Shown: positions 1-64,000 of the stretch, one piece after another
Layout: each line of letters begins with the position of its first letter
Numbering within the stretch: the first letter of the stretch is position 1
NCBI GenBank assembly: GCA_025360125.1
Contig: JANYCU010000011.1
Location: 62,001 to 126,000, forward strand
Length of the DNA: 64,000 nucleotides
Origin: Armatimonadota bacterium
GTDB lineage: Bacteria; Armatimonadota; Fimbriimonadia; Fimbriimonadales; Fimbriimonadaceae
Direction of reading: 5' to 3'
The notes under the pieces: model-generated
The model's input: only the letters and a program-made list of their open reading frames with translations
Told to the model about the DNA's origin: nothing
Databases searched by the model: none
Made by a program: the position numbers and the translations under genes

Positions 1-1306
1 TTGAAACGTTGGCAAGATCGAGCCCAACACTAAACGGATATCGACTTGCGGCATCATATTGTCGCTTCTTAAATGCGTCTTCATAAGCGGTGATGTCAAA
101 CAACATTGTTCCACTAGCTATCGTTGTATCGGGGATTCCCGTAACACCGGGCTGGACAAAGAAAATGCTGAGATTCGATGCATCTTTACGGGCAATTTGA
201 TAAGGATCAACGCTTTGCCAATTCAAGCCGTAGGTTCGAACCGACAAATTGCTCATCATGGCGAACTGGCCTTGGAACACTTCGGAACCGATTTGATCGG
301 AGCCTTCGACTTCGTTGCCAAGGGTTGCGGCAACTTGAGCATCAGCACCGTCGCCTTCGACGTGAGATGGCCTGAACAAAACAAGTGGAGTCACTCGCGG
401 AGACCAAACACCGGTGGTGTTCGTCAATCTTGCGAGGTGCGATGCCTTGTCGTATTGAGGTTGAATCAGATCATAGCGAGTTACTTCGGTTTCGATCTTG
501 GAGACTGATTTCCAGTGTTGAATTCTGACAGCTTTCGCATCATTATTGACTGGCGCACCCGCTTGGGCGCCAGTAGCGAGAAAGAAATCTGGATCGTCGT
601 AGATGGGGTTTCGATTGGTTCCGTCGGGAACTGCGTCGAAGAAATCGGTATTGACCTGGGGAATAAAGTTTCCACTTCCTACTGGGGTTTCAACCATTTT
701 GACTGGCTGAATTTCCGCCGAATAGAGAACAAAAAGGTTATCTCTGCCGCCAGCTTTTGCCATCAAGAAACCGTCGTAAGGGTTATTGTAGTTTCCAAAT
801 GGGTTGCTGAGGCCGATCCAATATCGCTTAATCGTTGTTCCAGGCGCGAGTGGTAATTGGACTTGACCCTTGGCTGAGTGTAGCGTAGGGTCTTCTTTTC
901 CAGTTACTGGGTCGATGAACGCTCCACCAGGGCCCTTTTGCCCGACCTTTTGCGGCAAGACAAGATCAAGCTTGGTGTAATTCATTCCAATCTTGACGTA
1001 GCCGCCAAGTGTTGTCACGACCGTGTTATTGTCATCGACACCCTTGAGAGGGATCGGGCAGACGATGCTGACTCGACCGCCTAGTCCTTCGATATCTCGG
1101 ACTGCCGACGCTTCTCCGATTTCTTTTGAAAGCCGTTCCGTCAAGATTCGAGCTTTGTCTTGGGCATCACCGTAGGCTTGGGCCAATCGAGTAGCTTTAA
1201 AAGTCTCAACCATCGGGACTGTGATGATGGTGAGCAATATGGCCGTAATGGCCATAACTGTGATGAGCTCAATGAGCGTGAAAGCGTATCTTCGACCGTT
1301 AATCAT
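1..1306 (-). CDS. large prepilin-like protein, C-terminus beyond window edge
   Basis: The frame is open from an ATG at 1306 down to base 1 with no stop, so about 435 residues are visible and the end lies outside the window. The N-terminus MINGRRYAFTLIELITVMAI is a class III (type IV prepilin) leader: a short basic stretch, cleavage expected before FTLIE with Glu at +5, then a hydrophobic helix. It has Ala rather than the usual Gly at -1. The rest has no recognisable domain and looks like a secreted beta-rich region. The ATG overlaps the stop of the upstream prepilin gene (ATGA, 1303-1306), so it is the last visible gene of the pilus operon. It is probably a minor pilin or pseudopilin; the exact role is unknown. 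Confidence 0.8.
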   Translation of the reverse strand, partial: MINGRRYAFTLIELITVMAITAILLTIITVPMVETFKATRLAQAYGDAQDKARILTERLSKEIGEASAVRDIEGLGGRVSIVCPIPLKGVDDNNTVVTTLGGYVKIGMNYTKLDLVLPQKVGQKGPGGAFIDPVTGKEDPTLHSAKGQVQLPLAPGTTIKRYWIGLSNPFGNYNNPYDGFLMAKAGGRDNLFVLYSAEIQPVKMVETPVGSGNFIPQVNTDFFDAVPDGTNRNPIYDDPDFFLATGAQAGAPVNNDAKAVRIQHWKSVSKIETEVTRYDLIQPQYDKASHLARLTNTTGVWSPRVTPLVLFRPSHVEGDGADAQVAATLGNEVEGSDQIGSEVFQGQFAMMSNLSVRTYGLNWQSVDPYQIARKDASNLSIFFVQPGVTGIPDTTIASGTMLFDITAYEDAFKKRQYDAASRYPFSVGLDLANVS

Positions 1307-3330
1307 TGGATTGCGTCTCCTCGATGCAAGTAGGTTTCTTTGGAGTTGACTCCCCATTCTTTGGCCCAGTTCCCGAATCTATTGTTTAAGTTGAGAACTG
1401 GATCAGCGGTGAGGGTAAATCCGTTGCTGTTATAAAACGACTTTGCGATAATCGAAACTCCACGAACATCATTCACCGAGAACGCCATTGAAGCTGCGCT
1501 CGTCGTATCTTGAACAAAGTTTAACGCGGTAGGAATAATATCCTTCAGGTCAATCGATGGCATTGGCTGAGTAATCGAATCAGCACCGGTTCGGAACTTG
1601 ATTTGGAATTCAGCGCCTTCGAGTAGCCCTTCTCGCGTCGTTCCGGCATCATTCCACAGGTATCGAATTCGGCCAATGGCGACTTTACGATTGGTATCCA
1701 TTCGAGGGAAGTAGATTCGAGTTGACGAACCATTCAGCAGTCCGGTTCCGCCGACATAGTATTGGGCAGCGGCAGGAGGGCCATACGTAAAGTCATAGTG
1801 AGCGGCGCTTCGAGAAACTTGGATTGCCCATTCTTCTCGAGCCATGTAGTACATGCGAAGGACTCGACCTGTGACATTCGTTAAAACCGTTGATCCGTCC
1901 GGAGTTGCAATTGCTTGCGTCAACCCATTGGTATCGTCATTGTCGATATCAAAGAGGGTTATGTACCCGTTGGACTTGTCAATTTTGAACGTTGGCTTTC
2001 CGGCATACGATTCAAGGATCTGTCCACCAGTAGCGACATCAAGAATGAGCATGTTGTCGGCAGCCGTGGTGTTGGCGCCAGCAATATCGGCGTTCTTAAC
2101 GACCCAGACATCTTCCATTCCTGCGTTCGGAGCGTCAGCACCGACACCATGAGCTGGAGCCGAGATGCCATCTGATTGTCGAGCCGAGTTGGTTCGAAGG
2201 GATGGAATCGCAAGTTTGAGTACTTTTGGCAATCCAGCGGGGCTGCTTGTACTGATTCGGAAATCCTCGTGGAGAATTCTCCAGTCTCGAACATCGTAGT
2301 CAATGCGAGCGACATATGGCTGACGGGTCGTTCCGGCTCGCTCTTCATACTTCCCGAACAGATTCGGGTTGAAGAGCAGTTCGCCGACGCGGCCATTGAG
2401 CACTTTGTATTGGAACAAGTCGTTTGGATCGAAAGCAGTTGCGGTGGCAAGCTGCGTATAAAGGTGAGCGATTTGCAGCGACTCTACTTCAACCCCAACC
2501 AGCGTTTCACCACCTTGAAGCACGCCAGGAATTGTTGCAACTGGCTGTACGCTGTATCCGGTTGGCGATGCGGCGATCGAAATGCCAAGACCATTTAACC
2601 GGCGAGTGAAAAAGGTTCCACCATTGTTAATGGTTGCAGTGAAGCTCATTCGGTAGTTTCCGGCGACAGCGGCAGGAAAAGCGATTTCTGCGGCGCCAGT
2701 CGTCATGGCTCGAACGGCATATTCGTAATCTCGGAGACCTTGGTAGTCGTTAGGAACTGCGTTTGCGACTCGGCGATACATATCGCGGCCGTAGACGTTG
2801 AGCATTCCGGGGACTCCACCAATGTGGTCGATTGGACCAAATTCGAGGATCGAAAGGCTGCCAAATGGTGCGGTAACCGATGTTCCGTCGGGCGAAAGAA
2901 GTTTAGGAGCCGTGATCTTATGGGTTTCGCCGATGACCCGTCGTGTTGTGTTTGGACCCGAAACGAGCTGCCAAGCGCGACCAGCTTCTATAGCGATACC
3001 GTTTTGGTCGATTCCGGTTACGGCAGGCGAGTATTCCGTTGGAAGCCACGTTGGGTCTTCGACTGGAACATACACTCCGGCGATCAGGGTCATCTTGATG
3101 GGAACGACTTCACCAGGAACAAGATCAGGTCGAGACTTGAGCAGTTCTAGTTCGGATCGGGCCAAGCCAACACCCATCGTCGTGTTCCTTGAGTGGTTCA
3201 TGATTTTGATACCACCGGGGAATATCTGGGCGATTGCCAAGATTCCTACCAAGAAGACTACGATGACGACCAGAATTTCGATAAGGGTCGTGCCGGCAAA
3301 CCGGTTTAATTTACGCGAAGGAAAGATCAT
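1303..3330 (-). CDS. very large prepilin-type protein (675 aa)
   Basis: The N-terminus has a prepilin leader, RFAGTTLIEILVVIVVFLVG, with Gly at -1 and Glu at +5, followed by one hydrophobic helix of about 20 residues. Ordinary pilins are 120-200 residues. This one carries about 630 residues of extracellular sequence rich in Gly, Thr and Asn, which I cannot assign to a domain. The N-terminal region (LARSELELLKSRPD) resembles PilV/PulI-like minor pilins. The start is supported by AGGAGAAAG just upstream (RBS). It lies 18 bases after the preceding prepilin and overlaps the next by four bases, so all three are probably co-translated. It likely acts as a minor pilin, perhaps at the fibre tip. Confidence 0.8.
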   Translation of the reverse strand: MIFPSRKLNRFAGTTLIEILVVIVVFLVGILAIAQIFPGGIKIMNHSRNTTMGVGLARSELELLKSRPDLVPGEVVPIKMTLIAGVYVPVEDPTWLPTEYSPAVTGIDQNGIAIEAGRAWQLVSGPNTTRRVIGETHKITAPKLLSPDGTSVTAPFGSLSILEFGPIDHIGGVPGMLNVYGRDMYRRVANAVPNDYQGLRDYEYAVRAMTTGAAEIAFPAAVAGNYRMSFTATINNGGTFFTRRLNGLGISIAASPTGYSVQPVATIPGVLQGGETLVGVEVESLQIAHLYTQLATATAFDPNDLFQYKVLNGRVGELLFNPNLFGKYEERAGTTRQPYVARIDYDVRDWRILHEDFRISTSSPAGLPKVLKLAIPSLRTNSARQSDGISAPAHGVGADAPNAGMEDVWVVKNADIAGANTTAADNMLILDVATGGQILESYAGKPTFKIDKSNGYITLFDIDNDDTNGLTQAIATPDGSTVLTNVTGRVLRMYYMAREEWAIQVSRSAAHYDFTYGPPAAAQYYVGGTGLLNGSSTRIYFPRMDTNRKVAIGRIRYLWNDAGTTREGLLEGAEFQIKFRTGADSITQPMPSIDLKDIIPTALNFVQDTTSAASMAFSVNDVRGVSIIAKSFYNSNGFTLTADPVLNLNNRFGNWAKEWGVNSKETYLHRGDAIQ

Positions 3331-3348
3331 TGTTCTTTCTCCTATTTG

Positions 3349-4230
3349 TTAGGGCATCATTCGCCAAGATCGCTCGGACATCTGTTTTGAATCGAGTGGT
3401 CTGGCCGCGCCACCGAGGAAGAGGACGATGTCTTTGCTTCCGCCGTTGGTCAATTGATTAGCATTGTTGTAGTCTCGGTAATAAGTACTCCACGTGATAA
3501 CGGTCGTATCTGGTGGGTCTGAGTATCCGAGCTGCCGCGGATCGTCGAGGGCAGATCCGGCAGTGACGCCGAAGCCCGTCCAGAACAGCGTGTAGTGCAA
3601 TTCGTTATAAAAGGTTCCGTTGAGGAATTTCGCTGGTCCAACATCGTAGCCGCTGATGGCATAGAATCGACCGACGACGGTATCCGTCGTCGAAGTGGAT
3701 TGGTTGATGTTAGGGGTAGCGGCGGGATCGTTAAGGAAGTATTGGGCGGTACTGGCGTAGTTGGAGCCATAAGCTTGTCGTGCGAGGGCCACGTCGTCAA
3801 GCGGTGACAAAATGCCATCGGCGTTCAAGTCAAGAATTGGCGCGGAACCAATAGGTCGGGCATCAACTTGAGGCCAGATTGCGGGCACCATTAAATTTTC
3901 TTTGGCTTTATTGATACCGCCTTTAAAGGTATCAAGGGACTCCACTCGCTTGGGGTACAACGCGCCATGAACCTGACCTGCAGGCACAACGGTGACGCCG
4001 TTTTGATACTGATACGGTGTGATGTAGCCAAGCAACGCAGGTGGATATCCTCCTTGGTCATCTCGGTAAAGCTGAAGTGCTGACCGAATTGAGTTCATTG
4101 CTGACATATCGCCACTTTTGAAAGCATTTAATTTGACCCGTCCAAAGACTGGAAAAATAATTGCTGAAAGCAAAGCGATGATCGCCATCACCGTTAAAAG
4201 CTCGATGAGTGTAAATGCGCGTTTTTTCAT
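3349..4230 (-). CDS. prepilin-type protein (PulG/GspG-like N-terminus)
   Basis: I place the start at the ATG at 4230, giving [20 protein letters not shown], a standard prepilin leader. The open frame extends 37 codons further upstream, but that part has no leader-like sequence. The protein is 293 residues. After the hydrophobic helix it continues SAMNSIRSALQLYRDDQGGYPPAL, resembling the GspG/pilin pattern in which an early helix is followed by an YxxDxGxYP-type segment. A dockerin-like stretch, DLNADGILSPLDDV (about residue 138), could bind calcium; that is inference. It is the first of three consecutive prepilins downstream of the pilD homolog. Confidence 0.85.
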   Translation of the reverse strand: MKKRAFTLIELLTVMAIIALLSAIIFPVFGRVKLNAFKSGDMSAMNSIRSALQLYRDDQGGYPPALLGYITPYQYQNGVTVVPAGQVHGALYPKRVESLDTFKGGINKAKENLMVPAIWPQVDARPIGSAPILDLNADGILSPLDDVALARQAYGSNYASTAQYFLNDPAATPNINQSTSTTDTVVGRFYAISGYDVGPAKFLNGTFYNELHYTLFWTGFGVTAGSALDDPRQLGYSDPPDTTVITWSTYYRDYNNANQLTNGGSKDIVLFLGGAARPLDSKQMSERSWRMMP

Positions 4231-4381
4231 TTCTACCGTTCCCGTACCCTCTTCCCTAACAGAGTTCGACCTTAGCGAACCCCATACTGTTCCTTCGTTT
4301 CGCTTTTGTTTTGCGAATAGGTCGGAAGTCCTACTATCCAAACCTCGATTATGACGCGAAAAGCCCGTCTAAATCGCGGGT

Positions 4382-5413
4382 TTACGAGCCGTTTAGAGCC
4401 TTCAAAACATTCGTGGCGTAATTCAAAAGTTCAGTTCTCATAAGCATACAGACTATTGCGCCAATTGCCAAGTAAGGTCCGAAAGGAATTGTTGTCAGAC
4501 TTGGCTCCCATTCGTCGTCTTCGACGCTGACATCTTCAACCGGATAGCCCATTCGGCTGTATAGTTTGGGGAACCATATTGCCGCGATATCGAGGCATAC
4601 AAGGTAGGTCAATCCCAAAATCAAAAGATCTTTGATTGGCTCCGGTTCGTATTCGTCTTCCGATTCCGTTTCTGGTTTCGTTAAATCCTCGCCCAAGGCG
4701 ACCTTGGCCGCGGCGGCTTTCGAGTCTTTGACAGATTGAATGGCGATAAAGAGGAGTCCAAAAACGAGCCCGGTCACAACCGCGATACCGACATCAATGA
4801 CGGTCATTATGGGGCCCAATAAGGCACCTACTCCTCGCATCATTTTTATGTCGCCATGTCCCATGGCGTCCTTACCGAAGGCAATTCGGCCAAAGAAGGC
4901 GATGCCGAAGATGACTCCCCACCCCATGAGATAGCCAGTAAGGCAATGGTTCCAATTGTGGCTGTATATCGCAAGTCCGATGCCGAGAAACAAAAGAAAG
5001 GCGTTGATTTCGTCGGGAATGATGAAATGCTCGCCGTCGATAAAGATGATGGCGACGAGGGCCGCGGTGGCGAGCAGGTAGAAAATTGCCAAAACCCATT
5101 CGCTTCCGGTTGGATCGGCACAGAAGTAGCGATACCAAATGGCCGCCCATAGCGAGCCATTGACAAGTTCGACCCAAAAGTAGCGTGAAGGAACTTTTAG
5201 CCCGCAATGCTGACAGCGGCCCTTTGAAAATAGCCAGCTAAAGAGGGGCACCAGGTCTGCCAATCCGAGTTGATGCTTGCAAGACGGGCAGAAACTATGC
5301 TTGGGGCTTCCCAGCGATAGTAGCCGTGGCATTCGGTATATAACGACATTGAGGAAGCTGCCAATGGCGGCTCCAATCATCAGTCCAACTATCCAAGTCC
5401 ATTCTGGAAACAT
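4382..5413 (-). CDS. pilD: type IV prepilin peptidase / N-methyltransferase (PilD/GspO)
   Basis: PilD is an inner-membrane aspartic protease of family A24 that cuts prepilin leaders and methylates the new N-terminus. Near the N-terminus are the GSFLNVVIYRMP motif and two zinc-binding pairs, CPSC and CQHC, typical of the bifunctional enzymes. The two catalytic aspartates are expected in FIDGEHFIIPDEI and in GHGDIKMM; both motifs are present. Several membrane segments follow. At 343 residues it is longer than most because of an acidic insert (ETESEDEYEPEP, about residue 245) in a cytoplasmic loop before the last helices. It sits between pilC and the prepilin genes that supply its substrates. 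Confidence 0.95.
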   Translation of the reverse strand: MFPEWTWIVGLMIGAAIGSFLNVVIYRMPRLLSLGSPKHSFCPSCKHQLGLADLVPLFSWLFSKGRCQHCGLKVPSRYFWVELVNGSLWAAIWYRYFCADPTGSEWVLAIFYLLATAALVAIIFIDGEHFIIPDEINAFLLFLGIGLAIYSHNWNHCLTGYLMGWGVIFGIAFFGRIAFGKDAMGHGDIKMMRGVGALLGPIMTVIDVGIAVVTGLVFGLLFIAIQSVKDSKAAAAKVALGEDLTKPETESEDEYEPEPIKDLLILGLTYLVCLDIAAIWFPKLYSRMGYPVEDVSVEDDEWEPSLTTIPFGPYLAIGAIVCMLMRTELLNYATNVLKALNGS

Positions 5414-5431
5414 AGGTCTTCCTTAACAACA

Positions 5432-5458
5432 ATGCCCGTTGCGGCTTGCAACGGGCAT
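5432..5458. terminator. perfect 11-bp hairpin between pilC and pilD
   Basis: The arms ATGCCCGTTGC (5432-5442) and GCAACGGGCAT (5448-5458) are perfectly complementary around a five-base loop. The hairpin lies in the 67-base gap between pilC and pilD on the minus strand, followed only by ATTGTTGTT and not a clean T run. It may be a leaky terminator or an RNA-processing/stability element that sets pilD and prepilin levels below the motor genes. Confidence 0.55.
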
Positions 5459-5480
5459 CGTACCTTTTTGAAAGGCTTCT

Positions 5481-6713
5481 TTACTTGTCGTCTGCGGCAC
5501 CCGACGAGAGTGACGAGATAACCTTGACGAGCGGGAGAAACATCGAGATAACGATGAATCCAACGATAAATCCTAGTCCGACGATCATGATTGGCTCAAG
5601 GGCAGCCGTGAGAGCAGCGAGAGCAGCCTCAACTTCATTTTCGTAGAAGTCTGCGATCTTTTGAAGCATAAAGTCCAAAGACCCCGATTCTTCACCAACA
5701 CCGATCATATGAACGACCATTGGAGGGAACAATTTTGATTCTTCGAGAGGGTCACCAATTCGGTCTCCTTCACGGATTCGCGCTCGAGCTTCGAGGATCG
5801 CGTCGGACATGATCGTGTTTCCGACTGTGCCTGCAACGGTTTCCATTGCCTGCAAGATTGGAACACCCGAAGTCAACAAGGTACCCATGGTTCGGCTAAA
5901 TCGAGCCATTGCGATCTTATGGTGAAGTTTCCCGAATACTGGAACCTTCAATTTCACACGATCCATAACTCGTCGTCCAAAACGTGTGGATACGAAGAGC
6001 TTGTGGGCGACGATCAAGATGATGATCGAAACCGCAACAATCCAACCTTTATAGACCAAGATGTTTGACAAATCGATCAAGAACTTGGTTGGTGCTGGAA
6101 GATCTTCTGCCTTCAACCCGAGATCGGTAAGGATGGCGGCCCACTGAGGAATAAACCAGTAAACCAAGAAGAGGGTAATACCACCTGCCATGACACTAAC
6201 CAGGACTGGGTAGGTCAAAGCTGACTTGACTTTTCTTCGCAGTTCAACGTCTTTTTCAAGGAAGTGGCTGAGCCGTTGGAGAGACTCTTCAAGGACACCA
6301 CCAACTTCACCAGCTTTGATCAAACCGATAAAGAGTGAGCTAAATGCCTTAGGGTGTCGTTGCATGGCTCGACTTAACGATTCACCAGCTTCAACACGGC
6401 CACCCAAGTCGGCGATAATCTTTTTGAGTCGCTTGTTTTGAGTTTGGTTTCCAAGAACGTCTAGACAACGAACCAATGAAACACCAGCATCGACCATGGT
6501 TGAGAACTGACGACACCATACCGACAAGTCGGCAAGTCTGACTTTTCCCGGGCTCCGAACCTTGGGGCTTCGGGCTTTGATCATCGTTAGTTCGGTGATC
6601 GTAAAGCCTTGCTCCTCAAAGCGTTTCCTTAAAAGCTCTTCGCTTTCTGCGTCGGCAGTACCCTTTTGGATCGAACCTACGGCGTCTTTGAATGTGTAGC
6701 TGAAGATAGGCAT
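5481..6713 (-). CDS. pilC: pilus assembly inner-membrane platform protein PilC (GspF family)
   Basis: This 410-residue protein has the length and duplicated layout of the PilC/GspF family: a cytoplasmic N-terminus, two T2SSF repeats (about residues 65-190 and 270-390) and three membrane segments. Family-typical pieces are visible, including FSTMVDAGVSLVRCLDVL in the first repeat, TMGTLLTSGVPILQAMETVAGTVGN in the second, and LEPIMIVGLGFIVGFIV near the end. PilC forms the platform that couples the ATPases to the growing fibre. GGAGAAAAG upstream supports the ATG at 6713. It follows pilT after 12 bases in the same operon. Confidence 0.95.
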   Translation of the reverse strand: MPIFSYTFKDAVGSIQKGTADAESEELLRKRFEEQGFTITELTMIKARSPKVRSPGKVRLADLSVWCRQFSTMVDAGVSLVRCLDVLGNQTQNKRLKKIIADLGGRVEAGESLSRAMQRHPKAFSSLFIGLIKAGEVGGVLEESLQRLSHFLEKDVELRRKVKSALTYPVLVSVMAGGITLFLVYWFIPQWAAILTDLGLKAEDLPAPTKFLIDLSNILVYKGWIVAVSIIILIVAHKLFVSTRFGRRVMDRVKLKVPVFGKLHHKIAMARFSRTMGTLLTSGVPILQAMETVAGTVGNTIMSDAILEARARIREGDRIGDPLEESKLFPPMVVHMIGVGEESGSLDFMLQKIADFYENEVEAALAALTAALEPIMIVGLGFIVGFIVISMFLPLVKVISSLSSGAADDK

Positions 6714-6725
6714 TCTTTTCTCCTG

Positions 6726-8069
6726 TTATCGTTTAATTTGACCAGTTCCTGTACTAACTTGCATGCCACCAGTGGTGGCCAACATCTTCTTAAGTTCTTC
6801 GACGTTGGTACATCGTGACATGATGTCTTCGAGGCTCACCCACCCTTTCAGGTAGAGGTCACGGAGACATTGATCCATCGTGAACATTCCCATATTGGCG
6901 GAAGTTTGGATCATTGACGTAATTTGGTGAGTCTTTGCTTCGCGAATGAGGTTTCTGATTGCAGGTGATGCGACCATGATTTCATTTGCGGGGACTCGAC
7001 CCTTGCCACTTGAGTGAGCCAACAACTGTTGCGAAATGATCGCGACGAGGTTGTTGGAAAGCTGAACACGGATTTGCTCTTGCTGTCCGGGAGGGAAAAC
7101 GTCAATCATACGGTCAACGCTTTCTGCGGCGTTGTTCGTGTGGAGCGTTGCAAAAACAAGGTGACCAGTTTCAGCAGCGGTGATCGCCAACTGAATCGTT
7201 TCAACGTCTCGCATTTCACCAACGAGGAGGATATCTGGATCTTCTCGAAGGCTAGCGCGGAGTGCGTTTCCGAAGCTCTTTGTATCCATTCCAAGTTCGC
7301 GCTGGTTGATGACGCTTAGCTTGTGTTCGTGGAGGTACTCGATCGGGTCTTCGATCGTAATAATGTGGTGAGCATAATTCAGATTAATGTGGTGAATCAT
7401 TGCCGCAAGCGACGTTGACTTTCCGGAACCAGTTGGCCCCGTAACCAGAATCAATCCTCTTGGCTTTTCGGTCAAGCTCTTGAGAACCAGCGGAAGTTTG
7501 AGTTCTTCAACTGTAGGAATTTTGGAAGAGATTAATCGGAAAGCGGCCGCGCACGAGCCTTTATCTCGATAAAGGTTTACACGGAATCGAGCCCGAGCAA
7601 CGGGTCCACCTGGGACTCGGAGATGGAAAGGAATCGGAAGCGAGTATGAAAAGTCCAATTCGTTGGATGTTTCAAACCGTTGAATTTGGTCATCGGTAAT
7701 GATTTCGTACATGATTCGCTGAATGTTTTCAGGAATGAACTGATCATAGTTGAGTCGCTTGATTTTGCCATCGTGCCGAACGACCGGAGGCGATGCTTGA
7801 CAGATGTGAAGATCCGAACAATTCATATCAACGATGATTCCGAGGAGTTCATCGATGTGAAGATCATCAACCGTAGACTTTGGCCCCAGTGGCTTTTCGT
7901 CGTTGGGAATACCGCTAATGACTTCGACCCGTGATTTCCAATCATCCGGGTCGCGATTGTTGGTGTTGTTCTGCATTGGCGGTCGGCCAGGTGCGCCACC
8001 CATCGGTGCGCCACCTTGAGGTGGAGCAGGAGGTGCGCCGGTGTTTTGTCTTGTCGGATCGTTTTGCAT
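6726..8069 (-). CDS. pilT: twitching motility / pilus retraction ATPase PilT
   Basis: A hexameric ATPase expected to drive pilus retraction. It has Walker A GPTGSGKST (about residue 212), an Asp box (TIEDPIEYLH), a Walker B-like segment (LREDPDILLVGEMRD) and a His box (TGHLVFATLHTN). The motif AIRNLIREAKTHQ near the C-terminus is diagnostic of PilT rather than PilB. The N-terminus carries an unusual extension of about 55 residues rich in Pro, Gly and Asn before the conserved domain begins near DDLHIDELLGIIV; it is probably disordered. The gene lies between pilB and pilC with short spacers, and GAAGAG precedes the ATG. Confidence 0.95.
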   Translation of the reverse strand: MQNDPTRQNTGAPPAPPQGGAPMGGAPGRPPMQNNTNNRDPDDWKSRVEVISGIPNDEKPLGPKSTVDDLHIDELLGIIVDMNCSDLHICQASPPVVRHDGKIKRLNYDQFIPENIQRIMYEIITDDQIQRFETSNELDFSYSLPIPFHLRVPGGPVARARFRVNLYRDKGSCAAAFRLISSKIPTVEELKLPLVLKSLTEKPRGLILVTGPTGSGKSTSLAAMIHHINLNYAHHIITIEDPIEYLHEHKLSVINQRELGMDTKSFGNALRASLREDPDILLVGEMRDVETIQLAITAAETGHLVFATLHTNNAAESVDRMIDVFPPGQQEQIRVQLSNNLVAIISQQLLAHSSGKGRVPANEIMVASPAIRNLIREAKTHQITSMIQTSANMGMFTMDQCLRDLYLKGWVSLEDIMSRCTNVEELKKMLATTGGMQVSTGTGQIKR

Positions 8070-8089
8070 ATTTCTCTTCAGTCAATAAA

Positions 8090-9847
8090 TTAGAAGCCTG
8101 CCGTAAATACGACACGCATTACTTCTTCAGGAGTCGTGACTCCCTGAAGAACCTTGTGAAGTCCATCTTCACGCAGTTCTCTCATTCCACCTGCCTTTGC
8201 TGCCTCCTTAACATCATTTAGAGGGGCACGTCGAACAACAAGTTCCGCGATTTCCGCATTCATGACCATTAATTCATGGAATCCGGTTCGTCCACGGTAG
8301 CCCGTCATACGGTTGTATTCTGCGGGTATTCCTCGGTAAAGGGTAACTAGCTCATCAGGATTGGTCACGTTGAATCCGAACCGTCGAAGGTCCATTTGGG
8401 TTACTTCGTAAGTTTCTTTGTTCTCAACGTCGATTCGCCTACCAAGCCGTTGGGCAAGGACACCGATAACCGTCGCAGCGATCAAGTAGGGCTCAACACC
8501 CATATCGATCATACGGAGAGTAGCGGATGGCGCATCGTTTGTGTGGAGGGTCGAGAGTACCAAGTGACCCGTGAGCGATGCTTCGATCGCAATTTCTGCG
8601 GTTTCAAGGTCTCGCATTTCACCAACCATGATGATATCGGGATCTTGCCGTAGATAAGCACGAAGTGCGGTTGCAAATGTAAGGCCAGCTTTTCGGTTCA
8701 TCTGAACCTGAGCAATTCCATTGAGCTGATACTCAATCGGATCTTCAGCTGTGATGATGTTGACGCCGACAGTATTGAGTTTGTTAAGAACCGAGTACTG
8801 AGTCGTCGTCTTTCCAGATCCCGTAGGTCCGGTACAGAGGAACATTCCGTTTGGCTGACTGACCAGCTCTTCAATTCGAAGCTGATTTTCTTCGGTAAAG
8901 CCAATTTTTTCAAGACCAATCATAACCGTGGTCTTGTCAAGAATTCGCATAACAATCTTCTCGCCAAACGGGGTTGGAATTGAGCTAACACGAAGGTCAA
9001 TTTCTTTACCATTCGACTTAACTTCAATACGACCGTCTTGCGGGATTCTTCGCTCGGCGATGTTCATGTCTGCCATGATCTTATAGCGGCTTATGAGTGG
9101 AGCCATGAGGTTCCGAGGAACAGTCATTGCTTCCATAAGCACACCGTCAATTCGATAACGGACTCGGATGGACCTTACGCCTGGTTCAATATGAACGTCC
9201 GACGCTCGATCTGAAATCGCTTGCTGGATGATCGCACTGGCGAGTTTGATGATTGGGGCAGCATCGGCACCAGCTGCGTCATCTTCTCGGCCTTCATCGA
9301 GAGCGGCATCGGCATCTCGCCCTTGCTTGACGCCTGCTTCGGCCATGAATCGGGCAAAGTCAGGATTGACGACATTTTTCGATCCACTTTCGGCCACGGC
9401 CTGAACGACGGTACCGCCTCCATAATTCTTACGAATTGCATCTTCGATTGCGCCTTGAACCGCTAAAACGGGCACAACTCGGCAACCAGAAGCGACCCGA
9501 AAATCGTCAATTGCGGAAACATTGTTTGGGTTAGACATGGCAACCCAAATGGTTGTCCCATCTTTCCGAACAGGTATGGCACTATGGTTTTTGACGATTC
9601 GTTCGGGCACGACATTGAGTGCGCTCGAATCTATCGTCATGCGATCAAGGTCGGCAAATCCAAGGCCGGACTCTTGAGCTTTGGCTTGGAGAACTTCCCT
9701 TTCTCCGCAGAATCCCAACTGGACAATCGCCTTTTCAAGGGACGAATTAGTCTGTTGCGAAACCTTAGTTGCCTCATCGGCTTGATCCTTCGTCAGAAAA
9801 TTCTTCTGAATTAGGAACTCTATCATTGAAACACGTGGCATTGCCAT
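8090..9847 (-). CDS. pilB: pilus extension / secretion ATPase (PilB/GspE), lacking the zinc tetracysteine
   Basis: This is the assembly ATPase of the operon, 585 residues. The N-terminal 150 residues match the MshEN/T2SSE_N domain that often binds cyclic di-GMP. The ATPase core has GPTGSGKTT, ITAEDPIEYQ, RQDPDIIMVGEMRD and LSTLHTNDAP. The usual C-terminal zinc subdomain, LCxxC then GCxxCxxTGYxGR, is altered: the chain reads QRLGRRIDVENKETY and later GIPAEYNRMTGYRGRTG. No cysteine occurs after the Walker A region. TGYRGRTGFHEL is kept, so the fold is probably intact. It is the first gene of the operon, so a promoter is expected upstream of 9847. Confidence 0.93.
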   Translation of the reverse strand: MAMPRVSMIEFLIQKNFLTKDQADEATKVSQQTNSSLEKAIVQLGFCGEREVLQAKAQESGLGFADLDRMTIDSSALNVVPERIVKNHSAIPVRKDGTTIWVAMSNPNNVSAIDDFRVASGCRVVPVLAVQGAIEDAIRKNYGGGTVVQAVAESGSKNVVNPDFARFMAEAGVKQGRDADAALDEGREDDAAGADAAPIIKLASAIIQQAISDRASDVHIEPGVRSIRVRYRIDGVLMEAMTVPRNLMAPLISRYKIMADMNIAERRIPQDGRIEVKSNGKEIDLRVSSIPTPFGEKIVMRILDKTTVMIGLEKIGFTEENQLRIEELVSQPNGMFLCTGPTGSGKTTTQYSVLNKLNTVGVNIITAEDPIEYQLNGIAQVQMNRKAGLTFATALRAYLRQDPDIIMVGEMRDLETAEIAIEASLTGHLVLSTLHTNDAPSATLRMIDMGVEPYLIAATVIGVLAQRLGRRIDVENKETYEVTQMDLRRFGFNVTNPDELVTLYRGIPAEYNRMTGYRGRTGFHELMVMNAEIAELVVRRAPLNDVKEAAKAGGMRELREDGLHKVLQGVTTPEEVMRVVFTAGF

Positions 9848-10150
9848 GTTGAACTCTCAGCAGGAAAAACACACTCTCCCAAGTGTGATTGGGGAATTGT
9901 AACCCATTTCGCGGGAAAAAGGGAAAGGACTTTTTGATGAATCAGTTAACTTTCTAACGTTTTTTTCCCGAATCGGCGGCCCTGGTATTCCAAACAGATT
10001 CCCTGAGGGCGAATTGGACTTGCTCGGAAGTCATCGAATCTGGGGACAGAACGGACCGTCATTCGGTCTCTCCAGGTCTGTTTTCACGACCCATTTCCGG
10101 CAATCCTCCAAGGTAGATTTTGCTGCTGTCCCATTTCACCGAAGTGCCAG
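9848..10150. other. 303-base gap upstream of the pilus operon
   Basis: No gene is seen here. It should hold the promoter of the pilus operon, read on the minus strand. CACAC (9870-9874) and GTGTG (9883-9887) form a small inverted repeat about 25 bases before pilB that could be an operator. CGGGAAAAA (around 9912) and TTTTTTCCCG (around 9961-9970) are complementary across about 40 bases. I could not identify a confident -35/-10 pair. Confidence 0.35.
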
Positions 10151-10618
10151 TCAAGGACGAACGGCTTGTTCCACTTTCATCAAAACATCGAGGTCAGGCT
10201 TAAGCTTAAATTCAAGGATTCGGAGAAGAAATGATTGGTCGAGTGCTTGCACGTCCATTTCGTAAGGGGTTGTCGTAAGGTGCCCCCATCCGTCAATGTT
10301 TGCCATCACTCGAATTCGCTTCGCCAAATGAGTGGCCATCTCAATCGGCAGTTGACCACACTCCACTTCGCTAGTGGCTGAAACAAAATACAGACAGGCG
10401 AAACCCTCGGAATTCGGACCCGGCGCAATGTCGGGACAGTTTCTTAGGCGAACAAGCCCAACACATTCTTTCAAAGCGTTTAAGCAGATGTTTTCTATGA
10501 TGCCTTTAGCGATGCTCATCTCATCATTTTCTTCATCCGCACGAATATGCCGTTCCACTTCCTCTTCGGGAGTATTGAAAACGCTTTTGAATGCGGCCTT
10601 AATCGAAGCAAAAGACAT
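10151..10618 (-). CDS. conserved-looking hypothetical protein (155 aa)
   Basis: I do not recognise this protein. It is soluble, acidic at its start (TPEEEVERHIRADEENDE), with no signal peptide or membrane segment. Five scattered cysteines do not form a known metal motif. The ordered pattern of predicted helix, strands (GFACLYFVSAT) and C-terminal helix suggests one compact alpha/beta domain. It is transcribed away from the ferredoxin-NADP reductase gene. The long clean frame with normal codon use supports a real gene; the start at 10618 is the first ATG and is plausible. Confidence 0.6.
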   Translation of the reverse strand: MSFASIKAAFKSVFNTPEEEVERHIRADEENDEMSIAKGIIENICLNALKECVGLVRLRNCPDIAPGPNSEGFACLYFVSATSEVECGQLPIEMATHLAKRIRVMANIDGWGHLTTTPYEMDVQALDQSFLLRILEFKLKPDLDVLMKVEQAVRP

Positions 10619-10676
10619 GGTTAAATCAATTGTAGGACGATTAACTTCCCGTGAAAGGTTGCGAGCCTTATCGCCC

Positions 10677-10704
10677 TTGCCCCTCCCCCAGGTTTAAGTA
10701 CACT
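10677..10704 (+). promoter_or_regulatory. candidate promoter for the ferredoxin-NADP reductase
   Basis: TTGCCC (10677-10682) and TACACT (10699-10704) are separated by 16 bases. A start site about seven bases downstream falls after the first in-frame ATG at 10707, which argues that translation begins at the ATG at 10740. This is pattern matching by eye. Confidence 0.35.
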
Positions 10705-10739
10705 AGATGCGGTTCAATGCTGAGCCACTCGAATTGAGA

Positions 10740-11720
10740 ATGAGCAAAGTTGATGTAACCGTTATTGGTGGGGGGCCTTGTGGTCTTTTCGCCGCATTCT
10801 ATGCTGGCCTGCGCGGCATGAGTGTCCGCATCATCGACTCTCTGCCCGAACTTGGCGGTCAGCTAACTGCTCTTTATCCCGAGAAATATATTTACGACAT
10901 GCCGGGCTTCCCGAAAGTTCTGGCCAAAGACCTTGCCAAGGCACTGGTCGAACAGGTGAGTCAATACCATCCTAAACTGGTGCTTGAAAACACGGCTCAA
11001 GCACTCGTCAACAATGGCAATACCTATACGATCATTACCGACAAGGGGTTAGAGCTTGAAACCAACACGATCATCATTTCGGCTGGGCCCGGCGCCTTTC
11101 AGCCCACCAAGATTGGAGTCGAGCGCGAGGACTCTTTGGTCGGAAAAGGCATTCACTACGGCGTTCGCGATCGGAGCGTATTTACCGGACGTAAGCTCGC
11201 AATCGTAGGCGGCGGAGACAGCGCGTTTGACTGGTGCATGGATTTAGAGGACATCGCCGAAACGATTACGCTAATTCACAGGAGAGATGGATTTAAGGCC
11301 CACGAAGACAGCGTCCAAAAGGTCAAAAACAGCTCAGTAGAGATGAAACTGTTCTACGTGGTGAAAGAGTTACATGGCGTGGACCACTTGACCGGACTCA
11401 CTCTCGAAAATACTCAAACCAAAGAAACCGAACATTTTGAATGCGATGAAATTTGCGTCAATATCGGATTTAAGTCGAGCCTTGGTCCTTTGAAGGAATG
11501 GGGCTTGGAAATCGAGAAGAACCAGATCAAGGTCAATGACCGGTTTGAAACGAATATTCCGCGAGTGTTTGCCGTTGGTGACGTCGCAAGTTACGGGACG
11601 AAGCTTAAGCTAATCGCGACGGGGGTTGGCGAAGCGGCCACCGCGGTTTGCTATGCGAAAACCTATCTTGAACCGGAAGCGAAATTCTTCCCTGGTCACA
11701 GTAGCGACCGGGACGCCTGA
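10740..11720 (+). CDS. ferredoxin (flavodoxin)-NADP(+) reductase, YumC type
   Basis: A 326-residue flavoprotein of the thioredoxin-reductase-like superfamily. The FAD site is VIGGGPCGLFAAFYAG at the N-terminus, followed by the typical YumC sequences LGGQLTALYPEKYIYDMPGFP. A second dinucleotide site, IVGGGDSAFDW (about residue 160), binds NADP(H). The CxxC redox pair of true thioredoxin reductases is absent, which points to ferredoxin-NADP reductase. FAVGDVA near the C-terminus is the second FAD contact. It moves electrons between NADPH and ferredoxin or flavodoxin in the cytoplasm. I prefer the ATG at 10740 because an upstream ATG at 10707 adds 11 residues before the FAD motif and overlaps the likely promoter. 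Confidence 0.9.
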   Translation: MSKVDVTVIGGGPCGLFAAFYAGLRGMSVRIIDSLPELGGQLTALYPEKYIYDMPGFPKVLAKDLAKALVEQVSQYHPKLVLENTAQALVNNGNTYTIITDKGLELETNTIIISAGPGAFQPTKIGVEREDSLVGKGIHYGVRDRSVFTGRKLAIVGGGDSAFDWCMDLEDIAETITLIHRRDGFKAHEDSVQKVKNSSVEMKLFYVVKELHGVDHLTGLTLENTQTKETEHFECDEICVNIGFKSSLGPLKEWGLEIEKNQIKVNDRFETNIPRVFAVGDVASYGTKLKLIATGVGEAATAVCYAKTYLEPEAKFFPGHSSDRDA

Positions 11721-11760
11721 CATCAAGTACAATTTGTCCACAATTCGAGGATATTAAGGT

Positions 11761-12891
11761 TTGGGCAGCGCATATACACCAGGACTAACAGTTAGCAGCG
11801 ACATCGTCGTTCGTCGTACCAGAAGACTACCGATCAAGGGCGAGGTCCTTGTCAAAGTCGGGGATTCGGTTGATCCGTCAAGTCCAATTGCTCGTGCCCT
11901 ACTACCAGGTGCTCTGCAAAACATCAAAATTGCTGATCAACTTGGGGTTGAGCCAAAGGATGTTCCGCAATTTTTGAAAGTTGAGCTCGGCTCCCATGTT
12001 GAAGTTGGACAGATTGTTGCCGAAGGCAAGAAGATGTTTGGATTGTTTAAGGCCCCAAGTGCAGTTTGCGAATTTGCCGGAACCTTAGAGTCATTCAGCG
12101 ATATCACCGGGAATGGATTGGTTCGAGAGCCTTCGATTCCAATCGAAATTAATGGATACATCAAAGGCAAGATTGTTGACATCATGCCTGAAGAAGGCGC
12201 CATCATCGAAACTCGATGCGCCATGGTTCAGGGAATTTTTGGAGTAGGCGGCGAACGACAAGGCGTCATTCGAATTGCGGTAAGCGGTCCCGATCAACTC
12301 TTGGATGAAGCAAACATTTTGGCTGACGATGCAGGAAAGATCATCGTTGGAGGCTCTGGGATGACCTCAGCGGCGATCAAGAAGGCTTCGGCCGTTGGAG
12401 CAGCGGGCATCATTGCTGGCGGGTTGAAAGACAGCGACCTTATCGCATTTCTTGGCTACGATATCGGCGTTGCGATTACCGGAACCGAAAAAATCAATCT
12501 TTCTCTGATTGTTACCGAAGGATTTGGATTCCTACCGATGGCAAATCGGACATTTGAGCTCTTCAAATCGTTGGCTGGAATGACAGCTTCGATCAATGGA
12601 GCCACTCAAATTCGCGCTGGAGTCATTCGACCCGAAGTCATCGTGCCTGATCCACCTTCCGTCGGTGCGGCCTCAAAAGAAGCAAAAGCGTTGGCTCTGG
12701 AAGTTGGGACCCAAATCAGAATTATTCGTGAACCGTACTTTGGAGTTATTGGCACGGTCACCGAATTGCCTCCAGAATTGGTAACGCTTGATTCTGGTAC
12801 TCATGTCAGGGTTTTGCGGGCTAAATTAGGTTCAGGCGAGGTGGTTACCGTTCCTCGTGCAAATGTCGAAATCATGGCCGCTGGCTCATAG
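11761..12891 (+). CDS. protein with barrel-sandwich (lipoyl-like) segments and C-terminal KOW motif
   Basis: A 376-residue protein of unknown function. The first half contains two segments resembling lipoyl/RnfC-like barrel-sandwich hybrids (RLPIKGEVLVKVGDSV and VELGSHVEVGQIVAEGKKM), then GYIKGKIVDIMPEEGAIIETR. The middle, VGGSGMTSAAIKKASAVGAAGIIAGGL, looks like a small Rossmann-type nucleotide or ligand site. The end (YFGVIGTVTELPPE, then HVRVLRAKLGSGEVVTVPRANVEIM) is KOW/translation-factor-like. No signal peptide is present. The start is a TTG at 11761 with GAGG ten bases upstream, and TACAAT at 11728-11733 could be a -10 box. It could be a scaffold or metabolite-binding regulator. Confidence 0.75.
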   Translation: MGSAYTPGLTVSSDIVVRRTRRLPIKGEVLVKVGDSVDPSSPIARALLPGALQNIKIADQLGVEPKDVPQFLKVELGSHVEVGQIVAEGKKMFGLFKAPSAVCEFAGTLESFSDITGNGLVREPSIPIEINGYIKGKIVDIMPEEGAIIETRCAMVQGIFGVGGERQGVIRIAVSGPDQLLDEANILADDAGKIIVGGSGMTSAAIKKASAVGAAGIIAGGLKDSDLIAFLGYDIGVAITGTEKINLSLIVTEGFGFLPMANRTFELFKSLAGMTASINGATQIRAGVIRPEVIVPDPPSVGAASKEAKALALEVGTQIRIIREPYFGVIGTVTELPPELVTLDSGTHVRVLRAKLGSGEVVTVPRANVEIMAAGS

Positions 12892-13001
12892 CCTTTACTG
12901 TTTCTTAATAATGTCGTGTTAAAACTGTTCTAGGTGATGACACCGAGAACAAAATGGCAGTATTAGATCAGCTCGAACGAGTAAAACCAGGAAAAGGAAG
13001 T

Positions 13002-13673
13002 ATGACCATTCTGATTGTCGATGATGAAGTCGCCATTATCGAAACGCTTGAGAATAAGTTTCGAAAGGAAGGCTTTACGACATTTACCGCGGAGACGGCC
13101 GAAGACGGCATGCGGCTTTTTAAGCGGATCAAGCCAAATCTGGTCATCCTTGACATCATGTTGCCCAACCGCAGCGGCCACGATTTCTGTAAAGCTGTTC
13201 GCCGTGAGAATGAGACTCCTATCATTTTTGTGTCGGCCCGGGCTTCGGAAGAAGACCGAATTGCTGGCCTCGAAATGGGCGCCGATGACTACGTTGTCAA
13301 GCCATTCAACATGACCGAGTTGGTTGCACGTGTCCGTGCTATCCTGCGCCGATCCGGCAACGAAACTATTCAAGAATTAGTTGAGCGGGGCGATCTGAGA
13401 ATTGATCCTCGCACCCACGAAGCGACCTTGGACGGTAAGACTTTGACCCTTTCTCCGAAAGAGTTTGCATTGCTTCTGTTTTTGGCAAAGAATGCAGGAC
13501 AGGTTTTTTCCCGAGAAGCCTTGTTGGACCGAATTTGGGGCAAGGACGCGTATGTAACTTCGCGCACAGTCGATGTTCACGTCCGCTGGTTGCGCATGCG
13601 GCTGGCAACGACGCCGGATGCAGTGGATCGAATTCAAACCGTCCGCGGCGTCGGCTATAAGTTCGTTGGCTAG
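13002..13673 (+). CDS. OmpR/PhoB-family response regulator, orphan
   Basis: A two-domain DNA-binding response regulator, 223 residues from this start. The receiver has the acidic pair D7-D8, the phospho-acceptor D51 in LVILDIMLP, the Ser switch in IIFVSARA and the Lys in YVVKPF. The C-terminal winged helix (LTLSPKEFALLLFLAKNAGQVFSREALLDRIWG, TVDVHVRWLR, VRGVGYKF, described here in pieces) is of the OmpR type. I chose the ATG at 13002 because AGGAAAAGGAAG precedes it and MTILIVDDE is the usual family start; an in-frame ATG at 12954 would add 16 residues. No histidine kinase is adjacent, so its partner must be elsewhere. Confidence 0.92.
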   Translation: MTILIVDDEVAIIETLENKFRKEGFTTFTAETAEDGMRLFKRIKPNLVILDIMLPNRSGHDFCKAVRRENETPIIFVSARASEEDRIAGLEMGADDYVVKPFNMTELVARVRAILRRSGNETIQELVERGDLRIDPRTHEATLDGKTLTLSPKEFALLLFLAKNAGQVFSREALLDRIWGKDAYVTSRTVDVHVRWLRMRLATTPDAVDRIQTVRGVGYKFVG

Positions 13674-13674
13674 C

Positions 13675-13718
13675 TATGGAGGGGAGGAACGAAGTTCCAA
13701 GGCATCTTGCCCTCCATA
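13675..13718. terminator. nested hairpin between convergent genes
   Basis: TATGGAGGG (13675-13683) pairs with CCCTCCATA (13710-13718), and inside it GGAAC (13686-13690) pairs with GTTCC (13694-13698). It begins two bases after the response-regulator stop and ends one base before the stop of the convergent gene, so it probably terminates both transcripts. There is no T run. The inner GAACGAAGTTCC also occurs at 41938. Confidence 0.55.
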
Positions 13719-14456
13719 TCACAACTGGCTCTTCAAAGCCGCCGCTAATTTCTTCGCTGTCTCGGGAATTGCCTTGACGGTCCGATAAGTCCCGCCAAAC
13801 TCAAGCTGGATGGCCAGAATGCCATCCTGGTGCCCAAGACCGTACATCTGCACGGTGTATCCACCGTCAAATTTGGAATTTTCCTTTTCATGTGCGTCCT
13901 TCATCGTCGGGAAAACCTTGATCCCCTGGCTTTCAATCATCCCCAAAAACGACTTTGGACCAAATAGGCTTTCGTCGGAAACTCCAGTGACTGTCTTCAA
14001 GTTTTGGGTTCCGCGGAATACCGTCTCCTTATCCGCGCCTTGGCCATGAATATCGAGCAGGATTCCCTTTCCAAATTTCGACTTCACCCCATCGACTGCT
14101 TTGCGAACCGCTTCGTGGTATTTGGCATGGACAAGGCGAGCCGCCTCTGACTCGGCCCCATACTTCGCGGGGCGATTTGCGTCGGCATATTTCCGCGCGA
14201 ACTTGGCAATGATCACGAATGGCTTCTTGCCAAATTCCTTTTCAACCTGCTTGGCCGTTTCCCGGGCAAGATCGTCGGTCCGGGTATCCAGCACAGTCAC
14301 AAACTGCGGCAACGTTGTATCCTTGCGCTCGTCGGCACCCGGAATTGGCAAAACCCCGCCGTGCGGCGCCGTAATGACGATTGGCAAGTCACCATCAACA
14401 ACTTCGACGAGATCGGATTTGAAGGAAGCTAAGAGCAGAAGTGACGCGATAATCAT
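13719..14456 (-). CDS. secreted N-formylglutamate amidohydrolase-like protein
   Basis: The 245-residue protein has a short hydrophobic N-terminus (MIIASLLLLASFKSD), likely a signal peptide. Motifs of the N-formylglutamate amidohydrolase (FGase) family are visible: VITAPHGG, DTRTDDLA, ARKYADANR, LLDIHGQG and AIQLEFG. In related zinc amidohydrolases these His, Asp and Glu residues bind metal. The family cleaves N-acyl or formyl amides, but some members act on other amides, so the substrate is unclear. If exported, a role in peptide or cell-wall amide turnover is more likely than histidine breakdown; no hut genes are near. Confidence 0.75.
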   Translation of the reverse strand: MIIASLLLLASFKSDLVEVVDGDLPIVITAPHGGVLPIPGADERKDTTLPQFVTVLDTRTDDLARETAKQVEKEFGKKPFVIIAKFARKYADANRPAKYGAESEAARLVHAKYHEAVRKAVDGVKSKFGKGILLDIHGQGADKETVFRGTQNLKTVTGVSDESLFGPKSFLGMIESQGIKVFPTMKDAHEKENSKFDGGYTVQMYGLGHQDGILAIQLEFGGTYRTVKAIPETAKKLAAALKSQL

Positions 14457-14487
14457 GATTTCATCTTAGCTTCCCTGCTTCCCCGCC

Positions 14488-17400
14488 CTACCGTTTCAAC
14501 TTAATCGTAATGATCTCAAACGGTTTGTACGAGAATTGCACAAGGCCGTCGTTCACTTCCAGTTCGCCGATTTCGTTTTCCTCAAGATCACAGATCGTTG
14601 CTTCACTTGGTGGTGTCATGCAGAACAGCTCCGCGTGACCCCGACTGTTGTGGCACTCGTAAAGTCTCACGATGAGATCGTCAGAGTCTTCTGCCTTTTT
14701 CACCGTTTCGATCACGATATTGCGGTCATCGCACGTGACCAGAGGGTCCATTTGCGAGATGGAACCGCTAGTTGGCTCGATGAAAGCGTACCGAAGCGGC
14801 GCGTTGTGGGCGTAGGCTGCATGGACGACGTCGGCATAGTTATAGGGACCAAAGTGAGGCAGCAACACATAGCTGAACCGATGGATGCCCATATCGCATT
14901 CAGGATCGGGTGCTTTTGGCGACCGAAGTAGCGACATTCTCATAACGTTTCCGTTGATGTCGTGGCCGTATTTTCCATCGTTAAGCAAAGCAACCCCGAG
15001 GTCGCCTTCGCTTAAATCAACCCACTTTTGTGCACAGACTTCAAACTTCGCCATATCCCAGCTCGTGTTGTAATGAGTTGGGCGTTCGACGTTTCCAAAT
15101 TGAATTTCGAAGTTGGCTCGTGCGGCGTTGACGTTGACCGGAAAGGCCACCTTCAGCATTTTGTCTTCCTCGTGCCAGTCGATTTCCGTATCAAACCGAA
15201 TTCCTGGGGTCGGACCGAGGGAGATCCGTTGTCGAATCGTCGATTTTCCGAATCGCTTGACGACCTCGACTGCCACGCGAACAGGTCCGCGCTCGACTAG
15301 CTCAACGCTTTCACTCTTGAGCAAGTCTTGGGCAGTCTCGTAGGCATAGACATCAACATCCCACGCGCTCCAGAACAAGGGCTTATCTTCCAACAGTTGG
15401 AAGACGTTTCCAAGCTTCCCGGGCTCAATAAAGTCCGTTCCATCTTCCAAACTTTGAATCGACGAAATGTTTCCGTTGACATCAAATCGAACCGAAAACT
15501 GATCGTTTTCGATCTTCCTTGCCGACGATTTGAGGCGGTTCTTGATCGGGGTTCCCGAGTCTTTGAACTCGCCAACGGCAACGGCACTGAGTGCATCTTG
15601 AGGGGATTCGAAAATGAGTTTGCGATCGCCAAACTCCTCGACTAACTGAGTCGGCAAGAACTCGTCACCGACTTTGATTCCAACGGGAATTTCCTCTTTG
15701 ATCCAGTCGACATGGCCCTGAGTTGGAACATTGCCGTTTTGGAACAAGACGATTGGATCGACGAAACCTGATGTATCAAACTTCTTGCCAATTTCGGTTA
15801 GTGAGTGTTCAATGATCTCACGTCCAGCTTTTTCGACGGTTTCGTAGTCGGCTTTGCTATCTACGTAGACTTCTTGAACCGAGGATCCGGGAATAATGTC
15901 GTGAAATTGGTTCAGAAGGACCAATTTCCAGGCTTCTTCAAGCTTCTTCGAAGGGTGCTTTACTCCTGTGAAGCAGGCCAACCAATCGGCATCCCTGAGC
16001 AGAAACTCGCATGATCTGTTCGACTTCTTGTTGGCAGCTTGGCTCGTATACGTTCCTCGGTGAAGTTCCAAATAGAGTTCGCCAACCCACGTCATTAAGT
16101 CCTTGCTTTTCGCTTTGGATTCGCGAAAGAAATCAATAGCTTTTTTACCGAACATGACTTCGGGGTAGTTGGGAGCCAATCGACCTCGCTTAATAAACTC
16201 CATGTGGCGCTCGGTTGGTCCTCCGCCACCGTCGCCATGACCGAAGACATACAGCGAATTCTCGGCTCGGGCGTGGTCTTTGTAGTTCTTAACCGATTTG
16301 ATTACTTCCTTCGGTTCGCACGAAGCGTTGTACGTGTCGGCGGGTGGGAAGTGTGACCAAACTTTGGTGCCGTCGATTCCCTGCCACCAAAACGTGTGAT
16401 GAGGGAATTTGTTAAATTGGTTCCAGCTGATTTTTTGGGTCAAGAAGTAGCTTATGTTGAATTTCTCGAGAATCTGAGGCAGTGCGGCCGAGTATCCGAA
16501 GACATCGGGTAGCCACATGTCGTGGGTTGTGTAACCCAGTTTCTCCCGGAAATAGCGCTTTCCGTAAAGGAATTGGCGGATGAGGGATTCTGAACCCGTA
16601 AGGTTGCAGTCGGCCTCGACCCACATGGAACCGACTGGCTCCCACTGGCCTCGAACGACCGCTTCCTTCACTCTTTCAAACAGTTTGGGATATTCCTGTT
16701 CGAGCCACTCGTATTGACTTGCTTGAGAATGAACAAAGACGTAATTGGGATACTTTTCCATCAACGACAACTGAGTTGACGTTGTGTGAGCCATTTTCTT
16801 TTTGGTAATTGAGATTGGCCAAAGCCAGGCGGTATCGAGATGAGCGTGGCCAACCGGATAAATGGTGTGTTTGTACTCAGTGTTGAGACTGCCAAGCGAA
16901 TCCTTGATCAACTTTCGGCATCTGAGGACTGCATCGTCTCCGTCTTTTGCAAAGTGGTTTACAACATCATTCAGAGAGCGGAGAACGGTGTGAAATCCGG
17001 GGTCATCCTGAGGAAGTGTCTCGAGCAAATCGAGAGCAAATTCGAGGTCAAAATAAAGGGCTTTGATTTCGTTATTGACGATGACGAGATCGGCAAATTC
17101 AATTTTCTCAACATTTTGTTCGCGGGGCAGTTCTTTGAGGTGAACTCGGCACTGGGGGTTCTTTGTATAAGCTTCAAGGATATAGGTGACCGATTCTCCA
17201 CCTTTTACTGGCCCTTCAGTGGGAAGTGTTCCGCCCGTCAAAAATCCGAAGTCGGTATGTTCGTAATCAACCCCACGATACGGCGAATCGTCCTTCCACA
17301 ACGTTCGTTCGCTGCCAATCTCCGCATGAACAACGACTTCTTTTTCTGCCCAATCTTTGGGAACTTTTCCGGACAGTTTGAACCAGAAGGTCGTGTAGGC

Positions 17401-17586
17401 CGGACCATATTCGTATCCCTTTTCGACTTTTTCCCACGGTCCCTTTTCTGCTTCTTTTTGGCTCTTGCACGGATTTCGATTTATTTCGATCGTGAGCGGT
17501 TCTCTGGCCCCATAGATTTTTGGCTTCAGTTCGGTTTTCAGAAAAAGGCTTATTCGCCTTAGGGTTAGCTCAGAGTGTTTTAACAT
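14488..17586 (-). CDS. alpha-mannosidase, glycoside hydrolase family 38
   Basis: At 1032 residues this matches the class II, cytosolic/lysosomal-type GH38 enzymes. The catalytic domain carries VGHAHLDTAWLWP (zinc His-Asp ligands), the nucleophile region MWLPDVFGYSAALPQIL, and FGHGDGGGGPTERHMEF with a further His. A central three-helix region (LLNQFHDIIPGSSVQEVY) and the C-terminal beta-sandwich domains follow. No signal peptide is present, so it should act in the cytoplasm on imported mannosides or oligosaccharides. It removes terminal alpha-mannose. It lies alone between a short gap after the FGase-like gene and the divergent DprA-like gene. Confidence 0.93.
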   Translation of the reverse strand: MLKHSELTLRRISLFLKTELKPKIYGAREPLTIEINRNPCKSQKEAEKGPWEKVEKGYEYGPAYTTFWFKLSGKVPKDWAEKEVVVHAEIGSERTLWKDDSPYRGVDYEHTDFGFLTGGTLPTEGPVKGGESVTYILEAYTKNPQCRVHLKELPREQNVEKIEFADLVIVNNEIKALYFDLEFALDLLETLPQDDPGFHTVLRSLNDVVNHFAKDGDDAVLRCRKLIKDSLGSLNTEYKHTIYPVGHAHLDTAWLWPISITKKKMAHTTSTQLSLMEKYPNYVFVHSQASQYEWLEQEYPKLFERVKEAVVRGQWEPVGSMWVEADCNLTGSESLIRQFLYGKRYFREKLGYTTHDMWLPDVFGYSAALPQILEKFNISYFLTQKISWNQFNKFPHHTFWWQGIDGTKVWSHFPPADTYNASCEPKEVIKSVKNYKDHARAENSLYVFGHGDGGGGPTERHMEFIKRGRLAPNYPEVMFGKKAIDFFRESKAKSKDLMTWVGELYLELHRGTYTSQAANKKSNRSCEFLLRDADWLACFTGVKHPSKKLEEAWKLVLLNQFHDIIPGSSVQEVYVDSKADYETVEKAGREIIEHSLTEIGKKFDTSGFVDPIVLFQNGNVPTQGHVDWIKEEIPVGIKVGDEFLPTQLVEEFGDRKLIFESPQDALSAVAVGEFKDSGTPIKNRLKSSARKIENDQFSVRFDVNGNISSIQSLEDGTDFIEPGKLGNVFQLLEDKPLFWSAWDVDVYAYETAQDLLKSESVELVERGPVRVAVEVVKRFGKSTIRQRISLGPTPGIRFDTEIDWHEEDKMLKVAFPVNVNAARANFEIQFGNVERPTHYNTSWDMAKFEVCAQKWVDLSEGDLGVALLNDGKYGHDINGNVMRMSLLRSPKAPDPECDMGIHRFSYVLLPHFGPYNYADVVHAAYAHNAPLRYAFIEPTSGSISQMDPLVTCDDRNIVIETVKKAEDSDDLIVRLYECHNSRGHAELFCMTPPSEATICDLEENEIGELEVNDGLVQFSYKPFEIITIKLKR

Positions 17587-17640
17587 CGTGCTGCGCTCAA
17601 GAGTTTACTGAACGGAAACCCTTTCTATTCCTGATAAAAA

Positions 17641-18666
17641 GTGATATTCTTGGTCAGAGTTGATACTATGCAAATGTTAAGTGCGGCAGTTGCGAGCCTC
17701 TATGCAGGTGGTGAAAATCGAACTCTTATTCGGCTAGCTCGTCCAGGGCAGATAATTTCATGTATTCGAAGGAATAGTGACGAAGGTGCCGACCTTTCGT
17801 GGAAAGAGATTCTTGACATCTTACAAAAGGAAAATTTTGTTCAGGAAGCCCTTTTTCTGAGCAATGAAGCGAACCTTGAATCGGCATTTCAACTTCTCGG
17901 TCAGGGAAAAATCATCACGCTCGGATGTGACTGCTATCCGAAAATGCTTGCTTCAACTCTGGGAGTGAATGCTCCGCCAATCTTGTGGATTACTGACCCG
18001 CATCTTCGCAAGGTTCAGCCCTGGAACAACAATGATGGCTCCCAGCGAATAATTATTAGCGCTGTCGGTTGTAGAACTCCTCTTTCCGTTGGTCAAGAAA
18101 TTGCGAGCCAGGTCGGGCTTTGGTCCGCAAGCGGAGGCTTTTTGTCGGTTTCGGGTGGTGCGGTCGGGTGTGATACTGCGTTTGGCCGGGCTGCCTTTGG
18201 TGCAGGTGGAGAAGTTGTTCATATCCTTCCTCATGGAGTCAATCACACCTCGCCAGATATGTGGGGTTTCGGAATATCAATTTGCCCGCCAAACGAGCCG
18301 TTCAGTCCTGGACGAGCCATGGAGCGAAACAGCCTTATCTACGCCTTTGGGCACATGACGGTGGTCTGTTCGGCCCGGTATCGACAAGGTGGATCGTGGC
18401 ATGGAGCTTCGATTGCCTTGAAAGCCCATCGCTCCGTCGTATTTGCCGATTGGACATCTACGGGTGTAGCATCAACTCTTGCAGAGCATGTAGAGGGGAC
18501 CTATGCTCAAGCCCAACGAACCTTGGCAAATCTTGGTGCCCACCCCTTAACACTTGATCTTCAGACCTTCCGTGATGACATTTCCTCGGAGCTTGATGGA
18601 GCCCTGGATTGGTCGCTAGACCGCATCGCAGGCAACATCAACTCCGGGTTGTTCAAAAGCCACTAG
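17641..18666 (+). CDS. DprA/Smf-like Rossmann-fold protein, divergent
   Basis: The 341-residue protein has the order of elements seen in DprA, which loads RecA on incoming single-stranded DNA. They are an N-terminal helical part, then GQGKIITLGCDCYPKMLAS with APPILWITD, then the Rossmann core (ISAVGCRTPLSVG, LSVSGGAVGCDTAFGRAA, VVHILPHGV) and FSPGRAMERNSLIYAFG, corresponding to the DprA F-P-RNR-I motif. The C-terminal winged helix of canonical DprA is not evident. Competence is a possible role; a LOG-like nucleotide-binding role is an alternative. The start is a GTG at 17641; the ATG at 17668 is equally possible. Its stop interlocks with that of the next, convergent gene. Confidence 0.75.
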   Translation: MIFLVRVDTMQMLSAAVASLYAGGENRTLIRLARPGQIISCIRRNSDEGADLSWKEILDILQKENFVQEALFLSNEANLESAFQLLGQGKIITLGCDCYPKMLASTLGVNAPPILWITDPHLRKVQPWNNNDGSQRIIISAVGCRTPLSVGQEIASQVGLWSASGGFLSVSGGAVGCDTAFGRAAFGAGGEVVHILPHGVNHTSPDMWGFGISICPPNEPFSPGRAMERNSLIYAFGHMTVVCSARYRQGGSWHGASIALKAHRSVVFADWTSTGVASTLAEHVEGTYAQAQRTLANLGAHPLTLDLQTFRDDISSELDGALDWSLDRIAGNINSGLFKSH

Positions 18667-19697
18667 CTTTTGTCGAAAGTAAAAACGACTTTCCCGGCTT
18701 TTCCGGCTTTCATAAGTTCCATCGCGTCTTGGAACTCGGTGTAGTGCATTACGTGCGTTACAACCGGGTCGAGAATCAGCTTTCCACTTGCCAATAGTTC
18801 GGTCATTTGATCCCAGGTCTGCCATATTTTTCTTCCAACAATGGCGTGAATATCGATTCCCTTGAAAATGAGTTCGTTGACGTTAACCGATTGGGTGGCT
18901 TCGGAATAAACGCCAAGCAGAGAAATTCTTCCTCCGGGGCGAACAACCTGGGTCGCCAGCGTTAATTGAGTTGGATGACCGGACATTTCGAGAACGCCAT
19001 CTACTCCGCCAGGATACAGTTTCATGATTTCGGCTTTAACATCCTGTTTGACCGGATTGAACACATGGTCCGCCCCAACTTGTCGTGCGATATCAGCTCG
19101 ATATTCGCTAATTTCGGTCGCCAAGACTGCATTTGCGCCGAGAGCCTTGCACACCGAGACGGCGAATTGACCGATTGGTCCCATTCCAGTAATCAAAATT
19201 GTGCAATCTTTGACCGGGCCAGACATTGCGGTGTGAACGGCATTGCCGAGTGCATCTTGAAAGGCAGCGATGAGCGGGGAAATTGTTTTTGGAGTTGGTC
19301 GAGCATTTTCCCACGGAATAACCGCAAATTCGGCAAAGCCGCCGTCAACATCGACACCGAGAATTTCGGTATTGACGCAGACATGCCCCTGTCCCATTCG
19401 GCACTGAAGGCATTTTCCGCAGACGATGTGGCTTTCGCTTGAGACAAAATCTCCCACGCTTCGTTCGGTTACACCCTCGCCTAGCTCGACAATTGTTCCG
19501 CAAAACTCGTGACCAATAATTCTCGGTGGTTTGATTCGACCTGCCGCCCACGGATCCCAGTTATAAATATGGAGGTCCGTTCCACATACCGATGCCGCTT
19601 CAAGTTTGAGCTTGACGCAACCTGGGCGAACATTTGGTTCTGGAACTTCAACAATTTCCACGCCGGGTTCTGGTCGCGTCTTTGCGATAGCTTTCAC
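18663..19697 (-). CDS. tdh: L-threonine 3-dehydrogenase
   Basis: A zinc-dependent medium-chain dehydrogenase that oxidises L-threonine to 2-amino-3-ketobutyrate with NAD. The family start KAIAKTRPEPGVEIVEVPEP is followed by CGTDLHIYNWDPWA (catalytic Cys and the threonine-dehydrogenase-specific DxHIYxWD), GHEFCG, and the four structural cysteines in VCGKCLQCRMGQGHVC. The NAD site is ITGMGPIGQFAVSVCKALGA. I place the start at a GTG at 19697, giving 344 residues, the usual size. The open frame extends 27 codons further but would overlap the divergent TPR gene and shows no family similarity. No kbl partner is adjacent. Confidence 0.92.
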   Translation of the reverse strand: MKAIAKTRPEPGVEIVEVPEPNVRPGCVKLKLEAASVCGTDLHIYNWDPWAAGRIKPPRIIGHEFCGTIVELGEGVTERSVGDFVSSESHIVCGKCLQCRMGQGHVCVNTEILGVDVDGGFAEFAVIPWENARPTPKTISPLIAAFQDALGNAVHTAMSGPVKDCTILITGMGPIGQFAVSVCKALGANAVLATEISEYRADIARQVGADHVFNPVKQDVKAEIMKLYPGGVDGVLEMSGHPTQLTLATQVVRPGGRISLLGVYSEATQSVNVNELIFKGIDIHAIVGRKIWQTWDQMTELLASGKLILDPVVTHVMHYTEFQDAMELMKAGKAGKVVFTFDKS

Positions 19698-19732
19698 GCG
19701 ACAAATTTTACTCGCCCGGTACACTATCAGTC

Positions 19733-21580
19733 GTGCTAAAAGTTGCTGTCTTACCGTTAAATGCTGCAGAGGGTACAAAACCCCAAATTGGAAGGCAAAT
19801 TTCCGCGTTCGTTGCCGACCAGTTGAGGAGCAACACTGAGGCGGATATCCAATCAGTTTCGTTTTTGACTCAGGTCGAACAAGACGGAGTTGCGAGAACC
19901 GCTTTCGTCAATATTTCTGATGGATTGATTGATGCCGATCAATTGAAGGATTTGTTCGCCCAGTCAGCCGTTGACCTAGCATTGGATGGAATGGTCAAGC
20001 CTTCAGACGATGGATTAGAAATTACGGTTCGCTTTACTCACAAAGACAATCTGGAAGGCGGGGCTGTCGTAACCAGTCCGTTTGGGCCGGACAATGTTTT
20101 TGACGTTTTGCACAAATTGGTTAAGCAACTGGCCGAAGAAGCTCAGATTTCCCTGCCGGAAAATTTGTCTGGCGACACCATGGAATTTGGCACCGACAAC
20201 GCAGAAGTCTTTTTGAAATTCCTGGAGGGATACGATGCGTTGAATTACATTCAACAGGCCAATGGTTTAGTTGCGCGGGAATTTAACCCCGAAGGCGCGA
20301 TTGCGACCCTGATTGAAGCTATCGAGGGAGACAAAGAATTCGAGGGACCTTATCAGGTTCTAGTTGGCCTTTGCCGTGCTTGCACAGCTTATCAAATTGG
20401 ATCTTTCGAGCTGATTGAAAAAACGCTCACGACCGCATCAGAGCTTGAACCTAAGGATTTCGGCGCATTTTTCGCCTTGGGAGAATTATTCCAAGCCGCA
20501 AATCAGCTTCCTCGAGCAATCGATAATTTTGAGAAAGCCGCTCAACTCAATCCAGAGGATCCTGCCATTCTCAACCGCCTTGGGAACGCGCAAGCAAGCA
20601 TGAATATGTTCGTTAATGCCGAGCGAAACTTTAAGAAGGCAATTGAGCTTGAAGGGCCAGAAAAGCCTAGCATGGACTTTTTGACCGGAGTCTTGGCTGC
20701 ATCTGGCCGAGGGCATGAAGTTCCAGCACTTTGGAAAGGAATCATTGACCAAGACAGCCAAAATGCGAACGCACACGCCAAGTACGCAATTTCGTTGATT
20801 CAAAACGGCAAAAAAGAAGAAGGCGAGCGAGCATTTGAAACTGGCCTCGAAGTTCTCGAGGATAACGTGCTGGTAAAGCGATTCTACGCTCCTTACTTAG
20901 CTCAGAACGATGACCTTGACCGGGCGATGGACTTTTATGAAGACTGCATCGATGTGTCCGTAACAGACGTACCGCTTTTGGTTGAATATGCCCAAACATT
21001 GCAGGCAGCCGATCGAGAATTTGAGATCCCTCAGGTCCTTCAAACGATTCTCAAGTCAAACCCAGATCCAAACACCCGAGCAAACACTCAAGCTTGGCTG
21101 ATTGAGCTTGAGCAACCGAAGCGGGTCGAAAGTGTTCAACTTGCCCAGGAGAAGTTGGCGGCGGGTGACGCGGAAGGTGCCATTCGAGACCTTAAGCCGC
21201 TGAGAAACTGGTTGGCGGATTACTGGAAGATGTGGGCAGTACTGAGTTCGGCCTATAACCGACTTGGCGATCACGTCGAAGCCGAAGCAGCGGCAAAGCA
21301 GTTGTTGGAGATATTCCCAGGTTGCGAACCCGCTTACGGAGAGTTGCGCGAAGCACTCAATGGTCAGGAGAAGCACGAGGAAGCTTGGCAATTCATGCAG
21401 TTTGCGTTCCAGAATAATTCGCAAAGCTTTGGCATTTTCATTAACCTGGGGATTGCGGCCAAACGGGCGGGCCATACCGAGGAAGCTCAGCAAATCACCG
21501 AACAGATTAATGGCATAGTCGGTCAAAATCCTGACATGCAAGAAGAATTGAAAGACATTCTTGCCGAGCTTCAGCAGTAA
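19733..21580 (+). CDS. TPR-repeat protein with N-terminal TolB-like segment
   Basis: A 615-residue cytoplasmic-looking protein. The first 110 residues (LKVAVLPLNAAEGTKPQIGR, then LRSNTEADIQSVSF) resemble the amino-terminal fold of proteins such as TolB or FlgO that precede TPR arrays. From about residue 200 tetratricopeptide repeats are clear: FGAFFALGELFQAANQLPRA, PAILNRLGNAQASMNMFVNAE and others up to the end. Such arrays scaffold protein complexes. It starts with a GTG at 19733, only 35 bases from the divergent tdh start, with TACACT seven bases before it. It is followed nine bases later by the HTTM-partner gene, suggesting an operon. Confidence 0.8.
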   Translation: MLKVAVLPLNAAEGTKPQIGRQISAFVADQLRSNTEADIQSVSFLTQVEQDGVARTAFVNISDGLIDADQLKDLFAQSAVDLALDGMVKPSDDGLEITVRFTHKDNLEGGAVVTSPFGPDNVFDVLHKLVKQLAEEAQISLPENLSGDTMEFGTDNAEVFLKFLEGYDALNYIQQANGLVAREFNPEGAIATLIEAIEGDKEFEGPYQVLVGLCRACTAYQIGSFELIEKTLTTASELEPKDFGAFFALGELFQAANQLPRAIDNFEKAAQLNPEDPAILNRLGNAQASMNMFVNAERNFKKAIELEGPEKPSMDFLTGVLAASGRGHEVPALWKGIIDQDSQNANAHAKYAISLIQNGKKEEGERAFETGLEVLEDNVLVKRFYAPYLAQNDDLDRAMDFYEDCIDVSVTDVPLLVEYAQTLQAADREFEIPQVLQTILKSNPDPNTRANTQAWLIELEQPKRVESVQLAQEKLAAGDAEGAIRDLKPLRNWLADYWKMWAVLSSAYNRLGDHVEAEAAAKQLLEIFPGCEPAYGELREALNGQEKHEEAWQFMQFAFQNNSQSFGIFINLGIAAKRAGHTEEAQQITEQINGIVGQNPDMQEELKDILAELQQ

Positions 21581-21589
21581 AATCGTTTC

Positions 21590-22300
21590 GTGGCAAAAAA
21601 AACTGCGGCAAACATAACTGGTAGTCAGAAGACGACCAGTAAAGCGACTGCTGAGGCGAAAGCCTCAGCAGTCGTTGCCCCAGATCTTCCACGCGTCCAT
21701 CCCCTTGTAGTTGCATTTGTTGTCTATCACGTCATTGCGATCACAACTTATGCATTGCCGAAGCCAAGTGACCTGGTTATAGACCATAAAGCTGAGCCGA
21801 GGGGAAGCGATTCATTGCTCTTGCTCAATTTCAACGAGTGCAAGCAATGGGCAATTTTTTATGGCTATTTGTATCCCTCTGGGTTTTGGCAATACTGGGA
21901 CATGTTTGCACCGGACCCGTCGCAAACAGACATTTGGTGCGATGCTGAAGTCACCTTCTTGGATGGAACTAAGACAACCTTCCAATATCCGCGAATGAAG
22001 GACCTTTCGATTCCGGAAAAATTTATTCGCGAGCGGCATCGAAAGTTTTATGAGCGGGTCAATTCCGAAAAGACCTCCTATTTCTGGCCGCCGTTTGCTC
22101 AATCGATTGCGTTTCAGACGGCTACGGACCCCAATAGCCCACCTGTCCAGGTCACCCTGATTCGACACTTCCAAGAAGTTATGCGGCATGACAAGCCACA
22201 GCCAGTAGAGCCACCATACAAGACTTATCGATACTTCACGTACGTGGTCGATCAACACAAGCTATTTGCAGACAAGGGGTGGAAACTTGGAATCCATTAA
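21590..22300 (+). CDS. single-span membrane protein, partner of the HTTM protein
   Basis: A 236-residue protein with a Lys/Thr/Ala-rich cytoplasmic start, one clear membrane helix (HPLVVAFVVYHVIAITTYALP) and a large outside domain rich in aromatic residues. PSGFWQYWDMFAPDP followed by a DxWxxAxVxxxDG-type stretch is characteristic of small proteins encoded beside HTTM (vitamin-K-gamma-carboxylase-like) genes. The function of this family is unknown to me. The start is a GTG at 21590; TAAAAT lies six bases before it. Its end overlaps the HTTM gene by 14 bases, so the two are probably translationally coupled. Confidence 0.75.
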   Translation: MAKKTAANITGSQKTTSKATAEAKASAVVAPDLPRVHPLVVAFVVYHVIAITTYALPKPSDLVIDHKAEPRGSDSLLLLNFNECKQWAIFYGYLYPSGFWQYWDMFAPDPSQTDIWCDAEVTFLDGTKTTFQYPRMKDLSIPEKFIRERHRKFYERVNSEKTSYFWPPFAQSIAFQTATDPNSPPVQVTLIRHFQEVMRHDKPQPVEPPYKTYRYFTYVVDQHKLFADKGWKLGIH

Positions 22301-23243
22301 AGTTCTCTACGCTTATTGGTTCAAATACGGAAGTCCGGTGACCATGGGCGTTTTTCGGGCGATTATGGGCGGCTTGATTTTCATCAACTTCTCGATGATC
22401 ACAATTTTTTACAATGACTGGTTTTCTGAGACAGGCTACTATCCGAGCTATATGGGCTCAATGACCCTTAGTAAAGACATCTATCTGACTCACGATAGCA
22501 GCATGCACGTGCCAAGAATCGACTTGCTCAGCGGAGTGTCGGATTACCGAATTCTGATGGCATTCAATATTTTTGTTTTGATTGCCGCCTTGCTGACTTG
22601 TTTAGGACTCTTTACAAGAATTGCTTCGATCTGCCTTGCCATTGGAGTGGTCACGTTCCACCACCGAGTTTCCTCAATTCTGCACGGCGGAGACACGGTG
22701 GTACGAGTATCCGCACTTTATTTGGCCATAGCTCCTTCTGGCGCGGCTTTTTCTTTGGACCGATTCTTTGCCGTCCGAAAGCGTTTGGCTCCCGCCCAGC
22801 CCACGTTAGTTTCAATGTGGCCCCAGCGGCTTGTGGCTTTCAACTGCTGCCTTATCTACTTTACGACAACCTGGGAAAAGTGGTTTGGTGGCTTATGGAA
22901 AACAGGGGTGGCAACTTGGTATCCGGCTCGACTCCACGAATTTGATCGCTTTCCGGTTCCGCATTTTCTCAACGAATTCCCCATGGTTTATGTCACGACC
23001 TACGGAACCTTGGCGGTGGAATTTTGTATGGCAACCCTGGTGTGGTTTAAGCCGCTTCGAAAGTGGGTTTTACTTTCGGGAATGATGCTCCACGGATACA
23101 TCGAATACTCCATGAATATTCCGCTCTTTGGCTATCTCATGGTTACGCTTTACCTCTCCTTTTACGAGGGCGAAGAAGTGAGCGCATGGTTTGATCGACT
23201 AAAGGCGAAATACCTGAAGAAGCCCATTGCCGAGGCCGCATGA
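22287..23243 (+). CDS. HTTM-domain membrane protein (vitamin K gamma-carboxylase-like)
   Basis: A polytopic membrane protein of about 318 residues with six or more helices. The pattern GVFRAIMGGLIFINFSM near the start, GLFTRIASICLAIGVVTFHH with an outside loop RVSSILHGGDTVVR, then RLVAFNCCLIYFTTTWEKWFGGLW, matches the HTTM family related to the integral-membrane part of gamma-glutamyl carboxylase. I prefer the TTG at 22287, preceded by AGGGGTGG; the frame also offers a TTG at 22266. Bacterial HTTM proteins have unknown substrates. The ATG of recN overlaps its stop by four bases. Confidence 0.85.
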   Translation: MESIKVLYAYWFKYGSPVTMGVFRAIMGGLIFINFSMITIFYNDWFSETGYYPSYMGSMTLSKDIYLTHDSSMHVPRIDLLSGVSDYRILMAFNIFVLIAALLTCLGLFTRIASICLAIGVVTFHHRVSSILHGGDTVVRVSALYLAIAPSGAAFSLDRFFAVRKRLAPAQPTLVSMWPQRLVAFNCCLIYFTTTWEKWFGGLWKTGVATWYPARLHEFDRFPVPHFLNEFPMVYVTTYGTLAVEFCMATLVWFKPLRKWVLLSGMMLHGYIEYSMNIPLFGYLMVTLYLSFYEGEEVSAWFDRLKAKYLKKPIAEAA

Positions 23244-24898
23244 TCACCGAACTGCATGTCGAAAACCTGGCGATCATTCAAAAGGCGAGCGTGTCGTTTC
23301 GAAATGGCTTTACCGCCCTGACGGGCGAAACCGGGGCAGGAAAATCGCTCCTTATTGACGCGTTAGAACTGTGCCTGGGAGAGCGTGCCGACACCGAACT
23401 GGTCCGAACGGGTGCCACCAAAGCTTCGGTGCAGTTGGTGGTAGATCTTTCCCAATCTCCGTCAATCCTTGTGCACCTTGAAGGGCTTGGTATTGACTCC
23501 GAACAGGGCATTATTTTCATCCAGCGAGAGGTTTATAGTGAGGGTCGATCGCAGGCCAGAGTAAACAATAAACCCGTTCCGGTTTCGGTCCTTCGGGAAA
23601 TTGGATCCCAGATCGTCGACCTGCACGGTCAGCATCAGCATCAAGCCCTGCTCAATGAAGAGACCCACATTCAGTATTTGGATGCTTGGATTGGGCCAGA
23701 TGTCCAGGCAATTAAAGCAGAAGTTGCAACAGTCTTTGGTCGATGGCAGGATGGCAAGCGCAAGTTTGACGCGTTGCAGCGAGGGATACAGGAGCGTGAA
23801 CAGCGGGTCGATATGCTGACGTTCCAGGTCAACGAAATCGATAGCTTTGGGGTGGTCGAAGGCGAAGAAAAGGAGTTAGTCTCGGCATTGGCTCGTCTTG
23901 CCAACGCAGAGAAGATCGCGAGTGCCGCGCAAAAGGGCCTTGCTGCCCTCTCAGACGACGAAATCAACGCACGTGACCTCTTAGCGGTTGGGCTCAAAGA
24001 AGTCGAGGAAATCGCAAAAATGGATGAGTCGATTGATATTTCTGAATTTGTGGAGGCATTAGAGCTTTTGCAAGAGGGGATTCACAATCTGCAAAACTAT
24101 TTGGACAAAATCGACAGCGATCCGGCTTCATTAGAAATGACGATGGAGCGGTTGGATGGTTTGAAGAAGCTGAAGCGAAAGTACGGCGAAACGGAAAGCG
24201 AAATCTTGGCATTCCTTCAAAACGCTCAAACCGAGCTAGATAACTTGACCGACATCGAGGCCAGCGAAGAAACACTGCTCCAGGCGATGAACGAAACTCG
24301 GTCCGAACTGTTGACCATCTGTAGCAAACTAACCTCGCTTCGAACCGAACGATCCCAGGAGTTTTCCAACGACGTCCAACGACATTTGGCTGACCTTTCG
24401 ATGGAACGAACGCGCTTTACAGTTCAATTAAAGCCAGTTGAGCCGACCGCCGATGGTTCTGATTTCGTCGAGTTTTTGTTTAGTGCCAATACTGGCGAAG
24501 AGCTCAAGCCGCTCGCCAAGATCGCATCGGGTGGAGAAATCAGCCGAGTCATGTTGGCAATGAAAAGCGCCTTGGCGGGCAGAGCAGGGGTCCCGACTTT
24601 GATCTTCGACGAAGTGGACACGGGCCTTGGCGGGGCCGCAGCGGCCGCAGTTGGCAAAAAGATTCGAGCTCTCAGTGAGCACTATCAAGTTTTGGCAATC
24701 AGCCACCTTCCCCAAGTCGCGAGCCAGGCGAACGAACACTTCCGAATCCAAAAAGGCGAATCGGGAGGACGGGTCCAGACCGACATTATTCCGCTATCCG
24801 AAGAAGAACGGGTCCACGAAATCGCCCGCATGCTGGCAGGCGACTCGGTCAGCGAACATGCGGTTGCGAATGCAAAGGATTTGCTCAGGCTGCTTTAG
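23240..24898 (+). CDS. recN: DNA repair ATPase RecN
   Basis: An SMC-like ATPase for double-strand-break repair, 552 residues, the normal size. The N-terminus MITELHVENLAIIQKASVSF leads into Walker A (LTGETGAGKSLLIDAL). Two coiled-coil arms flank the centre (about residues 150-370). The C-terminal lobe has the ABC signature (IASGGEISRVMLA), Walker B (LIFDEVDTGLGG) and the switch His (AISHLPQVAS). It is translationally coupled (ATGA) to the HTTM gene, an unusual neighbour for recN, and is the last gene before a hairpin terminator. Confidence 0.97.
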   Translation: MITELHVENLAIIQKASVSFRNGFTALTGETGAGKSLLIDALELCLGERADTELVRTGATKASVQLVVDLSQSPSILVHLEGLGIDSEQGIIFIQREVYSEGRSQARVNNKPVPVSVLREIGSQIVDLHGQHQHQALLNEETHIQYLDAWIGPDVQAIKAEVATVFGRWQDGKRKFDALQRGIQEREQRVDMLTFQVNEIDSFGVVEGEEKELVSALARLANAEKIASAAQKGLAALSDDEINARDLLAVGLKEVEEIAKMDESIDISEFVEALELLQEGIHNLQNYLDKIDSDPASLEMTMERLDGLKKLKRKYGETESEILAFLQNAQTELDNLTDIEASEETLLQAMNETRSELLTICSKLTSLRTERSQEFSNDVQRHLADLSMERTRFTVQLKPVEPTADGSDFVEFLFSANTGEELKPLAKIASGGEISRVMLAMKSALAGRAGVPTLIFDEVDTGLGGAAAAAVGKKIRALSEHYQVLAISHLPQVASQANEHFRIQKGESGGRVQTDIIPLSEEERVHEIARMLAGDSVSEHAVANAKDLLRLL

Positions 24899-24902
24899 GA
24901 GA

Positions 24903-24929
24903 GTCGGAGCATAGAAATTATGCTCCGAC
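24903..24929. terminator. bidirectional hairpin terminator after recN
   Basis: GTCGGAGCATA (24903-24913) and TATGCTCCGAC (24919-24929) form a perfect 11-bp stem with loop GAAAT. It sits in the 50-base gap between the convergent recN and BNR-protein genes, so it can serve both. No long T run follows on either strand. Confidence 0.7.
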
Positions 24930-24948
24930 CTCCGCTTCCCTTCTTTCC

Positions 24949-27867
24949 CTACTCCAGCTTCCAGTCTTTTTCGACTCGTTTGCCGTTGAGGGTAACGACG
25001 AACTTGTAGGAACCTGCGGCGAGATACGTTGCGCGGCTTGCGATGAATGGATCGGTAATCACTTCTTTGGCATCCTTCGGCTTAGTCGGCTTAATGACGT
25101 CAATTTTCTCGTCGGATAATCGTAACCCGATATCAGCCGAGTTGAAGCCTTTGACTGCATCCACTTCCTTGCTCAGCCATACCTTTCCAGCCTTATCAAC
25201 GATTTCCAGCTTAGCTTTACCCGCTGATTTTGCATAGAAGGAAACCTTCGCGGTTGGATTCCGAGGCATTTCTGTGTTGTACTCTGGCCGTCGCTCATAT
25301 CCCCATTGGGTGCCCCGAATACCATCGCTGAGTGACAACACTTTGAGGTCCTCATTGCGAAGTTCAGTCGTGATCGATTTGACCGTGCTGAGGTTCAGCA
25401 CCAAACAGCCGCGAGCATGGGTTGCGATTACGAGATCGTTATCGCGCTCTTGAATTTGAATATCGTGGACAGGAATGTGACTCAATGAACCATTGAGGGT
25501 TTCCCAAGTCGTGCCACCATCGAACGTGATGAATACGCCCATATCCGTTCCCACGTAGAGGATGTCCTTGTTCTTGGGGTCCTCTCGGACGACATTGATT
25601 GTCTCCGCGGGCAGGTTGCCAACGATTGATGTCCAAGTCTTGCCTTTGTCAGTCGACTTCCACAGATAGGCCGACCAATCATCTTCACGGTATCCGCTTT
25701 GCGAGCAGTAGACCGTTGACTCATCGAACCGACTAGCGACGACTCTCGAAACCCACTTGTCGGGCTGCGGAGTCGGAATATCCGTCCACGTGTTGCCACC
25801 ATCTGGAGACATCGTGACTCGACCGTCGTCTGCGCCACAGTAAATTAATCCGAATTTAACCGGGCTTTCCGAGACATCTTTAATCGTCGAGTAAGGCACA
25901 TCGCCATTCGGAAGATTCTTGGTTAAATCTGGCGAAATTGGCTTATAGGTATGGCCACGGTCAAATGATCTATACAATCGGTTGAATCCGACATAAACGA
26001 TGTCATTTTGATGCGGGGAAATCAGAATGGGCGAAACCCAATTGGCACGACTATTTTCCGATGGCAGCGTTCGCGGACGAGCTGAATAGCCACCACCTGC
26101 ATTGGCCCTTGCTTGATGAGCGCCAAATTGCGATGCGGTGTATACAAGTCCAAGTTCTTCACGAGGATCGACTACTACCGCTGAACCGTCTCCGCCTCCG
26201 ATAGAAGTCCAAATTGAAGGAGATGAAACTCCGGCAATATAGGTGCTTGGACCCTTCATCGTTCCATTGTCCTGCAATCCCGTGTAGACGTTGTACGGAA
26301 TGTCATTATCGAGGGCCAAGGTTGTTGATTGCCCAACGCTGAGGTTTTCAACGTGGTTCCAACTCTTGCCGTCATTACGCGAAACGTAAGCTCCGCCGTC
26401 GTTACCGACCCAAACGGTTCCCTTGTTTCGTGGATCAAAGTAGACCGCGTGGTAGTCGACGTGAACACTGAAATCGGCACCATTTTTCCAAGTCTTTGCT
26501 CCATCGAGCGATCGAATGATCGGCACTCCGCAAAGCCAAAGATCATTCTCATTGGTCGGATTGACAAACGCTCGATCGTAGTAATAGCCGCCGAGTTGAC
26601 CAAGCTTTCTCATTCTTGAGAAGGTCTTGCCGCCATCGATCGACTTATAGATTTCGTCGGCATTTTGACCGGGATCGAAGGCATTTGGATTGCGCTTTTC
26701 GATCTGAGCTCGAACTTCCATCATGGTCATTTTTTTGTCTTTGACTGCTTTCACAATGTCTTCAACATTGGACCCACGAGGTCCGTTTGCAGCCCAAAAC
26801 TCCTTAAGCGCGGTGGGATCGAGGTCGACAAAGATGGATTCGTCTACTCGTGCAAATCGACGCAAGGTCAACTTTCCGGACGGCACTCGTTCGTCATCGT
26901 CTTCCCAATCTTCGTTCTTGCCGGGATTCTCGACAAAGGCATAGACAACCTTTTCATTTGAACGAGCCCACGCCAAGCCAACTCGGCCTGAGTTGATACC
27001 GCTTGGCAGAGTTGTGATTGGTTGCCAGGTCTTTCCGCCATCTTCGGTTCTATGGACGCCACTGCCAGGGCCCGACTCCAAGAAATTCCAAGCTCTTCGG
27101 TCTCGCGTGTACATCGCCGTAAGGGCAATTTTCCCGTTCTTTGGATTCAACTGAATGTCGGTGCATCCGGTCCATTCGTCCTTTTGAAGAACTAAATTCC
27201 AGGTCTTGCCACCGTCGGTCGTTTTGTAAAGGCCACGCTCGGCATTTTCAGAATACAGATGTCCCATGACGGCAACCCAAACCGTGTTCTCATCCTTGGG
27301 GTCCATGATGACTCGGGCAATGTGATGGCTTTCTGGCAGACCGATGAAGCTCCAGGTTTTGCCTGCGTCGGTAGATTTGAACATGCCAGTCCCGGCGTAG
27401 CTGGTTCGCTGGTTGTTTGCTTCACCCGTGCCAACATAAATGGTTTGGCCATCCTTTGAGAGGGCAAAGTCACCGATGCCACTGCATGATTGGTTCTCCC
27501 AAACTGAGGTCCAACTTTGGCCTTCGTCTTCAGTGCGGAAGAGACCACCAGTTGCGAAAGCGACATAAATTTGATTCGGCTTCCCCTCTGGCGCGGCAAT
27601 CATCAAAACCCGTCCACTCTGCTTTTCAGGGCCGACGTTTCGCCAAGACAATCCGCCAAACGGCGAATCGGCTTCCATCGAGAGGCGCTTTTTGTATGAG
27701 GCGTCTTTATCCGCGGCAGACGTCCCTCGAACGATCTTAGAATGGAATTTTGCCCGCTCACCCGCCTTATCGTAGGGTTTTAGGGAGTCTCGATCTTGTC
27801 GAGATTCTTGTGAGAAAGCGAAAGCACCCAGGGAAATTGCGAGTGCTGCGCAGAATAATTGCTTCAC
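24949..27867 (-). CDS. secreted BNR/VPS10-like beta-propeller protein
   Basis: A 972-residue protein with a signal peptide (LFCAALAISLGAFAFSQ). The mature part is built from BNR/sortilin-type repeats with Asp boxes of the form S/T-x-D-G-G-K-T-W: TEDEGQSWTS, STDAGKTWSF, TTDGGKTWNL, TEDGGKTWQP, SPDGGNTWTD, STDKGKTWTS and TFDGGTTWET. These fold into one or two large propellers. A beta-sandwich-like tail (about residue 850 on) may be a sorting or binding domain. Homologs occur widely in environmental bacteria as WD40/YVTN/BNR-like proteins of unclear role, some related to glycan or xyloglucan degradation. It starts with a GTG at 27867. Confidence 0.88.
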   Translation of the reverse strand: MKQLFCAALAISLGAFAFSQESRQDRDSLKPYDKAGERAKFHSKIVRGTSAADKDASYKKRLSMEADSPFGGLSWRNVGPEKQSGRVLMIAAPEGKPNQIYVAFATGGLFRTEDEGQSWTSVWENQSCSGIGDFALSKDGQTIYVGTGEANNQRTSYAGTGMFKSTDAGKTWSFIGLPESHHIARVIMDPKDENTVWVAVMGHLYSENAERGLYKTTDGGKTWNLVLQKDEWTGCTDIQLNPKNGKIALTAMYTRDRRAWNFLESGPGSGVHRTEDGGKTWQPITTLPSGINSGRVGLAWARSNEKVVYAFVENPGKNEDWEDDDERVPSGKLTLRRFARVDESIFVDLDPTALKEFWAANGPRGSNVEDIVKAVKDKKMTMMEVRAQIEKRNPNAFDPGQNADEIYKSIDGGKTFSRMRKLGQLGGYYYDRAFVNPTNENDLWLCGVPIIRSLDGAKTWKNGADFSVHVDYHAVYFDPRNKGTVWVGNDGGAYVSRNDGKSWNHVENLSVGQSTTLALDNDIPYNVYTGLQDNGTMKGPSTYIAGVSSPSIWTSIGGGDGSAVVVDPREELGLVYTASQFGAHQARANAGGGYSARPRTLPSENSRANWVSPILISPHQNDIVYVGFNRLYRSFDRGHTYKPISPDLTKNLPNGDVPYSTIKDVSESPVKFGLIYCGADDGRVTMSPDGGNTWTDIPTPQPDKWVSRVVASRFDESTVYCSQSGYREDDWSAYLWKSTDKGKTWTSIVGNLPAETINVVREDPKNKDILYVGTDMGVFITFDGGTTWETLNGSLSHIPVHDIQIQERDNDLVIATHARGCLVLNLSTVKSITTELRNEDLKVLSLSDGIRGTQWGYERRPEYNTEMPRNPTAKVSFYAKSAGKAKLEIVDKAGKVWLSKEVDAVKGFNSADIGLRLSDEKIDVIKPTKPKDAKEVITDPFIASRATYLAAGSYKFVVTLNGKRVEKDWKLE

Positions 27868-27951
27868 CGCGTCAGTTTCTCACAAAGGAGGCTCAAAATC
27901 AACTTTTAACTTGAAATGACGGCTTAATCTTATGTGATCGAGCTTATATTT

Positions 27952-28368
27952 CTATCGAGATGCCAATAATTTGACGATTCGTACCATGTTCGTCAGGCCC
28001 AGGTTCTTACCCATCGAAAGCTCGTTGCCGAAGATTTTGAAAACGATGTCTTCTTGGACGGCTGCAATCTCATCTCTTGACGCTCCCGATAGTGAGCTTT
28101 GCAAGATAGCTGCCATCGCCATGGCACTGATTCCTTGCGGGTTATCAACCGCGAATCGGTAATCCACCGATGAACCATTTGGAACTGCTTCAATAAAGAC
28201 TTCGGACTCGCAGCCTGGGACTTTCTTTTCTTCGATCCGGACAAAAGATGCAGCGTCCGGATGCTTGTAATCATCCGACAGCGCGATGAGGTACTCAATA
28301 TGATCTTGGCGATCGGTAAAGATCGCCAAGTCGTCGAGATATTCTTGCAGCTTTGCAGGAATCGGCAC
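27952..28368 (-). CDS. sufE: SufE-like sulfur acceptor protein
   Basis: SufE accepts persulfide sulfur from a cysteine desulfurase for Fe-S cluster assembly. The 138-residue protein has the family core LIALSDDYK, then KVPGCESEVFIEA with the acceptor cysteine, and DNPQGISAMAMAAILQSSLSGAS followed by the FGNELSMGKNLGLTNMVRIVK segment. I place the start at a GTG at 28368. It overlaps the upstream stop as TAGTG, and the 44 codons further upstream are shadow of the sulfurtransferase gene. No sufS or sufBCD is visible; the partner here is the coupled rhodanese, which suggests a sulfur relay. Confidence 0.9.
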   Translation of the reverse strand: MPIPAKLQEYLDDLAIFTDRQDHIEYLIALSDDYKHPDAASFVRIEEKKVPGCESEVFIEAVPNGSSVDYRFAVDNPQGISAMAMAAILQSSLSGASRDEIAAVQEDIVFKIFGNELSMGKNLGLTNMVRIVKLLASR

Positions 28369-29243
28369 TATTTCTCGATTGGTACGCCGACTAAGTTGCC
28401 CCACTCCGTCCACGAACCATCGTAGTTCCGGACTTGGGGATACCCAAGCAGGTACTTCAAGACGAACCAAGTGTGGCTTGATCGCTCGCCGATTCGGCAA
28501 TAAACAACCACATCGTCAGTTGGGTGAGCATCGGCTCCGTCCTGATAGATGACCTTGAGCTCGTCGGATGTTTTAAATGTGCCGTCTTCTGGATTAATCG
28601 CCTTAGCCCACGGCACGCTCTTCGCTCCTGGAATGTGACCACCTCGTAGGGCGCCTTCGTTTGGATATTCGGGCATGTGGAGCTTTGCCCCGCTGTATTC
28701 GTCTGGTGATCGAACGTCAATTCGCTTCCCTGCTGTCTCCAAGTGAGCCATGACTTCGTCTCTGTACGCTCGCTGAGTCTTGTCGTCTCGATTGACTTCT
28801 GGGTATCCGGAATTCATTGCGCTCGGGACTTCGCGGGTTAAATCTCGGCCTTCTTTCACCCATTTCAATCGTCCACCGTCAAGAATTCGGGTGTTTTTAT
28901 GGCCAAATAATTCTAGGACCCACAGCGAATAGGTCGCCCACCAGTTGTTCTTGTCGCCGTAAAGGACGATCAATGAGTCTGGGTTTGCCCCAACTCGGGA
29001 CATCAGGGCCGCGAACTCTGCGCTTTGCAGGTAGTCACGCCGAACAGGGTCATTTAGATCTCGAGTCCAGTCGATTTCATAAGCACCGGGGATATGCCCC
29101 GAAGGGTACAACAGCGAATCCTCGTTCGATTCGACAATGATGACTTGCGGGTCATTGAGGTGCTCGGCAAGCCAATCGGTCGATACGAGTTTGTCAGGAT
29201 GGACGTATCCACGGGTCTCGATTGGTTGTTCTAAAGTTTGCAT
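28368..29243 (-). CDS. thiosulfate/3-mercaptopyruvate sulfurtransferase (double rhodanese)
   Basis: A 291-residue protein of two rhodanese domains. The inactive N-terminal domain contains [20 protein letters not shown]. The catalytic C-terminal domain has [24 protein letters not shown] and the active loop [15 protein letters not shown], whose cysteine carries persulfide. The [12 protein letters not shown] form is typical of actinobacterial-type CysA/SseA thiosulfate sulfurtransferases. It precedes sufE with a one-base stop/start overlap, suggesting that it delivers sulfur to SufE. It is cytoplasmic with no signal peptide. Confidence 0.93.
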
Positions 29244-29399
29244 TTCTGTTCCTACTTTCTATTTTGTCACGGATCAAATACCTCTACGAGGAAACTGGAC
29301 AGAAAAGTAGAGATTCAAGGAAAAAATATGAATTTTTGGGACCATGAAACTTAAATGGTGGGTTCATCCGTAGTTTGTCGCGGTCACAGCTAAACACAA

Positions 29400-31385
29400 A
29401 TGAAATTTATCTCATCAGTCGCAGTCGTCGGGTTCGGAATTCTTGTTGCAACATCTGCTCTGGCTAGCCCAGTACCAACCCTTCGCGCCATGAGACTAGA
29501 GAAAGCACCGACGATTGACGGCAGACTCGACCTTACGGAGTGGGCTGGAGCAGCGAAGACTTCGGCATTCTTGGATCGATCGACGGCAGGTGATCCAAAT
29601 CAGAAAACTGAAGCATGGATCGGATATACCAAAAAATCCATCTTTGTTGCCTTCTATTGCCATGATTCGGAACCGGATAAGATTATCGCGAGAGAGATTA
29701 TTCCCAACGCTGTTTTCAAAGGTGAAGATGTCGTTGAGTTCGACATTAATGCTTACGGGAATCGAACTTTTAACCAGCTCAGCGAATTTCGCGTCAATGC
29801 AATCGGGACCAAATCAGAGAAAATCGCTGGCGGTCGAACCGATAAGCGAGAGTGGCGGGGTGAATGGAATGCGGCAACCGCACGGGTTGCTGATGGCTGG
29901 GTGTGCGAGATAGAAATCCCGTGGACTAACCTCAACTTTCCCGGAAAGCCAAAATTCAACATGGACATCAATTTGATTCGGATCCATGGCCGAACTCAAT
30001 ATCAGCACAGTTGGGCCAATGCGCGAACGAATCCGCTGCCAGAGCTTCAAGGCATGTGGGAAGATGTTGAGCCGCCCGCTCCGCCAAAACAGAAGCTTCA
30101 ATTGCTTGGATACATGGCGCCGGAGCTCAACCATGGAATTTTGCAGAATCGGATGGGATTGGACGCTCGCTACGCATTTACTCCAGCCGTGACGGGAGTC
30201 ATGAGCTACGCCCCTGACTTTAAGAATATTCAGGACGTCGTTCCCGGAATCGACTTCGTCCATACCGAGCGATTCTTGAGCGAATCTCGACCGTTCTTCT
30301 CCGAGGGCTCTGGCTTCTTTCGGTTGACTGATTCGATGTTAGTCTATGGCTCCATGTTTTACAGCCGGCGCGTAGCCGACTTCGACATGGGCACGAAAGT
30401 TTATGGGCAAGCGACCCCATCACTAGCGTTTGGTGCCCTCTACACCAATAAGTGGGACGGCGACAAGGCCGCGGTTTTCAACGTGAATAAGACCCTTTCC
30501 CCGACTTCGAATGTCAGCTTCTTTGGCACCGCAAGTGCCACTGGGACCGGAACTGTTGGAAGCGCAGAAAATACGTCGATGGGCGTGAACTACTACCGTC
30601 GAAGCGGTCCAATTGGCATCAACTTCACGACTTCGATGGAGAAGGATAAAGGGACGAAGACGGATACCGCAGGTGCATTTGGCGTTTCTTATGAGGGCAA
30701 CGGCGACCAATTCTATTCGGAATATATGTGGGTCACGCCAGACTTTAACCCGGCCCTCGGCTACATTCCTTGGACGGATCGCCGCGGAGGATACTTGTAT
30801 TACGAACGAGATCGAACGATCAAGGAGGGTCCGATTCGAGATACTCGATTTAACATCAGCCGCTCGATGTACAAAACCTACGGAGGTGTACTCCAAGAGG
30901 ACGGCTTTGATTCTTCCATGAACGTGAGCCTCAAGAACGACATCGCGTTTGGCGCAGCCAAGGTGCGTTACACCTATAGCGGAGTTTTGGACGATTACAA
31001 CGTGGTAGGACTTGGACTTAATGTCAGCAATCGCCAAAAACAGTTTGCGATGAACTACAAGTGGGGCACCCAGAACGGAATGCCGAGCACATACTACATC
31101 ATGAAATTTGGCTATCGATTGGTCAAAAATCTCGACTTCACGCTTAACAAATCGTTGCAGGAGTTAGGGGGCTCAGCGCGGCAAACAATTGGGACGTTGG
31201 CATACCAAATATCGCCTCAAGACCTCATTTCGAGCCGCTATGTCATGAATGGAAACAAGAGCAATTTGTTCTTCAGCTACCGCCATGCTGGGTTTAAGGG
31301 TGCCGAATACTATCTGATTTATGGCGACCCGAATGCTCAAAAAACATCAAACCGCATCAGTATTAAGGCAGTTTGGGCGTTTTAG
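29400..31385 (+). CDS. CBM9-like / DUF5916 outer-membrane protein
   Basis: A 661-residue exported protein with a signal peptide (ISSVAVVGFGILVATSALAS). Residues about 30-210 resemble the CBM9-like sugar-binding fold (APTIDGRLDLTEWAGA, AWIGYTKKSIFVAFYCHD, WVCEIEIPWTNL). The rest matches the DUF5916 region: PFFSEGSGFFRLTDSMLVYGSMFYSRR followed by many alternating hydrophobic strands ending in ISIKAVWAF, with a terminal Phe, as expected for an outer-membrane beta-barrel. This supports a diderm envelope. Function is unknown; carbohydrate binding or uptake is plausible. Confidence 0.82.
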   Translation: MKFISSVAVVGFGILVATSALASPVPTLRAMRLEKAPTIDGRLDLTEWAGAAKTSAFLDRSTAGDPNQKTEAWIGYTKKSIFVAFYCHDSEPDKIIAREIIPNAVFKGEDVVEFDINAYGNRTFNQLSEFRVNAIGTKSEKIAGGRTDKREWRGEWNAATARVADGWVCEIEIPWTNLNFPGKPKFNMDINLIRIHGRTQYQHSWANARTNPLPELQGMWEDVEPPAPPKQKLQLLGYMAPELNHGILQNRMGLDARYAFTPAVTGVMSYAPDFKNIQDVVPGIDFVHTERFLSESRPFFSEGSGFFRLTDSMLVYGSMFYSRRVADFDMGTKVYGQATPSLAFGALYTNKWDGDKAAVFNVNKTLSPTSNVSFFGTASATGTGTVGSAENTSMGVNYYRRSGPIGINFTTSMEKDKGTKTDTAGAFGVSYEGNGDQFYSEYMWVTPDFNPALGYIPWTDRRGGYLYYERDRTIKEGPIRDTRFNISRSMYKTYGGVLQEDGFDSSMNVSLKNDIAFGAAKVRYTYSGVLDDYNVVGLGLNVSNRQKQFAMNYKWGTQNGMPSTYYIMKFGYRLVKNLDFTLNKSLQELGGSARQTIGTLAYQISPQDLISSRYVMNGNKSNLFFSYRHAGFKGAEYYLIYGDPNAQKTSNRISIKAVWAF

Positions 31386-31412
31386 ACTCAAAATTGGCAT
31401 AAATCAACCGAC

Positions 31413-31452
31413 AAAACTGTTATCCCAGTAAAATCACTGGGTAGCAGTTTTT
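31413..31452 (+). terminator. terminator-like hairpin ending one base before the ubiA start
   Basis: Outer arms AAAACTG (31413-31419) and CAGTTTT (31445-31451) enclose inner arms CCCAGT (31424-31429) and ACTGGG (31436-31441), with an A tract on the 5' side and TTTTT at the end. It looks like a rho-independent terminator for the DUF5916 gene, yet the ubiA ATG is at 31454. TAAAAT at 31429-31434, across the inner loop, could be the -10 box of a new promoter. Confidence 0.6.
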
Positions 31453-31453
31453 A

Positions 31454-32341
31454 ATGTCATTCGCCGATTTGGTAAGAGTAGTTCGAGTTAAGCAGTGGAC
31501 AAAGAATGTCTTCGTCTTCGCCGCATTCATTTTTGTCAAAGGTTGGGCCACTCCTGGCTATCCCAAATCCGTCATCTTTGCCTTTCTTGCCATGTGCCTG
31601 GCCTCTTCGGCGACATACCTGGTCAACGATATTTACGATATCGAGAAGGACCGGGCTCACCCGGTCAAAAAGAACCGACCGATCGCCTCCGGTCGAGTTC
31701 CAGTATATTTCGCCCTCGCCCTCGCCCTCGCCCTTCTCGTTGGTTCCTTCGTACTTGGTTATCTAAGCAACGTTAATGTTCTCTATGGGCTCCTCACTTA
31801 CTTGGGGATCCAAGTCGTTTATAACCTTTCGTGGCGTAACAAATCTGTCGCCGATGTGGCTTGCATCGCATTGGGATTTGTCATCCGAGTCATTCTTGGT
31901 GCCCTCGCGATCACTGAACCTGTCTCAGGTTGGATACTACTCTGCACGGCTACTCTCGCCCTTATGTTAGGTTTTGGCAAGCGACGGCACGAGTTCATTC
32001 TGATGGGCTCCCAATCGTCCTCTCGCAAAAGCCTGGCCGAGTATTCCCTGCAGTCCCTCGACATGCTCGTCGTTTTCTCGGCAACCTGTGCGGCCCTAAC
32101 TTATAGCGTTTACTCCATCGAAAGCATGACGGCTCGGCTGCATCCCGGACTCCTAGTCACGACTCCGTTCGTCATCTACGGCATCGCCCGCTACATCGTC
32201 ATCGTGTTTGGGTCCGGCGAAAGTGGCGAACCCGAATCAATGGTTCTGAAAGATCGCCAACTCATCATCACCTTTATCGGATATGCCGCCGCCGCGTATT
32301 TCGCCTTCAAAGACTTCCCTCTCCCATTCTTGTACCGATGA
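31454..32341 (+). CDS. UbiA-family decaprenyl-phosphate phosphoribosyltransferase
   Basis: A 295-residue UbiA prenyltransferase with about nine membrane helices. The signature NDIYDIEKDRAHPVKKNRP and the second Asp-rich loop region (LGFGKRRHEF) match the Rv3806c-type enzymes. These join phosphoribosyl pyrophosphate to polyprenyl phosphate, the first membrane step of decaprenylphosphoryl-arabinose (DPA) synthesis. The start RVVRVKQWTKNVFVFAA is the family opening. The next two genes, DprE2-like and DprE1-like, follow with ATGA overlaps, so the pathway assignment rests on both sequence and context. A GCCCTC hexamer repeated four times near 31711-31735 encodes Ala-Leu dipeptides in a helix. Confidence 0.88.
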   Translation: MSFADLVRVVRVKQWTKNVFVFAAFIFVKGWATPGYPKSVIFAFLAMCLASSATYLVNDIYDIEKDRAHPVKKNRPIASGRVPVYFALALALALLVGSFVLGYLSNVNVLYGLLTYLGIQVVYNLSWRNKSVADVACIALGFVIRVILGALAITEPVSGWILLCTATLALMLGFGKRRHEFILMGSQSSSRKSLAEYSLQSLDMLVVFSATCAALTYSVYSIESMTARLHPGLLVTTPFVIYGIARYIVIVFGSGESGEPESMVLKDRQLIITFIGYAAAAYFAFKDFPLPFLYR

Positions 32342-33060
32342 AACATAAAACCGCCATCATCATAGGAGCTTCCTCCGGCATCGGTCGAGAGATCGTTCGA
32401 ATCCTTGCTTCGCAGGGGACAATCGTGGCCGCTGTCGCGCGTCGAAAGCCCATGCTCGACGAACTCGTGGCCGAATTTCCTGGCAAGGTTCTCGCGTTCG
32501 AACACGACGTACTCAACACCGACGAGGTGCCGGAATTATTTTTAGAAATCACCAAGCAACTCGGTGGGCTCGACCTCTTTGTTTACAACAGCGGCGTGAT
32601 GCCGGAAGTCGAGTCGAGTGAGTTCGACTTTCAGAAGGACATGGACATGGTGAACGTAAATATGGTTGGCGCAATTGCCTGGTGCAACCAAGCCGCCAAC
32701 CGATTTCAGCACACCAAGCACGGCTGTCTTGTCGGAATCGGCAGTGTGGCGGGCGACCGTGGTCGCCAGTTGCAGCCCGTTTACAATGCATCCAAGGCAT
32801 TTCTGCACTCATACATGGAATCCATGCGGAACCGTCTCTGTCGGTACGGTGTTATCGTCAGTACGATTAAGCCAGGTCCGGTTGATACTGACCTCGCAAA
32901 GCACATGAAAATGAAGAAAATGTCGGCGCGACAAGCGGCCGAAATCTGCGTCACGAAGTTCCATAAGAACGGCGAGCACTACCTTGCGTTCTTCCACCGC
33001 TTTGCGTTTTACATCATCAAGCGAATTCCGAGCCCCATCTTCCGCAAGCTCAAACTATGA
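32338..33060 (+). CDS. DprE2-like short-chain dehydrogenase
   Basis: A 240-residue classical SDR with the NAD site IIIGASSGIGREIVR, the NSG(V) segment VYNSGVMPE, the catalytic Ser in GIGSVAGDRG and the YxxxK pair in YNASKAFLHSY. TIKPGPVDTDLAK is the family PG motif. Sandwiched between UbiA and DprE1 homologs with four-base overlaps on both sides, it most likely reduces the 2-keto intermediate to decaprenylphosphoryl-D-arabinose, the DprE2 step. The C-terminus is basic and hydrophobic (FAFYIIKRIPSPIFRKLKL), suggesting membrane association near its lipid-linked substrate. Confidence 0.82.
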   Translation: MKHKTAIIIGASSGIGREIVRILASQGTIVAAVARRKPMLDELVAEFPGKVLAFEHDVLNTDEVPELFLEITKQLGGLDLFVYNSGVMPEVESSEFDFQKDMDMVNVNMVGAIAWCNQAANRFQHTKHGCLVGIGSVAGDRGRQLQPVYNASKAFLHSYMESMRNRLCRYGVIVSTIKPGPVDTDLAKHMKMKKMSARQAAEICVTKFHKNGEHYLAFFHRFAFYIIKRIPSPIFRKLKL

Positions 33061-34463
33061 GTTCCGTTGACCTATCCGTAGACCGACTTGACCGAATCAG
33101 CGGATTCGGACAGGCCGAATACGCCGATGCCTTTGTGTATCGTCCCACGACGGTTGAAGAAATTCATGCGGTATTTGAGACGGCCCGAAAGTCTGGCCGA
33201 AAAGTAACCTTGCGCGGTGCAGGTCGCAGCTATGGCGACGCAAACACTGGCGCGGAGAACTTAGTCCTCGATATCACCCGAATGAACCGAATTCTTTCTT
33301 GGGATGCTGCGACTGGCATCGTGGATTGCGAAGCCGGGGTCACGATTGAAAACCTTTGGCGACACTGTCTCGAGGATGGATGGTGGCCGCCCGTGGTTAC
33401 CGGAACTATGTATCCAACGCTCGGCGGGTTGCTGGCGATGAATGTTCACGGCAAAAACAATTACTGCCAGGGCACGTTTGGCGAGCATATTCTCGACATT
33501 GATGTTGCCTATTCGGACGGTAAGTTTGAGACTTTGAAAGCATCGGACTCGCGCTTTTTTGAAGTTATTTCGTCGGCAGGTTTGCTTGGAGTCATCACTC
33601 GAGCCAAATTGCAAATGCACCACGTAGCGAGCGGAAACTTAAAAGTACTGGCCGAGGCCGCACACAACTGGGACGAAGAGTTCGCCTTGTTTGAGCATTA
33701 CGAAAATGACGCCGACTACATGGTTTCGTGGGTGGAGTGTTTTGGTCGCGGGGCGAAGGCGGGGCGGGGGCAATTTCATGCCGCCTGGTATCCCGATCGC
33801 GTTGATCTTCAGAGCCGAAAACCCGAATCCCAAGACTTACCGCCTCTGCTGATGGGATTCTTTCCCAAGTCGATGATGTGGAAGGTTCTCAAGTGGTTTT
33901 GCAACCGCCCAGGAATGAGGTTTGTTAATTGGGCGAAGTGGATGGCAAGCAGCACGATTGGCAATCATAAGATTCACGAGCAGCCATTGGTGGCCTTTTC
34001 CTTTTTGTTGGATTACGTCCCCGATTGGCGACGGGCTTATGAGCCAGGTGGGTTCATCCAGTATCAATCGTTTGTTCCGAAAGAACACGCTAAGCGAGTG
34101 TTTGCCGAGCAGGTCCGTTTGCAGCAAGAGTATCGCCTGGAATCTTATTTGGGAGTACTAAAAAGGCACCGCCGCGACAAGTTCTTGCTGACTCACGCGG
34201 TCGATGGTTACTCACTTGCCCTGGATTTCAAGGTAACCAAACGCAATCGCGCACGGTTGTGGGAGCTGGCTCACAAAATTAACGACCTCGTTCTCAAAGC
34301 AGGCGGAAGGTTTTACTTTGCCAAGGACTCAACGTTACGACCAGAAGACGCGGCGACTTATCTCGGCGAGGCGCTAACACAGTTTAAAGAAGTTAAGAGG
34401 CAGGTTGATCCCGAAGGGCTACTCACCAGCGACTTGGCTGAGCGTATCGAAATTGTCGATTAG
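33057..34463 (+). CDS. DprE1-like FAD-dependent oxidoreductase
   Basis: A 468-residue FAD-linked oxidase of the VAO/ALO type. The FAD-binding core has LRGAGRSYGDAN, VVTGTMYPTLGGLLAMNVHGKNN and HILDIDVAYSDG. The C-terminal substrate domain retains YLGVLK and AKDS, with Lys at about residue 423 matching the active-site Lys of mycobacterial DprE1. At the position of the benzothiazinone-reactive Cys387 this protein has Ala (GYSLALDF, residue 388), while the following Asp is kept. It should oxidise decaprenylphosphoryl-ribose at C2. It is the last gene of the three-gene operon; the Rv3807c-like phosphatase is not present in the window. Confidence 0.86.
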   Translation: MSSVDLSVDRLDRISGFGQAEYADAFVYRPTTVEEIHAVFETARKSGRKVTLRGAGRSYGDANTGAENLVLDITRMNRILSWDAATGIVDCEAGVTIENLWRHCLEDGWWPPVVTGTMYPTLGGLLAMNVHGKNNYCQGTFGEHILDIDVAYSDGKFETLKASDSRFFEVISSAGLLGVITRAKLQMHHVASGNLKVLAEAAHNWDEEFALFEHYENDADYMVSWVECFGRGAKAGRGQFHAAWYPDRVDLQSRKPESQDLPPLLMGFFPKSMMWKVLKWFCNRPGMRFVNWAKWMASSTIGNHKIHEQPLVAFSFLLDYVPDWRRAYEPGGFIQYQSFVPKEHAKRVFAEQVRLQQEYRLESYLGVLKRHRRDKFLLTHAVDGYSLALDFKVTKRNRARLWELAHKINDLVLKAGGRFYFAKDSTLRPEDAATYLGEALTQFKEVKRQVDPEGLLTSDLAERIEIVD

Positions 34464-34475
34464 CCTGAACTTTGA

Positions 34476-34562
34476 TTATTGCTTCATTTTGTCGGATGCT
34501 TGGTACGCGTCCTCAACGAGTTGCATCGTTTTGAGGCATCATGAATCTCGGTCGATGGCGCC
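34476..34562 (-). pseudogene. 3' remnant of a second Gfo/Idh/MocA gene
   Basis: About 80 bases here are roughly 90 percent identical to the last 80 bases of the intact oxidoreductase gene (35026-35106). Read on the minus strand, the remnant gives PSTEIHDA, then after a one-base deletion KTMQLVEDAYQASDKMKQ and a stop at 34476-34478. The intact gene ends KTMQLVEDAYQASDNMRQPE. Only the tail remains, and the lipoprotein gene lies between the two copies. It is evidence of a past duplication followed by deletion. Confidence 0.8.
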
Positions 34563-34608
34563 ACGCCCAGCGCTTGCCCGTAGTGAATTACATTTGGGGC
34601 AACTGACA

Positions 34609-34941
34609 TCACTGATCTTTCACAATAATCCAGATATCGGACGAACCTTCCTCAATTCGAACCAGCTTATCGTTCAGAACGTGAAAATGCGAATTCTTTG
34701 CGCCTTTCGTCGGATAAGAAAGAATGAGTTCATCTTTGGCTTCGGTCCATGTTCCGTCGAACATTTTCTGCTTGTCAGCAGTAATTTCAAACGCCTTGTC
34801 ATTCTTTAGGAACAGTTCAAACATAGGTGTTTTCGCTTTCGGATCGGTTTGCTCTAGCCGATAATGTCGAGTTACGGACTTGGAGCCACATCCGACAATG
34901 CATAATCCGAAGACCGTAGCCATGATTGTCGAATACCGCAT
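34609..34941 (-). CDS. small lipoprotein of unknown function
   Basis: From the ATG at 34941 the protein is 110 residues and begins MRYSTIMATVFGLCIVGCGS, a lipoprotein signal with lipobox IVGC. The frame extends 22 codons upstream but without a signal sequence there. The mature part is a single small domain with FELFLKNDKAFEITADKQKMFDGTWTEAKDELILSYP, a pattern of strands seen in small lipocalin-like or META-like lipoproteins; I cannot assign it further. It sits between the oxidoreductase remnant and the intact oxidoreductase, all on the minus strand. Confidence 0.7.
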   Translation of the reverse strand: MRYSTIMATVFGLCIVGCGSKSVTRHYRLEQTDPKAKTPMFELFLKNDKAFEITADKQKMFDGTWTEAKDELILSYPTKGAKNSHFHVLNDKLVRIEEGSSDIWIIVKDQ

Positions 34942-35014
34942 GACGTGATTGTATCTGGTTTGGACGAAGTCAAAATGGTACGGATCTGACCGACCAAGGA
35001 CTATCATTTCAGCA

Positions 35015-36118
35015 CTATTCAGGTTGCCTCATATTGTCGGAAGCCTGGTAGGCGTCCTCAACGAGTTGCATCGTTTTGAGGGCATCATGAATCTCGGTCG
35101 ATGGCGTGTCACCGCCCGATTGCCAATCCATCATCGCTGACATTGGTCCCCGAAACGCATGGGGGAACCAACCTCCTTCGAGCGGTACCTCGGTCCAATC
35201 GGCATCGCCATCCAACCAATATTCAAATTTGTCGGGTCCGCCTTTCGGATAATTCAAGTTGAGTCCCATCTGGAATCGAGCAACACCCGTTGTCCCTTCG
35301 AGCTTCAGATACGATTCCTCGTACTTCGGTCCGGCGCGATGGGCATGATAGGTCGAGATCGTGGCGCGGTTCCAATCCCCGTATTCGAAATACTGAAATG
35401 ATCGGCAAGATTCGAGCTTAGGCGCCGCTACATGCTTGGTCGCCCTAGCCCAGACCGCTCTTGGCTCACCGTAAATATGTCGGATGAGATCCGCGTAATG
35501 GATGGAATGGTAGACCATCTCCATTCGGGGGGATTTTTCGAGGAAAGGCCAGTCGGCCCAGGGCGTGTGAACGTTAACTTTGAACTCGAGATCGACGAGA
35601 TCACCAAGCTTGCCCGAGTCGATGAGGGACTTGAGCGCCAACGTGTATGGTGCCCAGCGAAGTTGGAAGTTTGCCGCGGCCTTCAGGCTTTTGGTCTCGC
35701 AAATGTTGACTACTTCTTTCGCGTTATCCAGCGTTTCGCCGATTGGTTTTTGAATCAGAACATAGGCACCGTCCGGCAATGAAGCCAAAATTGCTGCATA
35801 CGTTTTTGGTGGCGTTGCCAGGTCGAAAATGCAGTCATCAGGTGCGTTGGCGATGAGTTCAAGCAGGCTCGTCGCAACGAAAGGAATGCCAAACTTTTCG
35901 GCTAGTTCGTGAGCGAGCATAGGATCCGTGTCGTATATCCCGGCGACCTCGAACCCGCACATTTGGTACGCAGGTAGATGTGCATTTCGGACGACCCCAC
36001 CAGCCCCGATTACGATGATGGGATATTTTTTGGCTGGAGTAGCCGGGGATTGGTTAAAATGTAAGTCACTCACCAAGCAGGACTCCCCGAAATGCTGATT
36101 CAATCTGAAGGAATCCAT
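35015..36118 (-). CDS. Gfo/Idh/MocA-family oxidoreductase
   Basis: A 367-residue NAD(P)-dependent sugar or cyclitol oxidoreductase. The Rossmann motif IIVIGAGGVVRNAHLPAY starts after an unusually long lead of about 30 residues. ATPPKTY, LIQKPIGETLDNA (the family EKP-type motif, here QKP) and the C-terminal sheet domain follow. I chose the ATG at 36118, preceded by GGAGGAG; the longer frame from 36160 only translates a GC-rich intergenic stretch. It is the distal gene of the E1-SDR-VOC-solute-binding cluster, suggesting carbohydrate catabolism. Its 3' end is duplicated at 34476-34562. Confidence 0.87.
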   Translation of the reverse strand: MDSFRLNQHFGESCLVSDLHFNQSPATPAKKYPIIVIGAGGVVRNAHLPAYQMCGFEVAGIYDTDPMLAHELAEKFGIPFVATSLLELIANAPDDCIFDLATPPKTYAAILASLPDGAYVLIQKPIGETLDNAKEVVNICETKSLKAAANFQLRWAPYTLALKSLIDSGKLGDLVDLEFKVNVHTPWADWPFLEKSPRMEMVYHSIHYADLIRHIYGEPRAVWARATKHVAAPKLESCRSFQYFEYGDWNRATISTYHAHRAGPKYEESYLKLEGTTGVARFQMGLNLNYPKGGPDKFEYWLDGDADWTEVPLEGGWFPHAFRGPMSAMMDWQSGGDTPSTEIHDALKTMQLVEDAYQASDNMRQPE

Positions 36119-36242
36119 TGGCCACGCTCCTCCACTGAGGGGAGGTGGCACGCGAGTCACTCCGCATAGATTGGGAGTTTCCGGTGACGAGCGTGACGGA
36201 GGGGGGGAGGGGCTTCCGAATATTCATTGCTCCTAAATCACC

Positions 36243-37466
36243 TTAGCTCCTTCCCAGAATCTCCCTCGTCTCCGCCGCCGCAATCTTTAGCGACTCCTCA
36301 CAGCCCATCTCCAAATGCAAAGCTCGATGAACCGCCCGCGAGATCGCCTCATTGATCTCGGGATACTCAGGAATCGCGGGCAGGGTTCGCGTATTCGCAT
36401 GGACACCCTCAATGATCGAATAATACGGGTACTTCGCCACCACTTCAGGGTCGTTCCAAGTCGATAACCGAACCCCATTTGCCCCGCTCATCGACGTCAT
36501 CTTGTCGCATTTCGCCGACGAAATATGCTGCAAAAACGAGTAAGCCAGTTCCTTATGCCGCGACCCCGATGGAATCGTCAGCACCCAATAAATATTGAGC
36601 GAGACTGCCCCAGCCGAACCAGAGGGCATCGATGCGCAAGCATTCTTCCCGACGATCTTGCTGTACTCCGGCATTTCGCTCACGGCAGCAAAACCACACC
36701 AGTTCCACATCATTGCGGCGTTGCCTTGCGCGTAATAATTCCCGCACTCTACCGAACCTAGGTTCAAACAATCTGGCGAAGCGACTTTGTGGCGATGAAA
36801 CAGGTCAACGTAAAACTGCAAAGCCTCGACTCCAATTGCCGAATCAAATTGCGGCTCCTTGTTCGAGTCGATGAGGACTCCGCCACGGCTCCAAAGGTGA
36901 ATCAAAAAGTCGTAAACGTTGTTATGTCCGTCGGTGTATCCCGCTTCACAACAGCCCCACAGCCCTTGCTCGGGCCGAGTGAAGAACTTGGCAACTTCGA
37001 TAAATTCATCCCAGTCTCGCGGCGGACAAAGCTCGCGACCAAAGCGACCAAGGAAATCGGCCTTCTCCTTCGTGTCGTTAAACAAATCTGTTCGGTAATG
37101 GAAGACTTCCGGTCCATCGTGCCACGGCATTCCGTAAACCTTGCCTCCTCGCTGTTGCAATCCGAGCATCGCCTTATGCCAGCCGTTTGGCCAGTCGTGC
37201 GGTGGGTTCATCTCGATCATCTCATCGAGGGGACTGATGCTTTCGTTATTCATCAAAATCGGGAGCCAGTCGGTACAGCAGAGGAACAAATCGAATTCAT
37301 CTGACTCGGTTCCCATGTTCGCCACCATCTTCTCGTAGTGGTCATGGATCGGCAGGTACGTACATTCAATTTCAACCTCGGGGTGAACCGTTCGAAAGTC
37401 AGCGATCTGAGTCGCGAATGCATTCTCAAACGTCTCTTGCACTCGAGAAATTAGTTTTAGTTTCAT
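36243..37466 (-). CDS. extracellular solute-binding-like protein without signal peptide
   Basis: The 407 residues match family 1 sugar-binding proteins of ABC transporters: a start KLKLISRVQ, then FRTVHPEVEIECTYLP, DLFLCCTDWLPILMNNESISPLDE, GKVYGMPWHDGPEVFHYRTDLF and a late YSFLQHISS/NDPEV segment. Unlike typical members there is no signal peptide or lipobox. The ATG at 37466 overlaps the upstream stop (ATGA), so a missed N-terminus is unlikely unless translation starts inside the VOC gene. No permease or ATPase genes are in the window. It may be a cytoplasmic sugar-sensing or carrier protein derived from a transporter component. Confidence 0.82.
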   Translation of the reverse strand: MKLKLISRVQETFENAFATQIADFRTVHPEVEIECTYLPIHDHYEKMVANMGTESDEFDLFLCCTDWLPILMNNESISPLDEMIEMNPPHDWPNGWHKAMLGLQQRGGKVYGMPWHDGPEVFHYRTDLFNDTKEKADFLGRFGRELCPPRDWDEFIEVAKFFTRPEQGLWGCCEAGYTDGHNNVYDFLIHLWSRGGVLIDSNKEPQFDSAIGVEALQFYVDLFHRHKVASPDCLNLGSVECGNYYAQGNAAMMWNWCGFAAVSEMPEYSKIVGKNACASMPSGSAGAVSLNIYWVLTIPSGSRHKELAYSFLQHISSAKCDKMTSMSGANGVRLSTWNDPEVVAKYPYYSIIEGVHANTRTLPAIPEYPEINEAISRAVHRALHLEMGCEESLKIAAAETREILGRS

Positions 37467-37972
37467 GGCCGGGTCAGCTCCATCCCGTTGACACTGCCCC
37501 ATGGGCGACCAGCCGGGGGCTGCAGCATCTCCAGCGTGATGTCATCAGGATCCAAGAAATAGACAGTGAATCCGCCCTTGTTGACGCCTTCTTCGATCTC
37601 AACCGGAGCCGGAGCCTTGAACCGAACGCCTGCTGCGGCCAACCGAGCGTAGTCAGCGTGGATGTCGTCGGTCACAAACGCCAAATGCGGCGCACCTGGT
37701 CTATTGGTCGTCACATCCGTCTTTTCCCCGCGAGGATGGACGTATTCGACGAGTTCCAAATGGTGATTCGATGGGCCAACGAACGCGTTCGGAATTCGTA
37801 GCATTGCGACTTTGAGGTCCGCATTCGCAAATCCCACCAGCTTCGAGGTGTACTCGTTGCACTGAACCTGCTGGTGGTGCATTTCGAGGCCAAGAAGGCC
37901 ACAATAAAATTCGAGCGAAGTCTCCATATTGGAGACCGTAAAGCTCGCATGCCAAAGTCCGTTAAACGCCAT
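37463..37972 (-). CDS. VOC-family (glyoxalase/dioxygenase fold) protein
   Basis: A 169-residue protein with two beta-alpha-beta-beta-beta modules. The opening LWHASFTVSNMETSLEFYCGLLGLEM has the first metal His; HHLELVEY, HLAFVTDD and ITLEMLQ supply the other expected ligands. YVHPRGEKTDVTTNRPGAPHLAF is a pattern shared with methylmalonyl-CoA epimerase and lactoylglutathione lyase relatives. It probably isomerises or cleaves an intermediate of the surrounding catabolic operon. It overlaps the next gene by four bases. Confidence 0.85.
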   Translation of the reverse strand: MAFNGLWHASFTVSNMETSLEFYCGLLGLEMHHQQVQCNEYTSKLVGFANADLKVAMLRIPNAFVGPSNHHLELVEYVHPRGEKTDVTTNRPGAPHLAFVTDDIHADYARLAAAGVRFKAPAPVEIEEGVNKGGFTVYFLDPDDITLEMLQPPAGRPWGSVNGMELTRP

Positions 37973-38027
37973 TGTGATTCCCCAGTTTACATTGCTTCAT
38001 GAGCTTCTCTTCTTCCCTCGCTTATTG

Positions 38028-38759
38028 TTAGTGCATCCATTGGCCGCCATCGACCAAATACGTTTGTCCGGTCACGAATGACGAGTCGTCGCTCGCAAGA
38101 AAGAGGGCAAGTTGCGCGACTTCATCGGCGGTCCCCATTCGGCGAAGGGGTAATCCTTCGACCACTGGTCGAAGCGTTTCTTCCGGCGGAACCCCGCGCA
38201 ACTCGCTTCGCATCTTGGCGATTCCTTGCGTCATCGGAGTATCGATGACGCCGGGCGCGATTGCATTGACCCGAATTCCATGCGGCCCCAGCGATAGCGC
38301 CGCAGAACGCGACATGCTAATTACTGCCGCCTTTGAAGCACCGTAGTCTAGCTGCTCTAACTTCGGCATTAAGCCACTGTTCGAGGCCATGTTGATAATC
38401 GAACCCTGCCGTCCGCTCTTCACCAAAAACTTTGAAATCTCTTGCATCAGCAAGAAACTCGCCGTCACGTTAATCCGAAACGTCCGCTCAAAACCTGCGG
38501 CTTCGACTTCGAAAAACGGACGGGTCAGGACAATCCCCGCGCAGTTCACCAAAATATCTGGAGTACTCGGTAGCGAGGCCACAAATCCGGGAATATCCTC
38601 GATGTTGGCGAGGTCGAGCGTATAGTCTGTCGCGCCAGGGGTTCGATCGACGCCCCAAACCGTCGCACCCTCAGACTTAAATAAAGAGATGATCGCAGCC
38701 CCAATTCCCTGAGCTGCGCCAGTCACCAATGCAGTTTTGCCCGCGAGGCGATCACCCAT
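38028..38759 (-). CDS. short-chain dehydrogenase/reductase
   Basis: A 243-residue classical SDR. The NAD(P) site is VTGAAQGIGAAI, with NCAGI, the catalytic Ser in NMASNSG, the YGASK pair and the PGVIDTPM segment. The end SDDSSFVTGQTYLVDGG is typical of 3-oxoacyl-ACP-reductase-like or sugar-alcohol dehydrogenases. I prefer the second Met (38759); the frame begins two codons earlier. The start lies inside the end of the E1 beta gene, so the two are coupled. Substrate unknown. Confidence 0.88.
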   Translation of the reverse strand: MGDRLAGKTALVTGAAQGIGAAIISLFKSEGATVWGVDRTPGATDYTLDLANIEDIPGFVASLPSTPDILVNCAGIVLTRPFFEVEAAGFERTFRINVTASFLLMQEISKFLVKSGRQGSIINMASNSGLMPKLEQLDYGASKAAVISMSRSAALSLGPHGIRVNAIAPGVIDTPMTQGIAKMRSELRGVPPEETLRPVVEGLPLRRMGTADEVAQLALFLASDDSSFVTGQTYLVDGGQWMH

Positions 38760-39720
38760 GAACAACCTTCTTTATCGCCGCTCGAATCCGCTCCGGGGTC
38801 GGCAATACGATGTCCTCCAGTGATTTCGCAAATGGAATCGGAACATCCGCCGCAGCGCATACCGTCACCGGAGCGTCTAGCTCATCAAAAAGCCTTTCCT
38901 GAATTTGCGAAGCAAGATCAACCCCTACTCCACATCGAGCGTGTGATTCATGCACGATCAACGCTCGATGCGTCCTTTTGACGCTGGCAGAGATCGCATC
39001 CCAATCCAAAGGATTGAGAGTCCGAAGGTCGATGACTTCCCCACTCACACCCGATCCTTCGAGGGCCTGCTGAACCAAAGTTACGCAATACGAATAGGAG
39101 AAAATCGAGATATCGGTTCCCAGAGAGACAACATTTGCTTTCCCAAGCGGAACGACGTGCTCGCCGTCGGGAACCTCGCCTTTCACCCCAAGCAGTTGCT
39201 TATGCTCGATGAACAGCACCGGATTGTCGTCCCGAATTGCTGCGGCAACAAGACCCTTCGCGTCAGCCGGATTCGATGGACAAACCACCTTGATTCCGGG
39301 CACCTGTAGGAACAATGCTTCCAGCATCTGGCTATGCTGAGCGGCTGCACCCTTATAACCGCCACCCTGGGTGATGACAGTCAAGGGAACCTTGACCCGA
39401 CCGCCGCTCATGTAATGCGTCTTGGCGATTTGGTTGTGAAATTGATCCATCGCGACGAGCGTGAAGTCAATAAACATGACCTCGGCAACGGGTCGCTTGC
39501 CCGCCAATGCGGCCCCAAGTGCCATTCCCACGAAACCAGATTCCGAAATTGGCGTATCCAGAATTCGTTTCTCGCCGTAAGTCTCCATCAGCCCCTCGGT
39601 GACGCGGAACATTCCGCCATAGTGGGCGATATCCTCGCCCATCATAAAGACATCTGGGTCCCGGTCGAGCTCCTGGCGCAATCCGGCGTTGATCGCCTGG
39701 ACGAACGTCATTTCGCTCAC
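38752..39720 (-). CDS. TPP-dependent 2-oxoacid/acetoin dehydrogenase E1 beta subunit
   Basis: A 322-residue transketolase-like beta subunit. It has the family start MTFVQAINAGLRQELDRDPDVFMMGEDI, then TPISESGFVGMALGAALAGKRPVAEVMFIDF (Glu expected to activate TPP) and VVCPSNPADAKGL. The C-terminal domain VIDLRTLNPLDWDAI is standard. It forms an alpha2beta2 E1 with the upstream gene, overlapping it by four bases. No lipoyl E2 or E3 gene is in the window, so it is either an acetoin-type enzyme sharing them or an unusual decarboxylase. Confidence 0.92.
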   Translation of the reverse strand: MSEMTFVQAINAGLRQELDRDPDVFMMGEDIAHYGGMFRVTEGLMETYGEKRILDTPISESGFVGMALGAALAGKRPVAEVMFIDFTLVAMDQFHNQIAKTHYMSGGRVKVPLTVITQGGGYKGAAAQHSQMLEALFLQVPGIKVVCPSNPADAKGLVAAAIRDDNPVLFIEHKQLLGVKGEVPDGEHVVPLGKANVVSLGTDISIFSYSYCVTLVQQALEGSGVSGEVIDLRTLNPLDWDAISASVKRTHRALIVHESHARCGVGVDLASQIQERLFDELDAPVTVCAAADVPIPFAKSLEDIVLPTPERIRAAIKKVVHG

Positions 39721-40646
39721 GCGAACACCTCCGTTAACGCTGCAGAAAGGTCCGGATCAGGTTCCTTGAGCGCAGATTGCACGGCGAGGGCGACTCGCTC
39801 TTCTTCTTCGGCGGCAATTGGTTCGGCCGCCTTGCCCAAGACCTTTTCCAGTTTCGCAATGGGAGACTTGTCGCGCCAGATGGCGACTTCTTCGGCGGTT
39901 CGATACGCAGTCCCGGCGTCGGCTTGATAGTGTCCCGTGGTTCGGTAAGTCAGCGCTTCGATGAAGGTTGGGCCTTCCGATTTGCGCGCTCTTTCAACCG
40001 CTCGCGAGACCGTTTCATAGACCAAGAAAGGATCGTTTCCGTCACATTTATCGGTTTTGATTCCGAAGGACGCAACTCGGGCACAGAGGTCGGTATTTCC
40101 ATGGCTTCGTTCCAGCGGAGTCATTTCCGCGTATAAGTTATTCTCGCACAGAAAAATGACGGGGAGCTTATAAAGTGCGGCCATGTTAAAACATTCATTC
40201 ACGTGCCCCTGGTTGATGGTGCCGTCGCCAAATACAGTCATCGCGACCTGGTCCTTGCCATCGAGCCACGAAGCCAACGCCGCGCCGACCGCAGTTCCAA
40301 CTCCGCCACCAACGATCCCGTTGGTGCCGAGCAGACCAAATTCTTGGTCAAAAAGGTGCATCTTGCCCCCCTTGCCGTGGCACAAACCAGTCGCCTTTCC
40401 AAGGATCTCTCGAATCACCAAATCCAAATCGAGTCCCTTCGCCAGTACGTACCCGTGACCGCGATAGGTACAAGTCAGGTAGTCGTCCTGTCTCAAGGCC
40501 GCACACGCCCCCGCAGGAACCGCTTCTTGACCTTGGCAAAGGTGCAGCGATCCGCGCAATTGCCCCGCTTGCGACAGCTTGGTGAGTTCATTCTCGACTG
40601 CCCGCAGGCGCACCATTTGACGGTAAAAATCTTCTGCTTGTGGCAT
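39717..40646 (-). CDS. TPP-dependent 2-oxoacid/acetoin dehydrogenase E1 alpha subunit
   Basis: A 309-residue E1 alpha subunit. The TPP/Mg motif GDG runs to NN: FGDGTINQGHVNECFNMAAL then FLCENN. The preceding GKATGLCHGKGGKMHLFD and GIVGGGVGTAVGAALA segments are family-typical, as are YRGHGYVLAKG and TYRTTGHYQADAG. The size and the GKGGKMH form are closest to acetoin dehydrogenase or short pyruvate dehydrogenase alpha subunits. It is the first gene of the catabolic operon; the 50-base gap upstream contains a palindromic repeat. Confidence 0.92.
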   Translation of the reverse strand: MPQAEDFYRQMVRLRAVENELTKLSQAGQLRGSLHLCQGQEAVPAGACAALRQDDYLTCTYRGHGYVLAKGLDLDLVIREILGKATGLCHGKGGKMHLFDQEFGLLGTNGIVGGGVGTAVGAALASWLDGKDQVAMTVFGDGTINQGHVNECFNMAALYKLPVIFLCENNLYAEMTPLERSHGNTDLCARVASFGIKTDKCDGNDPFLVYETVSRAVERARKSEGPTFIEALTYRTTGHYQADAGTAYRTAEEVAIWRDKSPIAKLEKVLGKAAEPIAAEEEERVALAVQSALKEPDPDLSAALTEVFA

Positions 40647-40663
40647 CGAATTGATGTTACCCC

Positions 40664-40688
40664 TGGGAGGGTGGGCGTCTCGCCCACC
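40664..40688. repeat. intergenic palindromic repeat, copy 1
   Basis: GGTGGGCG (40670-40677) and CGCCCACC (40681-40688) form a hairpin with loop TCT. The flank TGGGAGG and the core TGGGCGTC-CGCCC are shared with the copy at 45568. It separates the E1 alpha and PLP-enzyme genes. Confidence 0.6.
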
Positions 40689-40696
40689 AAAATTCT

Positions 40697-41866
40697 TTAC
40701 CTTAACTCGACAATCGCCTGAGCCAAGTCGGCAATCAAATCCTCGGCGTCTTCAAGCCCACAATAAAGCCGCACAAACCAAGACGGCGACTCATAGTCAC
40801 ACGGCCGCAACTCGTACGCCACAACCAAACTCTCGAACGCTCCCCAACCGATCCCGCGTCCGAACAGCTTTAAGCGATCACAAAACGCCATCACTTTCGC
40901 CCGATCCTGAGTCACGGTTTCAAACGAGAATATTCCTGACGAACCCGACATGGTTCGCAAGAAAACATCCCGCTGAGCATACGATTCGAGGCCGACGTGA
41001 TGCACGACTCGAACCTCCGGTTGCCGTTCGAGCCACGCCGCCACCGCGTTAGCGGTCGCCTCGTGTTGTTTCAACCGAACCTTCAACGTCCGCGAGCCCT
41101 GAGTAAACAGCCAAGCCTGAAACGGCGGTAATAGTCCGCCCATCATCGGAATCTCGTTATTGGTCAGTCCCGATATAAACGAAGCCGACCCAATAACCGC
41201 TCCGCCCATCGCGTTCGCGTGACCACCGTAATATTTCGACAGCGACTGAATCACCACATCCGCGCCTTGCGCCAGCGGCTTCATATGCAGAGGCGTGTTG
41301 TAGGTGCTATCGACGATCGTCTTGATTCCGCGCAAACGCGCAAACGCGCAAATCGCGGGAACGTCTTGGAGTCGAAAAGTATTCGAAGTCGGCGATTCCA
41401 AATAAATCAAGGTCGTGTTTGTCTGGCATGCCGCCATCACCGCCGCAGTGTCCCGTCCATCCACTATCGAGCAAGTCACCCCAAACTTCGCCAAAAACTC
41501 AGTCAAAAATGACTTCGCTGGCCCATAGATTCCGTCTACCGACACAACATGGTCACCCGCTTTGACCGACGCAAAAACCGCGAAAGCGACCGCCGTCATT
41601 CCCGCTGCAAAAACCTTGCACGATTCCCCGCCCTCGAAATGAGCTAGCTTTCGTTCGAGCAAGTCGGTCGAAGGATTCCCAACTCGGCTGTAATGGTACG
41701 GAGGTCCGCCCGGGTTGTCGAACAGCGCCTCATGAAGTTCCTCCATGGAGTCAAACACGAATGTCGTGTTCTGGTAAATCGGATCAATGACCGCGCCATG
41801 ATGCTTGATCTCCTCGCCAAAGTGAGCGAGGTCGGTCGAGAACCCAAAAGCATCGGGAATGGACAT
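40697..41866 (-). CDS. PLP-dependent Cys/Met metabolism enzyme (cystathionine gamma-synthase/lyase family)
   Basis: A 389-residue member of the Cys/Met metabolism PLP family. It has PIYQNTTFVF, YHYSRVGNPSTDLLE, FAAGMTAVAFAVFASVKAGDHV, ESPTSNTFRLQDVP, VDSTYNTPL and the PLP lysine in QSLSKYYGGHANAMGG. The GLESYAQRD and GIFSFE segments complete the fold. Family members make or break C-S bonds in cystathionine, homocysteine or methionine; sequence alone does not decide between synthase and lyase. CATAAT lies eight bases before its ATG. Its relation to the downstream operon is unclear. Confidence 0.88.
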   Translation of the reverse strand: MSIPDAFGFSTDLAHFGEEIKHHGAVIDPIYQNTTFVFDSMEELHEALFDNPGGPPYHYSRVGNPSTDLLERKLAHFEGGESCKVFAAGMTAVAFAVFASVKAGDHVVSVDGIYGPAKSFLTEFLAKFGVTCSIVDGRDTAAVMAACQTNTTLIYLESPTSNTFRLQDVPAICAFARLRGIKTIVDSTYNTPLHMKPLAQGADVVIQSLSKYYGGHANAMGGAVIGSASFISGLTNNEIPMMGGLLPPFQAWLFTQGSRTLKVRLKQHEATANAVAAWLERQPEVRVVHHVGLESYAQRDVFLRTMSGSSGIFSFETVTQDRAKVMAFCDRLKLFGRGIGWGAFESLVVAYELRPCDYESPSWFVRLYCGLEDAEDLIADLAQAIVELR

Positions 41867-42056
41867 GTAACTCTATTATGATGGAATCGATCACTTACCC
41901 AGTCAGGATCGGTGCAAGTCTCATTTGGGAGTAGACGAACGAAGTTCCCTGGACTCGCCTCGCGGTATTTGGTGATTGGTGTTAAGATTAAGTTGAACCG
42001 AAAGGACAGTGATTCGAGCTATTCGAGGATAGAATCAAAGCATTGTAGAGGGCAAG

Positions 42057-42491
42057 ATGATCAAGCACGAAACTCCAAGTAAAAAACTTGCACGTAAGGA
42101 ATTTCAAGGTATCGAAAGCATTGGATACCGGGTGCTAGCGACCTTATCCTTGATCATCACGATCGTATTCACTCCCGCTACAATTCGCCATTGGATCAAT
42201 CTACATCCAAGTGGCTTTTTGGACTTCCTCTGCCTAATCCTAGTCTGCCTGGCTGCTATTAAGGTGGTTTGGAACTGCATTTCGATGCTTCGAAATCCGA
42301 GGGGAACGATATTTCAAATCGACTTCATGCTCTTTACAATTCTTATGGCTTCCTGGGAGCAACCTATTCGCTCCACGGCATTCATCCTTTGTTCAGCAGG
42401 AATTGGTTTCCTCGCCATCATTACTTTTTTGGCTGAAAGGTATGCCTTGGAGTCGAATCTAAAGCACGCGATTTCATCCCCTGCTGAGTGA
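42057..42491 (+). CDS. small membrane protein of unknown function
   Basis: A 144-residue protein with a basic cytoplasmic start and four hydrophobic segments (VLATLSLIITIVF, FLDFLCLILVCLAAIKVVW, FMLFTILMAS, AFILCSAGIGFLAIITFLAE). I recognise no family. It is divergent from the PLP enzyme gene and precedes the TPP riboswitch by about 120 bases on the same strand. The long gap, with its own -10-like TATAAT at 42574, suggests separate transcription. Confidence 0.6.
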   Translation: MIKHETPSKKLARKEFQGIESIGYRVLATLSLIITIVFTPATIRHWINLHPSGFLDFLCLILVCLAAIKVVWNCISMLRNPRGTIFQIDFMLFTILMASWEQPIRSTAFILCSAGIGFLAIITFLAERYALESNLKHAISSPAE

Positions 42492-42610
42492 TTACCACCA
42501 CGTTAAATTCCTAAAACAAGGACGAGCCATGAGGCATTCCTCGAGGCGTCCCCGGCGCAACCAATCCTTCATATATAATCTCAAAACTCGTGTAAAATAG
42601 AAGAACGAAC

Positions 42611-42711
42611 TTGCTCGCAAGGGGTGCCTGAATAGGCTGAGATACGGAAGTAAACCGTTATACCCTTCGAACCTGATCTGGTTAGTACCAGTGGAGGGAT
42701 TGCGTGAGCTT
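42611..42711 (+). promoter_or_regulatory. TPP riboswitch (THI box)
   Basis: The aptamer is complete by eye. P1 arms GCTCGCA (42613-42619) and TGCGTGAGC (42701-42709) enclose GGGGTGCC, GGCTGAGAT, ACCCTTCGAACCTGAT and CTGGTTAGTACCAG, then GGAGGGA, all conserved THI elements in the right order. Possible promoter elements are TATAAT (42574-42579) or TAAAAT (42593-42598). A hairpin at 42734-42757 follows. The next gene encodes a prepilin-like protein, not a thiamine synthesis or transport protein. Confidence 0.95.
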
Positions 42712-42733
42712 GGCTTGGATTCATTTCCCTGCC

Positions 42734-42757
42734 CTGCCGCGAAATTAATTGCGGCAG
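42734..42757 (+). promoter_or_regulatory. hairpin between TPP aptamer and start codon (possible expression platform)
   Basis: CTGCCGC (42734-42740) pairs perfectly with GCGGCAG (42751-42757) around GAAATTAATT. TTCAGG follows, whose AGG (42761-42763) is the probable ribosome-binding site of the ATG at 42772. It could act as a weak terminator or as a fold that competes with the aptamer or the binding site. Confidence 0.45.
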
Positions 42758-42771
42758 TTCAGGTTGAAAAA

Positions 42772-43548
42772 ATGAAACAAGCCTCCCAAAACACAGCGTT
42801 TACGCTCATCGAACTCCTCGTCGTGATCGCGATTATCGCCATCCTCGCGGCGATCCTCTTCCCCGTCTTTGCCCAGGCAAAAGAAGCAGCCAAGCGCACG
42901 GCCTGCCTCAGCAACGCCAAGCAAATCGCGATCTCGCAAAAGCTCTACGGCACCGACAACGACGATGTGATGCCGATCTTTCATGCCTATAACACCACAC
43001 CAGCACCCTGGACCGACGGTCACCTGGGCACCGAATTCTTGCTGCTCCAGTACTGCAAGAGCAAGGAAATCTTCAAAAGCCCAATCGACTCGGGCGGACC
43101 GTACCTTCCCGTAGATCCCGGCCTAACTGGTCGTCCAAGCGACACTTATTGGAAGGCATACGGGTCTTCGTATCGGTTCAACAAATGCAGCTTTACCGTG
43201 GTGAAAGACTTCAGCCACCAAAACGATGCCCCGATGTCGCAAAACTGGGTCGTGACAGACACGCAGTTTGCCGATCCGGCGAACACTCGTTCGATTCGGC
43301 TTGAAATGATGCCATTCTTCGAAAAGAAGAATGACCCGGATTGCACTCGATTCGGCTACGACTGTGGGTACTACCAAAAATGGTCAAGCATCGGCGGAAG
43401 CGTAATCTTCGCCGATTCCCACGCCAAGTCCATGAGCAGTATTGGCCAATTTGATAACTCTCTCGTTGACCCGGCCGGGCATCATTCGAGCGAGACGACT
43501 GGCACTGGCGTCGCGTACGACGACACCTGGTATTGGCGATGTGACTAA
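42772..43548 (+). CDS. prepilin-like protein (DUF1559/H-X9-DG style) under a TPP riboswitch
   Basis: From the ATG at 42772 the protein is 258 residues and starts with a prepilin leader, [20 protein letters not shown], continuing [36 protein letters not shown] in the style of the abundant Armatimonadota/Planctomycetota pseudopilins. The C-terminal part has [14 protein letters not shown], a variant of the family's ADGH motif. It should be processed by PilD and be either a surface pseudopilin or an anchored exoprotein. The longer open frame from 42691 begins inside the riboswitch and is rejected. The aptamer upstream implies control by thiamine pyrophosphate. Confidence 0.85.
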
Positions 43549-43572
43549 GTTGCGCTAGTTGCTTTCCGTTTA

Positions 43573-43599
43573 CCGTTAGCCGAAACCCTCGGCTAACGG
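43573..43599. terminator. hairpin terminator after the riboswitch-controlled gene
   Basis: CCGTTAGCCGA (43573-43583) and TCGGCTAACGG (43589-43599) form a perfect 11-bp stem with loop AACCC, 24 bases after the stop codon. AAAAC follows rather than a T run. Confidence 0.65.
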
Positions 43600-43624
43600 A
43601 AAACAATGTCAGTAAAATGCTTTG

Positions 43625-44278
43625 GTGAACGAAATCAAATCGAACTATCCTCGGGAATCAATCGAGGGTGTCGGCCGACAAGACATTGATCGCTTGGCGC
43701 ATGTTGCTCGGTCGGGATTGGTTTGGGCGGTGGCCAACGGACTGAGTATCACCTTGTTGTTGATTTCGTTGTTTCTTTTCGCGAGGGAGCGAAAGTTCAC
43801 CGCATTGTACGGCTCGCTCTTCCTAGTCGCCATCGGAACCGGAATCGTTCTTGCGGTGGCGATCTTTATTTGGGTTCGAGTGGCGCATCGAACCGTCTGT
43901 CGGCTCCGAAATTTGGAACCTCGAATGTCGTCCGGCCTTATTGCATTCCTTGCTGCCGTCCCGGCAATCCTCGGCTATTTACCCCTAAGCTACACGCTCG
44001 AATTCATCCTGATTCGGTCGAAGAGCGAGGAAACTCCGGTGCTGAAATGGTATTCCGCATGGTCAAAATCTTGGGAGGCAAATGCTTTTGCTGTCGCCGC
44101 CTTCTTCTCGGCGGCCTCCTTTTTCAGCTCCTTCTATACCCACTTGTACGCCAACGAGCGTCAAATCCTCATTTACTCAAGCACCGCCTTGTATGACATC
44201 GCCCTCATCACTGGAACAAGAATGGTCTTGAAATCCAACCAAAACTTGAAGGCTCTTTTCGAATCGAGAATCCCTTAG
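43625..44278 (+). CDS. four-helix membrane protein of unknown function
   Basis: About 217 residues with four hydrophobic segments: GLSITLLLISLFLFA, GSLFLVAIGTGIVLAVAIFIWV, LIAFLAAVPAILGYLPLSYTLEFIL and AFAVAAFFSAASFF. The N-terminus is charged and cytoplasmic. No family is recognised. I prefer the GTG at 43625; TAAAAT at 43613-43618 lies six bases before it, so the message may be leaderless. A TTG at 43622 is the alternative. The stop interlocks with that of the convergent fucosidase gene. Confidence 0.65.
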   Translation: MNEIKSNYPRESIEGVGRQDIDRLAHVARSGLVWAVANGLSITLLLISLFLFARERKFTALYGSLFLVAIGTGIVLAVAIFIWVRVAHRTVCRLRNLEPRMSSGLIAFLAAVPAILGYLPLSYTLEFILIRSKSEETPVLKWYSAWSKSWEANAFAVAAFFSAASFFSSFYTHLYANERQILIYSSTALYDIALITGTRMVLKSNQNLKALFESRIP

Positions 44279-45549
44279 CTTCTTCCCCGTCCGAGATTCA
44301 GCTTGATCGGCCCGTCCAGTTCGACTTTGTATACCGTGCAATCCTCGTCCGGCACAAAATCCTCCGGAATCCGAATCTCCAAATCCGACGGAACCATCAT
44401 CCACTCGTCCTTAACCCCTTTCTCAAATTCAAGTTTTTGATCGGTGCCGACGACGGTTACGGCCTTCACACGGTTCACGATTCCGCGCACATTGACGAAC
44501 TCACGAGGAGCGTCGAACTGCATCAGGTACAACGTGCATCCATCTTTCGACAAGGTTGACGTTCCATAGAATAAACCCGGGGGAAGGCCCGCAATGGATC
44601 CAAAAATTGCCTCATTGTGCTTGTGCACCCATCGCCCAAGTCCTAGCAATCGCTCAGTCTGGACTGGCGTGATCGCCCCGTCCTCGGTCGGGCCGACGTC
44701 GAGCAATAAGTTTCCGCCCAGCCCGATCGTCTCGGCAAAAATTCGGATGAGCCGCTTCACCGATTTCTCGTTGGTATCTTGCTCTTGGAATCCCCACGAG
44801 TCGTTAACGGTCATGCAGAACTCCCAAACGCCATCCGGAGCCGCTACCGGCTGACCCTGCTCAGGGGTTGCGTAGTCGCCGAACCCAAGCATTCGTGAGT
44901 TCAGTATCACGTCCGGCTGCATCGAGTGGAGGTATTCCCGAAGTTCCTTCATCCGCCATTGCCGCTCATCCCGCTCCCAGTCGCCGTCGAACCAAAGCAG
45001 GTCGATTGGACCGAACTCAGTGCAGAGTTCTTTCAACTGCGCCCGGTGAAATTCTAAGAATCGCTCCCACGCGGCCGGGTCTTCTTGCCCTTCGGCCGGG
45101 AAGGCAAAACGATTGTCATAGTGCTCGTAGTGCGACACGGTGGGGCGGATTGTGGGATAGTCGGGATGCGCCCAGTCGAGGTGGCTGAAGTAGAAGCCGA
45201 CCTTGAGCCCTTTCGCCCGCAGGGCATTAGCGTAGGGGGTGATCAGGTCTCGCCCGGCGGGAGTGTCCTTCACCACGCTTCGCCCTTCCTGCTTGGTATC
45301 CCATAGCGCAACGCCGTCATGGTGCTTTGTAGTCAAAACTGCATAAGTTGCCCCGGCGCGAGCAAATAAGTCCGCCCATTGGATTGGGTGGTAATTCGAT
45401 GCGGTGAACCCATCGAGCTGGCTCCAATACTTCTCGGGAGTGACGCTGCCGTTGAACATCGACCACGACTCGGCAATCCCTTCGACGGCATAGATTCCGT
45501 AGTGGATGAAAATTCCAAGCTTCGCGTCAGGGAACCAGGGTTGCATCAT
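44275..45549 (-). CDS. alpha-L-fucosidase, glycoside hydrolase family 29
   Basis: A 424-residue GH29 enzyme that releases alpha-linked L-fucose. The catalytic barrel shows LGIFIHYGIYAV, YAVLTTKHHDGVALWDT, VGFYFSHLDWAHPDY and the nucleophile region IDLLWFDGDWE. GLGGNLLLDVGPTEDGAI is the family closing motif, followed by a small beta domain. There is no signal peptide, so it works on imported fuco-oligosaccharides in the cytoplasm, like the GH38 mannosidase in this window. A palindromic repeat lies just upstream. Confidence 0.93.
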   Translation of the reverse strand: MMQPWFPDAKLGIFIHYGIYAVEGIAESWSMFNGSVTPEKYWSQLDGFTASNYHPIQWADLFARAGATYAVLTTKHHDGVALWDTKQEGRSVVKDTPAGRDLITPYANALRAKGLKVGFYFSHLDWAHPDYPTIRPTVSHYEHYDNRFAFPAEGQEDPAAWERFLEFHRAQLKELCTEFGPIDLLWFDGDWERDERQWRMKELREYLHSMQPDVILNSRMLGFGDYATPEQGQPVAAPDGVWEFCMTVNDSWGFQEQDTNEKSVKRLIRIFAETIGLGGNLLLDVGPTEDGAITPVQTERLLGLGRWVHKHNEAIFGSIAGLPPGLFYGTSTLSKDGCTLYLMQFDAPREFVNVRGIVNRVKAVTVVGTDQKLEFEKGVKDEWMMVPSDLEIRIPEDFVPDEDCTVYKVELDGPIKLNLGRGRS

Positions 45550-45567
45550 GATTGAATGAGTTTACTT

Positions 45568-45589
45568 TGGGAGGCTGGGCGTCCCGCCC
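45568..45589. repeat. intergenic palindromic repeat, copy 2
   Basis: TGGGAGG (45568-45574) is followed by GGGCG (45577-45581), TCC and CGCCC (45585-45589). It matches copy 1 at 40664 in both flank and core, and lies in the gap between the fucosidase and ankyrin genes. Confidence 0.6.
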
Positions 45590-45621
45590 GGATTTTGAAA
45601 GCGATGAATAGTGCTTGAATT

Positions 45622-46452
45622 TCAATTGGCATCATTCAATGTCTTACTTTCAGCCAGACTAAATTCCTGTGCAGCCACAGCGATCCGCTCCTCTTGCCTT
45701 CGGTCGCGCTCGAGTCTTTTCGCAGTTCGTTTGCGAACTCGTTGGGCTTTCTCTAGTTCATCACCGCTTAGGAATTGCTCCTCGCACTCTGTTAACCGTC
45801 CGGCAGTGAAAAGAATCTCGCCAAGTTCCCGCGCCCATTTTCCTACTGCGGTGTCTGTATAAACACCATTCCCGAATCCATACATATAAATATTTCGTCC
45901 ACGGTGCGCGGCGAATTCTTCGACGGTTGGATACGCGACCATCATCTTCAGAATATGTCGGGCATATTGGTCGGGCTTATGACGCTGCTCCTCCATCTTC
46001 AACCTTTGCTGGATGAATAGATCGGACCCGAACCCTGTCTCGAGTAACTCGCTAGCCGTCTGCCCGCGCATGGTCGCTAGCGGATAGGCTCCGGCAGCCA
46101 GCAAACGGTCGTAGGCTTCCTTCTTGCCGAAAGCGGCAGCATAGCAAAGTGGTGTCGAAGTTTCTCGGCATCCCTCCACATCAGAACCTGCTGCCAAGAG
46201 CAACTCCATAATTCGGAGGTCGGGCTGGGTTACGGCGGAATGGATCGGACGTTTGCCCGTTTTGGAATGGCCATGGTTTACATCTGCCCCCGCTTTGATG
46301 AGAATATCAACCATGGCGACATCGCCGTTATGAATGGCTTCGTCGAGAGGAGTTAGATTGTTGGAAACTTCGTTAACGTCCGCACCGAATTCGAGGGCCG
46401 CTTTGACGTCATCGTGCCTAGCTGCGCTAACCAAGCGATGAAGCCTTCCCAT
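45622..46452 (-). CDS. ankyrin-repeat protein
   Basis: A 276-residue soluble protein. Residues about 1-130 hold four ankyrin repeats: LHRLVSAARHDDVKAALEFGADVNEV, TPLDEAIHNGDVAMVDILIKAGADVN, RPIHSAVTQPDLRIMELLLAAGSDV and TPLCYAAAFGKKEAYDRLLAAGAYP. The rest is charged, helical and basic (RVRKRTAKRLERDRRQEERIA), possibly a coiled coil. Ankyrin stacks bind other proteins; no partner is evident. No signal peptide. Confidence 0.88.
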   Translation of the reverse strand: MGRLHRLVSAARHDDVKAALEFGADVNEVSNNLTPLDEAIHNGDVAMVDILIKAGADVNHGHSKTGKRPIHSAVTQPDLRIMELLLAAGSDVEGCRETSTPLCYAAAFGKKEAYDRLLAAGAYPLATMRGQTASELLETGFGSDLFIQQRLKMEEQRHKPDQYARHILKMMVAYPTVEEFAAHRGRNIYMYGFGNGVYTDTAVGKWARELGEILFTAGRLTECEEQFLSGDELEKAQRVRKRTAKRLERDRRQEERIAVAAQEFSLAESKTLNDAN

Positions 46453-46532
46453 GCCTCTATGTTATCTTTAATTAAACTGCATTGCGTTTGGCGGATTTAA
46501 GTTGCAGGACGTCGGGGACGCTCAGTGCAACA

Positions 46533-46781
46533 TCAAAAGCCCCAAGCGGTTAGGTCAGTAGGATGCTCCGCGAACTCAAGCATTTTCTCGTTTAGGATTG
46601 GATCTTCGAGGGAACGAATTCGCCTTGCGTTCCAGGCGGAATTCACATGGTGATAGAGATGGGCCATTTGAATTCTAAAGGTAACCGCATCTTCCTTTCC
46701 CTCGTTGACGCTATTGATCAACTTCTCAAGATGCTCCTGCGCTTCTCGCAAGTGAAACTGGGTTGCCTCATAGTTCCTCAT
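46533..46781 (-). CDS. small hypothetical protein (82 aa)
   Basis: From the ATG at 46781 the protein has 82 residues, mostly helical, with His-rich segments (THFHLREAQEHLEKL-like and MAHLYHHVNSAWNAR) and the end HPTDLTAWGF. I do not recognise it. The composition and ordered amphipathic helices suggest a real cytosolic protein. A TTG at 46826 would extend it by 15 residues. Confidence 0.5.
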   Translation of the reverse strand: MRNYEATQFHLREAQEHLEKLINSVNEGKEDAVTFRIQMAHLYHHVNSAWNARRIRSLEDPILNEKMLEFAEHPTDLTAWGF

Positions 46782-46877
46782 GTTCACAAATCTATTTTGC
46801 GCCAAAGCAGAAGCTTCCCGCAACAAGGACGAACACGGTTCCGATTCGATTGAATTTGCGAAGTTTCTCGAGATGGC

Positions 46878-47084
46878 TCATCGGTTGCCCTCATGAAGCC
46901 GCTCTTCCTTTCCTCTTTCTCGATTTGCCCAGAGCTCCCATGCAGTGAAGATAAGAAGCGTGATCATCATCCAATTGCTAACTGAGTCGCTGGATATGAT
47001 TCTCCTTTTTGAGAGGACGTATGTGATTAGCATTACAGCAATTGCCACGAGTGGCACCATCGGTCCGCGCACTAATGCCTTCAT
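46878..47084 (-). CDS. small two-helix membrane protein (68 aa)
   Basis: Two hydrophobic segments (GPMVPLVAIAVMLITYVL and NWMMITLLIFTAWELWAN) are joined by a short basic loop, and the tail is charged. This is a plausible inner-membrane hairpin protein. No family recognised. It is encoded 96 bases upstream of the 82-residue protein on the same strand, perhaps in one transcript. Confidence 0.5.
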   Translation of the reverse strand: MKALVRGPMVPLVAIAVMLITYVLSKRRIISSDSVSNWMMITLLIFTAWELWANRERGKEERLHEGNR

Positions 47085-47240
47085 CTAAGTGGGATTATAA
47101 CCCAACTTCGGGCAACCAGGCAACTTGGCAAATAGGAGCCATGCAAGCCAGAGTCAGCGTGAAATTTGCGTGAAATTTGTGACTTTTTCGCCCTGGCGAC
47201 TTGGGGCAAGTTCAAACCATTGCTGCCCGTTGCGAAATGC

Positions 47241-47269
47241 TTGACTCACTTAAGAATCACTTGTAGCAA
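47241..47269 (+). promoter_or_regulatory. candidate promoter for the HAF-like lipoprotein
   Basis: TTGACT (47241-47246) and TAGCAA (47264-47269) are 17 bases apart. Transcription would begin about three bases before the ATG at 47279, giving a nearly leaderless message. Upstream, GCGTGAAATTT occurs twice in tandem (about 47158-47179). Confidence 0.35.
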
Positions 47270-47278
47270 ACTCCATTC

Positions 47279-48376
47279 ATGAATCGAGTAGCAAAGTACT
47301 CATGCATTTTCATTTGCGTCCTCGCATTAGGAATTTTGGCGACCCCGGGATGCGGTGGAGGAGGCACAACTGGGACGACGGGAACTACCGCCACGTCAGG
47401 CGGAAGCGGCTTTTACGCAGCTCCGATCGACCTAGGTCCGACAACGAATTCCATTGTCGCGGCGTTGCCGACGGGACAAATGGTCGGAACCGACAATTCG
47501 GGTAACGGACTCTATTGGTCGTCACCAACCGCCAGCCCACAATCGCTGAATGGCGGACGCCCGACCGCATTAGCCATGGTGGGCGGTCAGGTAACCATCG
47601 TGGGATACGTTAACTCGAGCCCTACCCAAGCGGCCAAATGGAATACACCTGGCAGCGCACCCACCCTCCTACCGATGCCCGCAACCACCGCCTCGATTGC
47701 CCACTCGATCAATTCAGCGGGAGTGATTGTCGGAGAGATCATCACTTCTCCATCGTTGAATCCGGTCAACAACGCAGCAATCTGGCCCGATACATTGACC
47801 AGCGCTTACTTGCTGGGCTCTGGTGGATCGGGCACGTTCCCCAACAGCGCTGCGGCGATCTTCGACGATGGCTCGATCGTGAGCGACAACGGCTGGGTTT
47901 GGGCCTCCAAAACGGCAACGCCAACCGCCATTCTTCCCAATCACCTTTCGTCGTCCTCCCTGATCGCCAGCAAATCGCCGACGGGCTTTGGGCAATCGTT
48001 CTTTCCCATCCCTGCCGACATTTCTGACTCAAGTATTTGGATCGCATACGAGTCGGGCAGTACATATAACGCGGTCCAACTGCCCAATCCAAGCGGAGAT
48101 ATTTATGCAAGGATGACGGGAACGTCGCCGAACGGTTGGGTCTTTGGCGATGGACAAACCAACACCGGACCCGAGGTTGGAATTGATCATGGCTTCGTAT
48201 GGAAAGACTCGATTAGTGCCCCGATTTTGGTTGAATCGTTGATACCGAATCGCAACAATTGGCATATTAATTTCGTCGATTTTGGCTTCTCTAGCAGGTC
48301 GCTGATTGTTCAAGGCACGAACCCGGGCGTCAACGGGGGAGCCACCCATTACTTGCTTCTAAATCCGATTCCCTAA
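47279..48376 (+). CDS. lipoprotein with HAF-like beta repeats
   Basis: A 365-residue lipoprotein: signal FICVLALGILATPGC with the lipid-modified Cys, then a flexible GGGGTTGTTGTTATSGGSG linker. The mature part has repeats of the kind seen in extracellular HAF proteins: ALPTGQMVGTDNSGN, SINSAGVIVGEI, AAIFDDGSIVSDNG and TSPNGWVFGDGQT, consistent with a propeller fold. Function unknown. Lgt and LspA in this window would process it. Confidence 0.8.
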   Translation: MNRVAKYSCIFICVLALGILATPGCGGGGTTGTTGTTATSGGSGFYAAPIDLGPTTNSIVAALPTGQMVGTDNSGNGLYWSSPTASPQSLNGGRPTALAMVGGQVTIVGYVNSSPTQAAKWNTPGSAPTLLPMPATTASIAHSINSAGVIVGEIITSPSLNPVNNAAIWPDTLTSAYLLGSGGSGTFPNSAAAIFDDGSIVSDNGWVWASKTATPTAILPNHLSSSSLIASKSPTGFGQSFFPIPADISDSSIWIAYESGSTYNAVQLPNPSGDIYARMTGTSPNGWVFGDGQTNTGPEVGIDHGFVWKDSISAPILVESLIPNRNNWHINFVDFGFSSRSLIVQGTNPGVNGGATHYLLLNPIP

Positions 48377-48485
48377 AGAAAATTTCAACTTTTTCCCCAA
48401 ATCCTGTCGATTTTTGGGATCGCCCCTCGACAATAGAGAGAAGGTATTCCAAACTGGCCAGTCTGAAATCCAACGGAGAACAAGT

Positions 48486-48860
48486 ATGAAATATGTAGTA
48501 GCAATCTATCACCCACTCGGATACGACGGATCAAAAGAGGACGCGGCCATGCACAAGGCGATCAACGACCTCAACCAGGAAATGGTTGATGCTGGCGTCC
48601 GATATGTCGTTGGCGGCCTTGGCCCAGTGGCGAACGCTCGATCGATCGTCAAGGGCAATGACGGAGAGATCACGGTCTATGACGGTCCTTACCAAGAGAC
48701 TAAGGAGCTTATTGGCGGATTTTGGATTTTGGATGTTGCTGACGAGGCCGAAGCGGTCATGTGGGCGAAGAAGGCATCGGCAGCTTGTCGGGTCAACGTG
48801 GAAATTCGGGACTTTTACGGAACCAAGTCCGAGCATCCGAGTGTGAAAGGGACGAGTTAA
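48486..48860 (+). CDS. YCII-related (DGPF) domain protein
   Basis: From the ATG at 48486, preceded by GGAGAAC, the protein is 124 residues and starts MKYVVAIYHP. The motif VYDGPYQETKELIGGFWIL matches the DGPFxETKExxxGF signature of the YCII/DGPF family, small dimeric alpha/beta-barrel proteins often linked to ECF sigma factors or of unknown enzymatic role. No sigma factor is adjacent. The 24 codons upstream of this Met are not family-like. Confidence 0.9.
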   Translation: MKYVVAIYHPLGYDGSKEDAAMHKAINDLNQEMVDAGVRYVVGGLGPVANARSIVKGNDGEITVYDGPYQETKELIGGFWILDVADEAEAVMWAKKASAACRVNVEIRDFYGTKSEHPSVKGTS

Positions 48861-49098
48861 GGGACGGTTTGGAGTCGGGAGTTGGGAGTTTGGAAACTTC
48901 TTCGGAACCCTCGATTCGACTCTTTCTATTCGCTTCGCTCAATCGACTCATCCGCTTCGCGAGGAGAAGTGCGGAGTGTGGAGTGCGAAAATTGCAGCGA
49001 AATAAATTTCGCAGGCCAAAGCGCGGATAAATTCGCGCACTCCTCAAACTTTCTTCTTACGCTTCCCTGCTTCTTTGCTTCCCTGCTAAACTAAACCC

Positions 49099-50802
49099 AT
49101 GTCCGTCGGACGACTTTTGCTTTGCCTCCACACACACATGCCGTACGTGTTGAGTCACGGCAAAAGCCCCCACGGGACCGACTGGATCCACGAGGCGGCG
49201 ATCGAATGCTACTTACCCCTCTTGCATGCCCTCGACCGACTGAATAATCAAGGAATTAAGCCACGCTGGACGGTCAACATGACCCCGATCCTCGCTGAAC
49301 AGCTTGAGGATCCATCGTACAAAGACAGCCTTATTGAGTACTGCAACGAGAAGATCGCGGCGGCAAAAGTCGACGCCAAGAACTTCAAGCAAGAAGGCCC
49401 GATGTGGATGGAAGGACTTTCGCATTTTTGGATTGGCCAATACGAAAAGCAACTCGACCAATTCGTCAATCGATGGAACCACTCGATCATCGCGGGATTT
49501 CGATACTTTCAGGAACAAGGCTGCATCGAAGTCATCACGAGCGGCGCCACTCATGGTTACCAGCCTTTGCTCGGAACTGACGAGAGCTGTAAGGTCCAGG
49601 TCAAGCTGGGCGTGCAGACTTACGAAAAGCATTTTGGCCGAAAGCCGCGTGGCATCTGGCTTCCCGAGTGCGCCTACCGTCCGCGCTACGACTGGAAGCC
49701 ACCAACCGACGACAACGCCACGCCGTGGCCACGAATGGGCACCGAAGAGATTCTAAAGGACGAAGGCATCGAATACTTCTTCGTCGACTCACACATGATC
49801 CGCGGCGGAAACCCGATTGGCACTTATGGGGCGAAATTCCCCCAACTCGCCGAGATGTTTGCCCGCTCCAGCAAGTACTTCACTCCACCCGCCGAGTACC
49901 GCAGCGAATACGAACATTATCTATTGCCTAACGGCGTCGTCTGCTTTGCCCGCGACCCCCAAACAACGGTTAAGGTTTGGTCTGGCGAAGTCGGCTATCC
50001 CGGCGATCCGCAGTACCTTGAGTTTCACAAGCAGCTTTATCCGGGCCGACACAAGTATTGGCGGATCAGCGAGAATAAAGCCGATTTGGGCCAGAAACTG
50101 CCGTACGACCCGTACAAGGCCTTCGAAAAGATCCAAGACCATGCCGCCGATATGGTGACGCTTTTGAAAGAGACCTTAGCGACCTACAAAGGGCAAGCCG
50201 ACCGAAATGGAACCGTGGTGGCGATGTACGACACCGAGCTTTTTGGCCACTGGTGGTGGGAAGGGCCGGAGTTCTTGTATGAGTTGGCGCGCTTGCTTCA
50301 TGCCGATGGGAACGTGGACATGGTGAGCGGAGGGGACGTGCTTGATATCGACCCAGCCAAACACCTGATTACTCTGCCCGAAGGATGTTGGGGCGAAGGC
50401 GGATACCACACGATTTGGCTCAACGAAGACAACGTTTGGACGTGGGAAAAGCTGTATGACGTTGAGCGAAAGATGCGCAAAATGTCTCGCGAATGGGCGG
50501 GCGGGGCGGCGGATGAGATCATTCGTCAGGCAGCACGCGAAATGCTCCTAGCCGAAGCGAGCGACTGGCAGTTTCTGATCTCGACGTTTGCGGCGAAGGA
50601 CTATGCCGAGATTCGCTTTTCAGATCACATCGATCGGTTCTTAGAGCTTTATCGATATGCCGAGCGAGTTTTTGGAGGCGGGGAACTAACCTCGAAGGAA
50701 CAAGAGTTTCTTAAGGAATGTCAAGAAAAGGACTCACCTTTTGCCGAGCTTGACATCACGATGTGGGCAAATAACCCCGAAACGGGAGCAAAGATACAAT
50801 GA
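49099..50802 (+). CDS. GH57 1,4-alpha-glucan branching enzyme
   Basis: A 567-residue GH57 enzyme related to archaeal and Thermus-type branching enzymes. The N-terminal LCLHTHMPYV, the nucleophile E190 in GIWLPECAYRP and the acid/base region D378 in MYDTELFGHWWWEGPEFL are all present, with DUF1957-type C-terminal helices (ASDWQFLISTFAAKDYAEIRFSDH). It adds alpha-1,6 branches to glycogen-like glucan in the cytoplasm. No other glycogen genes are in the window. Its stop overlaps the next start (ATGA). Confidence 0.92.
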   Translation: MSVGRLLLCLHTHMPYVLSHGKSPHGTDWIHEAAIECYLPLLHALDRLNNQGIKPRWTVNMTPILAEQLEDPSYKDSLIEYCNEKIAAAKVDAKNFKQEGPMWMEGLSHFWIGQYEKQLDQFVNRWNHSIIAGFRYFQEQGCIEVITSGATHGYQPLLGTDESCKVQVKLGVQTYEKHFGRKPRGIWLPECAYRPRYDWKPPTDDNATPWPRMGTEEILKDEGIEYFFVDSHMIRGGNPIGTYGAKFPQLAEMFARSSKYFTPPAEYRSEYEHYLLPNGVVCFARDPQTTVKVWSGEVGYPGDPQYLEFHKQLYPGRHKYWRISENKADLGQKLPYDPYKAFEKIQDHAADMVTLLKETLATYKGQADRNGTVVAMYDTELFGHWWWEGPEFLYELARLLHADGNVDMVSGGDVLDIDPAKHLITLPEGCWGEGGYHTIWLNEDNVWTWEKLYDVERKMRKMSREWAGGAADEIIRQAAREMLLAEASDWQFLISTFAAKDYAEIRFSDHIDRFLELYRYAERVFGGGELTSKEQEFLKECQEKDSPFAELDITMWANNPETGAKIQ

Positions 50803-51812
50803 ATGGAATGAAATCAAGTTTTGCGATTTTGGCGCTAGTCGCCATTGGCGCGGTCGGTTGTAAAAACGGCGAAACGAATAACTCACCTCTGCCGGGTGGT
50901 TCGTCTAATTCGACGAATAGTCCTGTAGCCAACAATGCTCCGGCTACCAACAACGCTCCGGCGACGAATAACGCGCCTGAAGCGAATAATGCTCCGACCA
51001 CGAAGACCTCAGTTACCAATTCAGGCACCAACAAAACCACGCTGGGCCCAGAGCTGGTTAACCCGAAAGGGCCAGGCGAAGATAAGACGTGGAAGAAAAA
51101 TGAAATTGACGCCAAGAAGCTTGCCGAAATCGTTGATGCAACGATGAAGACCCTCAAAGACGTCAAGATGTCTTTTCACCTTGACGTAGAGCTTCCCGAC
51201 AAACGAGGGTTCTTTGAAGACAAATGCATCATTGCCGATCAATCAAGGTTCTATCTCAACTACGCCGTGTTCGTTCCCGGTCGCAATTTGCACTATGACA
51301 CCTTCCTCGTCCGCCGACTGAATGGCAGCAAAGAGTATTCGACCTACGTTACCGACAAGTACGTGCCGGGGCGGATGGCCCCAAACCCCGACATCCTCAA
51401 CGGTTGGATGCTGAGTTCAACCCACTATATTTGTTCGGGCATTGGCACGGCGAAAAGGCCATTCACTGACCTGATCGTAGCGGCTCAAAAAGCGAAATGG
51501 AAAATCAGCGTTGAAGAAAAGAAGTTTGAGAAATCCTCTTACCAGCGCATCATCATGGAGTCCCCGGCTACTTCGAAGGCATCAAAACGCCGATACGAAT
51601 TGATGATTCATCCGCAGAAACTGCTGCCTGTATCATTCTTTAGCGTTATTCTTGACAAGAAACGGACGATTGGAGCGCTTGACATTTCATGGGAAAAGAG
51701 CGACAAGCCATTAACCGAAGCTGACCTCAATCCGACTCAAAAGGTCGACCCAGTCAAAGTTTTGACGCCCGAAGAGGCCGCCAAGCAAGGACTTAAACCG
51801 AGCGGCACTTAA
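50799..51812 (+). CDS. lipoprotein with NNAP repeat linker
   Basis: A 337-residue lipoprotein: FAILALVAIGAVGC is the signal and lipobox. A linker of NNAPAT units (about residues 47-67) encoded by a short degenerate tandem repeat follows. The folded part (KLAEIVDATMKTLKDVKMSFHLDVELP, then several long strands) resembles LolA/LppX-like lipoproteins that hold hydrophobic ligands; this is tentative. It is coupled to the GH57 gene by a four-base overlap, though a functional link is unclear. Confidence 0.75.
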   Translation: MNGMKSSFAILALVAIGAVGCKNGETNNSPLPGGSSNSTNSPVANNAPATNNAPATNNAPEANNAPTTKTSVTNSGTNKTTLGPELVNPKGPGEDKTWKKNEIDAKKLAEIVDATMKTLKDVKMSFHLDVELPDKRGFFEDKCIIADQSRFYLNYAVFVPGRNLHYDTFLVRRLNGSKEYSTYVTDKYVPGRMAPNPDILNGWMLSSTHYICSGIGTAKRPFTDLIVAAQKAKWKISVEEKKFEKSSYQRIIMESPATSKASKRRYELMIHPQKLLPVSFFSVILDKKRTIGALDISWEKSDKPLTEADLNPTQKVDPVKVLTPEEAAKQGLKPSGT

Positions 51813-53779
51813 GGCTTTTTCGCGGCAAAAACTTTGATGCCCTTCAAGTGGGCAGGTTTATCGGTAAGGTTCTCGATTCGAACATACCGTGCAGTGTTCG
51901 GCGACGGTCGATAGATTGTATCGCCCGTCTGTCCGTATGACGATCGGAAAAGCTCCGCATTGATCTCATCGATCCACACATCGGCTTGGTCAACCTTATC
52001 GGTTGTGCCGTAAACCTTTACGTTAAATCTTTGGGGGACTTCGCCCTGAATGTCTAACTCACCAAGCAGCCGATCACGACCAAGATCGATCTCGACCCAA
52101 CCTTTCGCAGGCAGAACATATTCAGTATCGGGGTTATCATCCACCAGGCCCGCCAATTGGGCTGGGAATGATTTAGCGCTGTCGTTTGCGGGCTTACCGA
52201 CAATGAGGTTTGTTTCCGTATTAATCGGCCATGGGCCGAAATTGAACGGAAGATCAATCGAAATAGCCAGTCGGTTGCCGCGCGCAAACAAGTCAGAAAA
52301 GTTTGAGATCGGTGTCACCAATGTTTCGGTAACTCCGTTAAGCGTTGCGGTGATAGTCACATCGCCAACCGCATTAGCTGGCAGCTTTGGCATGATAAAG
52401 ATTCCCGTCTTTTCCGCCTTAATGTCGTGAGTTTCGCTCTCCGATGTCTTGACTGAAACCGACACATCTTCCATGGGTTGATCATCGATATTCACAATTC
52501 TTGCCAAAATCACCTTGGGATACTGGAGTTTGCCATTCATCAATAAGTCGACCTGCGGCATCGAAAGGGGGCCGCCATCGACCATCGTCATCTGCCGAAC
52601 GAATTTATTTCGGGTTGGGCGTACGGGAATGACGAGGCCGCTAAGCAGCATCGTCTCCATTTGGCGAGCACCAGTGGAGAGTTTTTGCACTTCCGGTAGC
52701 AGTGTCTCGTTGGTTTCTCCTTCCCCGTTGACGTACTTCATCGCGCCGTACTTGGCGAAACTATAAAAGCTTTGGTCGACGTTCCAGCTATTCCAAATCC
52801 GAGTTCCAACGGGGTTTTGCTTCACCCACTGTCCGCCTGGGTCAACAGTTAGAACCTCTTGAGGAATGTTGGGATCTTCAAAGTTGGCGACAACTCGCAT
52901 CAAAGCTCCGCGTGGATCTTTCGAATTGTTTCCGGGCGTCAAGTTGATCTTCGATGTGGTTTCGGTTCCGAGCTTATTGGTGCCGCGAAAGACGTCGACG
53001 GTCTTGATCGGAGCCGATGCATGAAGACTCATGATGTCACCGTCGTGAGTTGCAAAAAAGTGCGGATCTGTGACTGCAGCATTTTCGAGTTTCAGCTCAA
53101 GTCGTGGACGCCCCTCGGGCGACTTCGAACTCCAAACACTCGACTCCTGGGTGAACTCAATGAGGAAACCGTAGTTTTCCCCTTCGTGGGTTTTCCAATG
53201 CTGCAAAGTCGGGCCCAAATTCGAAATACGAATTTCGCCATTTTTGACCTCAATCTTTTCGTCAACGGTTTCGGTGTCATCGCGTCCGCTCGCACCCCCG
53301 CTTTGCCATCCAGAGACGTCACCGCCTGCTTTGTTCCAGGTGACTCCGGCGGCGAATGGGACTTCTTTCGGATTGGTCGCTTTGACTTCCTTTCCTTGAA
53401 TCCGGCGCTGGAGAATGCTGACGCCCGGGTTGAACCAGGGTCGCTTGAGCACTTTGACTGCTTTGACCGATGCTTTATCGGTTTCGGCCATAGTGAGAAC
53501 GAGGGTCGCATCGACAATTTTGCTTTGCCTAAGTGTCGCGATATCGATGCTGCCAAATCGAAGTAAGACTTTTCGCTGGTTACTGCCCGATAGGGCGTAG
53601 TTCGTGGGAATGGAAAGATCGGGGCCCTGGGCGTCAATTTCCCCTTCGGTGACATCCCAATACTTCTGGTGAACGCCCGCAAATGGGCCCATCAACTCGC
53701 TGCCCCGAGACAAAATAATGTCCGGCGCTGCGGCCAAAGATGTCGATAACGGTAAGGCAGACAGCAAAAAGGGGATCAC
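51809..53779 (-). CDS. secreted DNRLRE-like protein with C-terminal discoidin-like domain
   Basis: A 656-residue exported protein: signal FLLSALPLSTSLAAAPD. Residues about 65-215 resemble a DNRLRE domain (KVLLRFGSIDIATL, VTWNKAGGDVSGWQSGGASGRDD, HEGENYGFLIEF). A middle region holds Ig-like strands. The last 140 residues (DNPDTEYVLPAKGWVEIDLGRDRLLGELDIQG) resemble an F5/8-type carbohydrate-binding domain. The start GTG at 53779 lies inside a terminator hairpin; a TTG at 53767 would give a shorter signal. Its stop interlocks with that of the convergent lipoprotein gene. Confidence 0.75.
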   Translation of the reverse strand: MIPFLLSALPLSTSLAAAPDIILSRGSELMGPFAGVHQKYWDVTEGEIDAQGPDLSIPTNYALSGSNQRKVLLRFGSIDIATLRQSKIVDATLVLTMAETDKASVKAVKVLKRPWFNPGVSILQRRIQGKEVKATNPKEVPFAAGVTWNKAGGDVSGWQSGGASGRDDTETVDEKIEVKNGEIRISNLGPTLQHWKTHEGENYGFLIEFTQESSVWSSKSPEGRPRLELKLENAAVTDPHFFATHDGDIMSLHASAPIKTVDVFRGTNKLGTETTSKINLTPGNNSKDPRGALMRVVANFEDPNIPQEVLTVDPGGQWVKQNPVGTRIWNSWNVDQSFYSFAKYGAMKYVNGEGETNETLLPEVQKLSTGARQMETMLLSGLVIPVRPTRNKFVRQMTMVDGGPLSMPQVDLLMNGKLQYPKVILARIVNIDDQPMEDVSVSVKTSESETHDIKAEKTGIFIMPKLPANAVGDVTITATLNGVTETLVTPISNFSDLFARGNRLAISIDLPFNFGPWPINTETNLIVGKPANDSAKSFPAQLAGLVDDNPDTEYVLPAKGWVEIDLGRDRLLGELDIQGEVPQRFNVKVYGTTDKVDQADVWIDEINAELFRSSYGQTGDTIYRPSPNTARYVRIENLTDKPAHLKGIKVFAAKKP

Positions 53780-53800
53780 CTTTATAGGTTATCCCCTTTT
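53767..53800 (-). terminator. strong terminator hairpin overlapping the next start codon
   Basis: AAAAGGGGAT (53767-53776) pairs with ATCCCCTTTT (53791-53800), extended by ACC/GGT around loop TTTATA, so on the minus strand it ends in a T run. It would terminate the small basic-protein gene, whose stop is at 53815. The annotated GTG start of the following gene (53779) is inside it, and the loop reads TATAAA on the minus strand. Confidence 0.75.
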
Positions 53801-53814
53801 AAGCAAAAATTTCG

Positions 53815-54033
53815 CTATTCAGCAACAGCAGGAGCTTCTTCGGTTTTCTTCGCAGGCTTCTTTGCAGCAGCTGGCTTGGCGGCAGCTTTTGGAGCGGCTG
53901 GCTTTGGAGCGGCCACTTTCTTTTCTTTTTTGCCACCGGATGCAGCTTCAGCCTTGGCGACTCGGATCGCGTCTTTAATAATTTGTTCTTTTCGGTGCCG
54001 TTTTGTCCGAATTTCTTTGTTTCTAACTCGCAT
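53815..54033 (-). CDS. small Lys/Ala/Pro-rich basic protein (72 aa)
   Basis: The N-terminal half MRVRNKEIRTKRHRKEQIIK is very basic and helical; the C-terminal half is an Ala-Lys-Pro low-complexity tail (PKPAAPKAAAKPAAAKKPAKK) like those of histone H1-like or nucleic-acid-binding proteins. It probably binds RNA or DNA, but I cannot name a family. A strong terminator follows it, indicating an expressed monocistronic or operon-final gene. Confidence 0.65.
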   Translation of the reverse strand: MRVRNKEIRTKRHRKEQIIKDAIRVAKAEAASGGKKEKKVAAPKPAAPKAAAKPAAAKKPAKKTEEAPAVAE

Positions 54034-54069
54034 AAGTTTTCCTAGTTGTTTAAGATACCCGTTTTGACG

Positions 54070-55047
54070 CTATCGGAACACCTGCCCAATTTGCTGAAGG
54101 TCTTCGGCGCTTGGAACTGCTACGCCAACTTTGCGAACAACGCTGGCCGCTGTGTGGGAAGCGAGTCTCAAGGCGTCCTCGCCCAAGGGTCCAAAAGTCG
54201 CGCAAAGAGCGAGGGTTGCAATGACGGTGTCACCCGCTCCAGCTTCATCGTAAACCTCAACTCGGATCGCGGGCACGCTAAGGGCTTCCTTATCGTTGGC
54301 AACGACCATGCCGCTTGCGCCCAAAGTTATGACCAGTGAGGAAATATCAAGTTTTTCTCGGAGTCGCTTGGCAATATCGACCGCATCGGCATCGTCGATC
54401 GGCTTTAACATCCCCATCGCGGACGTAGCTTCAAAGCGATTGAGGCTCACCACATCGGCTCCCCGATAGAAATGCGCTGAATCGGGCTTGGCGTTCGCAA
54501 CGACGGGCACGCCGAGTTCTTTACCAAGGGCGATGATTCGTTCGATCACGGGACCAGGAATGGCTCCCTTTTGGTAGTCGCTGAGTAAAAGGACGTCACG
54601 ACCTTTCATCGTTTCCTTGACCCGCTGGACCAAGGCTTCGATCATTGCCGGGTCAATAGGTGTTTCTTCTTCAACGTCAATTCGCAGAACTTGGTGCGAA
54701 TGGTTGGCGATAACCCTTGTTTTTCTCGTTGTGGGTCGAGAGGCATCCCGAAAAACTTCGACCGGGCTCACACCGCTCAGTTGTAGGGCCGCTTCCAAGC
54801 TGTCGGCAGCTGAATCATCTCCGATAACCCCTACAACGCCCGTATTGGCTCCCAGAGCCATCAGATTCATTGCTACGTTTGCCGCGCCACCCGGTACCGA
54901 CGACACTCGGTCTTGTTTCACGACGATGACGGGGGCTTCTTGGCTAATTCGGCTGGCCGACCCAAAAATGTATTCGTCCAGCATTAAGTCGCCAACGACT
55001 AACGCAGATTTACTCGGGAATTCGGCTAAATATTGAGTGACCTTCAT
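54070..55047 (-). CDS. D-glycero-beta-D-manno-heptose-7-phosphate kinase (RfaE1/HldA-like)
   Basis: A 325-residue PfkB-family sugar kinase. ALVVGDLMLDEYIFG, then RISQEAPVIVV, PGGAANVAMNLMALGA and the catalytic Asp region YDEAGAGDTVIATLA match the HldE N-terminal kinase domain, although the common DVTGAGDT reads DEAGAGDT. It makes heptose 1,7-bisphosphate for ADP-heptose and LPS-type core. No nucleotidyltransferase domain is attached. It overlaps the downstream end of lgt by four bases. Confidence 0.87.
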   Translation of the reverse strand: MKVTQYLAEFPSKSALVVGDLMLDEYIFGSASRISQEAPVIVVKQDRVSSVPGGAANVAMNLMALGANTGVVGVIGDDSAADSLEAALQLSGVSPVEVFRDASRPTTRKTRVIANHSHQVLRIDVEEETPIDPAMIEALVQRVKETMKGRDVLLLSDYQKGAIPGPVIERIIALGKELGVPVVANAKPDSAHFYRGADVVSLNRFEATSAMGMLKPIDDADAVDIAKRLREKLDISSLVITLGASGMVVANDKEALSVPAIRVEVYDEAGAGDTVIATLALCATFGPLGEDALRLASHTAASVVRKVGVAVPSAEDLQQIGQVFR

Positions 55048-55802
55048 GCTTCAACCACTCGCTTTCGGGCGCGAGCTACGAACATTGCGCCCACGATCAT
55101 GATTCCGGCAGCCATCACATGACCCTCGGTGAACGGTAAGGTTCCAATCGTCGTCGAAGACGCTCCCGCACGGAAAAATTCATAAATAAAGCGGGCTAGG
55201 CCGTGCAAAATCATCATCATTCCGAAGGTGAATCCTTGCCTTGGGTTCCGCTTTTCGAGCCAAATCAGCAAGAAGAATGCGCCGACGTTCATGAGCGAAT
55301 CATAAACCTGAGCAGGCTGATTGTATTGATGATTTTCGTAGCTGAATACCCGCAGAAAGAAACTTTCGGGGGCAGGCTGACCGTGGCAGCAACCATTGAG
55401 TAAGCAACCAATTCTTCCGATGGCATGACCAATCAGAAACGCCGGGGCAATGATATCGAGATAAGCCAATGGTGAAACGCCCTTTCGCTTGCAAGCGTAA
55501 GCCGCGACGATGGTTCCAACGATGAATCCGCCGAAGCTGGTCAGACCCTGAAATTGGATGCTGAGAAGTTCGCCCACGTGGGTCGAGTAATACTTCCATT
55601 CTTGAGCGATGAAGAAAATCCGGGCTCCAAGGATTCCGGAAATGATCAACCAATAGGAAATATCGACGATTGTGTCTGGGTTGACTCCATGAGAGGGAGC
55701 CCGTTTGCGAGCCAGGGTCAAACCCGCCAACAGGGCAAGGACCATGATCACCCCAAAGCTCGCCAACTTAAAACTTCCGTAGTGGAAAATGGTTGGATAC
55801 AT
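55044..55802 (-). CDS. lgt: prolipoprotein diacylglyceryl transferase
   Basis: Lgt adds diacylglycerol to the lipobox cysteine of prolipoproteins in the inner membrane. The 252-residue protein has seven membrane segments, the essential His in YHYG-like FHYGSF near the start, and the Lgt signature HAIGRIGCLLNGCCHG. The late RFIYEFFRAG segment is also conserved. Several lipoprotein substrates are encoded in this window. It precedes the heptose kinase gene with an ATGA overlap. Confidence 0.96.
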   Translation of the reverse strand: MYPTIFHYGSFKLASFGVIMVLALLAGLTLARKRAPSHGVNPDTIVDISYWLIISGILGARIFFIAQEWKYYSTHVGELLSIQFQGLTSFGGFIVGTIVAAYACKRKGVSPLAYLDIIAPAFLIGHAIGRIGCLLNGCCHGQPAPESFFLRVFSYENHQYNQPAQVYDSLMNVGAFFLLIWLEKRNPRQGFTFGMMMILHGLARFIYEFFRAGASSTTIGTLPFTEGHVMAAGIMIVGAMFVARARKRVVEA

Positions 55803-55823
55803 ATTTGTACTGAAGTTTACAGC

Positions 55824-56300
55824 TTAGATCGCAAAGCGGTTCCGATAAGTGGACTCATATCGGTGAATTAGCTCGTGGATTTCGTCGGGATGAGCCTCGG
55901 CATATCGGAGCGCGGCCTTCAATTCGCTAATTGGAATTTGAGGGAAATTGGTCATCAATCGATCCAAATTGCCTGACTGCTCGAAATCTCGATAAACTTC
56001 CCAAACCGCAACTTGACTTGAAACCAAGCGAGCCACGCCGCCAATCATGTCGATCCGGTGGTCGCCCGTGTTCTGGAAGTGCTCCAGCTTGTCATGTAGA
56101 ACTTCGGGTGACAGATTTAGCTGGATTGATGCGGCATCAAGGGATAGGGTTCCGTCGCCAACGGCGCGGATAGCGAGCTCCTCATACAAAAATGGATATC
56201 GGTTCCACAGGGCTTGAAGAAGCTCTTCAAGTCGGCCGGGATTGAGTTGACCTAACAATTCCAACTCCTTCAACTGCCAAGGCTGAAATTCACGCATCAT
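55824..56300 (-). CDS. DUF433-containing regulatory-like protein
   Basis: From the ATG at 56300 the protein is about 158 residues. The N-terminal part is helical (FQPWQLKELELLGQLNPGRLEELLQALWNRYP). The C-terminal 80 residues match the DUF433 winged-helix-like domain: GGVARLVSSQVAVWEVYRDF, then NFPQIPISELKAALRYAEAHPDEI. DUF433 proteins are often antitoxins of PIN or DUF5615 toxins, but no such toxin is adjacent here. Twelve codons upstream of the chosen Met look non-native. Confidence 0.75.
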   Translation of the reverse strand: MMREFQPWQLKELELLGQLNPGRLEELLQALWNRYPFLYEELAIRAVGDGTLSLDAASIQLNLSPEVLHDKLEHFQNTGDHRIDMIGGVARLVSSQVAVWEVYRDFEQSGNLDRLMTNFPQIPISELKAALRYAEAHPDEIHELIHRYESTYRNRFAI

Positions 56301-56417
56301 CGTCTCTTTTTTGCGCGAACGACATTGGTCGCACACTTATTATGACTCCAAAAAAACAGGGCGTGCTTCGCACCAATGGTTTGACATTGGCAAGTGAATC
56401 GCTATGAACGTCGAGCT

Positions 56418-57386
56418 TCAGAGCACGAGAATTATGGAGAATTCCTTCCCACCAGCATAGCCTACTATTGTCAGTGAGTACTGATTTGTAAGCGTGGCTT
56501 CTTCGAGGGCCGCCATTTCGTCGCTGGACGGTACTCGACCCGCGTTCCCAGAAAACTCCTTGTGCAGCCCAATTATTGTGTCGAAATCAAACGGCACTTT
56601 TTGCTTGAGCTCCCTCATATCCTTCACTTTTCGCCGCAATTTCGTACTCTTCCAAATCGGATCAGTAAGGAGGTCGTCGATACCGACATCGAGCGAGGAC
56701 ACCTCTTGATCGTAGTAATTCCTAAACGCCTCGAGCGCATCGCGAGTGAGATTCATCTCTTGTGCTACAGATCCCGGCAACAAAAGCTTATATTGCGCAC
56801 CAAGATCATCAGGCATGCTTTTCATTCTCGCAACTATTTCAGAATGAGTTGCGAGCAACGTTGCTTGCGATTCTAAAAGGACTTCCTTAGTGCCAGGGAT
56901 CAAGCTAAAGGAGGGGCCAAATTCGAAGTTCACTGGATTCCCCTGCACGACGGCGGAAGACCGCAACTCCGTGAGAAAAGCGAGGTTAGTAGTTGGAGTC
57001 GGAATAATGCTTGGATTATTCTTAAAGATCGATGCGGCGAACTGTTCAAATTCAGGCGTCGCCATTTGCTGGTACTGAAAAGGTTTGCCGAGTCCGGTCT
57101 TTAGCAATAGTGCTTGAAGATGCTTCCTGAACCGGAGTCCGACGTATCGCGGAAAAGTCTTTTTTATGAATACAAATGAAGAGTCCGCCTGTTTTGCGCA
57201 AAGCAGATCGTCGTCGAACTTTTCGAAATGCCTAAGCCCGTGTACTTTCTCAGCAGCTTTGAAAAGCGAGGTATAAGACCCCTTATCCCCGACCCCAGAC
57301 AGGATAACCCCGCTGGGCACGATATTGAGCTGAGTCCCGGCCCTTGTCGACAGCAAAGCAAGTACAACGGCCGGGACTAAAACCAC
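56418..57386 (-). CDS. secreted protein of unknown function (322 aa)
   Basis: The start is a GTG at 57386, directly abutting the stop of the upstream gene, with GGAGG seven bases before it. LVPAVVLALLSTRAGTQ is a likely signal peptide. The mature part is charged and mostly helical (FRKHLQALLLKTGL, DALEAFRNYYDQEVSSLDVGIDDLL, KSTKLRRKVKDMRELKQK) with a strand-rich end. No family recognised. Coupling to the upstream frameshifted gene suggests a two-protein export module. Confidence 0.65.
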   Translation of the reverse strand: MVLVPAVVLALLSTRAGTQLNIVPSGVILSGVGDKGSYTSLFKAAEKVHGLRHFEKFDDDLLCAKQADSSFVFIKKTFPRYVGLRFRKHLQALLLKTGLGKPFQYQQMATPEFEQFAASIFKNNPSIIPTPTTNLAFLTELRSSAVVQGNPVNFEFGPSFSLIPGTKEVLLESQATLLATHSEIVARMKSMPDDLGAQYKLLLPGSVAQEMNLTRDALEAFRNYYDQEVSSLDVGIDDLLTDPIWKSTKLRRKVKDMRELKQKVPFDFDTIIGLHKEFSGNAGRVPSSDEMAALEEATLTNQYSLTIVGYAGGKEFSIILVL

Positions 57387-57888
57387 CTAAGAGCCTCCGC
57401 CAGCGGTTTGACCCGCTTTCTTATATTCTTCTCGTCGTTCTTGGTTCATATTGGTGGCATTGTATCGCCATTTTTCGACTCCGTAGCGCCCATCATGTGT
57501 TGGATCTGAACTTGCGATAGTACTCTTATAGCGTGTAGAAAAAATGCATACTCCGTATTGATCGGCTGTTGCGGTGACTTTAAATCCCACGTTGGTGACA
57601 TTGCACAAGGTCTGGTATGGGGCCGGTCCAGGGAGCGCTCAAACTAGCGTCCTCGTTAATTGTTTCCCAAACATGGGTTACTTGAGGAAAATAATAGTCA
57701 ACAGATGAAAATGGTTCGTTACCGGAAACAGATATTGACGAAGGATAGAGAGCGGCAATTTCTTCGATGTTGACAACCTTTGTCCACACCTCGGTTCCGC
57801 CCCCACCTGTTTGAGCTTGGCTCAGTGCACAAAAGCCGACCGTTAGACCAGCAATGACGAGTTTTGTTGCGTTCTTAGTAAATCGCAT
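57387..57888 (-). pseudogene. small secreted protein interrupted by a frameshift
   Basis: One frame from 57888 encodes a signal peptide (LVIAGLTVGFCALSQAQ) and a mature start rich in Thr, Val and Glu, ending prematurely at SAPWTGPIPDLVQCHQRGI (57580). A second frame continues from inside this region, APYQTLCNVTNVGFKVTATADQYG, to a stop at 57387. A TGA upstream in the second frame confines the shift to about 57609-57645, most simply at the CCCC run near 57617. Corrected, it would be about 166 residues. It may be a true mutation, a phase-variable tract or a sequencing error. Confidence 0.65.
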
Positions 57889-58057
57889 CCTGCCACGATA
57901 CCTAAACAGGGGGATGTACTTTCAAAAATATCTACCTTTTTTAAAGAATTTTTGAAAATATCCCTTCTTTTAGCCTAACTATTGCGAGCATTTTACCTAT
58001 TCAGGCTAATCGGTACCCCTAACTACAGTAAGTCCTTTTGATTTGCAGAACTCCGTG

Positions 58058-58918
58058 CTATGAAAAATAGGCATTCAGAAACGCATCGATGCTCTCAAAA
58101 TATTTATCCGGTTCTTCCCATCGGGCTTCAGAGTGGTTGCGGCCCGCGAAGGTCACCAGGGTTTTGGGTCCGGCTAGCGCGTCATAGTTCGCTTTTGCGT
58201 GATTAAGCGGTGCCAATGAGTCGGCTTCGCCGTGAATGACCAAGGTCGGTACTGAAACATTCTTTAGCGCGCGAGATACGATGACGTTGAACGGATTCAG
58301 GCCGGAAATTGGCCAGCCAAGCCATGCTATTGGATACAAGAAAAATCGAAGCTTCTTTCCGCCGAGAAAGAGCCACCAACCGTTGATGGCGTCAACCAGG
58401 CGATCATAACAAGAATCAAGTATCAAGCCGTCGGCAAGGGTTGGATCATCGCCAAGGGCAAATGCACTGGCGACGGCTCCCATACTGGATCCCGCCAAAA
58501 TGATCTTTGCCGCAGGATATTTCTTTCTGGCTTCTTGTACCGCCGAAAGAACTGCAGATCGTTCCCGAAATCCAAATCCCGATCGGCGACCTTGCGAACT
58601 GCCGTGGGCTGGAAAATCGAAGAACAGAAACGCCATTTCACGATCATTAAATCTCGACGCAAACGGGGCCAGCTCAGCTCGGTTCATCATAAAACCGTGG
58701 CAGCAAATCATGACGACTTTGGGGTCGTCGTGCGGAACCCACCAGCCACGCAAGAGTTTTCCAGTGCCAGAATCCACGAATTCAGTCGGCTCCTGGGCGG
58801 TGCCCAAAAAGCCAGGCGAAAGAAAGATTGGGGTCCGAAAGGGATAGACAAAGCAAAATGTGACGCCAACCAGTGCCATCATATAGAGAATTGTGAGGGT
58901 TAAAAGGAACCAAATCAT
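58058..58918 (-). CDS. membrane-anchored alpha/beta hydrolase
   Basis: A 286-residue protein with an N-terminal membrane anchor (FLLTLTILYMMALVGVTFCFVYPF). The hydrolase core has CCHGFMMNR (oxyanion loop), DFPAHGSSQG, the nucleophile Ser in LAGSSMGAVASA, Asp in HGEADSLAP and the catalytic His in FAGRNHSEARW. It resembles BEM46/YqkD-type hydrolases, whose substrates are mostly unknown lipids or esters. It is encoded alone. Confidence 0.85.
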   Translation of the reverse strand: MIWFLLTLTILYMMALVGVTFCFVYPFRTPIFLSPGFLGTAQEPTEFVDSGTGKLLRGWWVPHDDPKVVMICCHGFMMNRAELAPFASRFNDREMAFLFFDFPAHGSSQGRRSGFGFRERSAVLSAVQEARKKYPAAKIILAGSSMGAVASAFALGDDPTLADGLILDSCYDRLVDAINGWWLFLGGKKLRFFLYPIAWLGWPISGLNPFNVIVSRALKNVSVPTLVIHGEADSLAPLNHAKANYDALAGPKTLVTFAGRNHSEARWEEPDKYFESIDAFLNAYFS

Positions 58919-58971
58919 GAATCAGGTTTGCGTTTTGAGGTCCACTTCCGCAACAATTATAGTTGAATCAA

Positions 58972-59319
58972 ATGTTTGCTCTTAACTTCTACTCAGATCT
59001 GTACGGTGACGTTTTAAAAAACAACCGAAAAACCGTCACGATTCGGATGGGGAACAAGGAAGACAAATACACCGAAGGCATGATTGTTTGGGTCACCATT
59101 GGCCCCCGATTTGGTCGGCGACAAAAGCTCTACTCGGCAATCATCGACCGAGTTGAAGTGAAGCCAATTTCTGAGTTGTCGCCACGCGACATTGAGCGAG
59201 AGAATCCAGAGTTTCGATCTCAAGACGATGTGATTGGATTGTTGAGCCGGGTTTACGGGGACCTCATCACTCCCGCGCATACCGTCACCGTCATCTACTT
59301 CAGCCGCGTTGATGAGTGA
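58972..59319 (+). CDS. ASCH-domain-like protein
   Basis: A 115-residue protein from the ATG at 58972 (a TTG at 58963 adds three residues). ALNFYSDLYGDVLKNNRKTVTIRMGN and VWVTIGPRFGRRQKLYSAIIDRVEVKPISEL fit the PUA-like ASCH fold, which binds RNA or modified nucleosides. The end HTVTVIYFSRV completes the barrel. It ends four bases before the convergent tgt gene, itself a PUA-linked RNA enzyme, but shared function is only a guess. Confidence 0.7.
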   Translation: MFALNFYSDLYGDVLKNNRKTVTIRMGNKEDKYTEGMIVWVTIGPRFGRRQKLYSAIIDRVEVKPISELSPRDIERENPEFRSQDDVIGLLSRVYGDLITPAHTVTVIYFSRVDE

Positions 59320-59323
59320 GCGC

Positions 59324-60424
59324 TTAGGCGAGCTTGTATCGCTCAATTAAGTCTGGCCAAGTGCCTGATTCGATGGCCGCGCGAATTTCCTGCATGAGAC
59401 GCGCATAGAACGCCAAGTTATGTAGCGTCGCGAGACGACCGCCTAGCGGCTCGCCTGCTTTGAAAAGATGTCGGATATACGCCGCGGAATACCGCTCGGT
59501 TTGCGGGAAAGTGCTCGTTTCGTCGAACGGCCCTTTGTGTTCAGCCCACTTATTGTTAAGGCAATTGATGCGCCCCTGCATCGTGTAGAGGCAGTGATGC
59601 CGGGCCATTCGAGTTGGCAAAACGCAATCGAACATGTCCACTCCGTGTGAAACCGCATGAAGGATGTCCTGAGGATGTCCGACCCCCATCAGATAGCGCG
59701 CTTTATTTGCAGGTAGCCGGGGAGCGGTGTGAGCCACAACCGGATACTGCATTTCCGTCGATTCCCCGACGCAGACCCCACCAATCGCCACGCCTTCGAA
59801 CGGCAGTTCCGAAATTGCCTGTGCGCTCTCGGTTCGGAGGTCCATGTGAACGCCGCCCTGAACGATGCCAAACACTGCCTGCCCTTCCTTGCGGGCGGAA
59901 AGATTTCGTGGTGCCCAGCGGTGGGTGCGCTGCATGGCGGCGGCAGCTTCGTCACGAGTACAGGGGTAGGGCGGACACTCGTCGAGCATCATCGAAATAT
60001 CGACACCTAGTTGGGCTTGAATCTGGATCGACCGCTCAGGGCTAAGAAAATGGACTGAGCCATCGAGGTGAGACTTGAACTTCACGCCGTCGTCGTTGAT
60101 CGATCGCATGTCGCTGAGCGACATGACTTGGTAACCGCCGGAATCGGTAAGAATTGCACGGTTCCACGACATGAATTCATGGAGTCCGCCAAACTTCTCG
60201 ACAAGGTCAGCACCAGGCCTCAGTGAAAGGTGATAAGTGTTCGAAAGGACCTGCTCAAAGCCGAGACCTTCGAGGTCCTCGCTGCCGACGGTTTTGACCG
60301 TGCCCTGCGTCCCGACGGGCATGAAAAACGGGGTCTCGACTGTGCCGTGTGGCGTATGCAATCGTCCGCGCCGCGCACCAGTGTGCGGGCAAGTCGAAAT
60401 GAGTTCGTAGTGGACGCTTGGCAT
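59324..60424 (-). CDS. tgt: queuine tRNA-ribosyltransferase, lacking zinc cysteines
   Basis: Tgt exchanges guanine-34 for preQ1 in certain tRNAs. From the ATG at 60424 the protein has 366 residues, the normal size. LTDSGGYQVMSL (catalytic Asp), FGIVQGGVHMDLR, YLMGVGHPQDIL and MFDCVLPTRMARH are all present. The zinc loop, normally DPECDCYTCRNYSRAYL, aligns without gaps as DETSTFPQTERYSAAYI, so three Cys ligands are replaced; the fourth ligand His (TLHN) remains. The frame is open to 61132, but that part is shadow of the opposite-strand genes. Confidence 0.93.
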   Translation of the reverse strand: MPSVHYELISTCPHTGARRGRLHTPHGTVETPFFMPVGTQGTVKTVGSEDLEGLGFEQVLSNTYHLSLRPGADLVEKFGGLHEFMSWNRAILTDSGGYQVMSLSDMRSINDDGVKFKSHLDGSVHFLSPERSIQIQAQLGVDISMMLDECPPYPCTRDEAAAAMQRTHRWAPRNLSARKEGQAVFGIVQGGVHMDLRTESAQAISELPFEGVAIGGVCVGESTEMQYPVVAHTAPRLPANKARYLMGVGHPQDILHAVSHGVDMFDCVLPTRMARHHCLYTMQGRINCLNNKWAEHKGPFDETSTFPQTERYSAAYIRHLFKAGEPLGGRLATLHNLAFYARLMQEIRAAIESGTWPDLIERYKLA

Positions 60425-60542
60425 GGCGATGGAAGAGTTATATTGTGGCATTTTCAGGCCAAGGGCAAGGGCGATGGCAAGGGCGAAACGAAGTTTCCAA
60501 GTCTGATTGAACAATCTGGAAGCCAGGTGGCACATACATTTT

Positions 60543-61022
60543 ATGAACAAGCTCGACCTGCATCTTTTGCCCCAGATTACGATTGACAAACCGTGTCCCG
60601 AAAATTGGGATGCAATGGTAGGCGATGAACAGAAGCGATTTTGCAAAGGATGTGGATGCCATGTCCATAACCTCGACGAGTTAACCCCCGATGCGGCCGA
60701 AGCTCTTTTAGAATCGCCGGGACGAACTTGCGTACGGATGACTACCGACCCTAAGAAAGGCATATTGACCAAGAAAGGCTGGATTCCGCGGCTCGCCTTG
60801 GCGGGCGCTTTGGCAGCATCAGTCGCCGGATGCACGGAGACAAATACCGGAGAGGCTTCGATTGGGAAGGCGGTTGTGGTTCCCGAATCTGCAACTTCCA
60901 ACAAGCCCAAATCACCGACAGTGATGACTGGTGCCGTGGACAACGATCCTCCTAAAGTGCAGACGACCTTAGGCGAGGCCGGGAGCATCCCGACCAAGCC
61001 AACGAAAAAATTAGGAAAGTGA
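60543..61022 (+). CDS. zinc-motif protein with internal membrane/lipobox segment, paralog 1
   Basis: A 159-residue protein: MNKLDLHLLPQITIDKPCPENWDAM, GDEQKRFCKGCGCHVHNLDEL, then TPDAAEALLESPGRTCVRMTTDP and a hydrophobic stretch GWIPRLALAGALAASVAGC followed by a Thr/Lys/Pro-rich tail. The CxxxW-(14)-RFCxxCxxxVxNL pattern is a small zinc-binding motif widespread in Bacteroidota and Planctomycetota proteins of unknown role. The cytosolic-looking domain precedes the membrane segment, so it may be a tail-anchored sensor. It is followed 27 bases later by a tandem paralog. Confidence 0.72.
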   Translation: MNKLDLHLLPQITIDKPCPENWDAMVGDEQKRFCKGCGCHVHNLDELTPDAAEALLESPGRTCVRMTTDPKKGILTKKGWIPRLALAGALAASVAGCTETNTGEASIGKAVVVPESATSNKPKSPTVMTGAVDNDPPKVQTTLGEAGSIPTKPTKKLGK

Positions 61023-61049
61023 TTTGAATCTCTGCCGATAATGAAAGTG

Positions 61050-61487
61050 ATGGACAAATTGGAACTCCAACTTTTGCCACGAGTTTCGATTGACAAGCCA
61101 TGTCCAGAGAATTGGGACGCAATGGTAGGCAACGAAGCGAAACGTTTCTGCCAAGGTTGTGGCTGTCATGTTCACAATTTGGAAGAGTTGGCGCTAGATG
61201 TTGCCGAGGCACTCCTGGAGTCACCAACTCGAACATGCATCCGGATGACAACTGATCCTCAGCGGGGGATTCTCACCAAGGGTGGTTGGATTCCTCGACT
61301 AGCGATTGCCGGGGCCATGGCCGCATCCGTCTCTGGGTGCGCAAAAAGTTTCATACCTAGTCATCACGTGGGTTCAACGGTCGTTCTGCCCGTGCCGAAG
61401 TCAAATGTAAAGTCAAAGACTCGGAAGACCACAGAAGTTGCAAGTGTTCAGGTCAGTATGGGAAAGCCCGCCCAAGTCTTGCCCTAA
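61050..61487 (+). CDS. zinc-motif protein with internal membrane/lipobox segment, paralog 2
   Basis: A 145-residue paralog of the preceding gene. MDKLELQLLPRVSIDKPCPENWDAM, NEAKRFCQGCGCHVHNLEEL, TRTCIRMTTDPQRGILTKGGW and LAIAGAMAASVSGC align throughout with only the tail diverged. This shows a fairly recent tandem duplication with selection on the Cys/His part. A Met three codons upstream (61041) is an alternative start; GATAAT lies just before it. A palindromic repeat follows the stop. Confidence 0.72.
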   Translation: MDKLELQLLPRVSIDKPCPENWDAMVGNEAKRFCQGCGCHVHNLEELALDVAEALLESPTRTCIRMTTDPQRGILTKGGWIPRLAIAGAMAASVSGCAKSFIPSHHVGSTVVLPVPKSNVKSKTRKTTEVASVQVSMGKPAQVLP

Positions 61488-61495
61488 GGTAAGCA

Positions 61496-61509
61496 GGCGG
61501 GACGCCCGC
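61496..61509. repeat. intergenic palindromic repeat, copy 3 (inverted)
   Basis: GGCGGGACGCCC is, apart from one end base, the reverse complement of the GGGCGTCCCGCCC core at 45577. It begins nine bases after the stop of the second zinc-motif paralog. Confidence 0.5.
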
Positions 61510-61578
61510 GCTCCGGCAACCCAAAGAAAGGTACAACCAATCATTGGATTCCCCGTTTTCAACTCTCGGTGATTTGGC

Positions 61579-62262
61579 TTGAATTTGCGTTTGTTGACCG
61601 CTCCGGGAATCAAGGCAGTCAAGGATAACTGGCGTCCGATTGTTCTTATCCAAATCTGCTTTCTTATCTTTGTAATCCTCTATTACAGGCTTCCGTCGAT
61701 GCACACTCTGCCAAATCGGGTCATCGAATATCGCACGAAAGTCGGCCCACTAGTATTCGTCATCGGATCGATCTGGTTCGTCAGCATCGTGGTTCCCGAA
61801 ATCGCAAAACTTGTAACTCGCTCGAAGGCCCAAAAAATCACGGCGAAGGATGTCGTTCTGCGGATGATCTACTTTGCGGCGATCGGAATCTCGATCGACC
61901 TGCTCTATTCTTGGATGGGGCATACCTACGGGTCGGAAGCGACTTTAACGACCGTCACCAAGAAAGTTCTCACTGACATGCTGCTCTACACGCCGCTATT
62001 TTCGATGCCTCTAGCGGTCGTCACATTCCTCTTCAAAGACAGCAATTACTCATTGTCAAAAACCGTCGACGGACTAAAGCATGGCGAGTTCCCGAAGCGG
62101 TTCATGCCCCTCCTCGTGACTTGTTGGATGTACTTTGGCCCGGTGACTATTGCGATGTACAGCTTGCCCGTGGCACTGAACTTCCCTCTCGCCATGGCGG
62201 CCCAAGCCGCGTGGGGAATCATCGTGGTTGCGGTAGGATCACATGAGGAGCCAACACCGTGA
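61579..62262 (+). CDS. integral membrane protein of unknown function
   Basis: A 227-residue protein with about five membrane helices (RPIVLIQICFLIFVILYY, LVFVIGSIWFVSIVV, VVLRMIYFAAIGISIDLLY, PLFSMPLAVVTFLF, NFPLAMAAQAAWGIIVVAV). The start is a TTG at 61579. FGPVTIAMYSLPVALNF with a following Trp faintly resembles Mpv17/PMP22 proteins, not enough for assignment. It overlaps the next gene (GTGA), suggesting cotranslation. Confidence 0.65.
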   Translation: MNLRLLTAPGIKAVKDNWRPIVLIQICFLIFVILYYRLPSMHTLPNRVIEYRTKVGPLVFVIGSIWFVSIVVPEIAKLVTRSKAQKITAKDVVLRMIYFAAIGISIDLLYSWMGHTYGSEATLTTVTKKVLTDMLLYTPLFSMPLAVVTFLFKDSNYSLSKTVDGLKHGEFPKRFMPLLVTCWMYFGPVTIAMYSLPVALNFPLAMAAQAAWGIIVVAVGSHEEPTP

Positions 62263-62978
62263 AAGGAACTTATTTGAATACCGCGACCGTTGCCACGGGT
62301 TCGCTCATTGGCCTGGCGATTGGAAAGCTCATCCCGGAAGCTGCCCAAAATATCGCGCTCAACGGGCTCGGACTAGTAACCCTTGGCATCGGCGTCAAGA
62401 TGTTTTTGGGTTCAAAGAATGTCCTGATCGTTGCAGCATCCATTGCAATTGGTGGAGTGCTTGGCCTGCTTTTGGGAATTCATGTCGGCCTAGTTCACCT
62501 CGCTGATTGGGTCAAACACTCGGTCGGAGGAGCCGGAACGTTTAGTGAAGGATTCGTAGCCTCGTGCGTGCTGTTCTGCATCGGCCCGATGACCTTGCTA
62601 GGCTGCATTCAGGACGGATTAGAAGGACGCAGCGAACTTCTGCACCTGAAGTCAACCATGGACGGAGTTGCGGCGGTTTTCTTCGCCGCTTCGCTCGGCA
62701 TTGGAGTTCTCTTTTCCGCCGCATTTGTCCTCATTTTCCAAGGTCTGATCACGCTTGCCGCCAAACCGTTGGCCCCGCTACGAAACGACGAAAGCCTGTT
62801 AGCAGAATTAACAGGCACAGGTGGCCCGATCATGATGGCGATCGGTTTGAACCTTTTGAAAATCAAAGAAATTCCGACCGCAAACTACTTGCCTGCGCTT
62901 GCGCTTGCGCCGCTGATCGTGGTTGGCTCTCGGCGAATTAGCGCAGCTATGGAAGCAAGAAAAAATCCAGCCGTCTAG
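62259..62978 (+). CDS. DUF554 membrane protein (YdfK-like)
   Basis: A 239-residue polytopic protein. YLNTATVATGSLIGLAIG, LGLVTLGIGVKMFLGSKN, CVLFCIGPMTLLGCIQDGLEG and LTGTGGPIMMAIGLNLLKIKEI are the conserved DUF554 sequences, with an internal two-fold repeat. Members are suspected transporters, but the substrate is unknown. The start GTG at 62259 overlaps the preceding stop, and its own stop interlocks with that of lspA. Confidence 0.92.
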   Translation: MKGTYLNTATVATGSLIGLAIGKLIPEAAQNIALNGLGLVTLGIGVKMFLGSKNVLIVAASIAIGGVLGLLLGIHVGLVHLADWVKHSVGGAGTFSEGFVASCVLFCIGPMTLLGCIQDGLEGRSELLHLKSTMDGVAAVFFAASLGIGVLFSAAFVLIFQGLITLAAKPLAPLRNDESLLAELTGTGGPIMMAIGLNLLKIKEIPTANYLPALALAPLIVVGSRRISAAMEARKNPAV

Positions 62979-63532
62979 ACTGCCGGGTTTTCAACCGTCG
63001 CGTCTCCAAGAGCTTCTTCTTTTTCTTTTTCCTTTTCGGTTGCGCCCTGCTTTGACCAAGTGATGAGCAACATGACCATGGCGATGCTGATGCAGGAATC
63101 CGCGACGTTAAACACCGGAAAGTCATTCAACTTCCCGTGAGTGATGTTATTCAGCCGCAAAAGGAACATGTCGGTAACGCCCTCTTTGCTGTTAAAGAGC
63201 CGGTCGATCAGATTTCCCAGTGCCCCGCTTGCCAAAAGGGCCAACGCGACACTTCCCCATCGCGATTCATTGGGGTTCTTGTAAATGGTTCGAATGGCCA
63301 TTCCGGCAATGATGAGGGCAATTGGGGTCATGATGAGCCCGCCGCCCTGCAGCATTCCAAAGGCGATTCCTTTGTTAAAGGTTTTCGTGATTTCGAAAAC
63401 GCCAAACCATGGTCCACCGTGCCAACTCTCGCCCACTCTTAGGTTGTTTCGCACCCAGAGTTTGAGCCATTGATCAAACACAATCGTCCCGACCATCACG
63501 ATCCAGAACGTTGTCAGCCTTCTTGAATTCAT
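62975..63532 (-). CDS. lspA: lipoprotein signal peptidase (signal peptidase II)
   Basis: LspA cleaves signal peptides from diacylglyceryl-modified prolipoproteins. The 185-residue protein has four membrane helices and both catalytic aspartate regions, GALGNLIDRLF and FNVADSCIS. FDQWLKLWV and NKGIAFGML are family motifs. The C-terminus carries an extra acidic/basic tail (KEKEKEEALGDATVE). It overlaps the ileS stop (ATGA), a common ileS-lspA arrangement. Confidence 0.96.
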   Translation of the reverse strand: MNSRRLTTFWIVMVGTIVFDQWLKLWVRNNLRVGESWHGGPWFGVFEITKTFNKGIAFGMLQGGGLIMTPIALIIAGMAIRTIYKNPNESRWGSVALALLASGALGNLIDRLFNSKEGVTDMFLLRLNNITHGKLNDFPVFNVADSCISIAMVMLLITWSKQGATEKEKEKEEALGDATVENPAV

Positions 63533-64000
63533 AGACCGATCGCCTCTCGGTCACGCTGACTCAAATAGACTTTTTCACCATCAACTTCGATCTCGCTAAC
63601 ATCGGGTCGTCGAATACGCGACCGCACGCACTCGTAGTACGGTGACCGTTCAAATCGAACTTCAGAATCTCCCACGAAATACTCAACCCAACTGACCTTC
63701 AAATAGTTCGCAAGATCGGCCCGTGAAAAGGTTTCCAGCACGTCAAACGTGTCTTGATCCGTCGTGATGTAAACCACCACTTCTTGAGAATTCTTAATCC
63801 CGTCGGTCCCTTTGTGCAGTTCAAACGCGCCATTGACTTCTTGCCGAACTGACTGCAGCTCCGCGAAACGGACTTGAATATCTGATCCCTCAATCTCTTG
63901 CAGCCTTGACGAATCTGGTCGGGCGAAGACCGAAGTGTGGATGGATTCGTTGGTTAATCCCATCGTTTCGTGCATCTTCGTCCAAGTCTCCTCGGCGGTG
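63529..64000 (-). CDS. ileS: isoleucyl-tRNA synthetase, C-terminal part (partial)
   Basis: The frame stays open to the window edge: before the Met at 63975 it reads TAEETWTKM, matching the TAEE/DxW motif of the IleS anticodon domain. HTSVFARPD, then RFAELQSVRQEVNGAFELHKGTDGIKNSQEVVVYI and LKVSWVEYFVGD match the following helical region. The terminal zinc finger, usually KCxRCW then LCxRC, is degenerate: ECVRSR and LSQRDREAI keep one of four cysteines. The adjacent lspA supports the call. Only the last 157 residues are visible. Confidence 0.85.
   Translation of the reverse strand, partial: TAEETWTKMHETMGLTNESIHTSVFARPDSSRLQEIEGSDIQVRFAELQSVRQEVNGAFELHKGTDGIKNSQEVVVYITTDQDTFDVLETFSRADLANYLKVSWVEYFVGDSEVRFERSPYYECVRSRIRRPDVSEIEVDGEKVYLSQRDREAIGL

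Follow-up and report, generated by a model that had tools for sequence, protein, structure and literature searches.

A putative lipid-linked D-arabinose donor operon in Fimbriimonadaceae and a candidate HAD::GtrA partner encoded elsewhere in the genome

Results

We have found that a three-gene operon in a 64,000-nucleotide stretch of DNA (the window) from a genome of the Armatimonadota, family Fimbriimonadaceae, very probably directs, to judge from the sequences of its products, the synthesis of the lipid-linked D-arabinose donor known chiefly from mycobacteria. A HAD::GtrA fusion protein encoded at another locus of the same genome probably supplies, as comparative gene order suggests, the phosphatase and flippase steps of the operon's pathway. 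Statements made here about whole genomes come from targeted searches. The operon and the element that precedes it are as follows:

31413..31451, + strand: terminator-like hairpin with a U-run, between the upstream gene and the UbiA gene (from fold energy)
31454..32341, + strand: UbiA-superfamily polyprenyl-phosphate 5-phosphoribosyltransferase (PPPRS/DPPR-synthase type, Rv3806c homologue), predicted; 295 aa, start codon uncertain
32338..33060, + strand: DprE2-like short-chain dehydrogenase/reductase (SDR); 240 aa, GASSGIG and YNASK motifs
33057..34463, + strand: DprE1-like FAD-dependent polyprenylphosphoryl-ribose 2'-oxidase, predicted; 468 aa

The genes are joined by ATGA overlaps at 32338-32341 (UbiA/SDR) and 33057-33060 (SDR/DprE1-like), and all three reading frames lie exactly where a sequence-only reading of this DNA had placed them; the two overlaps that it noted are confirmed. 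The terminator-like hairpin (-19.9 kcal/mol, z -6.33, with none of 200 shuffled sequences folding as stably) sets the operon apart from the upstream gene; because the UbiA start codon lies directly behind its U-run, the exact start of that gene is uncertain. Of 37 genomes from this family, 28 have UbiA and DprE1 on the same strand with one gene between them, and most of the 80 loci drawn from several phyla have an SDR gene next to DprE1, so the arrangement is more than chance.

The first protein carries NDIYDIEKDRAHPVKKNRP, a signature of the NDxxDxxxDxxHPxKxxRP type that had been noted before. It matches 8j8j with an E value of 3.1e-38 (phmmer) and, in NCBIfam profile searches, falls narrowly below the equivalog cut-offs of NF008977 (225.1 bits against 234) and NF008978 (205.5 against 207), while ordinary UbiA families all score under 60 bits. 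Residues R22, K28, Y70, N73, D77, K87, R90, Q135, Y138, R192 and E195 of Rv3806c, a protein for which PRPP binding by such residues has been reported (PMC10994848), are identical in the window protein, and K143 and Y157 are replaced by R and F. The PRPP- and Mg-binding residues R22, K28, Y70, N73, D77, K87, R90 and Y138 are identical in the window protein and 54 aligned homologues, one truncated row excepted; R22, K28, Y70, K87, R192 and E195 are missing from both ordinary UbiA proteins of the genome. These PRTase residues support assignment to the PPPRS/DPPR-synthase type, for which transfer activity is predicted.

The best sequence match of the oxidase in the PDB is 4aut (M. smegmatis DprE1; E 2.7e-53, phmmer), and the oxidase model (pLDDT 88) aligns with that structure with a Z of 46.2 and an rmsd of 1.8 over 405 residues, against a Z of 36.6 for the next-best family. 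The DprE1 active-site positions that we checked are all invariant (H131, K133, Q335, Q337, K369 and K423, the equivalents of H132, K134, Q334, Q336, K367 and K418), save the drug-binding cysteine: the position of this benzothiazinone cysteine is Ala388 in the window oxidase. In the tree, from which we disregarded one outgroup row (OUT_L204) misplaced by a very long branch, a long branch lies between the DprE1 group, window protein included, and other FAD oxidases. By sequence, fold and tree alike the enzyme groups with DprE1, far from other sugar oxidases, which agrees with its earlier description as DprE1-like and goes against the placement among unrelated sugar oxidases that had been named as its refutation. 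It misses the NCBIfam DprE1 equivalog cut-off (NF053785; 289.3 bits against 500), and we therefore name it DprE1-like and not DprE1 sensu stricto.

The SDR matches M. tuberculosis DprE2 (21gq_C) over its full length with an E value of 1.6e-17. It too misses its NCBIfam equivalog cut-off (NF053786; 99.1 bits against 250) and scores higher with a generic SDR model (151.3). The SDR tree is congruent with that of DprE1 (mirror-tree r = 0.87 over 55 pairs, a value reached in 0 of 2000 permutations), and this co-evolution, together with adjacency, upholds the proposal that the SDR is DprE2-like. Sequence, fold and phylogeny thereby establish which enzyme families are present, that their catalytic residues are kept and that the epimerase pair has co-evolved. 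The claim that the set equals Rv3806c, DprE2 and DprE1 holds by homology, but not at the level of the DprE1 and DprE2 equivalog cut-offs.

The operon had also been called complete-looking, which is too strong, since a phosphatase, a flippase and an arabinosyltransferase are absent from it. The phosphatase and flippase are among the least certain steps of the arabinose-donor pathway, mycobacteria included, and a HAD-type phosphatase and a flippase are expected parts of the three-component pentofuranose addition systems (Kelly et al. 2024, GT136) (PMC11127046). Candidates for the absent steps lie elsewhere in the genome:

C36:37137-38225: HAD(YqeG)::GtrA fusion, at another locus of the same genome (from profile matches and HAD motifs)
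C55:99895-101271: GT-C arabinosyltransferase, weak candidate (from conservation and context)

The fusion protein matches TIGR01668 with 113.9 bits (cut-off 89.1) and GtrA with 61.2 bits, and all HAD motifs are present. In 73 of 85 genomes of the family HAD and GtrA share a single reading frame, and each family genome has a single GtrA domain. At the matching site of a sister family, between RuvX-MltG and AroE, the order is HAD-UbiA-GtrA as separate genes, and UbiA adjoins GtrA in sister families. Because the sister family holds UbiA exactly between HAD and GtrA at this locus, we regard the fusion as the leading candidate for the two absent steps; as a natural phosphatase-GtrA fusion at such a site, it makes both role assignments directly testable. 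In two reduced genomes of 1.5 Mb, G152 and G153, UbiA, DprE1 and the GtrA half are jointly absent, which speaks for the assignment; both keep HAD, however, and HAD/YqeG is present in 265 of 291 Armatimonadota. Being phylum-wide and kept in reduced genomes without UbiA, HAD has another job too, perhaps that of a phosphatidylglycerophosphate phosphatase; its phosphatase role in the arabinose pathway may be coincidental, and the fusion could be no more than what remained once an intervening UbiA gene had gone. We also considered PAP2 proteins (the Rv3807c type) as the phosphatase; the genome encodes six, none linked to the operon, and they were uninformative.

By the PMT_2 profile the genome encodes four GT-C proteins, none of them near the operon; as every relative carries several, the search singles out no arabinosyltransferase candidate. 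The GT-C candidates of rhizobia match no Pfam family and so could not serve as probes. The C55 protein is kept in 57 of 61 relatives; G004 and G038 are the only two genomes in which it is close to UbiA, which is why its context link is weak.

As to the acceptor, the neighbourhood of UbiA-GtrA in a sister family includes genes for Wza, Wzc, PGT, an exosortase and DUF3485 (EpsI-like), and polysaccharide-export and exosortase genes occur near operon genes in several families. In the window's own family UbiA lies within 30 kb of an exosortase in 7 of 20 genomes, a proximity whose chance estimate, a simple binomial ignoring genome relatedness, is indicative only; in the window's genome the operon and the exosortase are on different contigs. 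Since UbiA-GtrA sits in an exosortase/Wza-Wzc polysaccharide cluster in sister families, exopolysaccharide is the likelier acceptor, most likely one that is exosortase-linked. The window also encodes pilin-like proteins and the following pilus/type II secretion genes:

4382-5413: prepilin peptidase
5481-6713: PilC-like
6726-8069: second T2SSE ATPase
8090-9847: PilB-like

Discussion

We consider it likely that the operon turns PRPP into a D-arabinofuranose donor linked to polyprenyl phosphate, by a five-step route that also draws on HAD::GtrA, a GT-C enzyme and an exosortase-linked exopolysaccharide; what we infer are its reactions, what HAD and GtrA do in it, the direction of the flippase, the acceptor and the identity of the sugar. 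UbiA would move 5-phosphoribose from PRPP onto polyprenyl phosphate, probably undecaprenyl phosphate, and the 5'-phosphate would then be removed by a phosphatase, for which the HAD half of the fusion is the best candidate. The DprE1-like flavoenzyme would oxidise C2 and the SDR reduce it with inverted stereochemistry, giving polyprenyl-P-arabinofuranose, which the GtrA half may help across the inner membrane. A GT-C arabinosyltransferase, of which the C55 protein is a weak candidate, would then transfer arabinofuranose onto a surface glycan, most likely the exopolysaccharide.

The donor might instead serve a TfpW-like GT-C that decorates type IV pilins, as in Pseudomonas paraeruginosa, with the polysaccharide link being incidental. 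The pilus genes of the window would fit this, as would Fimbriimonas ginsengisoli, which makes fimbriae and encodes 79 pseudopilins (PMC4072686), but the window's genes lie more than 21 kb from the operon, no pilus-machinery homologue was found around the operon or DprE1 in 39 loci of relatives, and UbiA is co-localised with polysaccharide genes in sister families. We thus think pilin decoration unlikely, and the pilus, which the sequence-only reading had offered as a decorated structure, gains no positional support. That the donor should build a structural polymer of the wall, an arabinan or something like the arabinogalactan of mycobacteria, and not side chains on an exopolysaccharide, seems very unlikely to us. 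The near-universal presence of UbiA in the phylum would suit a structural role better than a variable antigenic one, but the genomic neighbours are exopolysaccharide and exosortase genes.

It is also conceivable, if improbable, that the relevant donor is polyprenyl-P-ribose only, the oxidase and SDR acting on another substrate or in another epimerisation (e.g. at C3) so that the product is not arabinose. UbiA is far commoner than DprE1 in Armatimonadota (267 against 136 of 291), one family (f2) has UbiA and no DprE1, SDR-DprE1 occurs without adjacent UbiA in other phyla, and the DprE1 and DprE2 family cut-offs are missed. This reading sits less easily with the single UbiA-SDR-DprE1 operon of 28 of the 37 family genomes, with the conserved DprE1 active site (the drug-binding cysteine aside), and with known Araf systems, in which UbiA is accompanied by DprE1/E2 homologues (PMC11127046).

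The arabinofuranose pathway that we favour is an old family-wide trait of the Fimbriimonas-like lineage and not a recent import: horizontal transfer from Actinobacteria was rejected, the window proteins falling within a clade of Fimbriimonadaceae that stands apart from the sequences of Actinobacteria and rhizobia, and UbiA occurs in 267 and DprE1 in 136 of 291 Armatimonadota. A phage or mobile origin was likewise rejected; there was no match to a phage record, and the rhizobial matches are on plasmids yet only ~33% identical. More tentatively, a PRPP-derived polyprenyl-phospho-pentofuranose might be a core envelope building block across Armatimonadota, with the DprE1/DprE2 module an added ribose-to-arabinose switch gained or replaced several times, and the Fimbriimonadaceae HAD::GtrA a phosphatase-flippase fusion not described before, by which the lipid donor is matured and exported in one coupled process to serve an exosortase-linked polysaccharide. 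Should PPPRS be core to a phylum, the range of D-pentofuranose glycans would extend far beyond the mycobacterial wall.

The pathway is already known outside Actinobacteria, from rhizobia, Pseudomonas and the systems of Kelly et al. 2024; what is new here is its spread across a whole phylum, the fusion of HAD to GtrA and the connection with exosortase genes. The rhizobial Nod-factor arabinosylation genes noeC(N)HOP, like the window, bring UbiA, DprE1 and DprE2 homologues together (PMC5080398), but rhizobial loci have the order UbiA-GtrA-DprE1-SDR-GT, with GtrA and a probable GT-C adjoining, whereas the window has UbiA-SDR-DprE1 only; in Sinorhizobium alkalisoli the GtrA gene lies between UbiA and DprE1, beside nodABC. 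PPPRS and an epimerase module are common to the window and the systems of Kelly et al. 2024, but here the parts are dispersed, HAD is fused to a GtrA-family protein and not to UbiA, and the flippase candidate is GtrA and not MATE. In the Gram-negative P. paraeruginosa, pilin arabinosylation (PSPA7_6245-6251, TfpW) likewise depends on a UbiA-based route to the D-Araf donor (PMC12369383); there it is a genomic-island trait dedicated to pilin, whereas the window system is lineage-wide and in relatives positionally linked to polysaccharide genes. With the mycobacterial decaprenylphosphoryl-arabinose pathway (Rv3806c, Rv3807c, DprE1, DprE2) the window shares three enzyme families, the UbiA PRPP-binding residues and the DprE1 fold and active-site residues, but its proteins are ~30% identical and form a separate clade, in line with the absence of recent transfer, and its operon lacks an adjoining Rv3807c-type phosphatase, the candidate being HAD fused to GtrA. 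The window enzyme also differs from mycobacterial DprE1 in having Ala at the benzothiazinone cysteine, and DprE1-like enzymes that naturally carry this residue are useful comparators for drug-target work.

Operon layout and its start

Three overlapping open reading frames, connected by ATGA motifs at 32338 and 33057, make up the probable arabinose-donor operon, as the sequence-only reading had described it. The contig that contains the window (C39) belongs to a genome of 4.13 Mb that is 98.6% complete, and because the closest named sequences are from Fimbriimonas and Fimbriimonadaceae MAGs, we place the organism in the phylum Armatimonadota.

Features of the operon and of related loci in the same genome (G000)
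3349-9847: pilus/type II secretion cluster (PilB-like ATPase, second T2SSE ATPase, PilC-like protein, prepilin peptidase, pilin-like protein)
31413-31451: strong hairpin and U-run, 3' of the DUF5916-like gene and 5' of UbiA (-19.9 kcal/mol, z -6.3)
31454-32341, +: ORF, UbiA-superfamily membrane protein
32338-33060, +: ORF, short-chain dehydrogenase (SDR), DprE2-like
33057-34463, +: ORF, DprE1-like flavoenzyme
G000:C36:37137-38225 (contig C36; locus L187:7138-8226): HAD(YqeG)::GtrA fusion, 363 aa, between MltG and AroE

The hairpin and U-run suggest that the operon is probably its own transcription unit, and no such hairpin was seen 5' of UbiA in the relatives checked. The annotated UbiA ATG, directly 3' of the U-run, is uncertain; we saw no clear ribosome-binding site for it around 31413-31451, and the start may be elsewhere, or regulated. 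Directly upstream, 29400-31385 encodes a secreted 661-aa protein with weak similarity to DUF5916, homologues of which lie 5' of UbiA in relatives G018 and G015 and not in G002.

The three enzymes

The best solved-structure matches of the window UbiA are exclusively structures of Rv3806c (8j8j, E 3.1e-38). The ligands in PRPP-bound Rv3806c are R22, K28, Y70, N73, D77, K87, R90, Q135, Y138, K143 and Y157, and its phosphoribose-binding sites are absent from ordinary UbiA prenyltransferases (PMC10994848). The window protein keeps every one of these ligands but two (K143 is R and Y157 is F); R22, K28, Y70, N73, D77, K87, R90, Y138, R192 and E195 are invariant among 54 homologues (one truncated row excepted), while the two ordinary UbiA proteins of the genome lack R22, K28, Y70, K87, R192 and E195. 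Judged by these residues, the window UbiA is of the phosphoribosyltransferase type, and its proposed equivalence to Rv3806c held by homology.

The oxidase matches DprE1 structures with E 2.7e-53 in phmmer (next family, 7.8e-11). An AlphaFold model built from 30 natural sequences (pLDDT 88.3, pTM 0.88) matches M. smegmatis DprE1 (4aut) with Z 46.2 (405 residues, rmsd 1.8); galactonolactone dehydrogenase, the family that follows, reaches Z 36.6. Equivalents of H132, K134, Q334, Q336, K367 and K418 (M. tuberculosis DprE1 numbering) are invariant in the alignment, and Ala388 stands throughout at the position of the benzothiazinone-target cysteine. Sequence match, fold and residues thus favour the proposed DprE1 identity, but the protein misses the NCBIfam DprE1 equivalog cut-off (289 of 500), and we therefore call it DprE1-like.

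The identification of the SDR as DprE2 likewise stands in part. To family models it is a generic SDR, but M. tuberculosis DprE2 (21gq_C) aligns with it over its full length (E 1.6e-17). Genomic context and co-evolution with DprE1 provide a stronger argument than this match: the majority of 80 loci, drawn from Armatimonadota, Chloroflexota, Myxococcota, Acidobacteriota, Planctomycetota and other phyla, have the SDR next to DprE1, the SDR tree shows the same major split as that of DprE1, and pairwise distances correlate (r = 0.87, 55 pairs; none of 2000 permutations as high).

Candidates for functions missing from the operon

Published systems further require a 5'-phosphatase, a flippase and a GT-C transferase (PMC11127046); none of these lies within the window operon, which is thus less complete than it had looked. 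The genome's one GtrA domain (61.2 bits) is the C-terminal half of the 363-aa fusion; a YqeG-type HAD phosphatase (TIGR01668, 113.9 bits; cut-off 89.1) with all HAD motifs makes up the N-terminal half. By our count, 73 of the 85 family genomes encode the fusion in one reading frame; in the remainder the halves are in pieces or frames (7), only HAD is found (2) or there is no match (3). Gene order around it is IMPase-RuvX-MltG-[HAD::GtrA]-AroE-Sua5, and in the same surroundings HAD, UbiA and GtrA stand unfused, one after another, in sister family f5. The most parsimonious account is that UbiA moved from here to DprE2-DprE1 and that its neighbours HAD and GtrA fused. In two reduced Fimbriimonadaceae genomes (1.5 Mb, 97% complete; G152 and G153, loci L206 and L207), UbiA, DprE1 and the GtrA half are all missing, which supports GtrA as a putative pathway component. 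Both genomes keep HAD, which therefore also serves another role, so that of the two candidate assignments, HAD as phosphatase and GtrA as flippase, the former is the weaker.

There are four PMT_2 proteins in the genome. One (C55:99895-101271, contig C55) is kept in 57/61 relatives, and its homologue lies three genes from SDR-UbiA in relative G004 and near UbiA in G038, a context that makes it a tentative GT-C transferase candidate.

Exopolysaccharide or pilus as possible acceptor

It had been suggested that the arabinose might decorate the pilus or envelope. The pilus-machinery genes of the window lie 21 kb or more upstream of the operon, and none was found near it in 39 loci of relatives, which speaks against the pilus. 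All 7 genomes tested from sister family f2 have UbiA and GtrA no more than about 2 kb from an exosortase (Wza-Wzc-phosphoglycosyltransferase-epimerase-UbiA-GtrA-exosortase-DUF3485). Within the family of the window, 7 of 20 genomes have UbiA 30 kb or less from the exosortase, the chance estimate for such proximity being a naive binomial that ignores the relatedness of the genomes. In the window genome the operon and the exosortase are on separate contigs. Some relatives have galE and rmlD-like genes 5' of UbiA, and in Myxococcota SDR-DprE1 is followed by GT4, PGT, Wzx and Wzy-like genes. Given the exosortase and polysaccharide neighbours and the lack of nearby pilus machinery, gene context favours an exopolysaccharide as the likely acceptor over the pilus. 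We note that the f2 exosortase polysaccharide loci (L157-L161, L182-L186) contain UbiA-GtrA and no DprE1, which predicts ribofuranose, not arabinofuranose, in that family.

Origin and relation to known systems

The DprE1 tree groups the window oxidase with other Fimbriimonadaceae (a clade of 15 rows, SH-aLRT 99) and away from a group that includes sequences of Actinobacteria, rhizobia and cyanobacteria; on this evidence the operon is not a recent import. DprE1 is present in 81/85 family genomes and 136/291 Armatimonadota, whereas UbiA is present in 267/291, including f2, from which DprE1 is absent; UbiA is thus older and more widespread, and it is the epimerase pair that varies. In a few Fimbriimonadaceae (L068-L072) the DprE1-SDR pair belongs to the rhizobial/cyanobacterial clade and lies apart from UbiA, in some beside serS, which suggests replacement.

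Outside Actinobacteria, the pathway is known in rhizobia (noeC, N, H, O, P; PMC5080398), in Pseudomonas paraeruginosa (PMC12369383) and in a range of bacteria (PMC11127046). In the part of the journal literature covered we found nothing on the pathway in this phylum, and we believe that its phylum-wide scale, the HAD::GtrA fusion and the link to an exosortase, as read from genomes, are new. In Sinorhizobium alkalisoli an annotated GtrA (L154:7579-8001) lies between UbiA and DprE1, in the position of noeN, to which it may correspond, whereas noeN was earlier proposed to be the phosphatase (PMC5080398). A GtrA-DprE1-DprE2-AftA set also lies at the end of the linear plasmid pmega_4 of Rhodococcus ruber (L200).
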